From Selenomonadaceae bacterium (GTDB lineage: Bacteria; Bacillota; Negativicutes; Selenomonadales; Selenomonadaceae), in contig JAFUXN010000049.1 in assembly GCA_017477125.1 (NCBI GenBank), forward strand, positions 1 to 44,442: a stretch of DNA of 44,442 bases, written 5' to 3'. Every line of letters begins with the position of its first letter. The stretch's first letter is position 1. The translations under genes were made by a program, and so were the position numbers. Under the pieces are notes generated by a model that saw only the letters and a list, made by a program, of their open reading frames with translations, was not told where the DNA came from and did no database searches. Below, in pieces: positions 1 to 44,442 of the stretch.

Positions 1-790
1 AACCGGCGGCGACGCGTCCTTTTCTGATCAATTGTTTGAGGCGGGCGACGACTGAAGATGGAGCGCCCGCCTGGGTATGGGGCGGCTCGCTCCTGTTCTC
101 ACAGTCGATAACCAAAACGTTGGGGAGGAGGAGAAAAAGCGGCGTCCGCCGCGCGAACGGGCGGCGACGCTTACAGCTTTACCTTTGTGCTCAAAATATG
201 ATGAGGTTCAGAAGAAGGTCGGAGCGCCCGCCTAGGCATGGGGCGGCTCGCTCCTGTTCTTACAGTCGATGATCAAAACGGTGGGGGATGAGAAGAAGCG
301 TCGTCCGCCACGCGGGCAGGCGGCGACGCGTCCTTTCTTCAATAAATTGTTTGAGGCGGGCGACGGCGAAAGAAGGAGCGCCCGCCTACACACGTGGCGA
401 CTCGCTCCTATTCTCACAGTCGACGTCAAAACGTTGAGGAGATAAGAAGCGTCGTCAGCCACGCGAACAGGCGGCGACGTGTCCTTTTCTGTTCAATTGT
501 TTGCAGCGGATGAAGACGAAAGAAGGAGCGCTCGCCTGGACATGGGGCGGCTCGCTCCTGTTCTCGAAGTCGATGTCAAAACGTTATGGAGGAGAAGAAG
601 CGGCGTCCGCCCCGCGAATCGGCGGCGACGCGTCCTTTTCTGTTCAATTGTTTACGACGGGCGACGGCGAAAGAAGGAGCGCCCGCCTATTCCTGGGGCG
701 GCTCGCTCCTTTTCTTACAGTCGATGATCAAAACGTTGGGGAGGAGAAGCGGCGTCCACCCCGCGACACGGCGGCGACGCTTTTATTTTT
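1..790. repeat. Intergenic array of nested palindromes (about 150-bp units)
   Basis: About five tandem units, each with two GC-rich hairpins. Hairpin 1 (GGAGCGCCCGCC, short loop, GGCGGCTCGCTCC) lies at 60-93, 221-254, 375-408, 525-558 and 676-709, a spacing of 150-161 bp. Hairpin 2 (AAGCGGCGTCCGCC paired with GGCGGCGACGCTT) follows each copy, for example at 137-172. The linkers share the words TTTTCTGTTCAATTGTTT and CAGTCGATGATCAAAACG. Loops vary more than stems, as expected if structure is conserved. Short open frames here change between units and look non-coding. The same hairpin families recur near 13.5-13.9 kb, inside cobA-hemD and after hemB. Confidence 0.85.
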
Positions 791-837
791 TCCAACGTCC
801 CTCGCTCAGAAAAATGTTATGCCCCTCAAAAATTTTC

Positions 838-866
838 TTGTGTTTGGAGATCGGTTGTGCTACAAT
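838..866 (+). promoter_or_regulatory. Putative sigma-70 promoter of exbB-exbD-tonB
   Basis: The -35 element TTGTGT (838-843) is separated by 17 bp from the -10 element TACAAT (861-866). A TG one base before the -10 gives an extended -10. It lies about 50 bp upstream of the exbB start. I saw no convincing Fur box here. Confidence 0.5.
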
Positions 867-915
867 CGGCAACTGAAATTGGTTATTACTTACGTTTGAT
901 TGGAGAGATCAACTT

Positions 916-1524
916 TTGGACGTCGTAAGTTTGTTCGACAAGGGCGGCTACGTCATGTATCTGCTGTTGCTCAGTTCGATCGCCGTCGCCGCCATCGGCA
1001 TCGAGCGCTTCAGATTTTACAGTTACGCCAAGCACGACAGCGAATCATTTTTGGATCAATTGTCGGCTCGATTGAAGGCGCGAGACATGGACGCCACGCT
1101 GGCGTTGTGCCGACAGCAGAACAGTAGTTTGAGTTTGGTGGCGCGCTCGGGAGTAGAGGCGATGATCGGCGGCGACGATGCCGAGCTCGCCATGCTCAGC
1201 GTGCACGACGAGGAGGCTATGAAGCTCCGCGCTCGATTGAATTACTTGTCGATGATCGTGACGTTGGCGCCGTTGCTCGGACTGCTCGGAACCATCAGCG
1301 GCATGATCGAGTCGTTCAACATCTTCGCATTGCAGGCGGGTCAACCGTTGGCGATCACCGGCGGCATCGGCGAAGCATTGATAGCGACCGCGACAGGGTT
1401 ATGCGTGGCGATCTTCGCGTTGATCGTGCACACCTACTTTGCTCAGAAGCTCGACGAGATATTGTCGCTGCTCGAGAAAACGATGAACGTCGTGTTGATG
1501 GCGGCGTCGAAGAGGGCGGCATAA
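916..1524 (+). CDS. exbB: ExbB/TolQ-family proton channel subunit
   Basis: This is the inner-membrane proton-channel component that, with ExbD, energises TonB for outer-membrane uptake. It has 202 residues, with a transmembrane helix near residues 10-30 and two more in the C-terminal half. The family signature LAPLLGLLGTISGMI is visible around residues 115-130. The start is TTG at 916, preceded by GGAGA at a normal distance; the family's short N-terminus fits this choice. It is the first gene of an exbB-exbD-tonB-FTR1 run with almost no spacing. TolQ is the alternative, but the adjacent TonB and iron genes favour ExbB. Confidence 0.92.
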   Translation: MDVVSLFDKGGYVMYLLLLSSIAVAAIGIERFRFYSYAKHDSESFLDQLSARLKARDMDATLALCRQQNSSLSLVARSGVEAMIGGDDAELAMLSVHDEEAMKLRARLNYLSMIVTLAPLLGLLGTISGMIESFNIFALQAGQPLAITGGIGEALIATATGLCVAIFALIVHTYFAQKLDEILSLLEKTMNVVLMAASKRAA

Positions 1525-1947
1525 ATGCGGCGGCGCAATTTTAGAGAGGAGCGTCAGCCGCTCGTGATGATCATTCCGATGATCGACATAATGTTGTTCC
1601 TGCTGGTGTTCTTCATGATCAGCACGATCTACATGGTGCAGACGAACACCTTGCAGGTGAGCCTGCCGCAAGCGACGAGCGCCGACAAGGAGACGCGCCC
1701 GACAGTGGTACCGATCACGGTGATGGTCGATGGGACGATCCTGTTCGACAAAGAGAGCGTGCCGAGCGGAGAGTTGGCGTCGAAAATCCATGCGGCGTTG
1801 GAATCGAACAAGAATGTGGTATTCGTGTTGAGGGGCGATCGAGCGGCGCGATATGAAAGCGTGGTGGCGGTGCTCGACCTCTTGAAACGCTCGGGAGCCA
1901 AGCACGTATCGATCGCGACGGAGTTGAAGGCAGGGGCGAATCCATGA
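1525..1947 (+). CDS. exbD: ExbD/TolR-family biopolymer transport protein
   Basis: This is the partner of ExbB in the TonB motor. It has 140 residues: a short cytoplasmic N-terminus, one transmembrane helix around residues 14-36 with the essential membrane aspartate visible in PMIDIMLFLLVFFM, then a periplasmic domain. The start ATG directly follows the exbB stop, and the end overlaps tonB by 4 bp (ATGA), implying translational coupling. The conserved helix aspartate suggests a working motor. Confidence 0.93.
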   Translation: MRRRNFREERQPLVMIIPMIDIMLFLLVFFMISTIYMVQTNTLQVSLPQATSADKETRPTVVPITVMVDGTILFDKESVPSGELASKIHAALESNKNVVFVLRGDRAARYESVVAVLDLLKRSGAKHVSIATELKAGANP

Positions 1948-2666
1948 ACGGATATTCGACGTATTGGCGGACGACGATCTTTGCGGCGATCGCATTACAT
2001 CTGTTGGCGTGGTTGGGGATCGCGTATGTGTTGCCGCATTTGCTCCCCGAACCGACGCTTGAGATCGTGCAGGAGATGGATTGGATCGATGTCGACTTGA
2101 ACGAGCCCGAACCCGTTGTGCTCGACGAGCAAGCGATCCCTCTCGATGAACCGTCCGAGCCCGAGGAAGTTTATTCGGAATTTGACTTCCCGCCGTTGGT
2201 GATCCCCGACATACCGATCGAGCCGACGGTGAGCGAGCCGCCGCCCCCTCCGCCCAAACCGTTGGAGCCGCCGAAAGTTGAGCCTCCGCCTCCGCCGCCG
2301 CAATCGAAACCGACGGTGGTCAAGGACGATGCGGAAGTGGTCAAGCAACTTGAGAAGAATCCCGAATCGGAAGTGGTGGTTGCCAAGGGCAAACAATTGT
2401 TGGGCGAGCCGCCGATCACGTTGAGCGAGTACTACCCTCCCGAGGGCAGCGGGCTCAATTATAAAGGATATGTGAGCGTGGCGGCGACGATCGGCAAAGA
2501 CGGACTGGTGAAGCGGACGAAGATAATGCGCACGTCGGGGCGAATGATGGTCGACAACATAGCGATGAGCGCGGCGCAAAAATGGACGTTCAAGCCGGCG
2601 CTCGACCAAGAGGGCAAACCGATGGAATGCGACAAGATCATCACCTTTGACTTCAAAAAATTTTAG
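1944..2666 (+). CDS. tonB: TonB family energy-transducing protein
   Basis: It transmits the ExbBD proton motive force to outer-membrane receptors. It has 240 residues: an N-terminal transmembrane anchor (about 10-32), an acidic and then proline-rich periplasm-spanning segment (about 80-125, runs of PPPPPP and Pro-Lys), and a C-terminal TonB domain (about 160-240) with the typical VKRTKIMRTSG and KWTFKPAL elements. It overlaps exbD by 4 bp. Its presence implies an outer membrane. The receptor it serves is not in the window, so its substrate is inferred from the iron genes that follow. Confidence 0.93.
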   Translation: MNGYSTYWRTTIFAAIALHLLAWLGIAYVLPHLLPEPTLEIVQEMDWIDVDLNEPEPVVLDEQAIPLDEPSEPEEVYSEFDFPPLVIPDIPIEPTVSEPPPPPPKPLEPPKVEPPPPPPQSKPTVVKDDAEVVKQLEKNPESEVVVAKGKQLLGEPPITLSEYYPPEGSGLNYKGYVSVAATIGKDGLVKRTKIMRTSGRMMVDNIAMSAAQKWTFKPALDQEGKPMECDKIITFDFKKF

Positions 2667-2687
2667 AGCCGACGGTTGGAGGCTGGC

Positions 2688-3890
2688 ATGAGGAAATTAT
2701 TTTTAATGACATTGGCGGCGCTGTTGATGTTGCAATCGATGACGGCGGAGGCGGCGCCGAAATGGCAGGAGCTCGCCGTTGCGATCGAGCAGACGATCAA
2801 TGAGGCGATGGAGATTTACAAGACGGGCGACGGTCGAGCCGCCAAGGAGAAGATCAACGATGCGTATTACGGCATCTATGAGAAAGACGGGCTCGAATCG
2901 GCGCTGCGTGTGACGGTGTCGAGCAAGGCGGTCGGGATCACCGAGTACCAATTCTATAAGGTCAAGAAGGGAATGTTGGCGGGCGATCCGATCGAGCAAG
3001 TGCAGAAGGAAGCCGATACGTTGATAGAGATGGTGCACGAGAACGTGTCGGCGATGGAAAATGCGCATGGCAATCAAGGCGGTTGGGCGTCATTCATACC
3101 GGCGTTTCTGATCCTGTTGAGAGAGGGGCTCGAGGCGATCCTGGTGCTGGTGGCGATCATCGCGTACCTTCGCAAGAGCGGCAACGAAAAATATCTCGAC
3201 ACGGTTTATAATGCAATGATAGCGGCGATCATCGCGAGCTTTGTGACGGCGTATGTGTTTGCGTCGATGCTTGAGTCGACGGAGGCGGGCGCGGGACGAG
3301 AGATACTCGAGGGCGCGACGGCGTTATTCGCGGTGGTGGTGTTGATAGGAACGAGCGCTTGGCTGGGAGGCAAGGCGGACGCTCGGGAGTGGAAGAAGTA
3401 CATTCAAGGCATGGTCGACAATTCGATGACGAGCGGCAAGGCGAAGGCATTGGCGTTGGCGGCGTTCCTGGCGGTGTATCGCGAGGGCGCAGAGGTGATC
3501 CTGTTCTATCAAGCACTGTTCAACAACTCGTCGACGGATGTTGAAATGATCTGGGCGGGATTCATCGCGGGCTGTGTGGTGATCGCGGGGCTGTTCTTCG
3601 GATTGCAACATGGAGTGTTGAGGATACCGTTGAAGCCGTTCTTCCTGTTCACGAGCGTAGTGATGTACCTGTTGGCGGTGACGTTTGCGGGCGGCGGCGT
3701 TCGAGAGTTGCAAGAGGGCGGAGTGATCTCGCAAAGCCCGATTGAGAGCTTGCCTATCCCGACGATTGACGTATTGGGTATCTATCCGACGGTTGAGACG
3801 TTTGGCATTCAGATTGCACTGCTGGCGTTGGGGATCGGAGCGTTCCTCTACCGTCGTCGACAACAGCAGCAGGAGGAGGCCACCGCATAA
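2688..3890 (+). CDS. FTR1/FetM-type iron permease with N-terminal periplasmic domain
   Basis: A high-affinity iron permease of the FTR1/EfeU family, in the FetM-like form used with P19. It has 400 residues: a signal peptide (MRKLFLMTLAALLML...AEA), an extracytoplasmic helical domain to about residue 125, then about seven transmembrane helices. Both iron-binding REGxE motifs are present: REGLEA (about 144) and REGAEV (about 265). The ATG at 2688 is preferred because TTGGAGG (2676-2682) is a good ribosome binding site. It follows tonB by 21 bp and ends just before a terminator. It is the counterpart of Campylobacter Cj1658, whose partner P19 lies 2.5 kb downstream, beyond the inserted hxs remnants. 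Confidence 0.92.
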   Translation: MRKLFLMTLAALLMLQSMTAEAAPKWQELAVAIEQTINEAMEIYKTGDGRAAKEKINDAYYGIYEKDGLESALRVTVSSKAVGITEYQFYKVKKGMLAGDPIEQVQKEADTLIEMVHENVSAMENAHGNQGGWASFIPAFLILLREGLEAILVLVAIIAYLRKSGNEKYLDTVYNAMIAAIIASFVTAYVFASMLESTEAGAGREILEGATALFAVVVLIGTSAWLGGKADAREWKKYIQGMVDNSMTSGKAKALALAAFLAVYREGAEVILFYQALFNNSSTDVEMIWAGFIAGCVVIAGLFFGLQHGVLRIPLKPFFLFTSVVMYLLAVTFAGGGVRELQEGGVISQSPIESLPIPTIDVLGIYPTVETFGIQIALLALGIGAFLYRRRQQQQEEATA

Positions 3891-3914
3891 GCGATACTCG
3901 AATTGATCAGACAG

Positions 3915-3940
3915 AGTCGGACGTAGGTACCGACTTTTTT
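3915..3940 (+). terminator. Rho-independent terminator after FTR1
   Basis: The 6-bp stem AGTCGG (3915-3920) / CCGACT (3930-3935) with a 9-base loop is followed by an uninterrupted T run. It closes the exbB-FTR1 transcript. The reading frame of the hxsA remnant starts inside this hairpin, evidence that the true hxsA 5' end is missing. Confidence 0.75.
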
Positions 3941-4448
3941 CTTTACAAAGCAACGCCCCTTTGATGCTCACATCTCGCATCAATCGCATTACTCCGGCAG
4001 CGACGACTACGATGATGGATATGGCAGCGGCTCGTCGAGCAGTGGATCGTCGGGAGGAGGCTCGAGAAGTTCTGCGCAGGCTCCGAAGAAGGATATAATC
4101 TCTGTCGCCGACATTCAGAAGCAGTTGAATCTTCTCGGCTACAGTTGCGGCACCGAGAGTGGAGAGAAGGACGCCAATACCGTCAATGCGATCAAGACGT
4201 TTCAAATTGAGTACGGGTTGCCCGCTGACGGCATTGTCGATTGGAAGACGGAGTCGTGGCTCAACAGCACTAAGATCGAGGCGATCCGCGCGGCGCTGCA
4301 GAAGTTCGGTTACAAATTAAATCCCGGCGGCAAGGGACGCACTCAAGATGTCATCGACGCGATTTACGATTTCCAAGCTCGACACAATTTGGACACGACA
4401 GGACGGATTGATCTTAAAACCAAGCGAGCATTGGGGTTGGGCGGATGA
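3927..4448 (+). pseudogene. hxsA: hxsA remnant (His-Xaa-Ser repeat protein, 5' truncated)
   Basis: This frame encodes the substrate-like protein of the His-Xaa-Ser system. Visible features in order are a short His-x-Ser stretch (HISHQSHYS, near 3969-3995), a Gly/Ser/Asp-rich linker, and two peptidoglycan-binding-like repeats (LNLLGYSCG..., LQKFGYKLN...). HxsA proteins carry an N-terminal signal sequence and many HxS repeats before such repeats. Here the frame opens at 3927 inside the FTR1 terminator and has no ATG, GTG or TTG before 4125, which is already beyond the HxS motif. It is therefore probably a truncated gene. The stop overlaps the hxsD start (ATGA). Translation from 4125 would give only 107 residues. 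Confidence 0.75.
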
Positions 4449-4663
4449 ACAAGGGGACTTTCATTGAGCAATTGTCGAGCACAGTATTTTTGGTTCGGCT
4501 GAAGAAAAAGTTTTACGAGCCGGACGCCGTAATTCAAACCGCAGGCTTGTTCACTGACCAATGGCTCGAAAGGCAGATTCGATTGGATTTGGAAAAACGA
4601 TTCGGCAACTTGCGGGAGATCATATACAAGAAGGCATTTGCAGCCGTCGGTGGAATATCATGA
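4445..4663 (+). CDS. hxsD: HxsD-like protein, apparently with an internal deletion
   Basis: A 72-residue protein with both ends of the HxsD family: an N-terminal KKKFYEPDAVIQTAGLF strand-helix element and a C-terminal IRLDLEKRFGNLREIIYKKAF segment. From memory the family is about 90-110 residues and has a beta-rich middle that is absent here, so an in-frame loss of 30-40 residues is inferred. The start overlaps the hxsA stop, and the end overlaps the ATG of the hxsB N-terminal fragment by 4 bp. HxsD function is unknown; it accompanies the radical SAM pair HxsB/HxsC. Confidence 0.65.
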   Translation: MNKGTFIEQLSSTVFLVRLKKKFYEPDAVIQTAGLFTDQWLERQIRLDLEKRFGNLREIIYKKAFAAVGGIS

Positions 4664-4761
4664 GCCGAATGCAATTGATGCCGTTTTGGTACAGGCGGCT
4701 CGACGGTGAGGTTCTGTTGGTCAATCAATGCGGCGATTCAGAACTCGCAAAGCATTTCTGA
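4660..4761 (+). pseudogene. hxsB N-terminal fragment, out of frame with the rest
   Basis: A 33-codon frame starting at the ATG that overlaps the hxsD stop. It reads LMPFWYRRLDGEVLLVNQ, the N-terminal signature of HxsB (LPFRFxRLD-G-xLLVNE). The next HxsB element, an R-R-K-A-F-L motif before the radical SAM domain, is in another frame from 4728 onward. About 50-60 intervening family residues are missing. The original gene therefore lost an internal segment plus its frame near 4728-4745. Confidence 0.65.
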
Positions 4762-5945
4762 ACGAGTTTACTTCGCTACACATGATCGTCGTGACGTGCC
4801 GCTGTAATTTCAAATGCTCGTACTGTCATGCAAGCAGTATGGATTTGAACTCTGAAGATCGCGATATGACTTGGGAGGTCGCGCAGAAGACGGTCGAGAT
4901 GATCTTTGCGTCGCCGTCGCTCGACATCAAGATCGAGTTTCAAGGCGGCGAGCCTCTGTTGAACTTTGAGATTATCCGAGACATCGTCGATTACGCGGAG
5001 ATGCTCAATCGGTTTGCGAAGAAAAATCTGCAGTTCGTTATATGCACGAATCTGACTTTGATCGACAATACGATGCTCGAGTACTGCAAGGCACATGAGA
5101 TATTTTTGTCGACTTCCCTCGACGGCAGTCGCGACGTGCAAAACGCCAATCGGAAGCCGCGCGTCGGTTCTTCTGACGGTTATACGATGTTCATTGACGG
5201 ATTGATGAGAGCGCGACAAGTCCTTGGTGCAAGAGCTTGTTCCCCGCTGTTGACCGTCACGCGTACCAATCTAAACGACTTGAACAGTGTTGTCGATGAG
5301 TACATGCGCCTTGAATTTAATGGCGTGTTCATTCGGGCGCTCAACCCTTACGGCTACGCGTCAACCAATATGAAGGCGCTCGGCTACTCGGTTGATGAAT
5401 TTGTCTCCGCCTACAAGAGCGCGCTGAATTACATCATTCGTCGCAATACGGAAGGGCATTTTTTTGTTGAGTACTTTGCCTCGCTTCTTTTGAAACGCAT
5501 ACTGACTCCGTTCCCGACGGGCTTTGTCGATCTGCAGTCGCCCTGCGGAAATATAATCGGAGGAGTGATCTACGATTACGACGGTAATGTCTATGCGTCC
5601 GACGAAGGACGAATGCTCGCGCGCATGGGCGATCGAAAGTTTCTGCTCGGCAACGTAAGGCGCGACTCGTGGCAATCGATCTTCAAAGGAAGTAAAGCTC
5701 AAGAGATCGTCAAGGCGTCCTGCCTCGAAACTCTGTCGGAATGCTCAATGTGCGCTTATCAAATGTACTGCGGCAGCGATCCCGTTCGATACTATACCGA
5801 GAGCGGAGATTTCTACGGTCGCCGCCCGAGCAGTGGCGCTTGCCGCAAGACGAAGGGCATACTCGATTACATATTTTATTTGTTGCGGCGAGATGACGAC
5901 GAAATTAATTCCGTGTTCTGGTCATGGTTGCGCGCTCAATGTTGA
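4728..5945 (+). CDS. hxsB: HxsB-like radical SAM/SPASM maturase (N-terminally truncated)
   Basis: A radical SAM enzyme of the His-Xaa-Ser maturation system, expected to modify HxsA. The 405-residue frame has the radical SAM cluster motif CRCNFKCSYC (Cx3Cx2C, about residues 25-34), the GGEP-type motif EFQGGEPLLNF, and a C-terminal SPASM-like cysteine set (CSMCAYQMYCG ... GACRK). From the RTRKAFL motif onward it aligns with HxsB, but the N-terminal domain of about 60 residues lies in a separate frame at 4660-4761. Re-initiation at ATG 4728 could make the catalytic domain alone. Whether it is functional is doubtful because hxsA and hxsC are also broken. Confidence 0.8.
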   Translation: MRRFRTRKAFLNEFTSLHMIVVTCRCNFKCSYCHASSMDLNSEDRDMTWEVAQKTVEMIFASPSLDIKIEFQGGEPLLNFEIIRDIVDYAEMLNRFAKKNLQFVICTNLTLIDNTMLEYCKAHEIFLSTSLDGSRDVQNANRKPRVGSSDGYTMFIDGLMRARQVLGARACSPLLTVTRTNLNDLNSVVDEYMRLEFNGVFIRALNPYGYASTNMKALGYSVDEFVSAYKSALNYIIRRNTEGHFFVEYFASLLLKRILTPFPTGFVDLQSPCGNIIGGVIYDYDGNVYASDEGRMLARMGDRKFLLGNVRRDSWQSIFKGSKAQEIVKASCLETLSECSMCAYQMYCGSDPVRYYTESGDFYGRRPSSGACRKTKGILDYIFYLLRRDDDEINSVFWSWLRAQC

Positions 5946-6320
5946 GGTTGATGATCGGCGTCCCGTTGTACGCCGCCAATTATGAGCAACACAATGAGAT
6001 CGTCGGGAGCGCGAATGCATTTCAGCAAACCGTCGAGGGGCTCTTCAATTTGTATCGTTTCGATTTGCCGATCGAGATTCGTATTGTGGTGTTCAAATAC
6101 AATTACGCTTGGCTGATGGAGTTTGCGGACTTTATATGGCGCAGTGTAACACGCGCTCTGCTTGTTGAACGAGAACGCAAGGAAGTTTGCACGCGACAGC
6201 ATCTCAAGGTGGAAGAAGAAATTTTTCGGGGTCTGCGATCGTTGCAGTCAGCAGGATCAATGCAGCGGCTGGTTTGCGACGTCGAGCGTTGAGAGCGAAT
6301 TCATTCGTCCGATCCCATAA
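5924..6320 (+). pseudogene. hxsC: hxsC remnant (second radical SAM protein, two frames)
   Basis: Two pieces of HxsC are recognisable. The first frame (5924 to about 6145) reads LMIGVPLYAANYEQHNEIVG and VEIRIVVFKYNY-like segments, typical of the middle of HxsC. The second, in another frame (6150-6320), reads SISRWKKKFFGVCDRC then QCSGWF, the C-terminal cysteine motif, and ends IRPIP. The N-terminal part with the radical SAM CxxxCxxC motif is absent, as are about 70 residues between the pieces. The fragment overlaps the hxsB end. It cannot encode an active enzyme. Confidence 0.75.
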
Positions 6321-6333
6321 AAATTTTTTGTGT

Positions 6334-6379
6334 TGATGATAATGAATTTCATTGCAAAATCAGTTTGATGGTGTATCAT
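6334..6379 (+). promoter_or_regulatory. P19 promoter with a Fur-box-like operator
   Basis: TTGCAA (6352-6357), a 16-bp spacer and TATCAT (6374-6379) make a plausible promoter about 45 bp upstream of the P19 start. Overlapping the -35 is the inverted repeat AATGAA-T-TTCATT within GATAATGAATTTCATT, resembling a Fur box (GATAATGATAATCATTATC). Iron repression is inferred from this match and from the gene it serves. Confidence 0.5.
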
Positions 6380-6421
6380 CTCCTCGTAATCGATAAATGT
6401 TTTCAAAGGAGATGTTCCATT

Positions 6422-6982
6422 GTGTTCTTCAACGCGAAGAAAATAAAATCGGCGCTGGCGATCGGCGCGGCGGCTTTGAGTTTGGCGGCGTTCAGCCCCA
6501 ACGCTCTCGCCTTCCAAGAGTATCCGATCGGCGACGAGATCGAGGACACCGAAAACCATTTCAAGGTCGCGCTCGTGTACTTCCAACCCGTGCCGATGGA
6601 GCCGCAGGGCATGATGCTCTCGCCCGATCAAGCCGACATTCATATCGAGACCGACATTCACGCCACCGAGGGCAATGAGTGCGGCTTCGGCGTCGGCGAA
6701 TGGATTCCTTATATGCGCGTCGAATACAAGTTCACCAAGCGCGGCGGCGATAAGGAAGGTCCCATCACCGGAACGTTCATGCCCATGAGCGCCGACGACG
6801 GTCCTCACTACGGCGCCAACGTCAAGATGCACGGCGCCGGCACCTACGATTGCGAGTTCAAATTCCACGCGCCCGAGGGCTACGCGCTCCACACCGACGC
6901 CGATACCGGAGTCCCGGGGCGCCTTTGGAAGAAGCCCGTCGTCATGAAGTGGACATTCAATTATACGCCGCGCAAGTGGTAA
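6422..6982 (+). CDS. p19: P19/FetP-type periplasmic iron-binding protein (Tp34 family)
   Basis: A periplasmic metal-binding protein that works with FTR1-type permeases (Campylobacter P19, E. coli FetP). It has 186 residues with a signal peptide (KKIKSALAIGAAALSLAAF...ALA). The metal-site pattern is visible: a Met in VPMEPQGMML followed by the histidines of DIHIETDIHA, and a further His near HYGANVKMHG. GTG 6422 is taken as start because AAAGGAG (6405-6411) precedes it by about 10 bases; earlier in-frame codons lie upstream of this site. It has its own promoter, is followed by an inverted repeat, and then the DUF2318-permease-ATPase genes. Confidence 0.92.
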   Translation: MFFNAKKIKSALAIGAAALSLAAFSPNALAFQEYPIGDEIEDTENHFKVALVYFQPVPMEPQGMMLSPDQADIHIETDIHATEGNECGFGVGEWIPYMRVEYKFTKRGGDKEGPITGTFMPMSADDGPHYGANVKMHGAGTYDCEFKFHAPEGYALHTDADTGVPGRLWKKPVVMKWTFNYTPRKW

Positions 6983-7019
6983 GTCCCGCTCTCCCGATCA
7001 ACATCTGAAATCCCGGATC

Positions 7020-7055
7020 AGAAATCTCTGTTGAGAACCATCGGCAGAGATTTCT
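7020..7055 (+). terminator. Inverted repeat after P19 (weak terminator or mRNA-stabilising stem)
   Basis: The perfect 11-bp repeat AGAAATCTCTG (7020-7030) / CAGAGATTTCT (7045-7055) has a 14-base loop. What follows is only moderately T-rich, so termination may be partial. That would give more P19 than downstream membrane proteins, as is common for soluble binding proteins at the head of an operon. Confidence 0.5.
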
Positions 7056-7092
7056 TTGCGTTCAATTGTATTATCAAGGGAGGCATCCCGTC

Positions 7093-8346
7093 ATGCTGCA
7101 AACTTTTCTTCAACAGTTCGTCCCCGCCATGGAGGAGGGCTTGACCCTCGGCGTGCCGCTCGCCATCTTGCTCGTCATTCTCCGTCGCTCACCGTCAGAC
7201 GTATATCGAGCCGCTTTCCGCTCGGCTCTCAAGTGGGGCTTCTGGTTGTCTATCTTCCTCGTCGCCGTCCGCGTCGGCACTCGCAACGCCATCAGTCGAG
7301 AAATCTTAGAGGGATTCGCCGTCGCCATGATCCTCGTCGCCGAATCGATCATCATCGCTCGACTGTCGTTCGCCAATCTGCCCGCCGTCGATAAGATGTT
7401 GAGGTCGGCAGTCACCGCCGCCGTCGCCGCATTGTTCCTGTACCACGGCTTTGAACTCTGGCTTCTGCCCGTCGGCTCGATCGTCGCCGCGCTCGGCGAT
7501 TACTTCTCCACCACCTTCTTGATGAAAATCCTCGGCTTCGTCGGCGGAGCACTGTTCGCATTCGTCAGCGCGTTCCTCGTCTTCAAAGCCGCCGACGCTC
7601 TCAACGATCAACGTTTAAAATTCGTCTTCATCGTGCAGATCGCCGCTTGCATGATCCAACAATCGATCTTCCTCATCCAAGTGCTCATGGCGCGCGACAT
7701 TCTCAACGGCGAAACCGTCATGTCGATCATGGCGCCCATCATCAACAATCAATCCGCGCTCATCTTCGTGATCTTCGCCGCCATTCTCGTCGTGCCCATC
7801 ACTCTCTTTTCGCAACCCCGACCGTCGAAACCCGAAGGCGCCAATCCCGCTCAATACCGTTCGATCATCGCTCGAGCGATCCATAAACGGCGTTGGGGCA
7901 TGGGCGTCGTCGCCGCGCTGATCCTCATGACCGCTACATCGAGCGCGGGTAGTTACGTCGCCAACATGAAGGCGGAGATCGTTCCCGCGATCCCCGTCGG
8001 TGCCGTCAACGGTGCCGTCGATGTCGACCTCGAAACCATCAAAGACGGGCATCTGCATCGATTTGTTTACGGCGCGTCGACGGGCGAGCAGGTCAGATAC
8101 ATCGTGATCCTCAAGGGCGGTTCGGCGTACGGTGTGGGGCTCGACGCTTGCGAGATTTGCGGCGCGACGGGTTATTACGAGCGCGACAACCAAGTGATCT
8201 GTAAGCTGTGCGACGTGCAAATGAATAAAGCGACCATCGGGACGCGCGGCGGTTGCAATCCGATCCCGATCGAATATCGGATCGAGGAAGGCAAGTTGAG
8301 AGTGCCGCAAGCCGAGCTCGAGAAAGCGGCTAAGATTTTCCAATGA
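7093..8346 (+). CDS. DUF2318 Fe-S-containing membrane protein (Cj1660-like)
   Basis: A 417-residue inner-membrane protein. About seven transmembrane helices occupy residues 1-260, then an extracytoplasmic DUF2318 domain carries CEIC (about 351) and CKLC (about 371) pairs and a later Cys in GGCNPIPI, arranged like a metal- or Fe-S-binding site. In Campylobacter the equivalent gene lies between P19 and the permeases of the same iron system. A role in electron transfer for iron reduction or release is inferred, not shown. ATG 7093 follows AAGGGAGG (7075-7082). Its 3' end is duplicated 371 bp downstream. Confidence 0.85.
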   Translation: MLQTFLQQFVPAMEEGLTLGVPLAILLVILRRSPSDVYRAAFRSALKWGFWLSIFLVAVRVGTRNAISREILEGFAVAMILVAESIIIARLSFANLPAVDKMLRSAVTAAVAALFLYHGFELWLLPVGSIVAALGDYFSTTFLMKILGFVGGALFAFVSAFLVFKAADALNDQRLKFVFIVQIAACMIQQSIFLIQVLMARDILNGETVMSIMAPIINNQSALIFVIFAAILVVPITLFSQPRPSKPEGANPAQYRSIIARAIHKRRWGMGVVAALILMTATSSAGSYVANMKAEIVPAIPVGAVNGAVDVDLETIKDGHLHRFVYGASTGEQVRYIVILKGGSAYGVGLDACEICGATGYYERDNQVICKLCDVQMNKATIGTRGGCNPIPIEYRIEEGKLRVPQAELEKAAKIFQ

Positions 8347-9121
8347 GAGGTGATAATCATGTTTTGGCAGATGGTCAAGGGCGCGCTCGTCCGACAGAGC
8401 AATCGGTTCATGCTCATCGCGTTGACCGTCGCACTCGGCGTGTCGCTCGCGTCGGCGATGCTCAACGTCATGTTCGACGTCGGCGATAAGGTCAATCGGG
8501 AGCTCAAGGCGTACGGCGCCAACATCACCGTCACACCAAAAAACGCCGCGCTGCTCCGCGACGTCTACGGCAATCTCATTCTCAAAGACGGATCGGAACT
8601 GCCCGCGCTCGGTACTTGGTTCGAGCATACGATGACGTTGATCAATATCGGATCGAAGAGGGCAAGTTGAGAGTGCCGCAAGCCGAGCTCGAAAAGGCGG
8701 CTAAGATTTTCCAATGAGAGGTGATGACAATGTTTTGGCAGATGGTCAAGGGGGCGCTCGTCCGTCAGAGCAATCGGTTCATGCTCATCGCGTTGACCGT
8801 CGCACTCGGCGTGTCGCTCGCGTCGGCGATGCTCAACGTCATGTTTGATGTCGGTGATAAGGTCAATCGGGAGCTCAAGGCGTACGGCGCCAACATCACC
8901 GTCACACCAAAAAACGCCGCGCTGCTCCGCGACGTCTACGGGCTCACCAATTCTTCTGCTCGAGAGTTCCTCAATGAAAGCGACCTCGGCAAGATCAAAA
9001 CCATTTTTTGGACTAATAATATAGTGGCGTTCGCGCCGACGCTCGACGGCAATCTTATTCTCAAAGACGGATCGGAACTGCCCGCGCTCGGTACTTGGTT
9101 CGAGCATACGATGACGTTGCC
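8273..9121 (+). repeat. Tandem duplication (371-bp step) of the DUF2318 3' end and permease 5' end
   Basis: Sequence 8273-8643 recurs from 8644 with a constant 371-bp offset: the DUF2318 stop (8344 and 8715) and the permease ATG (8359 and 8730) both repeat. The second copy contains 108 bp, within about 8940-9052, that the first lacks; the missing piece is flanked by ACGG at both ends. Few substitutions separate the copies, so the duplication is recent. Confidence 0.9.
8359..8670 (+). pseudogene. Truncated duplicate of the first ABC permease
   Basis: A 103-residue frame whose first 74 or so residues are nearly identical to the start of the next gene (MFWQMVKGALVRQSNRFMLI...). It then skips 36 residues (in-frame 108-bp deletion), resumes at NLILKDGSELPALGTWFEHT, and ends in a short unrelated tail where the duplicated DUF2318 3' end begins. 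Its ribosome binding site (GAGAGGTGAT) is intact, so it may be translated into a single-helix protein. The full permease domain is absent. Best read as debris from a tandem duplication. Confidence 0.85.
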
Positions 9122-9992
9122 GACGGGCGAGACGTTTTCGACGGGTGAGATCGAGATGAAATCGTGGTGGCAGATCGAAGGCGCTTATCCCGTCGAGGGC
9201 AAGAGCGAGGCGCTGATCGGATCGAAGCTGGCGATCGAAAAAAATATTCATGTCGGCGATGTGCTCGAGCTCAACAACGGAGATCGATTGACGATCAGCG
9301 GAGTGTTGACGAGCGGCGGCGATGAGGATCAGGCGTTGCTCACCGATCTCGCCGTCATGCAGAAGGCGCTCAACGTGCCGGGCAAGATCGCATCGATCGA
9401 TATCAGCGCGATCACCACGCCCGAAAATGATCTGGCTCGAAAGGCGGCGGCGAATCCCGACATGCTCAGTCAGCAGGAGCGCGAGATTTGGTACTGCACG
9501 GCGTACGTCAGCGCGATCGCCTATCAGATCGAAGAGGTGATCGGTAACTCGTCGGCGCGCCCCGTCAGACAGATCGCCGAGTCCGAAGGCAAAATCCTCG
9601 ACAAGACTCAACTGCTGATGTTGCTCATCACCGTGTTGAGTTTGATGTCGGCGGCGTTGGGCGTGTCGAATTTGGTCAGCGCCAACATCATGGAGCGGAG
9701 CCGCGAGCTGGGATTGTTGAAGGCGATCGGCGCCACCAACCTCGGCGTGATCCTCCTCATTTTGACCGAAATTTTTATAGCGGGCTGCATCGGGGGAGTG
9801 GTCGGCTACTTTGCAGGATTGGGATTGGCGCAAGTGATCGGCTCGACGGTGTTCGGGGCGGGCATCGCCAACAATGTCGTCGTCATTCCGATCGTCAGCG
9901 TGTTGATGGTGACGGTGCTGTTGGTCGGCAGCGTGCCCGCAATCCGCATGCTCCTTCAACTCGAGCCCGCCTCTGTGCTCCACGGGAGGTGA
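8730..9992 (+). CDS. FtsX/MacB-type ABC transporter permease
   Basis: A 420-residue permease of the FtsX/MacB architecture: one N-terminal helix (about 18-40), a large periplasmic MacB-PCD-like domain (about 45-285), then three C-terminal helices, with the cytoplasmic ERSRELGLLKAIGAT motif typical of FtsX permeases near residue 318. ATG 8730 follows GAGAGGTGAT. It corresponds to the first permease of the Cj1661-Cj1663 set. It probably pairs with the next permease and the ATPase at 11157. In this family the ABC module is thought to act on envelope components rather than import ions directly. Confidence 0.9.
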   Translation: MFWQMVKGALVRQSNRFMLIALTVALGVSLASAMLNVMFDVGDKVNRELKAYGANITVTPKNAALLRDVYGLTNSSAREFLNESDLGKIKTIFWTNNIVAFAPTLDGNLILKDGSELPALGTWFEHTMTLPTGETFSTGEIEMKSWWQIEGAYPVEGKSEALIGSKLAIEKNIHVGDVLELNNGDRLTISGVLTSGGDEDQALLTDLAVMQKALNVPGKIASIDISAITTPENDLARKAAANPDMLSQQEREIWYCTAYVSAIAYQIEEVIGNSSARPVRQIAESEGKILDKTQLLMLLITVLSLMSAALGVSNLVSANIMERSRELGLLKAIGATNLGVILLILTEIFIAGCIGGVVGYFAGLGLAQVIGSTVFGAGIANNVVVIPIVSVLMVTVLLVGSVPAIRMLLQLEPASVLHGR

Positions 9993-10001
9993 GCGAGCCT
10001 G

Positions 10002-11153
10002 ATGAACACGACGAAAACAAAATTCTTCCTGCGCATGATCTTCTACTCGCTGCTTCGACGGCGGTTGAGAATGTTGACGGCACTGCTGGCGGTTGCGGTC
10101 GGCGCGACGATCATTTCGGGCATGGTCACCGTTTATCGCGACGTTCCCGAACAGCTCGGTCGAGAGTTCAGAGCTTACGGCGCCAATCTCCTCGTCATTC
10201 CGCGCGGAGACGTTTCAACCTTCGACGCCTCGACGCTCGATCGGATCAAAGAATTGCTCAACGGGCATGAGGTTGTGGGCATCGCGCCCTTCCTCTACGA
10301 GCGTCTTGAGCTCAACAAGCAATACATTTTGACGGGCGGCACCGATTTTGACGAGCTTCAACGTGTCAGTCCGTATTGGCAGATCGAAGGTCGATACCCT
10401 CAACGCGATCAGCGAGAGATTCTGATCGGCGCCAACCTCGCGCAAATTTTTTCTCCTGACGATCCGATTGCAATCATCGACAAGAAGATAGGAGTGAGCG
10501 CGGGCGAGGGTACGGCGATCCGTCAATACACGGTGACGGGTATCGTGTCGACGGGCGGCAAGGAGGAGGATTTTGCGTTCATCGATCTCGCCGCCCTTCA
10601 ATCGATCGTCGACAAGCCGAATGCGATCTCGATAGCGCAGTTGAGCATCGTCGCCGATCCCGCAGAGTTGCATACGCTTGAGGAAGAAATCAATTCGAAG
10701 GTCGGAGGCGTGCAACCTCAACCGGTTCAGCAGATCGCCAACTCGGAGTTCAACGTGTTGAGCAAATTGCAGGTGCTGGTGTTGTTGGTGACGGCGATCG
10801 TATTGGTGTTGACGTTGATATGCGTGACGACGACGATGATGGCGGTGGTGACCGAACGGCGACGCGAGATCGGATTGCGCAAGGCGTTGGGCGCGGCGAA
10901 CTCGAACATCGTAAGAGAATTTCTCGGCGAAGGTTGTCTGCTCGGAGCGTTCGGCGGCATGTTGGGCTCGGGCTTGGGATATCTGTTCGCGGAATATGTG
11001 AGCGTGCAAGTGTTCGGGCGCGGGATCATCTTCTCGCCGTCGATAGCGGTGTTGTCGATTGTGTTGTCGATGTTGGTGACGGGCGCGGCGAGTTTGATCC
11101 CGGTGAAGATCGCGACGGCGGTCGACCCGGCAATCGTGTTGAGAGGTGAATGA
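10002..11153 (+). CDS. Second FtsX/MacB-type ABC transporter permease
   Basis: A 383-residue paralogue of the preceding permease with the same layout: N-terminal helix (about 22-42), periplasmic domain, and three C-terminal helices preceded by the ERRREIGLRKALGAA cytoplasmic motif. Both permeases share phrases such as REFRAYGANLLVI, so they likely form a heterodimer. The start ATG follows GGGAGGTGAG, and the gene lies 9 bp after its neighbour. The ATPase gene begins 3 bp after its stop, indicating one operon. Confidence 0.9.
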   Translation: MNTTKTKFFLRMIFYSLLRRRLRMLTALLAVAVGATIISGMVTVYRDVPEQLGREFRAYGANLLVIPRGDVSTFDASTLDRIKELLNGHEVVGIAPFLYERLELNKQYILTGGTDFDELQRVSPYWQIEGRYPQRDQREILIGANLAQIFSPDDPIAIIDKKIGVSAGEGTAIRQYTVTGIVSTGGKEEDFAFIDLAALQSIVDKPNAISIAQLSIVADPAELHTLEEEINSKVGGVQPQPVQQIANSEFNVLSKLQVLVLLVTAIVLVLTLICVTTTMMAVVTERRREIGLRKALGAANSNIVREFLGEGCLLGAFGGMLGSGLGYLFAEYVSVQVFGRGIIFSPSIAVLSIVLSMLVTGAASLIPVKIATAVDPAIVLRGE

Positions 11154-11156
11154 CGG

Positions 11157-11822
11157 ATGGCGCTGCTTGAATTGAAGGACGTGTCGATGATTTACAACGG
11201 GAAGGTGCGGGCGCTCGATCACATCAACTTGACGGTCGAGAAGGGCGATTGGCTGGCGATAATGGGACCGTCGGGGTCGGGCAAGACGACGTTGATGAAC
11301 ATCATCGGTTGCATGGATCATGCAACGGAAGGTGCGATCACGCTCGACGGCATTTCGTTAATGGACGTCGACGACGAGAAGCTGACGACGATCCGTCGGG
11401 AGAAGATCGGCATGGTGTTTCAACAATTTCATCTGGTGCCGTACCTGACGGCGGTCGAGAATGTGATGGTGGCACAGTACTATCACAGCCTGCCCGACGT
11501 GGAAGAGGCGATGACGGCGCTCAAGCGTGTGGGGTTGGAGGATCGAGCGAGCCATTTGCCGAGCCAGTTGAGTGGCGGCGAGCAGCAGAGGGTGTGCATA
11601 GCGCGAGCGCTGATCAATTACCCTGTGCTGATCTTGGCGGACGAGCCGATGGGCAATCTCGATGAGGCGAACCAAAATTTGGTGATGAAGATATTCCATG
11701 AGCTGCACGACGAGGGGCACACGATCATCACGGTGACGCATTCGCCGGAAGTGGGACGCGAGGCGGGGCGTTGTGTGGTGCTCGAGCATGGGAGGATCAA
11801 GGAGCCAACTACTCCGACTTAA
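11157..11822 (+). CDS. ABC transporter ATPase (LolD/MacB/FtsE-like)
   Basis: The ATPase for the two permeases upstream. It has 221 residues with Walker A GPSGSGKTT (about 38-46), the Q-loop in VFQQFHLVP, signature LSGGEQQR (about 137-144), Walker B ILADEP (about 158-163) and H-loop THSPE. All catalytic residues are present. The last residues (PTTPT) are encoded by DNA that already belongs to the hairpin of the following IS605-like segment, so the natural C-terminus may have been replaced. Confidence 0.93.
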   Translation: MALLELKDVSMIYNGKVRALDHINLTVEKGDWLAIMGPSGSGKTTLMNIIGCMDHATEGAITLDGISLMDVDDEKLTTIRREKIGMVFQQFHLVPYLTAVENVMVAQYYHSLPDVEEAMTALKRVGLEDRASHLPSQLSGGEQQRVCIARALINYPVLILADEPMGNLDEANQNLVMKIFHELHDEGHTIITVTHSPEVGREAGRCVVLEHGRIKEPTTPT

Positions 11823-12097
11823 AGAAGTCAGAGCTTGTCCATACCAACACCAGTCTTTACCGGACGCGAGGTTCAATCGCTAACGCTGCCTCGTAGGTCA
11901 GACATCGTCGGGTGGTTGACGTCACCCGTTTTGACCCGAGAATATATCCCGAGCCCGTTAGTTGATCTATCTGTCGGACCAGCGGTTCTCTCGACTTCGA
12001 GTGTCTTTGTCCGAACTTATTTTATCACAGCATGTCAAGGAGGTGAAGCGGCGCTTCCTCCCCAACCTTAGAGGTCGGAGTTTCCGCGCCGCGATAT
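11804..12097 (+). mobile_element. Possible IS200/IS605-family non-coding remnant (MITE or orphan right end)
   Basis: A 280-bp gene-free stretch bounded by two hairpins. The left one is CTCCGACTT / AAGTCAGAG (11812-11833), followed by CTTGTC. The right one is nested: outer stem GCGGCGC (12048-12054) / GCGCCGC (12086-12092), inner stems CTCC/GGAG and ACCT/AGGT (12058-12080). From memory such hairpins followed by CTTGTC, and nested subterminal hairpins, are typical of the non-coding right end of tnpB-bearing IS605-type elements, where the omega RNA is made. No transposase or tnpB frame is present. It abuts both flanking genes. Confidence 0.45.
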
Positions 12098-12099
12098 TG

Positions 12100-12558
12100 A
12101 TGAAGAAATTATTGGCGGCGCTCCTCACGCTCGGATTGTTGACGGCGGGTTGCGGAGACGAGAAGAAGAGCGTTGAGCAACCGACGGAAGCTCGATCGGC
12201 TCAACGGTTTGATCTCAACGATGTTGGCGACGGAACTTATACGGCGGAGAGCTCGCGCGACGAGAAGTTGGGGCTGAGCCAAATCACGTTGACGGTTGAG
12301 GATCACAGGATCACGAGCGCGGAGTTTGTCGGCTATGATCTGTTCGGCAATCGCAAAGATGAGGAGTACGGCTCGTTGACGGGCAAGGACTCTGCCGATT
12401 ACAGGAAGGCGCAGGTGGCGGTCAAGGCGAACGGCGAATATGCGAAGCAATTGGTTGAGACGCAATCGCTCGACGAGGTTGATGCGATCAGCGGCGCGAC
12501 GATCTCTTACAATCAATTCGTCGAGACGGTCAACAAAGCGGTTGGTGCTCAACGATGA
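12100..12558 (+). CDS. FMN-binding-domain lipoprotein
   Basis: A 152-residue exported protein: lipoprotein signal MKKLLAALLTLGLLTAGC with Cys at about 18, a low-complexity linker, then an FMN-binding domain (about 40-150). The motif SGATIS (about 132-137) is the ApbE flavinylation signature (S/T-G-A-T/S-x-S/T), and the last Ser would carry the FMN phosphoester. It is followed directly by apbE with an ATGA overlap, supporting covalent flavinylation. No good ribosome binding site precedes ATG 12100, because the IS605-like hairpin ends there. It probably acts as an extracytoplasmic electron carrier. Confidence 0.87.
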   Translation: MKKLLAALLTLGLLTAGCGDEKKSVEQPTEARSAQRFDLNDVGDGTYTAESSRDEKLGLSQITLTVEDHRITSAEFVGYDLFGNRKDEEYGSLTGKDSADYRKAQVAVKANGEYAKQLVETQSLDEVDAISGATISYNQFVETVNKAVGAQR

Positions 12559-13490
12559 AAAAATTTTTGTCGACGGCATTGCTCGTGATGATGGTGTTGA
12601 TGGTCGGGTGCGGGCGTTCGGAGCCGATCCGTTATGAGCGAAGCGAGAAGATCATGGGCACGGTGGTGACGCTCAAGGCGACGGGCGACGAATCTCAAGC
12701 GGCGGTCGATGAGAGTTTTGATCGTGTCAATGCGTTGGTCGACGAGATCATGAATGATATGAAACGATTGGAGGCGGCGGACGCGGGCGAGTATGTTTCG
12801 GTTGGCGATGATGTGTTTACGATGCTCGAGCTCTCTCAACGGTATGCGGAGCGGACGGATGGCGCGTTCGATGTGACGGTGGGAGCGGCGCTCGACATGT
12901 GGCGTGCGGCGAGGCAAAATAAAACACTGCCGACCGACGACGAGCTTGAAAGTGTCAAGGGCTTGGTGGGTTATGAGCACCTGCACTTACGCGCGTCGGA
13001 CAACAGCGTGATGGTTGACGTCAAGGGCGTGAAGATCAATTTGGGCGGGGTGGCGAAGGGTTATGCGGCTGATCTTGCGCATGAGATTTTTATCGAGCAT
13101 GGGATTGCCGACGGGCTGATCGATTTTGGGACGAGCACGATCTATGCGATCGGCAAGAAACGGATCGGGATCAAGAATCCGCGCGGGACGGGAATGACAG
13201 ATGTGGTCGAGCTGAGGGACGGAGCGCTGTCGACGTCGGGCGATTATGAGAGGTATTTCGAGATCGATGGCAAGAGGTATCATCATATAATCGAGCCGAA
13301 GACGTGCATGCCGATCGATAACGGTATTGCATCGGTGAGCGTTGTGGTCGACGGCGATGTTGAGTACTGTGCGACGGTCGCCGACATATTGAGCACGTCG
13401 GTGTTTGTATTGGGGGTTGAGCGTGCCGCCGCTCTCTTGCCTCAAACCGATTACAAGCTCGTGAATGTTGTGGAGCTCAACGACGATTGA
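12555..13490 (+). CDS. apbE: ApbE-family FAD:protein FMN transferase (lipoprotein)
   Basis: It attaches FMN from FAD to Thr/Ser of target flavoproteins outside the cytoplasm. It has 311 residues with a lipoprotein signal (VMMVLMVGC, Cys about 19). ApbE features are MGTVVTLKATG near the mature N-terminus, DVTVGAALDMW, NLGGVAKGYAADLA (flavin binding), GLIDFGTST, the ALSTSGDYERYF motif and HHIIEPKT. It overlaps the FMN-binding gene by 4 bp, its probable substrate. The family usually reads DxGG or similar in the glycine motif; FGTST here is a mild deviation. It is followed by a repeat hairpin that can act as terminator. Confidence 0.92.
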   Translation: MKKFLSTALLVMMVLMVGCGRSEPIRYERSEKIMGTVVTLKATGDESQAAVDESFDRVNALVDEIMNDMKRLEAADAGEYVSVGDDVFTMLELSQRYAERTDGAFDVTVGAALDMWRAARQNKTLPTDDELESVKGLVGYEHLHLRASDNSVMVDVKGVKINLGGVAKGYAADLAHEIFIEHGIADGLIDFGTSTIYAIGKKRIGIKNPRGTGMTDVVELRDGALSTSGDYERYFEIDGKRYHHIIEPKTCMPIDNGIASVSVVVDGDVEYCATVADILSTSVFVLGVERAAALLPQTDYKLVNVVELNDD

Positions 13491-13910
13491 TTGAGGAATA
13501 AAAAGAGCGCGTCGCCGCCTTGGCATTCGGCGGACGCCGCGCATTTCTTCTCACGACGATAACGATATCATTATGGTTCCGTTTTTGAGAGAAGGAAAAA
13601 GTGCGTCGCCGTCTCATCGCGGGACGGACGACGCCATCTCTCTTAGCCTACGATAACGATATTGTTGTGATTCTGTCGTTGAGAGAAGGAGAGAGCGAGC
13701 CGCCCCCATCGGAGGCGGGCGCTCCTATTTCTCCGTCGCTCCTGATTATTATGTTCTTATCGTTGAGAGAAGTAAAAAGGCTTCGGCGTCTCATCGCGGG
13801 ACGGACGACGCCGGATCTCTTAGCCTACGATAACGATATCATTATGGTTCCGTCCTTGAGAGAAGGAAAGGAGCGCGCCGCATCATGCCCAGGCGGGCGC
13901 TCCGTTTTTT
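13491..13910. repeat. Palindrome array between convergent apbE and polyferredoxin genes
   Basis: About 420 bp without a credible gene. It starts with a hairpin GCGCGTCGCCGCC / GGCGGACGCCGCGC (13507-13542) just after apbE. It contains two copies of GCGTC...TCATCGCGGGACGGACGACGCC-type stems and at least three copies of ACGATAACGATATCATTATG followed by a TTGAGAGAAGGAAA word. A GAGCGAGCCGCC / GGCGGGCGCTC palindrome of the 1-790 family lies near 13694-13727. It ends with the terminator-like hairpin at 13870-13910. Units are about 80-130 bp and alternate among palindrome types. Confidence 0.8.
13870..13910 (+). terminator. Palindrome-derived terminator
   Basis: GGAGCGCGCCG (13870-13880) pairs with GGCGGGCGCTCC (13892-13903), followed by GTTTTTT. 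The stem belongs to the intergenic palindrome family but ends in a T run, so it can end + strand transcripts coming from apbE. On the other strand it lies at the 3' end of the polyferredoxin gene. Confidence 0.6.
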
Positions 13911-14733
13911 ATTCGTCACCTTTGAACTCTAGTGCGCGCTTCGGACAAATCGTCGTGCACCGTCCGCAACGAACACACTCAATCGAGTTTTGATCCGCCG
14001 TCGGCTCAATCGACATCGGGCAACTTCGCCCGCACCGTCCGCACGCAACACACTTCGCCCCATCGAACTTCAATCGATAGATGCTGATCCGATTCATCAG
14101 ACCGTAGAGCGCGCCCAACGGACACAGCACTCGACAATAAAACCGTTCGACCATCGCGCTCCCGATCAACACGATCAGAAGAATGGTGACCTTCAACGCG
14201 AATAAATTTCCAAGCACAGCTCGAAATTCGGGATGCGTGATCACCATCGGCAACCCCGCCTCCAATGTCCCCGCAGGACATATGTACTCGCAGAACGTCG
14301 GCGCCCCCATGCCGACTCGGTTCGTCCAAATGATCGGCAACGCGAACACAAATACGATCAGCACCACGTACTTCATATAAATTGCTCCGCGCGGAAGGTT
14401 GAGCTTGGGCGTCGGCAATCGATAGAGCAACTCTTGAATCAATCCGAACGGACAGAGGTAGCCGCATACCGCTCGCCCGATCAACAATCCAATCAACAGT
14501 ACGAATCCCAATGCGTAGAGGCTGACGTTGAATTGCATTGAGCCGCCGATCGCTTGGATTGCTCCGATCGGACACGCCAACACCGTCGCAGGACACGACC
14601 AGCAGTTGAGTCCCGGCGCGCAAATATTTTTCAATACGCCCTTGTAGAGACGACCGTCGAGGAAATTCATCAGCAGAGGATTGCACATCACAACCGCCGA
14701 CCATTGGATCAATCGTCGTTTCGACAGCCGCAT
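13909..14733 (-). CDS. NapH/RdxA-like 4Fe-4S polyferredoxin membrane protein
   Basis: A 274-residue membrane iron-sulfur protein with about five transmembrane helices. Two transmembrane CxxxCP motifs (CGYLCPFG and CRVLCPLG) are typical of NapH/NosR/RdxA proteins. The C-terminus holds two ferredoxin clusters: CVACGRCGRSCP and CVRCGRCTTICP. Additional cysteines occur in CAPGLNCWSCP. It likely moves electrons from the quinone or cytoplasmic pool across the membrane. Start ATG 14733 lies 3 bp after the stop of the small CxxC protein. It is the last gene of the - strand run folB to polyferredoxin, and together with the FMN-binding/ApbE pair suggests an exported electron-delivery module. Confidence 0.87.
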   Translation of the reverse strand: MRLSKRRLIQWSAVVMCNPLLMNFLDGRLYKGVLKNICAPGLNCWSCPATVLACPIGAIQAIGGSMQFNVSLYALGFVLLIGLLIGRAVCGYLCPFGLIQELLYRLPTPKLNLPRGAIYMKYVVLIVFVFALPIIWTNRVGMGAPTFCEYICPAGTLEAGLPMVITHPEFRAVLGNLFALKVTILLIVLIGSAMVERFYCRVLCPLGALYGLMNRISIYRLKFDGAKCVACGRCGRSCPMSIEPTADQNSIECVRCGRCTTICPKRALEFKGDE

Positions 14734-14736
14734 CGC

Positions 14737-14874
14737 TCAACCCAACCCTATGCACTCCATGCAAATTCGCGCCGCTCGACTGAAGATCATCGACGCCTCC
14801 CCGCGCTCGAGCCCGAAGATGATCATCGACACCGCCGCCGCTCCGAGCATCAGCCTAATTGCCGAGATACTCAT
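14737..14874 (-). CDS. CD1871A-like small CxxC protein
   Basis: A 45-residue reading frame. It starts at ATG 14874, preceded at 8 bases by AAGGA, and overlaps the TlpA stop by 20 bp. The sequence has one hydrophobic helix ([20 protein letters not shown]) and ends in the signature ARICMECIGLG with a CxxC pair. From memory this C-terminal C-x-E-C-I-G-x-G ending defines the CD1871A family of tiny CxxC membrane proteins found beside thioredoxin and polyferredoxin genes. Its position between TlpA and the polyferredoxin supports a redox relay role. Function is otherwise unknown. Confidence 0.8.
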   Translation of the reverse strand: MSISAIRLMLGAAAVSMIIFGLERGEASMIFSRAARICMECIGLG

Positions 14875-15409
14875 CAACGAAGTCCTTGTAGCCATCGACG
14901 TCCGCACCCACGATCGGATCGCCCACTATATTGCCGTTGCCGTCGACAAAGAACGTGGTCGGCACCGCCTCAACCTTCGACAGGAAATTCATCATGTCTC
15001 CGCTCGGTATGATGTTGATGAAATCGGCGTCGGCATCGTCCAAAATATCCTGCGCCGCGCCAATCGTTTGATAATCGTTGGCTCCCTGCACGTCGCACAC
15101 CAGCCCGATCAGTTGAACGCCCTCGGGCATCTCTCGCGCCCACTCCCCAAGCTCGGGCATCTCCGCCTGGCAGGGTCCGCAGTAGTCAGCCCACAAATTT
15201 ACCACCGTCAACTTCTTGCCACTGAAGATTTGATTGGTGACAGGCTCGCCGTCGAGCGTCGTCGTGGTGAACGTCGGGAACTGTCCACGCACCTCAACCT
15301 GTTGCGCCGCCACCTTCTGATCGGTCGACTCCTCCATCGCCTCGTCGTCGCAACCTGCCGTCAGCAGCATCATCGCCGCCAACGCCCCCGCCAATAATTT
15401 CCTCTTCAT
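14855..15409 (-). CDS. TlpA/ResA-like thioredoxin lipoprotein
   Basis: An exported thiol-disulfide oxidoreductase of 184 residues. The lipoprotein signal [15 protein letters not shown] (Cys about 20) is followed by a linker and a thioredoxin fold with active site WADYCGPC (about 73-80) and a cis-proline region [11 protein letters not shown]. Its start overlaps the msrAB stop by 4 bp, so the two are translationally coupled. The obvious role is to re-reduce exported MsrAB. It may also correspond to the thioredoxins (Cj1664/Cj1665) found with the Campylobacter P19 system. Confidence 0.9.
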
Positions 15410-16545
15410 TGTACTTCCTCCTCATCATCAAACAGATTTAGAAAATCGCCGTAACCCCGACGCTCCATGTCTTCCTTCGGAATGAAACGCAACGACGCAC
15501 TGTTGATGCAGTACCGAAGCCCGCCGCGATCCTTCGGTCCGTCTTCGAACACATGCCCCAGATGTGCATCGCCCGCCTTCGACCGAACCTCCGTCCGCAC
15601 CATGCCAAACGACCGATCCTCATTCTCAACGATCAAACTCTTATCGATCGGTCGAGTGAACGCCGGCCAGCCGCAACCCGAATCGTATTTGTCCGTCGAC
15701 ACAAACAACGGCTGCCCCGTCGTGATGTCAACATAAATGCCTTCGCGAAACTCATGATCATACGCATTGTTGAACGGTCGTTCCGTCGCCGCGTTCTGCG
15801 TCACATCATACTGCTCCGGCGTCAACCGACGTTTCAACTCCTCATCAGACGGCTTGACGTACACCGTCGAACGCGTGTGCTCAAGAATCTCATCGGGCAT
15901 GTTGCGAACGGCATCAAATTTCGCCGGCGAAACATGGCAGTAGCCGCCCGGGTTCTTGATCAGATACTCTTGATGCTCCTCCTCCGCTCGATAGAAATTT
16001 ACAATCGGCTTGAGCTCGACCGCGATCGGATCATCATATCGAGCTTGTAACTCATCGAGCGCCGCGCGGATCGGCTCGGCATCGCGCTCATCGGAATAAT
16101 AAATGCCAGTCCGATACTGCACACCGCGATCATTGCCCTGCCGATTCACCAGCGTCGGATCGATCGACATGAAATAACTTTCAAGCACTCGCTCAAGACT
16201 GACCGCCTTCGGATCATAAACGACGTGAACCGTCTCGGCATGCCCGCTCGACGCACAAACATCTCCGTACGTCGGATTGCTCGTCGCGCCGTTGGCATAA
16301 CCGACCTCGGTCGACACGACGCCGTTGAGCATCTTGAGCAGATGTTCGGTACCCCAAAAGCAGCCGCCCGCCAAATATATTTCGCGTTGACCGTCGACGG
16401 GCGCATTCGATTGAACGATACCAACGGGGCATTGCTCGAGAGGCGGAGGTGATTCGGCGCCGGCGTCATGCCCGCACGCAGAACACAATCCCGCGATTAA
16501 ACTTGCGATCGTCAACAGCATCAGCCTCCACAAAAATTTTTTCAA
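15406..16545 (-). CDS. msrAB: Fused peptide methionine sulfoxide reductase MsrA-MsrB, exported
   Basis: It repairs both S- and R-methionine sulfoxide in proteins. It has 379 residues with a lipoprotein signal ending LCSAC (Cys about 24). The MsrA domain (about 50-210) has the GGCFWGTEH active site. The MsrB domain (about 225-370) has [15 protein letters not shown] and the catalytic Cys in [11 protein letters not shown]; the zinc cysteines of some MsrB proteins are not apparent. It is coupled to the TlpA-like gene by a 4-bp overlap and lies 19 bp after the P-type ATPase-like gene. An envelope location is inferred from the signal. Confidence 0.93.
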
Positions 16546-16564
16546 CGCTCAATCCTCCCGACCG

Positions 16565-17731
16565 TTAAATCATTCGTCGCGAGTTCCATACGACCAAAGC
16601 CGCGCCGATCAATATCCCGACCGTCGCCAACAACGGCGGCATCGGCACCTCACCGATCAACATCTTCACCGTCAGCACCGACATCAACGCCCACGTCCCC
16701 AGCACTATCCTCCAATTCCAACGGAGTATTTTTTTTGCCTCAAACGCCAGCTTGCGCAGCTCGAAAAATTTCCCCCAGTCGTCCAATACAAAATCCGCCG
16801 CGTCCGTCTCAACGTCGCCTATCATTATCGACACGTCCGCCGCTTCGAACGCAGGACGATCCTTCTCCTCCGAACTCATCATCGCCACCACCTTGCCCCG
16901 CGCTTGCATCAATTGTATCTCCCGCGCCTTCTCCTCCGGCAACAGCTCCGCCCTCGCCGCGTCGACCTTCAAGCCTTTGATCATCGCGTTCGCCTTCTTC
17001 TTCGGCTCCGCCGTCAGCAACACCGTCTCCAATCCGTTGTACTTCAATCGATCCAAGAAGATCGGCGCCCGCTCGTCTACCTCGTCCTTCAATCCGATCA
17101 GCCCCCGCGCGATACGTCCCACCGTCACCACCAACGGCGTTCGACATTTCGCCGCGATCTGATCGATCTTCGTCCGCAGCTCGACGTTGAGCTTCACGCC
17201 CTCGCTTATCACCCACGCCGGACGCCCCACCCGCACCGTCAGCCCGTTCACCAGCGCTTCGATCCCGTTGCCCTCGATCTCATTCGACATCGACGCCTCT
17301 TCTATCAACACGCATCTGCCTTCCGCCGTCTCGAATATCTTGCGCCCCAGAGGATGCGTCGAGTCCCGTTCAGCCGCTGCCGCCGTCGACAACAGCCCCG
17401 CTTGCGTCATTCCAATCGGATACAGATCGGTGATGAAGTATTCGCCCGTCGTGATCATTCGGTTGAGCGAGAACGCCACCGTGTCTATCGAGCACAATTT
17501 CAGCAGCGCCGCCATCGATCGAAGTCCAATGCCGATGTCGCCGAGCAATCGAGCCGCCCGCTTGTTTACCAACGTCGAGCCGAGAATCAGATTGAACGGC
17601 GAGAAGGCGATCAACGCCGTCAACGACGCAACGATCGCTTCCTGCTCCGAACGCGTGACGTAGAGCCCGACGCCGAGCACCAATGCGATCGCGAGGTTGG
17701 CGAACAGCAGCGGTTTGATTTCAGAAGACAT
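16565..17731 (-). CDS. P1B-type ATPase-like pseudoenzyme (catalytic motifs lost)
   Basis: A 388-residue protein whose order and spacing follow the second half of a heavy-metal P-type ATPase, but every key motif is altered. The CPC ion site is SPF (44-46). The DKTGT phosphorylation motif is SLNRM (88-92, followed by the normal TTGE). The TGD motif is TAE (240-242). GDGxNDxP is SSEEKDRP (286-293). The nucleotide-domain HP motif (126-127) is kept. Metal-binding domain, first helices and actuator domain are absent. Pairs of helices remain at both ends. ATG 17731 overlaps folB by 11 bp. The frame is intact over 1.1 kb, so selection for a non-ATPase role seems likely. Confidence 0.75.
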   Translation of the reverse strand: MSSEIKPLLFANLAIALVLGVGLYVTRSEQEAIVASLTALIAFSPFNLILGSTLVNKRAARLLGDIGIGLRSMAALLKLCSIDTVAFSLNRMITTGEYFITDLYPIGMTQAGLLSTAAAAERDSTHPLGRKIFETAEGRCVLIEEASMSNEIEGNGIEALVNGLTVRVGRPAWVISEGVKLNVELRTKIDQIAAKCRTPLVVTVGRIARGLIGLKDEVDERAPIFLDRLKYNGLETVLLTAEPKKKANAMIKGLKVDAARAELLPEEKAREIQLMQARGKVVAMMSSEEKDRPAFEAADVSIMIGDVETDAADFVLDDWGKFFELRKLAFEAKKILRWNWRIVLGTWALMSVLTVKMLIGEVPMPPLLATVGILIGAALVVWNSRRMI

Positions 17732-18089
17732 CTCGTTCGCGAACGATGGACACCGCAACGTCATTGCACTTCGCAATCGACAACGCGACGGGCTTATGGA
17801 CAGTGACCTTGACACTCTCAATGATCACTCGCGCGCTAAGAATGTTGTCGGCGATCTCCTGCGCGAGCGCCTCAATGAGATTGTAATCGTTTTCGACGAG
17901 ACCTCTGATGATTTCAATGACCTTGACATAATCGATGGTATCATTGAGGTCGTCGGACTTCCCCGATTGGAGCAGATCAACACCGATCTCGACGTCGATG
18001 CGGAGGGGCTGACCGATCTTGCGCTCCTCCTCGGTGCAACCGCAATGCCCATGAAATTCCAAGCCGTTCAAAATGATTTTATCGTTCAC
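17721..18089 (-). CDS. folB: Dihydroneopterin aldolase
   Basis: It converts 7,8-dihydroneopterin to 6-hydroxymethyl-dihydropterin in folate synthesis. It has 122 residues, the usual FolB length, with the N-terminal NGLEFHGHCGCTEEER motif, the catalytic-region LIEALAQEIAD helix and the terminal VTVHKP strand. GTG 18089 follows GAGGTGATGAT. It overlaps the P-type ATPase-like gene. folP lies 5 kb away on the same strand, separated by the inserted RTX/metallopeptidase gene. A weak promoter (TTGATT / TATAAA, 15-bp spacer, 18127-18153) is visible upstream. Confidence 0.92.
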   Translation of the reverse strand: MNDKIILNGLEFHGHCGCTEEERKIGQPLRIDVEIGVDLLQSGKSDDLNDTIDYVKVIEIIRGLVENDYNLIEALAQEIADNILSARVIIESVKVTVHKPVALSIAKCNDVAVSIVRERDVF

Positions 18090-18181
18090 AGCATCATCAC
18101 CTCATCGATTTTGATTGAGCATAAATTTTATAGCGTTGACCGTTTAAAATCAAGAAATATCGCGGGCGGGCACTTAATCCG

Positions 18182-18210
18182 TTGCGTCGATCGTTCGATG
18201 TAACTATAGT
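18182..18210 (+). promoter_or_regulatory. Putative promoter of the RTX/metallopeptidase gene
   Basis: TTGCGT (18182-18187), a 17-bp spacer and TATAGT (18205-18210) lie 40 bp upstream of the start codon, in the divergent region shared with folB. Confidence 0.5.
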
Positions 18211-18249
18211 GGTAAAATTGATTGCGGAATCAATGAAGGAGTGATGAGT

Positions 18250-19833
18250 ATGTCTGTCATCAACAATTACAATGACAATACTTTGGTCAGCGGAACCTCG
18301 AGCGCAGATTCAATTGAAAACTACGGCTCGATGGTTACGCTCAACGCAGGAGGAGGAAATGATTACCTCAGGACAAATTTTGTTGCATCGAATGTGACGA
18401 TGAACGGAGGAGCAGGCGACGACATTATTTACAGCAATGGCTCTAACACTTCGGCGAACGGCGGAGCAGGCAATGATTCAATCTACAACAACGGCTCAAA
18501 CAACACAGTCGATGGCGGCGACGGCAATGATATACTCCGAACGGGCTTCGTCACTTCAACCAACGTTACGCTCAATGGAGGCAAGGGTAACGATACTATC
18601 TACAACACGGGTTCATCGAGCGTCGTGTTGAATGGCGACGCCGACAACGATTACATCAGGACTGACTCTATCACTTCAGATGTCACCATCAACGGCGGAG
18701 CGGGCAAAGATTCACTCTACACCAACGGCTCAAGCGTCGCGGTAAACGGAGACGACGGCAATGATTATCTTAACAACTGGCGGAACACTTACGGCGTCAC
18801 AATGAACGGCGGCGTCGGCGACGACACGCTTGATAATAATGGCTTCAATGCCGTGATCAACGGCGGCGCAGGCAATGACCGGATTTATAACGATTCGCTT
18901 GCGTCGAACGATACGCTCAACGGCGGAGCGGGCAACGACACTGTATATAATCATGCTTCGAACGTATTAATCGACGGCGGCGACGGCAATGATTTACTCT
19001 GGACGGGCTACGACACTTCAAACAACGTAACTCTCAACACCGGCGCGGGCAATGACACCGTCGATATTTGGTCAGCAGGTAAAAACACCGTTAATGTCGG
19101 CGAAGGTAGCAATTTACTCCGCGTGCTCCGAGATAATGAACTCATCGTTAACGGCAGCGACGCCAACGAAAGCCTTTTGATCTACGCCGATCGAGAAAAG
19201 GTTTACCACAGCATGCCCGACATCGCCATGACCATCAACAGCAGTCGCGGCAACGATACCGTCAACGGCTTCGACTATGCGCGCGGCGTCTACTCCTACT
19301 CGCCCAACCACGGCAACGATGTCATTCTCGGCTTCGGCAATCAGAGCACTCTCAAGGTCAACGGCACGATCGATCGTTGGTCTCTCGACGGCAGTGATGT
19401 CGTCTTCACCGTCGGGCAGGGCTCGGTCAGGCTCAAGAACGGCAAGGGGCATGTCCTCAACGTCAGCGACAATAACGGCGCGGTCTCTACCGTCTTCGGC
19501 GGCAGTTACTCTTATTCTCAACAGGACGTGCTCAAAGATTTCATGCGGTCGCTCAATCAAACCACTCTCACATCGACGGCGGACATGGTTGACGAGGCGA
19601 TCAACTCATGCTCGAAAGGCAAGTACAAAAATCTTTCAGCTGCCGTTGACGCATTCATCAGTGACTGCCGAGGTGCCAAGGGCGATGTTGATAAATTTCT
19701 CCAAGAGTACTGCGGCATTTACCCAGATAACGCGGACACGGGCGCGATCACGGGCTGGGACGCAGGTGGCTCGACCGTCAAAAATTACTATAACGTCGTG
19801 CCGTTAAACTCAACGAAGAATCCTACGGTCTGA
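18250..19833 (+). CDS. RTX-repeat protein, N-terminal part of a frameshifted gene
   Basis: 527 residues from ATG 18250, chosen because AAGGAG (18236-18241) precedes it at 8 bases. Residues 10-300 are a long run of hemolysin-type glycine/aspartate nonapeptide repeats (NGGAGNDxIYNNGSN, DGGDGNDxL), expected to bind calcium. There is no Sec signal, as usual for type I secreted RTX proteins. After about residue 420 comes a conserved helical module ending GAITGWDAGGS, also present in the 29.6-31.7 kb protein. There the frame runs out at 19833. The missing continuation is in the frame open from 19794 (next entry). The parent gene therefore spanned about 18250-23432. Confidence 0.75.
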   Translation: MSVINNYNDNTLVSGTSSADSIENYGSMVTLNAGGGNDYLRTNFVASNVTMNGGAGDDIIYSNGSNTSANGGAGNDSIYNNGSNNTVDGGDGNDILRTGFVTSTNVTLNGGKGNDTIYNTGSSSVVLNGDADNDYIRTDSITSDVTINGGAGKDSLYTNGSSVAVNGDDGNDYLNNWRNTYGVTMNGGVGDDTLDNNGFNAVINGGAGNDRIYNDSLASNDTLNGGAGNDTVYNHASNVLIDGGDGNDLLWTGYDTSNNVTLNTGAGNDTVDIWSAGKNTVNVGEGSNLLRVLRDNELIVNGSDANESLLIYADREKVYHSMPDIAMTINSSRGNDTVNGFDYARGVYSYSPNHGNDVILGFGNQSTLKVNGTIDRWSLDGSDVVFTVGQGSVRLKNGKGHVLNVSDNNGAVSTVFGGSYSYSQQDVLKDFMRSLNQTTLTSTADMVDEAINSCSKGKYKNLSAAVDAFISDCRGAKGDVDKFLQEYCGIYPDNADTGAITGWDAGGSTVKNYYNVVPLNSTKNPTV

Positions 19834-19973
19834 GCTTCTCTCAAGACAATGCGAAGTTCAACAAAGGCTTCCTCTACTTCGCATCCGAGCCCGATGTCTA
19901 TTGGTGGGCGAGCGCCGGAGCCACTGACCAATCGAATGGGCGCCTCGCCTTCAACACATACTACTTTAAAAAC

Positions 19974-22900
19974 TTGGCTTTGACCGATCCATCGTACAAT
20001 GGCATCGGTAATATTGTCGCTCACGAGTTCACTCATGTATTGGTGTCGTCGCTGACAAACAGGGGCAGAACGGCGACATTTATCAATGAGGGAATGGCAG
20101 ATTTGACCCGCGGCGTCGACCATCGATATAAAAACCTCTTCGAGGGGTTTGTTAAGAATCCCAATGAGCTGGCGAAGTACGTCAATGTAAATGCCATGGA
20201 AACCGAAAAAAATGAGTACTATGCCGGCGGCTATATGTTCTATCGTTGGCTGGCGAAGCAGTCCGCTGTCTTCGACGCCGACGCTCTTTCGGGCTCGATG
20301 CCCAACGCTCCCGATACGCCCACCGTCCCTGCAGAGCCGACCGTCCCCGCCGACTCGCTCAACACCATCATCGGGAGCAACGGCAATGATGTTTTGCTCG
20401 GCACCACCGCCGTTGATTACTTCGTCTATTCGCTCGGCGGCGGCTCCGACGTGATCGGCAACACCAAGGACAGCAAAACCCTCTACCGCGCCGACGACAA
20501 GATCGTTATCATCGACGGCAACGGGCTCGATGATATATACTTCACCGACAAGAAGAACACTCTCACCGTCGCGTTCAAGAGAGACAATCGAAGCAAGCTC
20601 ACCATCAACAAAAATTCTTCCCTCGACGCCGTTGAGTTTTATATCGGTTCCGATCTCAATTCGGCGCTCGCGTCCGATGCCTACTCCTACGGCTTGACCG
20701 ACGACGTCACGCTCGACGCCGGCGGCAACAAGTTGAGCGTTAAGCCCGGCAACACATCAGCCGTCACCGTCGACGCCGCCGATATCGTTTCGACCGCCAA
20801 GACCATCGACGGATCAAATGCAAGCGGCGCCGTCAAACTGATCGGCAACTCCAATGCCAATGTGCTCGTCGCGGGAACTCATGGCTCGACGCTCGACGGC
20901 GGTTCGAATAAGAGCAACGGCAAGGGCACCGCCGATAAACTTCATGGCGGTTCGGGCGCCGACGTGTTCATCTACAACGCCGACGGCGTCAACGATATCA
21001 TCTATGGCTACGACGGTTCGAAAGATAAGATCATGCTCGTCGGCGTCGCAGATAATTTCTCGATCGATACCGCCAACGCGAAAGTTTTCAAGGACAACGG
21101 CAAGAGCATCGTGCTGACGATCGGCAAAGGCAAACTCACCATCGATAAGCCCGCGGGCGTCGTTCATTTCGTCGACGCCAACGATCGGACGATTCTCGAT
21201 TACGGCATCGAACTTCCCGACGGCGTCTCGCTCAACGCCAACAAGACCGCATTGACCATCGGCGAAGGCGCGGCGCTCGAAACCGATACGATCTCCGTCA
21301 ACGATACGCTGTTCACCGCTTACGTCCCCAAGCTCAACGAGATCGACGCTTCCGCTTACGAGGGCGAGCTTGAATTGCATGGGGCGAACGGCAAAGCCAA
21401 TGTGTTGAGGGCGAGCAAGGGCGGCTCGACGCTTGCGGGCGGCAACGGCAATGATCAGCTCCACGGCGGCAACGGCAGTGATACGTTCGTCTACAGCGCC
21501 AAGGGCGGCAAGGACGTCGTTTATAATTTTGCCGACGGCGATCGCATTCACGTCTCCGATACCTCCGTTCGCAAGAGCATGTTCGTCGAGAGCGGCAAAG
21601 ATGTGATCCTCAAGCTCGACAACAAAAACACTCTGACGTTGAAAAATGTCGCGGGCAATCGGATCACCTTCAGCGGCGCCGACGGCGTTGAAATGACTTA
21701 CGGCTATACTCTGCCCGGCGGCTTGAGCTACAACTCGAACAGGACGGGCATCGTGGTCAGCGACAAGACGCAGATCGATTCGGGCTTGACGATCGATCTC
21801 AACGACGACGATGATTATTACGCGACCGCTCGCAATGTCGATCTCCGCAAGGTCAACGCGTCCGACATCACCGTTCTCGGCGACCAACAGAACAACATCA
21901 TCTACGCCTCCGACAGCGATATGAATGTCTACGGCGGTTTGGGCAATGATCAGCTCTACGCTCCCACGGTCGACGGCGCGACGGTCAACTACTACTACGC
22001 GGGCGGCAAGGACGTCATCAACAATTACGATCCCGAGCGGGTCGCCATCAACATCGATGAGAACTCGAGCGTGATATCGGGCATCGCGATCAATCGAAGC
22101 AGTTTCGTCGAGAAGGGCAACGATCTCGTCGTGACCTTCAATCGCAATAACACCCTCACGATCAAAGATGCAACCAAATATCTCAACACCGGCAAGATGC
22201 TCAACATCGCGGGCGTCGAATACGGCTGGCAACTGGACGACGGTCTCACATACGATGCGCGGCGGACGTCGATCGGCGTCTCCAATAAAACTCTCGCCGA
22301 ATCAAACGGCATGCTCAACATCGATCTGACGAGCGACGATTATGCTCCGACCGTCAAGAAGATCGATCTGAATGGGCTCAACGTCAGCGCCTCATTGATC
22401 GGCAACTCGTTGGCGAACACTCTGTACGCGAGCGGTGAAAACTCGACGCTCGAGGGCGGCGCGGGCAATGATGTTCTCTACTGCAGCACGGTCGAAGGCG
22501 CCGGCACGACGATCGTCTACGGCAGCGGCGACGGCAAAGATGTCGTTTATAATTATTCGAGCGGCGACACGATCCGATTGAAGGGCGATGTTGCGATCGG
22601 CGACGCGAATTTTGTCGAGAAGGGCAACGACATCATCATCAACGTCGGCAGAGGAAACATCACTTTGAAGAATGCTCCGCGCGACGCTATCAGCGTGGTC
22701 GGCGACGCTCAGACCTTCACCTACAATCCGTTGCCGACGGGGTTGAGCTACAACGCGCAGAAGACAATCGTGACGGCGGCGAAGACTTACGGCAGTGCGA
22801 CGCTCGACGTGAACGCGCTTGGGTTGGCGGGCACGCTCAAGGAGATCAATGCGTCGGCGGTGAACGGCTCGCTTTCGATCGTCGGGAATGCTCTCAACAA

Positions 22901-23432
22901 TGTGATCAAGGCGTCGAAGGGCGGCTCGACGATGGACGGCGGCGCGGGCAATGATACTTTGTTCGGAGGCAAGGGCGCCGACGTGTTCAAGTACAGCGGC
23001 GGCAACGACTTCATCACCAACTACACTGCCGATCAAGACGTCATTGAGATCGATGGTGCGGTGACGAGCGGCAGGTTGGCAGGTTCGAATGTCGAGCTCA
23101 CGATTGGGAGCGGCAAGCTCACGATCAAGGGCGTGGTCAATAAAAAATTGACCGTCAAAGACGAGAACGGTCAATCAGAATATCTGTTCACCAAGGCGAA
23201 CGGCACGTTGAATAAGGCGCGGGTTTCGAGCAGCAGCCAATTGAGCGCTGATGATTACTGGTTCGTGCCCGCGGACGATGCGATGTCGGACGAGCTCAAC
23301 GAGCTGATGACGAGCGATCCGATTGTCGACAATGCGTTGGCTGATGTTGACGATATCGGTTCGATGATGAAGAAGTTCATGCGGCAGTCGACCGACATGT
23401 TGGCGGCGGCTCGCCATAAGACCAAGCGTTAA
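19974..23432 (+). CDS. Metallopeptidase domain plus RTX repeats, C-terminal part of the frameshifted gene
   Basis: The frame is open from 19794; the first start-like codon is TTG 19974. Upstream codons read SYGLSFSQDN, homologous to SYGMNFAESG of the paralogue, proving the coding continues leftward. Residues 10-60 hold the zinc motif HEFTH and a downstream NEGMAD, the probable third-ligand region. Then about 900 residues carry six or so blocks of RTX-type sequence (TLDGGSNK, TLAGGNGNDQLHGGNGSD, TLEGGAGND, TMDGGAGND) alternating with beta-rich linkers. The C-terminus is acidic then basic, as in type I substrates. About 50 family residues between the two parts are absent, so this is a deletion plus frame loss, not programmed shifting. 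1152 residues if translated alone. Confidence 0.75.
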   Translation: MALTDPSYNGIGNIVAHEFTHVLVSSLTNRGRTATFINEGMADLTRGVDHRYKNLFEGFVKNPNELAKYVNVNAMETEKNEYYAGGYMFYRWLAKQSAVFDADALSGSMPNAPDTPTVPAEPTVPADSLNTIIGSNGNDVLLGTTAVDYFVYSLGGGSDVIGNTKDSKTLYRADDKIVIIDGNGLDDIYFTDKKNTLTVAFKRDNRSKLTINKNSSLDAVEFYIGSDLNSALASDAYSYGLTDDVTLDAGGNKLSVKPGNTSAVTVDAADIVSTAKTIDGSNASGAVKLIGNSNANVLVAGTHGSTLDGGSNKSNGKGTADKLHGGSGADVFIYNADGVNDIIYGYDGSKDKIMLVGVADNFSIDTANAKVFKDNGKSIVLTIGKGKLTIDKPAGVVHFVDANDRTILDYGIELPDGVSLNANKTALTIGEGAALETDTISVNDTLFTAYVPKLNEIDASAYEGELELHGANGKANVLRASKGGSTLAGGNGNDQLHGGNGSDTFVYSAKGGKDVVYNFADGDRIHVSDTSVRKSMFVESGKDVILKLDNKNTLTLKNVAGNRITFSGADGVEMTYGYTLPGGLSYNSNRTGIVVSDKTQIDSGLTIDLNDDDDYYATARNVDLRKVNASDITVLGDQQNNIIYASDSDMNVYGGLGNDQLYAPTVDGATVNYYYAGGKDVINNYDPERVAINIDENSSVISGIAINRSSFVEKGNDLVVTFNRNNTLTIKDATKYLNTGKMLNIAGVEYGWQLDDGLTYDARRTSIGVSNKTLAESNGMLNIDLTSDDYAPTVKKIDLNGLNVSASLIGNSLANTLYASGENSTLEGGAGNDVLYCSTVEGAGTTIVYGSGDGKDVVYNYSSGDTIRLKGDVAIGDANFVEKGNDIIINVGRGNITLKNAPRDAISVVGDAQTFTYNPLPTGLSYNAQKTIVTAAKTYGSATLDVNALGLAGTLKEINASAVNGSLSIVGNALNNVIKASKGGSTMDGGAGNDTLFGGKGADVFKYSGGNDFITNYTADQDVIEIDGAVTSGRLAGSNVELTIGSGKLTIKGVVNKKLTVKDENGQSEYLFTKANGTLNKARVSSSSQLSADDYWFVPADDAMSDELNELMTSDPIVDNALADVDDIGSMMKKFMRQSTDMLAAARHKTKR

Positions 23433-23455
23433 TCGACGACGCACAAAACTCAAAT

Positions 23456-23481
23456 GCCTTCCCTCAACGGGAGGCTTTTTT
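23456..23481 (+). terminator. Rho-independent terminator of the RTX gene
   Basis: GCCTTCCC (23456-23463) pairs with GGGAGGC (23469-23475) with one bulged base, then TTTTTT. It overlaps the 3' end of the convergent folP gene. Confidence 0.75.
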
Positions 23482-24261
23482 ATTTACGACATCGACCGCG
23501 CGGAGCATCTTGGCGATCATCTTGACGTTGTGGACGCGAACGATGTCGGCGCCCCTCATCGCTCCGACCACGCACCAGGCGCCCGTTACCTCGTCGCGTT
23601 GATCGATCGGCAGTCCGAGCGCATATTCGATCAACGATTTGCGACTTACGCCCAACATCAACGGTCGATCGGTTTTGATCTCGTCGAGCCGACGGAGGAT
23701 CGTCAAGTTCTGCTCCTGCGTCTTGCCGAAGCCGATGCCGGGGTCGAAGATCAGATTGTCGCGCGGCAAACCGATCTCATCAGCGAGCTCGACGGTCTGC
23801 TCGAAAAAATTATTGACGTCGGCGATCACATCAACGGAAGTGCGGTCGTGAGTGACGACGAGCGGGACGTTGAGGCGGGCGGCGGTTTCGAGCATCGATC
23901 GATCGCAATGCACGGCGTTGATCATGTCGGCGCCGAGCTCAACGGCGGCTTGGGCGGTCGAAGGCTTATAGGTGTCGACGCTGATCGGGATGGGGCATCG
24001 ACCGTTGAGCGCTCGAAGGATCGGCTCGAGACGGTTGAGCTCCTCGTCGACGCTGATCGGATTGAAATTCGGGCGTGTCGACTCCGCGCCGATGTCGATG
24101 ATGTCAGCGCCGTCGCCGATCATCTCAAAGACGTGTTCGACGGCTCGATCGAGATCGATCCATTGACCGCCGTCGCTGAACGAATCGGGCGTGACGTTCA
24201 AGATGCCCATCACCAGCGTTCGCCCATTGATAATTTCAGTAGTGGGGATGGAGTTTGACAT
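23464..24261 (-). CDS. folP: Dihydropteroate synthase
   Basis: It condenses hydroxymethyl-dihydropterin pyrophosphate with p-aminobenzoate. It has 265 residues. Motifs are MGILNVTPDSFSDGG (near 20-35), DIGAESTRPN (about 58), the ISVDTYKPS segment, and the C-terminal GVSRKSLIEY plus RVHNV. ATG 24261 is used because it begins a typical short N-terminus; an in-frame start 27 bp upstream is possible. It overlaps the preceding hypothetical gene by 26 bp, so the two are co-transcribed. Confidence 0.93.
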   Translation of the reverse strand: MSNSIPTTEIINGRTLVMGILNVTPDSFSDGGQWIDLDRAVEHVFEMIGDGADIIDIGAESTRPNFNPISVDEELNRLEPILRALNGRCPIPISVDTYKPSTAQAAVELGADMINAVHCDRSMLETAARLNVPLVVTHDRTSVDVIADVNNFFEQTVELADEIGLPRDNLIFDPGIGFGKTQEQNLTILRRLDEIKTDRPLMLGVSRKSLIEYALGLPIDQRDEVTGAWCVVGAMRGADIVRVHNVKMIAKMLRAVDVVNKKASR

Positions 24262-24544
24262 ACTCAACGGGACGGCTCCAATCGACATGAATCCCCGTCT
24301 CCTCCCAAAGTTTGGTCAACGCCACCTTGAAATTCCCCACGCTCGCCAACGGATCGATCGCCTCGCGCGTGAAGTCGAGCAGAGTTTCATGCGGGATCAA
24401 TATCTCATGGATCGAGTGCAGGAATTTATCCGCCAGCGCCCGCCCCCGGTCATCGTCGAGCACCACCGACGCCGATTTGGTCTCGCCATCGTACTCAATA
24501 TATCCGAGCGCGTTATTAAAACTCACTGCCACGCTGTAGTTCAT
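24236..24544 (-). CDS. Conserved hypothetical protein upstream of folP
   Basis: A 102-residue cytoplasmic protein with no signal or membrane helix. It has a beta-rich N-terminus (SVAVSFNNALGYIEYDG) and a C-terminal motif DFTREAIDPLASVGNFKVAL then HVDWSRPVEYV. I do not recognise a named domain; the tail resembles conserved Negativicutes hypotheticals. ATG 24544 is preferred over ATG 24553 because AGGAG lies 8-9 bases before it but touches the earlier ATG. A strong promoter precedes it, and it overlaps folP by 26 bp, so a folate-linked or merely co-transcribed role is possible. Confidence 0.75.
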   Translation of the reverse strand: MNYSVAVSFNNALGYIEYDGETKSASVVLDDDRGRALADKFLHSIHEILIPHETLLDFTREAIDPLASVGNFKVALTKLWEETGIHVDWSRPVEYVKLHPHY

Positions 24545-24574
24545 CGAAATCATCTCCTAATGATCATTCGCCGC

Positions 24575-24603
24575 ATTGTACCAAATCCGCGCGGAGTTTT
24601 CAA
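24575..24603 (-). promoter_or_regulatory. Sigma-70 promoter of the hypothetical-folP transcript
   Basis: On the - strand TTGAAA (24603-24598), a 17-bp spacer and TACAAT (24580-24575) form a near-consensus promoter about 30 bp upstream of the start at 24544. Confidence 0.7.
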
Positions 24604-24611
24604 TCGACGGC

Positions 24612-24653
24612 AAAAAAATACCCCCGACTGCCGATGAACCATGCAATCGGGGG
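24612..24653 (-). terminator. Rho-independent terminator downstream of the PTS gene
   Basis: On the - strand the stem CCCCCGATTG / CAGTCGGGGG (24653-24621, one mismatch) is followed by TATTTTTTT. It lies 85 bp after the PTS stop codon. Confidence 0.75.
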
Positions 24654-24737
24654 CACCAATGTATGTGAGCCGCCCATGCGAGAATCGGGCGACGCATTCA
24701 TAAGATAATCTTAAAGCGTCGGATTGTCAACGAATGA

Positions 24738-26927
24738 TTATCCGAGAACCTCCAGGAAGTCATCCTCAGGCTTGACGTCGCCGGTCTTGAGCGGGCGAAT
24801 GGTGGAATACGCCGGCGTATTGACGACGATCAACGGTGTGGTGACCGGATAGCCTGCTTTGTGGATCGCTTCGATGTCGAACGTGACGAGCAGATCGCCG
24901 CGCTTGACCTTCTGCTCAGCCTGGACGTGAGCTTCGAAGTGCTGACCGTTGAGCTTGACGGTGTCGACGCCGATATGCATCAGCAGTTCGGTGCCGTCGT
25001 CGGTGACCATGCCAACCGCGTGATTGGTGGGGAACACGAGGTTGATGGTGCCGTCAGCCGGAGCAAAGAGTTTGCCTTCGCTCGGCTCGATCGCCGCGCC
25101 GTCGCCCATTGCGCGAGACGCAAACGCATCGTCGGGAACTTCGTTCATGAGCATCATACGACCGATCTCGTGAGCGCCAAGTTTGGAATCCTTCATCTTG
25201 GGCTTCTCGGGCTCAGCCGCCGCAGGAGCCGGTGCCGCTCCGCCGCCGCCAGCCTGTTCGGCCATGGCGCGATCGATCTTGCCCTCGCGGATCGCCTCGA
25301 CAAACTCTTCGAAGTTCGCCTTGACGATGGTGACGCTCGGACCGTAAATGACCTGGATAGCATTGCCCTTGAGCACAACGCCGCCCGCGCCCGTGCTCTT
25401 GAGTTTGGCTTCGTCAACTTTGGAACCGTCAACGAGCGTCAAACGGAGACGAGTTGCGCAGCAGTCGATCTCAGTGACGTTATCAACGCCGCCGACACCG
25501 ACGAGAATGTTGGCAGATTTGACATCGAAGTCCGCAGGAAGACCCGCAGGAGCAGCTCCGCCGCCGGCAACGCCGACACCGGTAGCCTTGCGATAGTCGT
25601 CCTTGGAGACCATCTTCATCTCCTCGTCGCCCTCTTCACGACCCGGAGTCTTCAGATCCCATTTGAGAATGAAGAAGCGGAAGGTGAAGAAGTAGAGGAC
25701 AGCATAGCCTGCGAAGATCGGCAACATCGAAATCCAGCTGGACTTTGCATTGCCGGGCAGGACGCCGTAGAGCAGGAAGTCAATCAAACCGTCGGAGAAG
25801 GTCGTGCCGATTGCGATGCCAAACATGTGGCAGAGCATGAACGACAGACCCGCGAAGATGACGTGAATACCGAAGAGCTCTTTCGCGAGGAAGAGGAAGG
25901 TGAACTCGATCGGCTCGGTGATACCGGTGAGGAACGAGGTGAGACCGACGGAGAACAACAGCGATGCCGCCTGCTCCTTCTTCTCGGGACGAGCGCAGGT
26001 GTACATTGCAAACGCCGCTGCCGGGAGACCTGCCATCATGAACGGGAACTTACCCATCAAGAAGCGGCAAGCCTCAACGGAGAAGTGCTGAGTGTTCGGG
26101 GAGGCGAGCTCTGCAAAGAAGATGTTCTGCGCGCCCATGACGGTTTGACCGTCGATGATGGCGGTACCGCCGAGACCTGTCTGCCAGAACGGGAGATAGA
26201 AGATGTGGTGCAGACCGAACGGGATCAGTGCACGCTCGAAGCAACCGAACAGGAAAGTGCCGACGTAGCCCGCCGCTTGAACGAGCGCGCCGAGTTTGAA
26301 GATACCTTCCTGAACGAACGGCCAGACGAAGTACATGACAACGCCCGCGATGATGCCGAACGTCATGTTAGCGATCGGTACGAAACGAGTTCCGCCGAAG
26401 AATGCGAACGCGGGAGGAAGTTGTTGCTTATAAAATCTGTCGCAAATCCAGGACGAAACCAAACCGGTGACGATACCGGCGAACACACCCATTTGCAGAG
26501 TGCGAATGCCGAGCACGTCGGTGATGGCGCCTTCGCGTACGTGCGGGGCGATTGCTCCATCAACGAGCGAACCGTCGAGCACGAGGAAAACGTGAATGGT
26601 CGTGAGCATAACGAGATAAAAGATTGCGGCGCCAAGAACTGCTATGCCCTTCTCCTTCTTGGCAAGACCGAGAGCAACTGCCAGTGCAAAAATAAGAGGC
26701 AGGTTGCCGAAGATGACACCGCCGACGTTCGACAGGATCAGCATGAAGCTGAACAGTCCTCCGCCGGGGTGCAGAACGCTTTCCAAACCGTACGCCGCAA
26801 TGGTCGTAGGATTGGAGAACGACGCGCCGATGCCGAGCAGCACGCCCGCGAACGGGAGCACCGCGATCGGCAAGAACAACGCTTTACCGATCTGTTGAGC
26901 AACAGCAAATGCGCTGCCACCAGCCAT
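24738..26927 (-). CDS. PTS glucose/N-acetylglucosamine-type transporter, fused IICBA
   Basis: It imports and phosphorylates a hexose at the expense of phosphoenolpyruvate. It has 729 residues: an IIC membrane domain (about 1-400, ten or so helices, signature GITEPIEF), a IIB domain (about 470-550, active Cys in DCCATRLR), an Ala/Pro/Gly-rich linker, and a glucose-type IIA domain (about 590-729, phospho-His in LLMHIGVDTV). All phosphorylation sites are intact. The ribosome binding site AAGGGGG precedes ATG 26927. The exact sugar (glucose, GlcNAc or another) cannot be decided here. A DeoR regulator is divergent and probably controls it. Confidence 0.92.
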   Translation of the reverse strand: MAGGSAFAVAQQIGKALFLPIAVLPFAGVLLGIGASFSNPTTIAAYGLESVLHPGGGLFSFMLILSNVGGVIFGNLPLIFALAVALGLAKKEKGIAVLGAAIFYLVMLTTIHVFLVLDGSLVDGAIAPHVREGAITDVLGIRTLQMGVFAGIVTGLVSSWICDRFYKQQLPPAFAFFGGTRFVPIANMTFGIIAGVVMYFVWPFVQEGIFKLGALVQAAGYVGTFLFGCFERALIPFGLHHIFYLPFWQTGLGGTAIIDGQTVMGAQNIFFAELASPNTQHFSVEACRFLMGKFPFMMAGLPAAAFAMYTCARPEKKEQAASLLFSVGLTSFLTGITEPIEFTFLFLAKELFGIHVIFAGLSFMLCHMFGIAIGTTFSDGLIDFLLYGVLPGNAKSSWISMLPIFAGYAVLYFFTFRFFILKWDLKTPGREEGDEEMKMVSKDDYRKATGVGVAGGGAAPAGLPADFDVKSANILVGVGGVDNVTEIDCCATRLRLTLVDGSKVDEAKLKSTGAGGVVLKGNAIQVIYGPSVTIVKANFEEFVEAIREGKIDRAMAEQAGGGGAAPAPAAAEPEKPKMKDSKLGAHEIGRMMLMNEVPDDAFASRAMGDGAAIEPSEGKLFAPADGTINLVFPTNHAVGMVTDDGTELLMHIGVDTVKLNGQHFEAHVQAEQKVKRGDLLVTFDIEAIHKAGYPVTTPLIVVNTPAYSTIRPLKTGDVKPEDDFLEVLG

Positions 26928-27040
26928 GGTAAATTCCCCCTTATAAATTTGTAGTACCTTTGAAGAACTACGGAGCTCTCATCATAGAATCACTCCCTCC
27001 GAAAACAACACAAATAGCTACATCATGCATTCCACGGTCA

Positions 27041-27068
27041 ATTATATCACTCAAATCGAATTTGACAA
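27041..27068 (-). promoter_or_regulatory. Putative promoter of the PTS gene
   Basis: On the - strand TTGTCA (27068-27063), a 16-bp spacer and TATAAT (27046-27041). The 5' untranslated region would be about 110 bases. The region between the divergent genes is AT-rich, with an AAATTTTAAATTT palindrome at about 27072-27084 that could serve as an operator for the DeoR protein (inference). Confidence 0.5.
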
Positions 27069-27196
27069 TGGCAAATTTTAAATTTCGACCAGAAAATTTT
27101 CAGCTTGAGTTCAGTCTGCAAACGAAATTATATCATTTCACGCCGTCGAGTTTTATGTTAAACTACAATAAAATTATTTGAAGGGGAGGCGGTCAT

Positions 27197-27952
27197 ATGA
27201 CCGAACAGATGAACGAACGTCATGCAACCATCCTGAATCTCGTGGGCAACCATCAGAAAATCTCTGTAAGTGAGCTATCGCAGATCATCGGGATTTCGGA
27301 AGTCACCGTCAGAAAAGATCTCTCTACTCTCGAGGAAAGGGGTCTGCTCCGTCGCGAGCATGGTTATGCCGCAATGGTTGACAGCGACGACGTCAGCAAG
27401 CGGCTCTCGTTCAACTATAACATCAAGCGGTTGATCGCTGTCAAGGCGTCGAGTGACGTTGTCGACGGCGAGACCATTATGATCGAATCGGGATCGTCCT
27501 GTGCGTTGCTTGCCGAGGAGATCGTTTCGACCCATCGCGACATCACCATCATCACCAATTCCGTGTTCATCGCCTCGTTCATTCGGCACAAGGCGAATGC
27601 CAGGTTCATTCTGCTCGGCGGCGAGTTTCAGAAGGAGGCGCAGGTTATGGTCGGACCTCTGATCAAGAAGTGCGTTGAGGATTTCCACGTCAACAAATTT
27701 TTCATCGGCACCGACGGGTTCAACGATTTCGGGGCGATGAGCGGCGATCTCATGCGTGCCGAGGCGGTTAGGGCGATGTCGCGCAATGCCGATCGGGTGA
27801 TCATACTGACGGAGTCGAAGAAATTTGCGCAGAGGGGCGTCGTCCCGTTACTTGCCTACGAGCACATCAATGCCGTTTACACCGATCGTTGGATCGTACC
27901 CGACAACCATGATTTTCTGCTCGACAAAAATATCGACGTCATCATCAGCTGA
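27197..27952 (+). CDS. DeoR-family transcriptional regulator
   Basis: A 251-residue sugar-responsive regulator. The N-terminal HTH (about 17-55) has the family motif ISVSELSQIIGISEVTVRKD and LEERGLLRREHG. The C-terminal DeoR sensor domain has IESGSSCALLAEE, TNSVFIAS, LLGGEF and FIGTDGFN, the sugar-phosphate-binding fold. Start ATG follows GGGGAGG. It is divergent from the PTS gene with a 270-bp shared region, so it most likely represses or activates that transporter in response to its sugar phosphate. Confidence 0.9.
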   Translation: MTEQMNERHATILNLVGNHQKISVSELSQIIGISEVTVRKDLSTLEERGLLRREHGYAAMVDSDDVSKRLSFNYNIKRLIAVKASSDVVDGETIMIESGSSCALLAEEIVSTHRDITIITNSVFIASFIRHKANARFILLGGEFQKEAQVMVGPLIKKCVEDFHVNKFFIGTDGFNDFGAMSGDLMRAEAVRAMSRNADRVIILTESKKFAQRGVVPLLAYEHINAVYTDRWIVPDNHDFLLDKNIDVIIS

Positions 27953-28039
27953 CGCACTTGACGTGAGTCGACTTCAACCGTTAAAATGATCGAAAGCAAT
28001 TATCCCCCGCGCGGGGTTCATTCGATTGGAGGAGATTTC

Positions 28040-28978
28040 ATGGCCAAGCAAGCTCCCGTCGTCGGCAGCAAAAACGTCACCGGCGAGAAGTATGTCGGCA
28101 CCGCCGCCAAAGTTTATTTCACCAAGACCATCGATGCCGAGCACCTCATCAAACTCTACGGCTTGATCAATGAAAACATTTACGGCAAGGTCGCTATCAA
28201 GCTCCACACCGGCGAGAAACATGGTCCCAATATCCTGCCGCGTGATATGGTCAAAGCCTTCCAAGCTCAAGTTCCCGACAGCGCCATCGTCGAGTGCAAC
28301 ACGCTCTACCACGGCGATCGTTTCGACACCAAAGGACATCGTGAGACGCTCGAGGTCAACGGCTGGACGTTCTGCCCCGTCGACATCATGGACGAGGACG
28401 AGAAGACCGTTAACTTCCCCGTTCGCAATCCGTTCCATCTGAAAGAGGTGGCGATGGGCGCGCATCTCGCCGACTACGATTCGCTGATCGTGCTGACGCA
28501 TTTCAAAGGTCATGCAATGGGCGGCTTCGGCGGCTCGATGAAGAACATAGCGATCGGTTGCGCAAGCGGACACCTCGGCAAGGCGCAAGTGCATGGCGTC
28601 GATCCCAACAACGTTCCCGAGAATTATCTCGAATGGCCCATGAAGGAGTATTTCATGGAGCTGATGGCGGACTCGGCGCAAGCGACGATCAATCACTTCG
28701 GCAAGCACGTGGTGTTCATCAATGTGATGAATCGTCTTTCGGTGTCGTGCGATTGCGAAGGCGTGGCGGCAGCAGAGCCGACCATGGCGGACATCGGCAT
28801 CATCGCCTCGACCGACATTCTTGCGGCTGATCAGGCGAGCGTCGATCTGGTGTACGCGGCGGCGGACAGTCACGACCTCAAGGAGCGGATCGAGTCGCGC
28901 GTCGGCATGCGTCAGTTGAGCGCGATGGCGGAGAAGAAGATGGGCAATCCCCAATACGAACTGATCGTCGTCGATTGA
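28040..28978 (+). CDS. DUF362 family protein lacking a ferredoxin domain
   Basis: A 312-residue cytoplasmic protein of the DUF362 family. Recognisable elements are VAIKLHTGE, LTHFKGHAMGGFGGSMKNIAIGCAS and SVDLVYAA, in the usual order. Many DUF362 proteins carry two 4Fe-4S clusters at the C-terminus; none is present here, only scattered cysteines. ATG 28040 follows GGAGGA at 6 bases. The function of DUF362 is not established. It stands alone between the DeoR regulator and a 185-bp gap. Confidence 0.85.
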   Translation: MAKQAPVVGSKNVTGEKYVGTAAKVYFTKTIDAEHLIKLYGLINENIYGKVAIKLHTGEKHGPNILPRDMVKAFQAQVPDSAIVECNTLYHGDRFDTKGHRETLEVNGWTFCPVDIMDEDEKTVNFPVRNPFHLKEVAMGAHLADYDSLIVLTHFKGHAMGGFGGSMKNIAIGCASGHLGKAQVHGVDPNNVPENYLEWPMKEYFMELMADSAQATINHFGKHVVFINVMNRLSVSCDCEGVAAAEPTMADIGIIASTDILAADQASVDLVYAAADSHDLKERIESRVGMRQLSAMAEKKMGNPQYELIVVD

Positions 28979-29163
28979 TGATCGATCGTGATCGACGACA
29001 AAAACATTCTCGGGCTCAAAAATTTTTTGGGCTCAATTTTTTTTGGGCGCGCGGCAGGGATTTTGTTTTTTTACAGCGAATTTTTCTGTCGGTAATACTT
29101 GATCAGCAATTAAAAGTCGGCGGCATTTAGCATGAACGTCGCTTTCGGAAGGAGTTTGATATC

Positions 29164-29631
29164 GTGGATGCAAAGCTCGTAAATCCTTTTATTGACGCTT
29201 TCATCTCTGTAATGCCGCAACTCGGCTTCCCTACTCCCAAGCGGACTAAAGTCTATCTCCAAAATAAAACCATCTCCAGCTTCGGCGTCGTCGTCACCAT
29301 CGGCTTCACTCAACAAATCCGCGGCAGTGTCGTCTACAATATGAACGAGGATACAGCCAAATTTATCGCCTCGACCATGATGATGGGCATGCCCATCGCC
29401 GAGTTCGATGCCATGGCTCAAAGCGCCATCGCAGAGATGTCAAACATGCTCGCCGCCACCTCCGCCACCAACCTCACCGCGCTCGAGCTCAGCGTCGACA
29501 TCTCAACTCCAAGTCTCACCGTCGGCAAGGGCGAGAAGCTCAAAATAAGCGATTCCCAATTCCTCACCGTCGAAATGGATCTCGGCGGTCATAAGGTCGA
29601 TATCGCCGTCGCCGTCGACCGCAATCTCTAA
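29164..29631 (+). CDS. CheX-like chemotaxis phosphatase-family protein
   Basis: A 155-residue protein with the CheX/CheC-like fold: N-terminal LVNPFIDAFISVM helix, central beta segment, and the helix EMSNMLAATSATNL whose E-x-x-N pair matches the catalytic residues of CheX-type phosphatases of CheY-P. The start is GTG 29164, preceded by GGAAGGAG. No other chemotaxis gene lies in the window. It sits 15 bp before the secreted metallopeptidase gene, an odd partner; co-transcription is likely. It may serve another response regulator. Confidence 0.8.
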   Translation: MDAKLVNPFIDAFISVMPQLGFPTPKRTKVYLQNKTISSFGVVVTIGFTQQIRGSVVYNMNEDTAKFIASTMMMGMPIAEFDAMAQSAIAEMSNMLAATSATNLTALELSVDISTPSLTVGKGEKLKISDSQFLTVEMDLGGHKVDIAVAVDRNL

Positions 29632-29646
29632 TGAAGGTGATCTCTC

Positions 29647-31689
29647 TTGGCGTCTCAAATCAGCAAAATCAAACGCCTCTTCTATGAGCTCGACAGAACC
29701 GCCTCGCGCGGAACCTCTGCGCTCGATTCCGCCGTTCAAGCCATGTCAAACTTCTCGAGCTGGCAAAATCTCATTGATACCATGGTCAAGGATTGCGCCG
29801 CTTACGACGGGCATTATACCGCTTTCCTCAAGGATCAGTGCGGCATCGTGCTCGACAATGATGACATCGGAGCGATCAGCGGTTCAGATGCCGGCGGCTC
29901 AAAAATAAAAACCGCCGAATCGATCGTAACCGAGTCGGGCGATTGGACTTATCCCGACGAAGACACCGTCACCATCAACGGGCTCACCGTCAATTTCCCC
30001 AAGAAGTCGACGCTCAACGACGCGCAACAGTGGATCGTCGGCGCGCTCAACACGTGGTGGATTTCGGGCGGGCTCGACCTCGTCAATAAATCCTACGGCA
30101 TGAACTTCGCCGAGTCGGGGACGTCCGTCAAATCCATCGACGTCAAATTCGAGAACAACAGTAATTCGTCACTGCTCGCTTATGTCTCCTACGATCGCAA
30201 ACAAAAGACCTCTAAACTCTACTTGACGATCAACATGAGGAAGTATCGAGAGATCGATCAATCCGATCCCAACGGTTATTCCGAAGACGCGCCCATCTAC
30301 CTCGACCGCACCATCGCCCACGAGCTCACTCACGCGGTCATGGCCGCCAACATAGATTATTTCTACCAGCTGCCCGCGGTCTTCACGGAGGGCGTCGCCG
30401 AAATGACGCACGGCATTGACGATCAGCGTCGCGCGTTGATCATCACTCTCGCAGGCAGTTCATCAGCCCTTGCGTCGGCGCTCGCCACCACCGCCACCAA
30501 CGGCGTATCCACCACCAATTATGCCGCAGGCTACATGCTCATGCGCTACCTCGCCAAGCAATCATCGATCGATCGCGATCCCGATGTCGATGTCGTTTAC
30601 AATCCCGATCTCGATGACGATACCGATTCAACCGTCGCGTCCGCCTACTTCTCAACCGATCAAAAGACGCTGACCGTCGTCGGCAACTTCGCAAGCGACA
30701 TTTGGTTGGGCGGCACCAATACAATCACCGGCGCCTCCGCTCCCGATTATGCCAACTCCGAAACGGTCACGCTCGACGCTCGACGCATGACCTCCAATAA
30801 AATTCTCGGCGGCAACGCTCAAAACAATGTGATCCGCGCGGGCTCGGGCGGCGCAACGTTGTGGGGCGGCGGCTTCAGCAGCGATACTCTCTACGGCGGC
30901 GCGGGGCGCGATGTCTTTTGGTACAACAATATCGACGGCAGCGATTACATCAGAGATTTCACCGCGGGCACCTCTTCCGATGCCGACGTGATCAATTTTT
31001 CGGGCGGCTCCTACGGTGAGATCACTCGCTCGGTCAGCGCCGTCAATTTCGATCTCGGCAACAGCACCGTTCACGCCTCTGTCGGCAGTAACATCAACGA
31101 CGCCGTGCAGTATTCGTTCGACGGCGGCAAGACCGTCTACGCGATCAAGATCGGCAACTCCAATTGGAGCAACAGCTTCACTTACGACAGCGGCACCACC
31201 ACTTATCTCGGCGGCAATTCAAATGATACGCTCGTGATCGACGGCGGCACTCGTCACGACGTCTGGCTCAACATCAATGATTCGTTCGTCTCGATCGAGC
31301 ACATCGACGCGTCGGAGGCTACAGGCTCCAATACTCTCGTCGGCGCCTTCAGCGACAGCGTGATCATCGGCGGCGACGGTCGATCCAGCATGTGGGGCGG
31401 CGGCTCGAGTAATGATACTTTGATCGGCGGCGACGGCGCGGAAATGATGTTCTACCTCTACGGCGACGGCAATGATGTCATGCTCGACGTCGAAGATGAT
31501 GACGTGGTCAATCTGCTCAACATCAGCCTCGATCAGTTCTCGAATATCGGGCTCGACGGCAAGACGCTTGCTTTCGGTTTCAACAACGGCGACACGTTGA
31601 GGGTGACTGCCGACGATGATGATGTGACTTTCCAACTCGCCGACGGCTCTCGTTGGACGTTCAATCATTCGAACGGGAGTTGGCGATAG
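29647..31689 (+). CDS. Secreted-type HExxH metallopeptidase with RTX-like repeats
   Basis: A 680-residue protein. Residues 1-90 form the helical module also found in the frameshifted gene at 18-23 kb (GAISGSDAGGS). Residues 150-310 form a metallopeptidase domain with HELTH (225-229) and a downstream TEGVAE, the likely third zinc-ligand motif, then YAAGYMLMRYLAKQ. Residues 380-680 are RTX-like beta repeats (TLYGGAGRD, TLIGGDGAE) and end in a short tail. No Sec signal is seen; a type I route is inferred. TTG 29647 follows GAAGGTGA. It is an intact paralogue of the 18-23 kb gene and shows what that gene has lost. Confidence 0.85.
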   Translation: MASQISKIKRLFYELDRTASRGTSALDSAVQAMSNFSSWQNLIDTMVKDCAAYDGHYTAFLKDQCGIVLDNDDIGAISGSDAGGSKIKTAESIVTESGDWTYPDEDTVTINGLTVNFPKKSTLNDAQQWIVGALNTWWISGGLDLVNKSYGMNFAESGTSVKSIDVKFENNSNSSLLAYVSYDRKQKTSKLYLTINMRKYREIDQSDPNGYSEDAPIYLDRTIAHELTHAVMAANIDYFYQLPAVFTEGVAEMTHGIDDQRRALIITLAGSSSALASALATTATNGVSTTNYAAGYMLMRYLAKQSSIDRDPDVDVVYNPDLDDDTDSTVASAYFSTDQKTLTVVGNFASDIWLGGTNTITGASAPDYANSETVTLDARRMTSNKILGGNAQNNVIRAGSGGATLWGGGFSSDTLYGGAGRDVFWYNNIDGSDYIRDFTAGTSSDADVINFSGGSYGEITRSVSAVNFDLGNSTVHASVGSNINDAVQYSFDGGKTVYAIKIGNSNWSNSFTYDSGTTTYLGGNSNDTLVIDGGTRHDVWLNINDSFVSIEHIDASEATGSNTLVGAFSDSVIIGGDGRSSMWGGGSSNDTLIGGDGAEMMFYLYGDGNDVMLDVEDDDVVNLLNISLDQFSNIGLDGKTLAFGFNNGDTLRVTADDDDVTFQLADGSRWTFNHSNGSWR

Positions 31690-31719
31690 ATATATTTTTT
31701 GGTCGATCAATCAAAGCAG

Positions 31720-31747
31720 CCTCCGGTCGAGAATAGCCGGAGGTTTT
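31720..31747 (+). terminator. Rho-independent terminator after the metallopeptidase gene
   Basis: CCTCCGG (31720-31726) pairs with CCGGAGG (31737-31743), followed by TTTT. It separates the peptidase gene from argS. Confidence 0.75.
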
Positions 31748-31768
31748 ATGTTAAAGGGGGAAATCCTA

Positions 31769-33433
31769 TTGCAGATTAAAAATTTGATCGCGCAATCGAT
31801 CACGGCGGCGGTCGAGCGGGCGGTCGCCGACAATTTATTAAAGCCCGTCGACGCTCAACCGCTCCCGACCGTCGAACTCGAGGTGCCGCCCAAGAAGGAG
31901 TTCGGCGATTTCGCCACCAACTTTGCAATGAAGTCCGCCAAGATTTTCCGCACGAGCCCGCGCAAGATCGCCGACGCCATTCTCGAGCGGATCGATCGCA
32001 AGTTGTTTGATCGGATCGAGATCGCGGGCGCAGGCTTCATGAATTTCTACCTCAAGCCGACGGTCATTTATGATCAGTTCCGTTCGATCTTCGACGCGGG
32101 AGATCAATACGGTCAGCTTCCCGACAAGGGAAATCGTCCGATCCAAATCGAATACGTCAGCGCCAATCCCACAGGTGAGCTCCACGTCGGACATGGACGC
32201 GGGGCGGCGTCGGGCTCGGCGATCATCAACATCATGCGGGCGGCAGGTTACAACGTCGAGGCGGAGTATTACATCAACGACTTCGGCAATCAGATGAACA
32301 ATCTGGCGCGGTCGGTCAATGCTCGATACCTTGAACTGCTCGGGCAGACGGTTGAATTTCCCGCCGACGGTTATCATGGCGCCGACATCATCGACACCGC
32401 GCGGAGGATCATCGATCGCGACGGCGACAAGTATCTGGCGCTCGACGAAACCGAACGCTTGAAAATTTTCCAAGACCTGGCTTATGTTGAAAAGTTGGCG
32501 GGCTTGCGCGAGGACCTTGCGGCGTTCAGAGTTGAGTTTGATACGTGGTTCAGCGAGAGGACGTTGCACCCCGATGCGATCAATGCGGCGGTCGACGAGT
32601 TGAGAGCGAAGGGCGCGATCTATGAGAAGGACGGGGCGCTTTGGCTCCGCTCGACCGATTACGGCGACGACAAGGATCGCGTGGTCATTCGCGAGAACGG
32701 TCAGCCCACGTACCTTGCCGCCGATATCGCTTACCACAAGAATAAATTCGAGCGCGGATTCGGAACGCTCATCAACATTTGGGGCGCGGATCATCATGGT
32801 TACATCGCTCGAGTGAAGGCGGCGATGGCGGCGTTCGGATTCAATCCCGACGACTTGAAAATTCTCCTGCTGCAGATGGTGAGCCTGTATCGCGGCGGCG
32901 AGCTGGTGAAGATGTCGAAGCGGACGGGCAAGAGCATCACCCTGCACGAGCTCATTGACGAGGTCGGCACCGATGCCGCGCGGTTCATCTTCCTGACGCG
33001 GTCCATGGACAGCCAATTGGATTTCGATCTCGATCTGGCGGTCAAGAAGTCGAGCGATAACCCGGTGTATTATGTGCAGTACGCGCATGCTCGAATCAGC
33101 AGCATCTTCCGTCAAGCGGACGAGGTCGGGCTGAAGTTGGGCGCGGCTCCCAAGCTCGAGCTGTTGACGCATTCGACGGAGATCGATCTGATCAATAAGA
33201 TTGCCGAGTACGAGGAGGAGATCGATCGGGCGGCGGAGGAGTATGCGCCTCAACGCATCGTGCGCTACACTCATGACATTGCGGCATTGTTCCACAGCTT
33301 CTATCGCGAATGTCGGATAATCGGCGTCGAACAATCGTTGGCGGAAGCGCGGCTGGCGCTGATCAAAGTGACGGCGCATGTGATCCGTCATGCGTTGGGA
33401 CTGTTGGGAGTGAGCGCGCCAACCTCAATGTAG
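31769..33433 (+). CDS. argS: Arginyl-tRNA synthetase
   Basis: A class I aminoacyl-tRNA synthetase that charges tRNA-Arg. It has 554 residues: N-terminal tRNA-binding domain, ATP-binding HIGH-like motif in ANPTGELHVGHGRGAA, the MSKRTGKS segment (KMSK equivalent) and a C-terminal anticodon-binding domain ending ALGLLGV. TTG 31769 is preferred over ATG 31748 because AAAGGGGG lies between them and sits 8 bases before the TTG. The HVGHG spelling is normal for ArgS. It is followed within 12 bp by a small exported protein gene. Confidence 0.95.
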   Translation: MQIKNLIAQSITAAVERAVADNLLKPVDAQPLPTVELEVPPKKEFGDFATNFAMKSAKIFRTSPRKIADAILERIDRKLFDRIEIAGAGFMNFYLKPTVIYDQFRSIFDAGDQYGQLPDKGNRPIQIEYVSANPTGELHVGHGRGAASGSAIINIMRAAGYNVEAEYYINDFGNQMNNLARSVNARYLELLGQTVEFPADGYHGADIIDTARRIIDRDGDKYLALDETERLKIFQDLAYVEKLAGLREDLAAFRVEFDTWFSERTLHPDAINAAVDELRAKGAIYEKDGALWLRSTDYGDDKDRVVIRENGQPTYLAADIAYHKNKFERGFGTLINIWGADHHGYIARVKAAMAAFGFNPDDLKILLLQMVSLYRGGELVKMSKRTGKSITLHELIDEVGTDAARFIFLTRSMDSQLDFDLDLAVKKSSDNPVYYVQYAHARISSIFRQADEVGLKLGAAPKLELLTHSTEIDLINKIAEYEEEIDRAAEEYAPQRIVRYTHDIAALFHSFYRECRIIGVEQSLAEARLALIKVTAHVIRHALGLLGVSAPTSM

Positions 33434-33445
33434 GAGGTGATGATC

Positions 33446-33667
33446 ATGCTCAAAAGAATATTGTCGATGCTGACGTTGACGGCGGTGATCCTGGTGGCGA
33501 CGCCGGGGCTTGCGGCGGACTACCTTGGCAATACTCGTTCGATGAAATTCCATCGCTACAGTTGCTCGACCATCAAGCACCATGACGCGCCGCATTTCGT
33601 ATCGTTCAACACTCGCGACGAGGCGATCGCCGCCGGTTACGTCCCCTGCAAACGTTGTAATCCCTGA
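33446..33667 (+). CDS. Small exported protein with an Ada-type metal-binding domain
   Basis: A 73-residue protein: signal peptide (MLKRILSMLTLTAVILVATPGLA) then a mature domain of about 50 residues, YLGNTRSMKFHRYSCSTI ... FNTRDEAIAAGYVPCKRC. The single Cys of HRYSC plus the CxxC pair and a His are typical of the Ada zinc-binding fold found in secreted nuclease-associated proteins. Here it is free-standing. ATG 33446 is chosen because AGGAGG (33432-33437) is 8 bases upstream. The stop codon lies inside a 17-bp direct repeat that flanks the following hairpin array. Confidence 0.8.
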   Translation: MLKRILSMLTLTAVILVATPGLAADYLGNTRSMKFHRYSCSTIKHHDAPHFVSFNTRDEAIAAGYVPCKRCNP

Positions 33668-33979
33668 GGAGTTTTCTCCCGCCCACCCGCCCTTTGTTCC
33701 TTCGGAACCGATCAATGGGATTAAAGGGCGTCGCCCTTCGACCCGATCAAATTTAGAGATTGAAGGGCAGCGCCCTTCGACCCGATCAAACTTACAGATT
33801 GAAGGGCAACGCCCTTCGACCCGATCAAACTTACAGATTGAAGAGCGGCGCCCTTCGATCCGATCAAACTTACAGATTGAAGGACAACGCCCTTCGATCC
33901 GATCAAACTTACAGATTGAAGAGCGGCGCCCTTCGACCCGCCTTCCGTTTGTTAATCCAAACTTGTAATCCCTGAGGAG
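33655..33979. repeat. 39-bp tandem hairpin array flanked by 17-bp direct repeats
   Basis: Six copies of a 39-bp unit, with palindromic cores AGGGC..GCCCT starting at 33725, 33764, 33803, 33842, 33881 and 33920. The constant linker is CGATCAAACTTACAGATTGA. The array plus a short lead-in lies between two identical copies of TTGTAATCCCTGAGGAG (33655-33671 and 33963-33979). The first copy carries the stop of the Ada-like gene, and the second supplies the ribosome binding site of the delta-subunit gene. The unit is a multiple of three and open in several frames, but there is no sign it is translated. Confidence 0.85.
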
Positions 33980-33990
33980 GAATTTTTATT

Positions 33991-34317
33991 ATGGACGATT
34001 TCATGAATATGTCCGAGGTCGATGTCGCTTACAAAATTCTTATGGTCAACGGCAGCCCGATCAATTACAGAGACCTGATCCTTGAGGTGATCGAGAAGAA
34101 ACATAAGCCCGTGCAGTCTCTGTCGGCAGCGATCTCGGAAGTCTACACGATGATTAACATGGACAGCCGCTTTCAGTATCGCGGCGATTGCATGTGGGGC
34201 TTGACGGAATGGAATCCGCCCGAGGTTAAACGCAGTACCACTCGCCGCGCCTCGACCGTCGGCACCAAAACCACTTCCCGTCGCAAGGAGAAACTCTTTG
34301 AGAGCATTCAAGAGTAG
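33991..34317 (+). CDS. rpoE: DNA-directed RNA polymerase delta subunit (HARE-HTH)
   Basis: A 108-residue protein with an N-terminal HARE-HTH domain (about 5-75: VAYKILMVNGSPINYRDLILEVIEKK ... GDCMWGLTEW). Bacillus delta has a long acidic tail; here the tail is short and basic (RRASTVGTKTTSRRKE), so the acidic nucleic-acid-mimic function is probably absent or different. Its place immediately upstream of pyrG is the conserved Firmicute arrangement. ATG 33991 follows GAGGAGG, part of the duplicated 17-bp sequence. Confidence 0.85.
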   Translation: MDDFMNMSEVDVAYKILMVNGSPINYRDLILEVIEKKHKPVQSLSAAISEVYTMINMDSRFQYRGDCMWGLTEWNPPEVKRSTTRRASTVGTKTTSRRKEKLFESIQE

Positions 34318-36002
<1,685 letters not shown>

Positions 36003-36003
<1 letters not shown>

Positions 36004-36956
36004 TGGAGCTCAAGGAATATCGCTACGAGTGTTGCGACGCTCTAAAATTTTGTCGAGCGATGGGCGACGGCGAGGTCAAGTTATTGATCACGTCGCCACC
36101 TTACAACATTGGCAAGGAGTATGAGACGCGCGTCGGGATCGAACAATACCTTCAATCGATGGAGCCGTTGCTCGATGAATTTGTTCGGCTCGTTGCCGAC
36201 GACGGAAGTCTCTGTTGGCAGGTCGGCAATTACGTCGACAACGGCGAAGTTTATCCGCTCGACATTTGGTATTATCCGCTGTTCAAGCGTCGCGGTTTCA
36301 AATTGCGCAATCGGATCGTGTGGCACTTCGGGCATGGATTGCATTGCTCGAAACGATTCAGCGGACGGTATGAAACATTATTGTGGTTCACGAAATCGGA
36401 CGAGTACACTTTCAATCTCGATGCGGTCAGAGTACCGTCGAAGTACCCGGGCAAGAGACATTTCAAGGGCGAAAAGCGCGGGCAATTGAGCGGCAATCCA
36501 CTGGGGAAAAATCCTTCGGACGTGTGGCAGATGACGGTCGAGCGATTGATCGACGATTGGGATTGCGGGCTGTGGGACATTCCAAACGTCAAGGCGAATC
36601 ACATTGAGAAGGTCAATCACCCATGCCAATACCCCGTTGAGCTCGTCGAGAGATGTGTACTCGCGTTGACCGATGTTGATGATGCGGTGTTCGATCCGTT
36701 TGCGGGCGTGGCGTCGACATTGATCGGAGCGCTTAAGAATGATCGTCGAGCGTACGGTTCGGAGCTCAATGCGGAGTATGTTGAGATTGGTCGCAAGAGG
36801 ATTGAGTTGTTGAGGAATGATCTGTTGCCGACTCGTCCGATCCGTCGACAGGTGTACGAGCCCAAGCCGACCGATAAGCTCGCGCGTCGACCGGAGGAGT
36901 GGGGAGGTGAGCGGAATGAGGATCAATCAGCTGTACAGTCACTTGAATGGACTTGA
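36003..36956 (+). CDS. DNA methyltransferase, beta-type N4-cytosine/N6-adenine (probably N4-cytosine)
   Basis: The modification enzyme of a type II system, 317 residues. The catalytic motif TSPPYN (30-35) comes first and the AdoMet-binding motif VFDPFAGVASTLIGAL (about 225-240) last, i.e. beta order. SPPY is typical of N4-cytosine enzymes. The TRD-like region lies between. It overlaps the endonuclease gene by 41 bp and shares one base with pyrG, so it appears newly placed behind pyrG. With a BglII-like partner, a GATC-containing hexamer such as AGATCT or RGATCY is the predicted target. Confidence 0.88.
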
Positions 36957-37530
36957 ATATCTGATCGTCCATAAAAAATATATATTGGCTGAGATCGAAT
37001 CGGTCATTCACAGCGTGGATGCGTCGCTTGCTTTCAAGAAGATCAGCAAGGAGAAAGATAAAGTCGGCGAAACGATCTACGCACCCAAGATTTTGAACAA
37101 ACTCTTTGAGCAGGAGTTTGAAACGTTCGGTTGGCGGGAACTCAGAACGCATTACTACGTCAACGAAGACCTTCAGACGACTCGAGACACCGTTCATATC
37201 GTCGACAAGAAAACGCAGAAGAAGGAGATTGAACGTCGCGGCTTTGTCGCCTATAATACTTACAATCAAGTTGATTTCGTCAAGGATCGAGTTGCCGTCG
37301 AAGTTCAGTTTGGAAAGTATTTCGCCGTTCAATACGACCTTCACGTCAAGCACACCTTCTTCTTCGAGCGCGGCGACATTGATGTTGGCGTCGAGATCAT
37401 TCCAATGCACAGTCTGATGAGCGAGATGTCCTCCGGTGTTGCTTGGTATGAGAATGAGCTGACCAACATCGTCCGCGAAGGTCGATCCAATCCGTCGGTA
37501 CCGATCGTTTTGATCGGCATCGAGCCGTGA
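36916..37530 (+). CDS. BglII/BstYI-like type II restriction endonuclease
   Basis: A 204-residue protein. The segment VDFVKDRVAVEVQFGKY carries D120, E129 and Q131, with exactly the spacing of BglII active-site residues D84, E93 and Q95. This unusual E-x-Q variant of the PD-(D/E)xK core is known from BglII and BstYI. Downstream FFERGDIDVGVEIIPMHSL also fits that fold. Length is near BglII (223). ATG 36916 follows GGGGAGG within the end of the methyltransferase gene. Specificity is inferred from family only. The surrounding window contains AGATCT at 27316-27321, so the host would need the methylase. Confidence 0.82.
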   Translation: MRINQLYSHLNGLEYLIVHKKYILAEIESVIHSVDASLAFKKISKEKDKVGETIYAPKILNKLFEQEFETFGWRELRTHYYVNEDLQTTRDTVHIVDKKTQKKEIERRGFVAYNTYNQVDFVKDRVAVEVQFGKYFAVQYDLHVKHTFFFERGDIDVGVEIIPMHSLMSEMSSGVAWYENELTNIVREGRSNPSVPIVLIGIEP

Positions 37531-37564
37531 AGTTTTTACAGCTAATCTAAGGAGGCGCACCCGA

Positions 37565-38104
37565 TTGAAGACCCTGTTCACCATCGGCTTCACCAAGAAG
37601 ACCGCCGAGCAATTTTTTACCACCCTCGTAAACAACCGCGTCGTCCGCGTCATCGACGTGCGCCTCAACAATACTTCCCAACTCTCCCGCTTCAGCATCT
37701 ACCCCGACATCAAATTCTTCTTGAGCCTCTTCGGCATCGGCTACGAGCACTCAAAAATCTTCGCGCCCGATCCGTTCACGCTCGATCGGTATCGCAACGG
37801 CAAGATCGATTGGAATGAGTACGTCGAACGCTTCACCGCGTTGATGGACGAGCGCGGTGCCGTCGACCTCATCAAAAATCTCAACTACGATATCGATCAC
37901 TGCTGCCTGCTCTGCTCGGAGGAGTCCGCCAAGTTCTGTCACCGTCGGCTCGTCGCCGAGCTCATCGCCGAAAATCTTGAGGACAATACCGGCGCACCAC
38001 TCGGCGAGCCCGTCGGCGATCCGCTCGAAAATGAGGTCGACTACACCAAAATCCAAATCAATCATCTGTGTGATCCGCTATGGTCAGAGACATCGTTGTT
38101 CTAG
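37565..38104 (+). CDS. DUF488 family protein
   Basis: A 179-residue cytoplasmic protein of the DUF488 family: N-terminal FTIGFTKKTAEQFF, VRVIDVRLNN, and the characteristic LLCSEESAKFCHRRLVAELI near residue 120 (C-E...CHR). TTG 37565 follows AAGGAGG. It lies 34 bp after the endonuclease and overlaps the next gene by 25 bp. The biochemical function of DUF488 is not established; its frequent association with nucleic-acid-related genes and dual-OB proteins suggests a role in nucleic-acid recognition or conflict systems (inference). Confidence 0.85.
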   Translation: MKTLFTIGFTKKTAEQFFTTLVNNRVVRVIDVRLNNTSQLSRFSIYPDIKFFLSLFGIGYEHSKIFAPDPFTLDRYRNGKIDWNEYVERFTALMDERGAVDLIKNLNYDIDHCCLLCSEESAKFCHRRLVAELIAENLEDNTGAPLGEPVGDPLENEVDYTKIQINHLCDPLWSETSLF

Positions 38105-38778
38105 CCGCCAGCGAGAAGAACGGCGATTACTGCGTCGCCGGCATCGACATCGACAGCGGCGAGTGGCTCCGCCCCTACTCTCATAACCGCGACACCAAGG
38201 GCGCCGTCCCGCTCGAGCACATCACTTATCCCGACGGCTCACACGTCAAGCTCTTCGACGTCGTTCGGATCGATTTCGCCGACAACTGTCAAAATGAAAT
38301 GCAGCCCGAGAATTTTTATTATGACGAGTCCGCGCCGTGGATCAAGAGCGGCAAGCTCACGCTCGACGACGTGTTGAACATTCACGGCACCGATGACCGC
38401 GTCAAGATTTTTTTCAACGGCGAACGCTCCGTTATCGAACACAATCTGATCGGCATCAGGCGGCGAGAATCTCTGCTCCTCGTGCGTGCCACCGACTTGG
38501 AGATCGTCATCGAGCAACCGCCCGACATTTATCGCGATCGGAACAAAAAATTTCGGCTCAACTTCTCCTACAACGGCACCAACTATCAACGCTTCGCCAT
38601 CGGCGACACCCGCATTCGTCGCTACTTCGCCGATAAGTCGCTCGGCGCTTACCCGTTCGCCGATTTCAACTTCGTCGTCTTCAGCCTCACCGACAAGTTT
38701 GAGCTCAACGGCAAGAATTACAAAGTCGCCGCTCAATTCCTCGGGCGCAACCGTCCCTCCAATAAAATTTCTTGGTGA
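38080..38778 (+). CDS. Dual-OB-like domain protein, copy 1
   Basis: A 232-residue protein without signal or membrane helix. It shares its layout with the next gene: N-terminal IVVLAASEKNGDYCVAGIDI and GEWLRPYS, middle LFDVVRIDF plus PENFYYD, then LLLVRATDLEIV and a C-terminal SYNGTNYQRFAIGDTRIRRYF. This beta-rich pattern matches what I know of dual OB-fold (DuOB) proteins found next to DUF488. It overlaps DUF488 by 25 bp. Function is unknown; OB folds would suggest binding of nucleic acid or a modified nucleotide. Confidence 0.7.
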   Translation: MVRDIVVLAASEKNGDYCVAGIDIDSGEWLRPYSHNRDTKGAVPLEHITYPDGSHVKLFDVVRIDFADNCQNEMQPENFYYDESAPWIKSGKLTLDDVLNIHGTDDRVKIFFNGERSVIEHNLIGIRRRESLLLVRATDLEIVIEQPPDIYRDRNKKFRLNFSYNGTNYQRFAIGDTRIRRYFADKSLGAYPFADFNFVVFSLTDKFELNGKNYKVAAQFLGRNRPSNKISW

Positions 38779-38782
38779 TGCA

Positions 38783-39439
38783 ATGGAACGAGAGATTATA
38801 ATTTTGATGGCGAGCGTTCACGGCAAGTGGTTCCACGTCGCGGGGCTCGATCGCAATTCCAATCAATGGGTGCGCGTCCAATCTCGATACAGCCGACATC
38901 ACGGCGCCATTCCCTTCAACCAACTCGTCTACCAAGATTTCACGCCGTTGCGCCTCTTCGACGTCGCCAAGATCAATTTCAATCATCGAGACAATTGTTT
39001 CGAACAGCCCGAACGATTTTACTACGACGCCTCATATCGTTGGAAGTGCATCGACCGCGTCAACCTGCTCGACGTCGTCAATCTGCACGGCTTCGATCAA
39101 TGCAATCCGATCTTCTACAATCGAGGGCGTTACGTGTCGAGCGACGAGCTCAACGCCGTCGACCACCGTCAATCGCTCCTGCTGTTGTGCGTCAACGAGC
39201 TGTCCGTCGAGAGCAGAGAACACTACGGCAAGAAACAACTCACGCTGAATTTCAATCACGAGGGCGTTGACTACTCGGGGTTCAGCATCGGCGACCTGCG
39301 CGTTCGAAATTATTTCATGGAGCGACCGCTCGGCACTCACCTCTTCGCGCACGAGGCGGCAGTCGTGTTCAGTCTCTCGGAGCAATTCACCAACAACAGA
39401 TTTTATAAATCCGCCGCTCAAATCCTCCGCTGGCGTTGA
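38783..39439 (+). CDS. Dual-OB-like domain protein, copy 2
   Basis: A 218-residue paralogue of the preceding protein, 4 bp after it. Shared elements are IILMASVHGKWFHVAGLD, NQWVRVQSRYS, LFDVAKINF, PERFYYDASYRWK, SLLLLCVNELSV and VDYSGFSIGDLRVRNYF. Identity is low, so the duplication is old or both copies were acquired together. A bidirectional-looking terminator follows at 39451. It ends the operon-like run methyltransferase-endonuclease-DUF488-DuOB-DuOB. ATG 38783 has only a weak GGTGAT ahead, so coupling to copy 1 is likely. Confidence 0.7.
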   Translation: MEREIIILMASVHGKWFHVAGLDRNSNQWVRVQSRYSRHHGAIPFNQLVYQDFTPLRLFDVAKINFNHRDNCFEQPERFYYDASYRWKCIDRVNLLDVVNLHGFDQCNPIFYNRGRYVSSDELNAVDHRQSLLLLCVNELSVESREHYGKKQLTLNFNHEGVDYSGFSIGDLRVRNYFMERPLGTHLFAHEAAVVFSLSEQFTNNRFYKSAAQILRWR

Positions 39440-39450
39440 CCAATTAAAAT

Positions 39451-39487
39451 TGCCGTCGAGCATCGCAATGATGTCGGCGGCATTTTT
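39451..39487 (+). terminator. Rho-independent terminator after the dual-OB genes
   Basis: TGCCGTCG (39451-39458) pairs with CGGCGGCA (39475-39482) with one G-T pair, followed by TTTTT. It lies between convergent genes. Confidence 0.65.
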
Positions 39488-39489
39488 GT

Positions 39490-40344
39490 TCAGACATTGC
39501 CCGCGTAAACGTAATTGAGATGTCGTTGCGCGGTCGAAACCAGCTCATAGATCGTGGCGACGGGCGTGGGCGGACGGTCATTCACTCGCCAGCGCGGGAA
39601 GAATCGGCTGATGTGCAACGGGATATCGGGCGACAGCGATGACAGCCATTCTGCCTCGCGCTCCATCTCGACGATCGAATCGTTTGCGCCCGGCACGACC
39701 AGCGTCGTCACCTCGACGTGGCACATTTGAGACGCCAGTTCGATCGTCCGCTTGACCGTTTCGAGATCGCCGCCGATCCATCGATAGAACTCGGGGTGAA
39801 ACGCTTTGAGGTCAATGTTCATCGCGTCGATCAACGGCAGCAGTTCCATTAACGGCTTCTCGCAGATCATTCCGTTGGTCACCAGCACCGACTCAAGCCC
39901 CACCTCGTGGAGGAGCATCGATGTGTCGCGCACGAACTCGTAACTGATCAGCGGCTCGTTGTAGGTGAACGCCACGCCGATATTGCCGCGCAACTTCGTC
40001 GACATATCGAGCGCCAGTTCGGTGAGCTCCTTGGGCGTGACGTCCTGCGTCTTGAATGTGTGATCCGCCATCGAGATCGAGAAGTTTTGACAGAACGGGC
40101 AATTGAGATTGCAACCGAAACTGCCGACGGACAAAATCCAACTGCCCGGGTGAAATTTATAGAGGGGCTTCTTCTCGATCGGATCGAGTGCGACCGACGT
40201 CAGCCGCCCGTAATTTATATCGATGATCGTCTCGCCGTCGTTGGCTCGCGCTCGACAGCGCCCGACCTCGCCCGGGGCAAGCGTGCAGTGGTGCGGGCAA
40301 ATGGGGCAAGCGATCTTATTCTTGTTGGCATCTTTACTAGTCAT
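39490..40344 (-). CDS. AmrS-like radical SAM enzyme (PflA-related)
   Basis: A 284-residue radical SAM protein. N-terminal cysteines CPICPHHC and the GRCRAR motif, then the SAM cluster CNLNCPFC (Cx3Cx2C, about residue 77) and FTYNEPLISYEFV. Ends with HISRFFPRWRVNDRPPTP. This matches the AmmeMemoRadiSam radical SAM subfamily (AmrS). The partner genes AMMECR1 and Memo are not in the window. Start ATG 40344 is divergent from murI. The AmrS reaction is not known with certainty. Confidence 0.87.
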   Translation of the reverse strand: MTSKDANKNKIACPICPHHCTLAPGEVGRCRARANDGETIIDINYGRLTSVALDPIEKKPLYKFHPGSWILSVGSFGCNLNCPFCQNFSISMADHTFKTQDVTPKELTELALDMSTKLRGNIGVAFTYNEPLISYEFVRDTSMLLHEVGLESVLVTNGMICEKPLMELLPLIDAMNIDLKAFHPEFYRWIGGDLETVKRTIELASQMCHVEVTTLVVPGANDSIVEMEREAEWLSSLSPDIPLHISRFFPRWRVNDRPPTPVATIYELVSTAQRHLNYVYAGNV

Positions 40345-40402
40345 CGTTCACTCTCCCGAAAAGTTTATTTCGATTATACAACGGGCGTCAAATATTTGAG
40401 CG

Positions 40403-40431
40403 TCGAGAAAAAATTTCTGATGTGATATAAT
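40403..40431 (+). promoter_or_regulatory. Putative extended -10 promoter of murI-cobA-hemB
   Basis: TG-A-TATAAT (40423-40431) gives an extended -10; the -35 at the matching distance (TCGAGA, 40403-40408) is poor. It lies about 30 bp upstream of the murI start. Confidence 0.4.
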
Positions 40432-40460
40432 CGGGCGCAAAGCATTGGAGGCGATCGCCG

Positions 40461-41243
40461 TTGAGGATAGCGTTTTTCGACTCGGGCATCGGAGGGCTCA
40501 GCGTCATGCATCATGCGTTGAGGCTCCTGCCCGCCGACGAGTTCATATTTTTTGCCGACGAGGATCATGTCCCGTACGGAACCCGCTCGCCCGACGAAGT
40601 GCTTCGGCTCGTCGATGATGCCTTCCGATTTTTGATCGCGCTCGACGTCAATGCGGTGGCGGTGGCGTGCAACACGGCGACGTCGGCGGCGGTGCGAGAG
40701 ATGCGGCGGCGTTACGATATCCCGATCGTTGGAATGGAGCCGGCGATCAAATTGGCATTCGACCTCTACGGTTCGAGGCGCGTGCTGGTGACGGCGACAC
40801 CGATCACAATCAACGGCGAGAAGATCAAGCGCTTGATCGATCGGCTCGGGCGACAGGATTATGTTGAGCTGTTGGCGCTGCCGATGCTGGTTGATTTTGC
40901 CGAGCGGCAGGAATTTGAATCGGCGGCTGTCGAAGAGTACTTGCGTCGAGCGCTCGAGCCTTACGATTTTGGAGAGTTCTCGTCGATCGTGTTGGGCTGT
41001 ACGCATTTCAATTACTTCAAAGACACGTTGAGATCGCTCCTGCCGTCGAATGTTCGATTCGTTGACGGCAATGAGGGCACGTTGAGGGAGTTGGCGCGGC
41101 GCATGAACATCGCGCCGTCGGCTCCGCGCGGGTCGATCGATGTGAGATATTATTATTCGGGGCGGCGGATCGATGATGATGTTGAGCTCGAGCGGATCGG
41201 CAAGTATCTTCGTCGGCTCGACCGCATGATTGAAATCAATTGA
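40461..41243 (+). CDS. murI: Glutamate racemase
   Basis: It makes D-glutamate for peptidoglycan. It has 260 residues with the catalytic cysteines in AVACNTATSA (about 72) and VLGCTHFNYF (about 180), and the N-terminal FFDSGIGGLSVM plus VPYGTRS motifs. TTG 40461 follows GGAGG. It lies 12 bp upstream of cobA-hemD and so shares a transcript with the tetrapyrrole genes. Confidence 0.94.
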   Translation: MRIAFFDSGIGGLSVMHHALRLLPADEFIFFADEDHVPYGTRSPDEVLRLVDDAFRFLIALDVNAVAVACNTATSAAVREMRRRYDIPIVGMEPAIKLAFDLYGSRRVLVTATPITINGEKIKRLIDRLGRQDYVELLALPMLVDFAERQEFESAAVEEYLRRALEPYDFGEFSSIVLGCTHFNYFKDTLRSLLPSNVRFVDGNEGTLRELARRMNIAPSAPRGSIDVRYYYSGRRIDDDVELERIGKYLRRLDRMIEIN

Positions 41244-41255
41244 GAGGATGTTGAT

Positions 41256-42947
41256 ATGCGCAAAGTGTATTTGGTAGGAGCGGGCCCGGGCGACGCGGGG
41301 TTGTTGACGGTTCGAGCGTTGGAGCTGATCGGTCGGGCGGACGTGATCATCTACGATCGGCTGGCTGACGAATCGATACTGAAATACGCGTCGGCGACGG
41401 CGGAGATGATCTACGTGGGGAAGGCGACGGGCGATCACACCATGACGCAATCGGAGATCAATCGTCTGCTCGTCGAGAGTGCGGGGAAAAAATTCGAGCG
41501 CCCGCCTTCGATGCCGGCGGCTCGCTCGCTCTCGTTGGGCGGCGACGAAAAAATTATTGAGCCCGTGTTGAAGTCGGAGGGGGCGACGGAAAATGACGCG
41601 CGCCCGCTTTCGTTGGGCGGCGATGGAAAAATTTTTGAGTCCGTGTTGAAGTCAGATGAGGCGGCGACGGAAAATGACGCGCGCCTGCCTTCGTTGAGCG
41701 GCGACAATAAAATTATTGTTCGATTGAAGGGCGGCGATCCGTTTGTGTTTGGACGCGGAGGCGAGGAGGCGCTCACTCTCGTCGAATACAATATCCCGTT
41801 TGAGATCGTCCCGGGCGTTACCAGCGCCATTGCCGTCCCCGCTTACGCCGGCATTCCCGTCACGCATCGCGGCGTCGCTACTTCTTTCGCGGTCGTCACC
41901 GGTCACGAAATGAACGACGAGCGTTCGAACATTCGTTGGGACAAGCTCGCCACCGCCGTCGACACTCTGATCTTCCTGATGGGCGTCGCCAATCTTGCTA
42001 AGATCACTCAACGTTTGATCGCCAACGGTCGAGCGCCCGAGACGCCCGCCGCGGTCATTCGTTGCGGCACTCGCTCCAATCAGCGGACGTTGATCACTAC
42101 CGTTGAGCGCGCGGCTGACGACGTTGAGCGCGAAGGGATCACGGCGCCGGCGATCTTTATTGTCGGCAACGTTGTCGAGTTGAGAGATCGATTGCAATGG
42201 TTTGAAACGCGCCCGTTGTTCGGACGGAAGATCGTGGTCACTCGAGCTCGAGCGCAAGCGTCGGCACTGTCGAGCAAGTTGATAGAGCTGGGTGCGCAAT
42301 GCATAGAGTTCCCGACCATTGAGATCGTCGACCCGTCGGATCGATATGCGTCGCTCGACAGCGCGCTCGATCAGCTTTCGACGTTCGACATAATCATCTT
42401 CACGAGCGTCAATGGCGTTGAGAAATTTTTTGATCGACTGCTCGTCAAGGCGCTCGACGTTCGAATGATCCGAGCGAAGATCGCGGCGATCGGTTCGGCG
42501 ACGGAGGCGGCGTTGCGATCTCATGCGCTCATCGCCGATTACGTACCGGGCGAGTTCCGCGCGGAGGCGTTGATAAAATTGCTGAGGGACAAGGTTGACG
42601 GGAAGAAGATATTGATCGCTCGAGCGGAGGAGGCGCGCAGTATCTTGCCGCTCGAATTGCGACGGCTGGGAGCGACGGTTGAGGTGGCGGCGGCTTATCG
42701 GACGGTGAGCGCGGTCGACAAAGCGATCCCTGACGGCGTCGATTGGATCACATTCACCAGCTCGTCGACGGTCAAGAATTTTGTCAAGAGCTTCGGCGCG
42801 GAGATGTTATCGAAGGTGAAGACGGCAGCGATCGGACCGATCACCGCCGACACGTTGAACGCGTTTGGTGTCGAGCCGACGGTTGTAGCGAGTGAATTTA
42901 CCATCGACGGGCTGATCCGCGCGATCGTCGATGCAAAGGAGTGTTGA
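41256..42947 (+). CDS. cobA-hemD: Fused uroporphyrinogen-III C-methyltransferase / uroporphyrinogen-III synthase, with a repeat insertion
   Basis: Bifunctional CobA-HemD, 563 residues. The SAM-dependent methyltransferase half (about 1-310) has [32 protein letters not shown] and [21 protein letters not shown] in order (quoted in parts). The HemD half (about 325-563) begins [17 protein letters not shown]. Between GK (about 78) and IIVRLKGGD (about 153) lie some 73 extra residues that normal CobA lacks. They contain two imperfect copies of a 26-27 residue unit (GGDxKIxExVLKS...TENDAR) and are encoded partly by an intergenic-type palindrome. The frame stays intact, so the protein may remain active. 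hemB follows after 1 bp. Confidence 0.9.
41490..41708 (+). repeat. In-frame palindromic repeat insertion inside cobA-hemD
   Basis: About 219 bp within the coding sequence. It starts with GAGCGCCCGCC...GGCGGCTCGCTC, the same palindrome as at 60-709 and in the other arrays. Two imperfect direct repeats of about 80 bp follow (GGGCGGCGA, AAAAAATTATTGAGCCCG, TGTTGAAGTC, GAAAATGACGCGCGCC). No stop codon occurs in the gene's frame. Exact edges are uncertain by several bases. Confidence 0.8.
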
Positions 42948-42948
42948 T

Positions 42949-43920
42949 ATGAATTTGAAATTACGTCCGCGACGCCTGCGCTTGACCGAGAACATGCGCG
43001 CGATGGTTCGCGAGACTCAACTCACCGTCAAGGATTTCGTTTATCCGATCTTCGTCGTGCCCGGCTCGAATGTCCGCGACGAGATTAAATCGATGCCCGA
43101 TTGCTATCATCTGTCGGTCGATCGCGTCGTCGAGATCGCCAAGCAGATCGCCGCCCTCGGCATTCCGTCGGTTGAAGTGTTCGGGCTGCCCGAATACAAG
43201 GACGAGATTGGATCGAGCGCTTGGGACATGAACTCTCCCGTTCAACGAGCCATCACTGCGATCAAGCGCGAGGTGCCCGAACTGATCATCGTCGGCGACG
43301 TCTGCCTGTGCCAGTACACCAGCCATGGTCATTGCGGTTGTCTCGTCGATCATTACGTCGACAACGATCGCACGCTCGAGCTACTGTCGAAGGTGGCGGT
43401 GAGCCAGGCGGAGGCGGGTGCCGACATCATAGCGCCGTCTGACATGATGGACGGGCGGATTGCCGCGATACGCGCCGCCCTTGACGCTCGACATTTCATC
43501 AACGTGTCGATTATGAGTTATGCGGTGAAGTATGCGTCGGGCTTCTACGGTCCGTTTCGCGACGCCGCCGACAGTGCTCCTCAATTCGGCGATCGACGTC
43601 AATACCAAATGGATCCCGCCAACGTTCGGGAGGCGCTGAAGGAAGTTGCGCTCGACCTCGACGAGGGCGCCGACATCATCATGGTCAAGCCCGCCATGGC
43701 TTACCTCGACGTGGTGAGCAAAGTCCGCGCGGAGATCGATCGTCCGGTGGCGGTGTACAATGTGAGCGGTGAATATGCGATGGTGAAGGCGGCAGCCGCC
43801 AACGGTTGGATTGATGAGCGGCGGATCGTGATGGAGACGTTGACGTGCATGAAGCGTGCGGGCGCCGACGTCATCATCACTTACCACGCTCTTGATGCCG
43901 CTCGTTGGCTCAAGGATTGA
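42949..43920 (+). CDS. hemB: Delta-aminolevulinic acid dehydratase (porphobilinogen synthase)
   Basis: It condenses two 5-aminolevulinate molecules to porphobilinogen. It has 323 residues: N-terminal [18 protein letters not shown], the zinc-cysteine motif [13 protein letters not shown] (about 120-132), and the Schiff-base lysines in [20 protein letters not shown] and [16 protein letters not shown] 42949 is chosen (AAGGAG upstream); it sits 1 bp after the cobA-hemD stop. A palindrome with a T run follows the stop and likely terminates the murI-hemB transcript. Confidence 0.95.
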
Positions 43921-43924
43921 AAGA

Positions 43925-44442
43925 AAGGGGCGCCCGCCTATTCGCGTGGCGGCTCGCCCCATTTTTTCCCGGGCTCCCGAAATATTTTACGTCCCTAAAA
44001 AATTTTATCTGCACCTAAAAAATTTTAGCCGCCTTCAACCGTTGAAACGATGAACCTGGAAAGGACGAGCCGCCGCGAGCGGAGGCGCGCGCCCGACTTT
44101 TTCTTCGCCCCTCAACTGTTTAGCCGTCTTCAACCGTTGAAACGATGAACAGGGTAAGGGCGAGCCGCCCCGAGCGGGAGGCGGTCGCCCTATTTTTTCG
44201 CCGTACTCCTAAAATATTTTATCAGCCTTCAAACGTTGAGCAGAGGAACATGGAAAGGGCGCGCCGCCCCATCGGGAGGCGGGCGCCCATTTTTTTTTGT
44301 CGTACTCCTAAAATATTTTAGCCGCCTTCAACCGTTTAAACGATGAACCTGAAAAGGGCGAGCCGCCCCGAGCAGGAGGCGGGCGCCCGTTTTTTTTCGC
44401 CGAACTCCTAAAATATTTTAGCCGCATACAACCGTTGAAACG
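43925..44442. repeat. Palindrome array after hemB (about 95-100-bp units, runs off the window)
   Basis: The first hairpin, GGGGCGCCCGCC / GGCGGCTCGCCCC (43927-43960) followed by ATTTTTT, is a plausible terminator of hemB. Then four to five units follow, each with CAACCGTTGAAACGATGAAC (starting near 44036, 44131, 44230, 44329 and 44429), a GGGCGAGCCGCCCC / GAGGCGGGCGCCC hairpin, a T run, and an AT-rich CTCCTAAAATATTTTAGCC palindrome. The hairpins are inverted versions of the 1-790 family. The 520 bp hold no credible gene. The array continues past the window end. Confidence 0.85.

Follow-up and report, generated by a model that had tools for sequence, protein, structure and literature searches.

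Whether DNA from the repeat arrays that lie between genes has become part of a protein is the question raised by cobA-hemD in the window (the whole stretch analysed, 44,442 nucleotides of one Selenomonadaceae contig; the draft genome has 154 contigs and is 91% complete). A first-pass annotation had placed an intergenic palindrome family in frame within this gene, as about 73 extra residues before the VRLKGGDPF motif. Both claims hold, and by sequence comparison the CobA insert is real, specific to one species, in frame and made of array DNA.

The extra segment of CobA and its repeat units

41256..42947 (+): cobA-hemD fusion (uroporphyrinogen-III C-methyltransferase and uroporphyrinogen-III synthase), assigned by homology and domain searches
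41496..41714 (+): insertion of 73 codons that keeps the frame; the CysG alignment gives 72, and the edges may shift by a few bases

The gene is one uninterrupted open frame of 563 residues, with an Asp/Glu racemase family gene upstream and hemB downstream, and its TP_methylase (SUMT) and HEM4 domains score above the cut-off (Pfam, NCBIfam). It is the sole full-length CobA-HemD among the matches listed in the draft genome, where three matches were counted; another, on contig 52, has 26% identity. At the nearly invariant column 219 the protein has M where most homologues have P, so that full function is not certain. In the phmmer alignment with siroheme synthase CysG (6pr2), query residue 78 corresponds to chain position 292 and residue 151 to position 293, leaving 72 extra residues between them, and both SUMT stretches align without further large gaps. 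Against a congener (L021, SAGKNF-VVRLKGG) there are 73 extra residues (81–153, or 41496–41714). The length of the span first proposed (41490–41708) is correct; its position is shifted by 6 bp relative to these best edges, which remain ambiguous because A-rich sequence flanks both sides. The insert is located just before the strand leading into the GGDPF motif.

Relatives were searched in 59 other genomes, 36 of them of the same genus; those relatives that bear names are Selenomonadaceae MAGs, with several originating in the rumen. Their matches split CobA-HemD into two pieces (residues ~3–76 and ~150–558), and in 49 of the 49 genomes with both pieces listed the two are, by eye, at most 9 nt apart or overlapping. 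Of 48 relative loci fetched and read on one strand, 31 were read directly (leaving 17 unread; L023 and L064 are the same gene), and all pass from the helix end to RLKGGDPF without the insert. The comparison with relatives suggested at the outset thus finds the segment in none of those read or listed with both pieces. In one relative (G025, C31:1177-1558) the full gene is preceded by incomplete additional copies of the CobA N-terminus that contain stops, and another (G008) has cobA-hemD matches on two contigs, C64 and C120.

41496..41527 (+): palindrome, GAGCGCCCGCC / 9-nt loop / GGCGGCTCGCTC, by pattern search and folding
41478..41566 (+): array unit 1, nearly complete; profile match 41478–41559, E 1.3e-11; best match L158
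41567..41640 (+): array unit 2, without right arm (segment chosen for comparison); profile match 41580–41621, E 0.043
41641..41718 (+): array unit 3, without right arm; profile match 41663–41702, E 0.65

As first described, the insert begins with the intergenic palindrome, imperfect and intact. Folded as RNA it gives -18.3 kcal/mol (z -1.86), an energy matched or bettered in 8 of 200 shuffles; given its composition, the hairpin by itself is therefore unexceptional. The profile was made from 120 array units, none of them from cobA or the second gene (contig 89, below); with E values given for 3 Mb, it matches the insert three times, in order and on one strand. For units 2 and 3, the best score was reached in 0 of 2000 dinucleotide shuffles, and in none was the second score reached twice. 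Local alignment of units 1, 2 and 3 to array units gave z scores of 23, 14 and 11 relative to base-shuffled copies (60 per segment, keeping base composition only). Judged from these matches, the inserted DNA is a stretch of array (palindrome plus conserved flanks, three units) and not a single palindrome.

TRF finds a period of 81 with 2.4 copies in the insert. In-frame repeats start at 41532, 41610 and 41691 (steps of 78 and 81 bp), and in this register 41527–41604 and 41605–41685 are 89% identical. The 80-bp unit of the first-pass annotation is therefore present as a period, but on its sequence looks like a decayed array unit. The likeness of unit 2 to the array rests on the left arm and the segment preceding it, and its global identity to array units is 0.43, versus 0.59 between arrays. 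For the ~20-nt spacers of units 2 and 3 a source outside cobA was sought and none was found, matches elsewhere being at most 18 nt; the spacer segment 41545–41585 scores slightly above shuffles (z 3.8). For unit 1 the best match is in an array on contig 32 (L158). The likeness starts inside an A-rich segment and extends left into GTGCGG..AAAAAT, which also resembles native cobA at the left edge of the insert: ahead of the palindrome the sequence is GTGCGGGGAAAAAATT in cobA and GTGCGGATAAAAAT in the best-matching array unit.

We consider it probable that about three units of the species-specific array entered cobA-hemD and were tolerated in frame, giving a disordered loop in a protein that would still work.

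The intergenic arrays and a second gene

1..787 (+): extragenic array of this palindrome, with ~5 units of ~151 bp each
13688..13730 (-): palindrome copy in a probable intergenic gap; diverged second copy at 13866–13916
43925..44442 (both orientations): array behind hemB, some copies followed by T-runs

Each strand of the genome carries the strict palindrome pattern 211 times (~420 copies in total), and the reversed-pattern control gives 0 matches; the family is thus not a product of chance. The strict pattern, with looser forms outside the search, was found in 0 of 65 other genomes of the genus and in none of the 59 relatives, a set overlapping these 65 congeners. In all, 424 palindromes were counted in the genome, with positions listed for 298. 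The flanks are conserved across 488 copies: GGGGCGACGG lies ~20 nt before the palindrome, with an A-run before, and a T-rich then an A-rich stretch follows on the 3' side, which defines a repeat unit of ~90 bp. No GTAG/CGTC tag is apparent at the stem in the position frequencies of these copies, and the window has no Rfam match at gathering scores. In the array at 1–787 the main palindrome takes turns with a second one that shares its CCGCC/GGCGG core and is of the GGCGTCGTCCGCC ... GGCGGCGACGCC type (family D8). On possible phage carriage, five viral contigs gave one match each.

Neighbouring units have a median spacing of 99 bp (425 spacings), with no bias to multiples of three (130/425). 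Adjacent units are 76% identical (180 pairs) and units of different arrays 59% (400 pairs), means that depend on a simple global alignment; the greater likeness of adjacent units points to local duplication. Among 51 array clusters with both neighbouring genes called (102 clusters at stretch edges are unclassed), 34 lie in codirectional, 15 in convergent and 2 in divergent gaps, compared with 127, 34 and 43 for all gaps in the same stretches, so that divergent gaps are poor in arrays (2/51 clusters versus 43/204 gaps, Fisher p 0.003). In codirectional gaps the median distance of the array is 26 nt from the end of the gene upstream and 122 nt from the gene that follows. The 9 nt following the palindrome contain on average 4.4 T (372 copies). 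The arrays may serve as 3'-end hairpins, either terminators or mRNA protectors; the position fits and the T-runs are moderate. A loss of terminator features in the gene copies is unsupported, the CobA copy having 4 T in 9. Contig ends cut 11 of 20 array stretches, and array sizes are hence underestimated.

contig 89, L199:595-2226: gene for a DUF6056 membrane protein, carrying three array units in frame

The search for palindromes inside other genes, also suggested by the first-pass annotation, led to this second gene. Its units match a profile built without it (E 1.2e-13, 1.9e-12 and 1.9e-8), and in the third the palindrome departs from the pattern at two positions. About 100 residues at this place are missing from the adjoining paralogue and from five aligned congeneric homologues (8 loci were supplied, of which 3 yielded no usable row). 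By eye, the insert seems to be located in a loop between membrane segments. Unit steps of 109 and 83 bp mean that the palindromes are read in two frames, and the whole insert is open.

The in-gene scan covered 802,101 bases (609 units of at least 20 bits) and found array units inside only two genes, cobA-hemD and the contig 89 gene. These bases are 173 stretches plus the window, some overlapping and enriched in arrays, so that 'two genes' is no genome-wide count. The scan demands the coding signal of one open frame on both sides of a unit and would consequently miss copies close to the end of a gene or within a short one; its codon model was trained on long frames from those stretches, of which cobA and the contig 89 gene make up a small share. 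A genome-wide search with the two insert peptides gave no other convincing long frame among the matches listed (150 of 304 candidates scored).

Several candidates were set aside. Six from the codon-model scans (L194, L213, L150, L156, L159 and L222) have one or two palindrome mismatches, were unflagged by the unit-model scan and are taken as chance, and a 10.7-bit unit match within a gene (L322) is probably chance too. Of 14 translated long open frames entering arrays, most are by eye antisense or non-coding or have the array upstream of the start; the 488-codon C114 frame looks like a case of an array 5' of the start codon. In a DUF4127 gene on contig 54 (L179:1-1605) the Pfam match ends at 469 of 535 and the last ~65 codons cross a palindrome; this C-terminus may be palindrome-derived.

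Alternative readings of the insert

An REP- or MITE-like element moved in trans by a transposase into both genes, with the arrays built by repeated insertion, would account for ~420 dispersed copies in one genome and for the lack of the strict pattern in 65 congeners. The arrays also sit close behind upstream genes and rarely in divergent gaps, as do REPs (PMC3733652, in part). The genome has no match to Y1_Tnp (PF01797), within a 91% complete draft and with other transposase types outside the search; the stem lacks the GTAG/CGTC tag, and the gradient of identity within and between arrays assigns much to local duplication. Target duplication is not evident, since the A-rich sequence at both insert edges may be either target duplication or microhomology. 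Taken together, such an element is unlikely. The word 'selfish' in the first-pass annotation is so far unsupported, given no match to a Y1/RAYT-type transposase, no clear target duplication, two genes in the 802 kb scanned and the pattern of local duplication.

Tolerated array DNA, our preferred reading, has also to be weighed against a functional segment under selection, such as a linker for regulation or interaction. In codon make-up the cobA insert resembles its gene: at 0.30 per codon it scores the same as the remaining C-terminal part of cobA-hemD (0.30; 0.54 for the N-terminal part) and above all 181 stop-free array frames (mean -0.16), and GC by codon position (0.59/0.48/0.71) is as in the gene. 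For the contig 89 insert the score is -0.35 per codon, similar to that of raw array. The gene-like codons could reflect age and adjustment to translation. Between insert repeats A and B, pS is 0.105 and pN 0.102 (2 and 6 differences over 26 codons, hence few sites); with steps of 78 and 81 bp, the near equality suggests that the frame is kept while residues drift, and selection at the residue level was not seen over these codons. The segment is moreover predicted to be disordered and is present in one species only, and a selected function seems rather improbable.

The disorder is seen in an AlphaFold2 model of CobA-HemD (33 sequences; mean pLDDT 80), where residues 83–149 have pLDDT below 50 and no secondary structure. 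This stretch sits between helix 65–75 and strand 153–158, and the blocks around it are mostly at pLDDT 66–95. From the fold order we infer that the insert occupies a turn where the strand running to GGDPF begins, hence away from that motif, and that it is probably surface-exposed.

An assembly artefact, in which array reads were misjoined within cobA, is very unlikely. Arrays do break the assembly: many listed copies are at contig ends, and a unit lies within 200 bp at 7 of 62 ends versus 2.3% of bases, a fraction that is biased low (36 contigs, mostly picked for having no listed palindrome copy). The insert, however, has the two halves of the single cobA-hemD on either side in frame; part of its sequence is unique and diverged, its codons are gene-like and it is no copy of another array, and the same pattern recurs in the second gene. 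An ancient conserved CobA domain lost by the relatives is hardly credible, being missing from the relatives read and from the aligned solved siroheme synthase, and the insert being made of the species' own repeat.

Proposed origin and comparison with known palindromic repeats

In our preferred reading, array DNA tolerated in cobA-hemD, a short piece of about three units would have entered the gene and been retained, its length being a multiple of three, its frame free of stops and its site the helix–strand turn before GGDPF. Among array segments of 219 bp, ~11% of (segment, frame) pairs are stop-free (286 segments), and an open insertion is thus uncommon yet not rare. The route of entry may have been template switching or recombination at A-rich microhomology, most likely with no dedicated transposase. 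The leftward extension of unit 1 likeness into cobA-like sequence favours insertion at microhomology; the A-tract is, however, present in most array units and the microhomology with cobA is short and A-rich, so that it may be coincidence. Units 2 and 3 would then have been duplicated in place after loss of the right arm, in steps that keep the frame. The protein is presumably made with a disordered loop of 72–73 residues and still works.

A broader proposal is more tentative: the array may be a living source of protein segments through homology-driven copying without a transposase, with the contig 89 insert still raw and cobA-hemD at a later stage. If so, one genome would show two ages of an array-to-protein process, and, should the inserts differ in age, a single species could be used to trace how an intergenic repeat becomes a protein segment, with the unaltered paralogue adjoining the contig 89 gene as a natural control. 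Negativicutes and a new repeat family would be added to the cases of non-coding palindromes becoming protein.

Rickettsia palindromic elements (RPEs) are short palindromic repeats that occur in intergenic DNA and also, in frame, within genes, where they add tens of residues, and each element family encodes one conserved peptide (PMC10969869, in part). The parallel drawn in the first-pass annotation is sound in that array units are inserted in frame in protein genes here; it fails for the peptide, as the palindrome is read in two frames within the contig 89 gene and no single peptide is conserved. The host is also different (Selenomonadaceae), a multi-unit array is inserted and the event is rare, with two genes in the part scanned. 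REPs are intergenic palindromes near gene 3' ends that sometimes lie within ORFs, and intragenic REP clusters encode 43–82 residues in Thauera and R. conorii (PMC3733652, in part). Going by that portion of the paper, in-frame palindromes are known beyond Rickettsia, and the phenomenon is less exceptional than first implied. Unlike GTAG/CGTC REPs, the present family combines an untagged stem with a ~90-bp unit and conserved flanks, and unlike RAYT-moved REPs it has 0 Y1 transposase matches in its own draft genome. Other coding palindromes, a horizontally distributed palindromic amphipathic repeat (PMC2996958) and those of Nematomorpha mitochondrial genes (PMC6649704), differ in host and sequence type, judging by their abstracts. 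In-frame array insertion works here as in RPEs and intragenic REPs, and the features compared do not place the family in either.

In the open-access literature searched we found no paper on intergenic palindromic repeats in Selenomonadaceae or on REPs in Negativicutes and, going by titles, none on intragenic REP sequences in Firmicutes; the word 'Firmicutes' is absent from PMC3733652 as far as its main text goes, and words that start with 'palindrom' do not occur in the Quinella genome paper.

Other repeats and genes of the window are recorded here. Two 298-nt direct repeats at 8273–8941 are 96% identical (371 bp start to start), and a 39-bp tandem repeat of 5.7 copies lies at 33719–33940 between the arginyl-tRNA synthetase and CTP synthase genes. 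Two long frames at 18241–23432 are rich in internal GGxGND-type repeats, which we take to resemble haemolysin-type calcium-binding repeats. At 36003–37530 a DNA methylase gene precedes one for a BglII-family restriction endonuclease, and the two resemble a restriction-modification pair.
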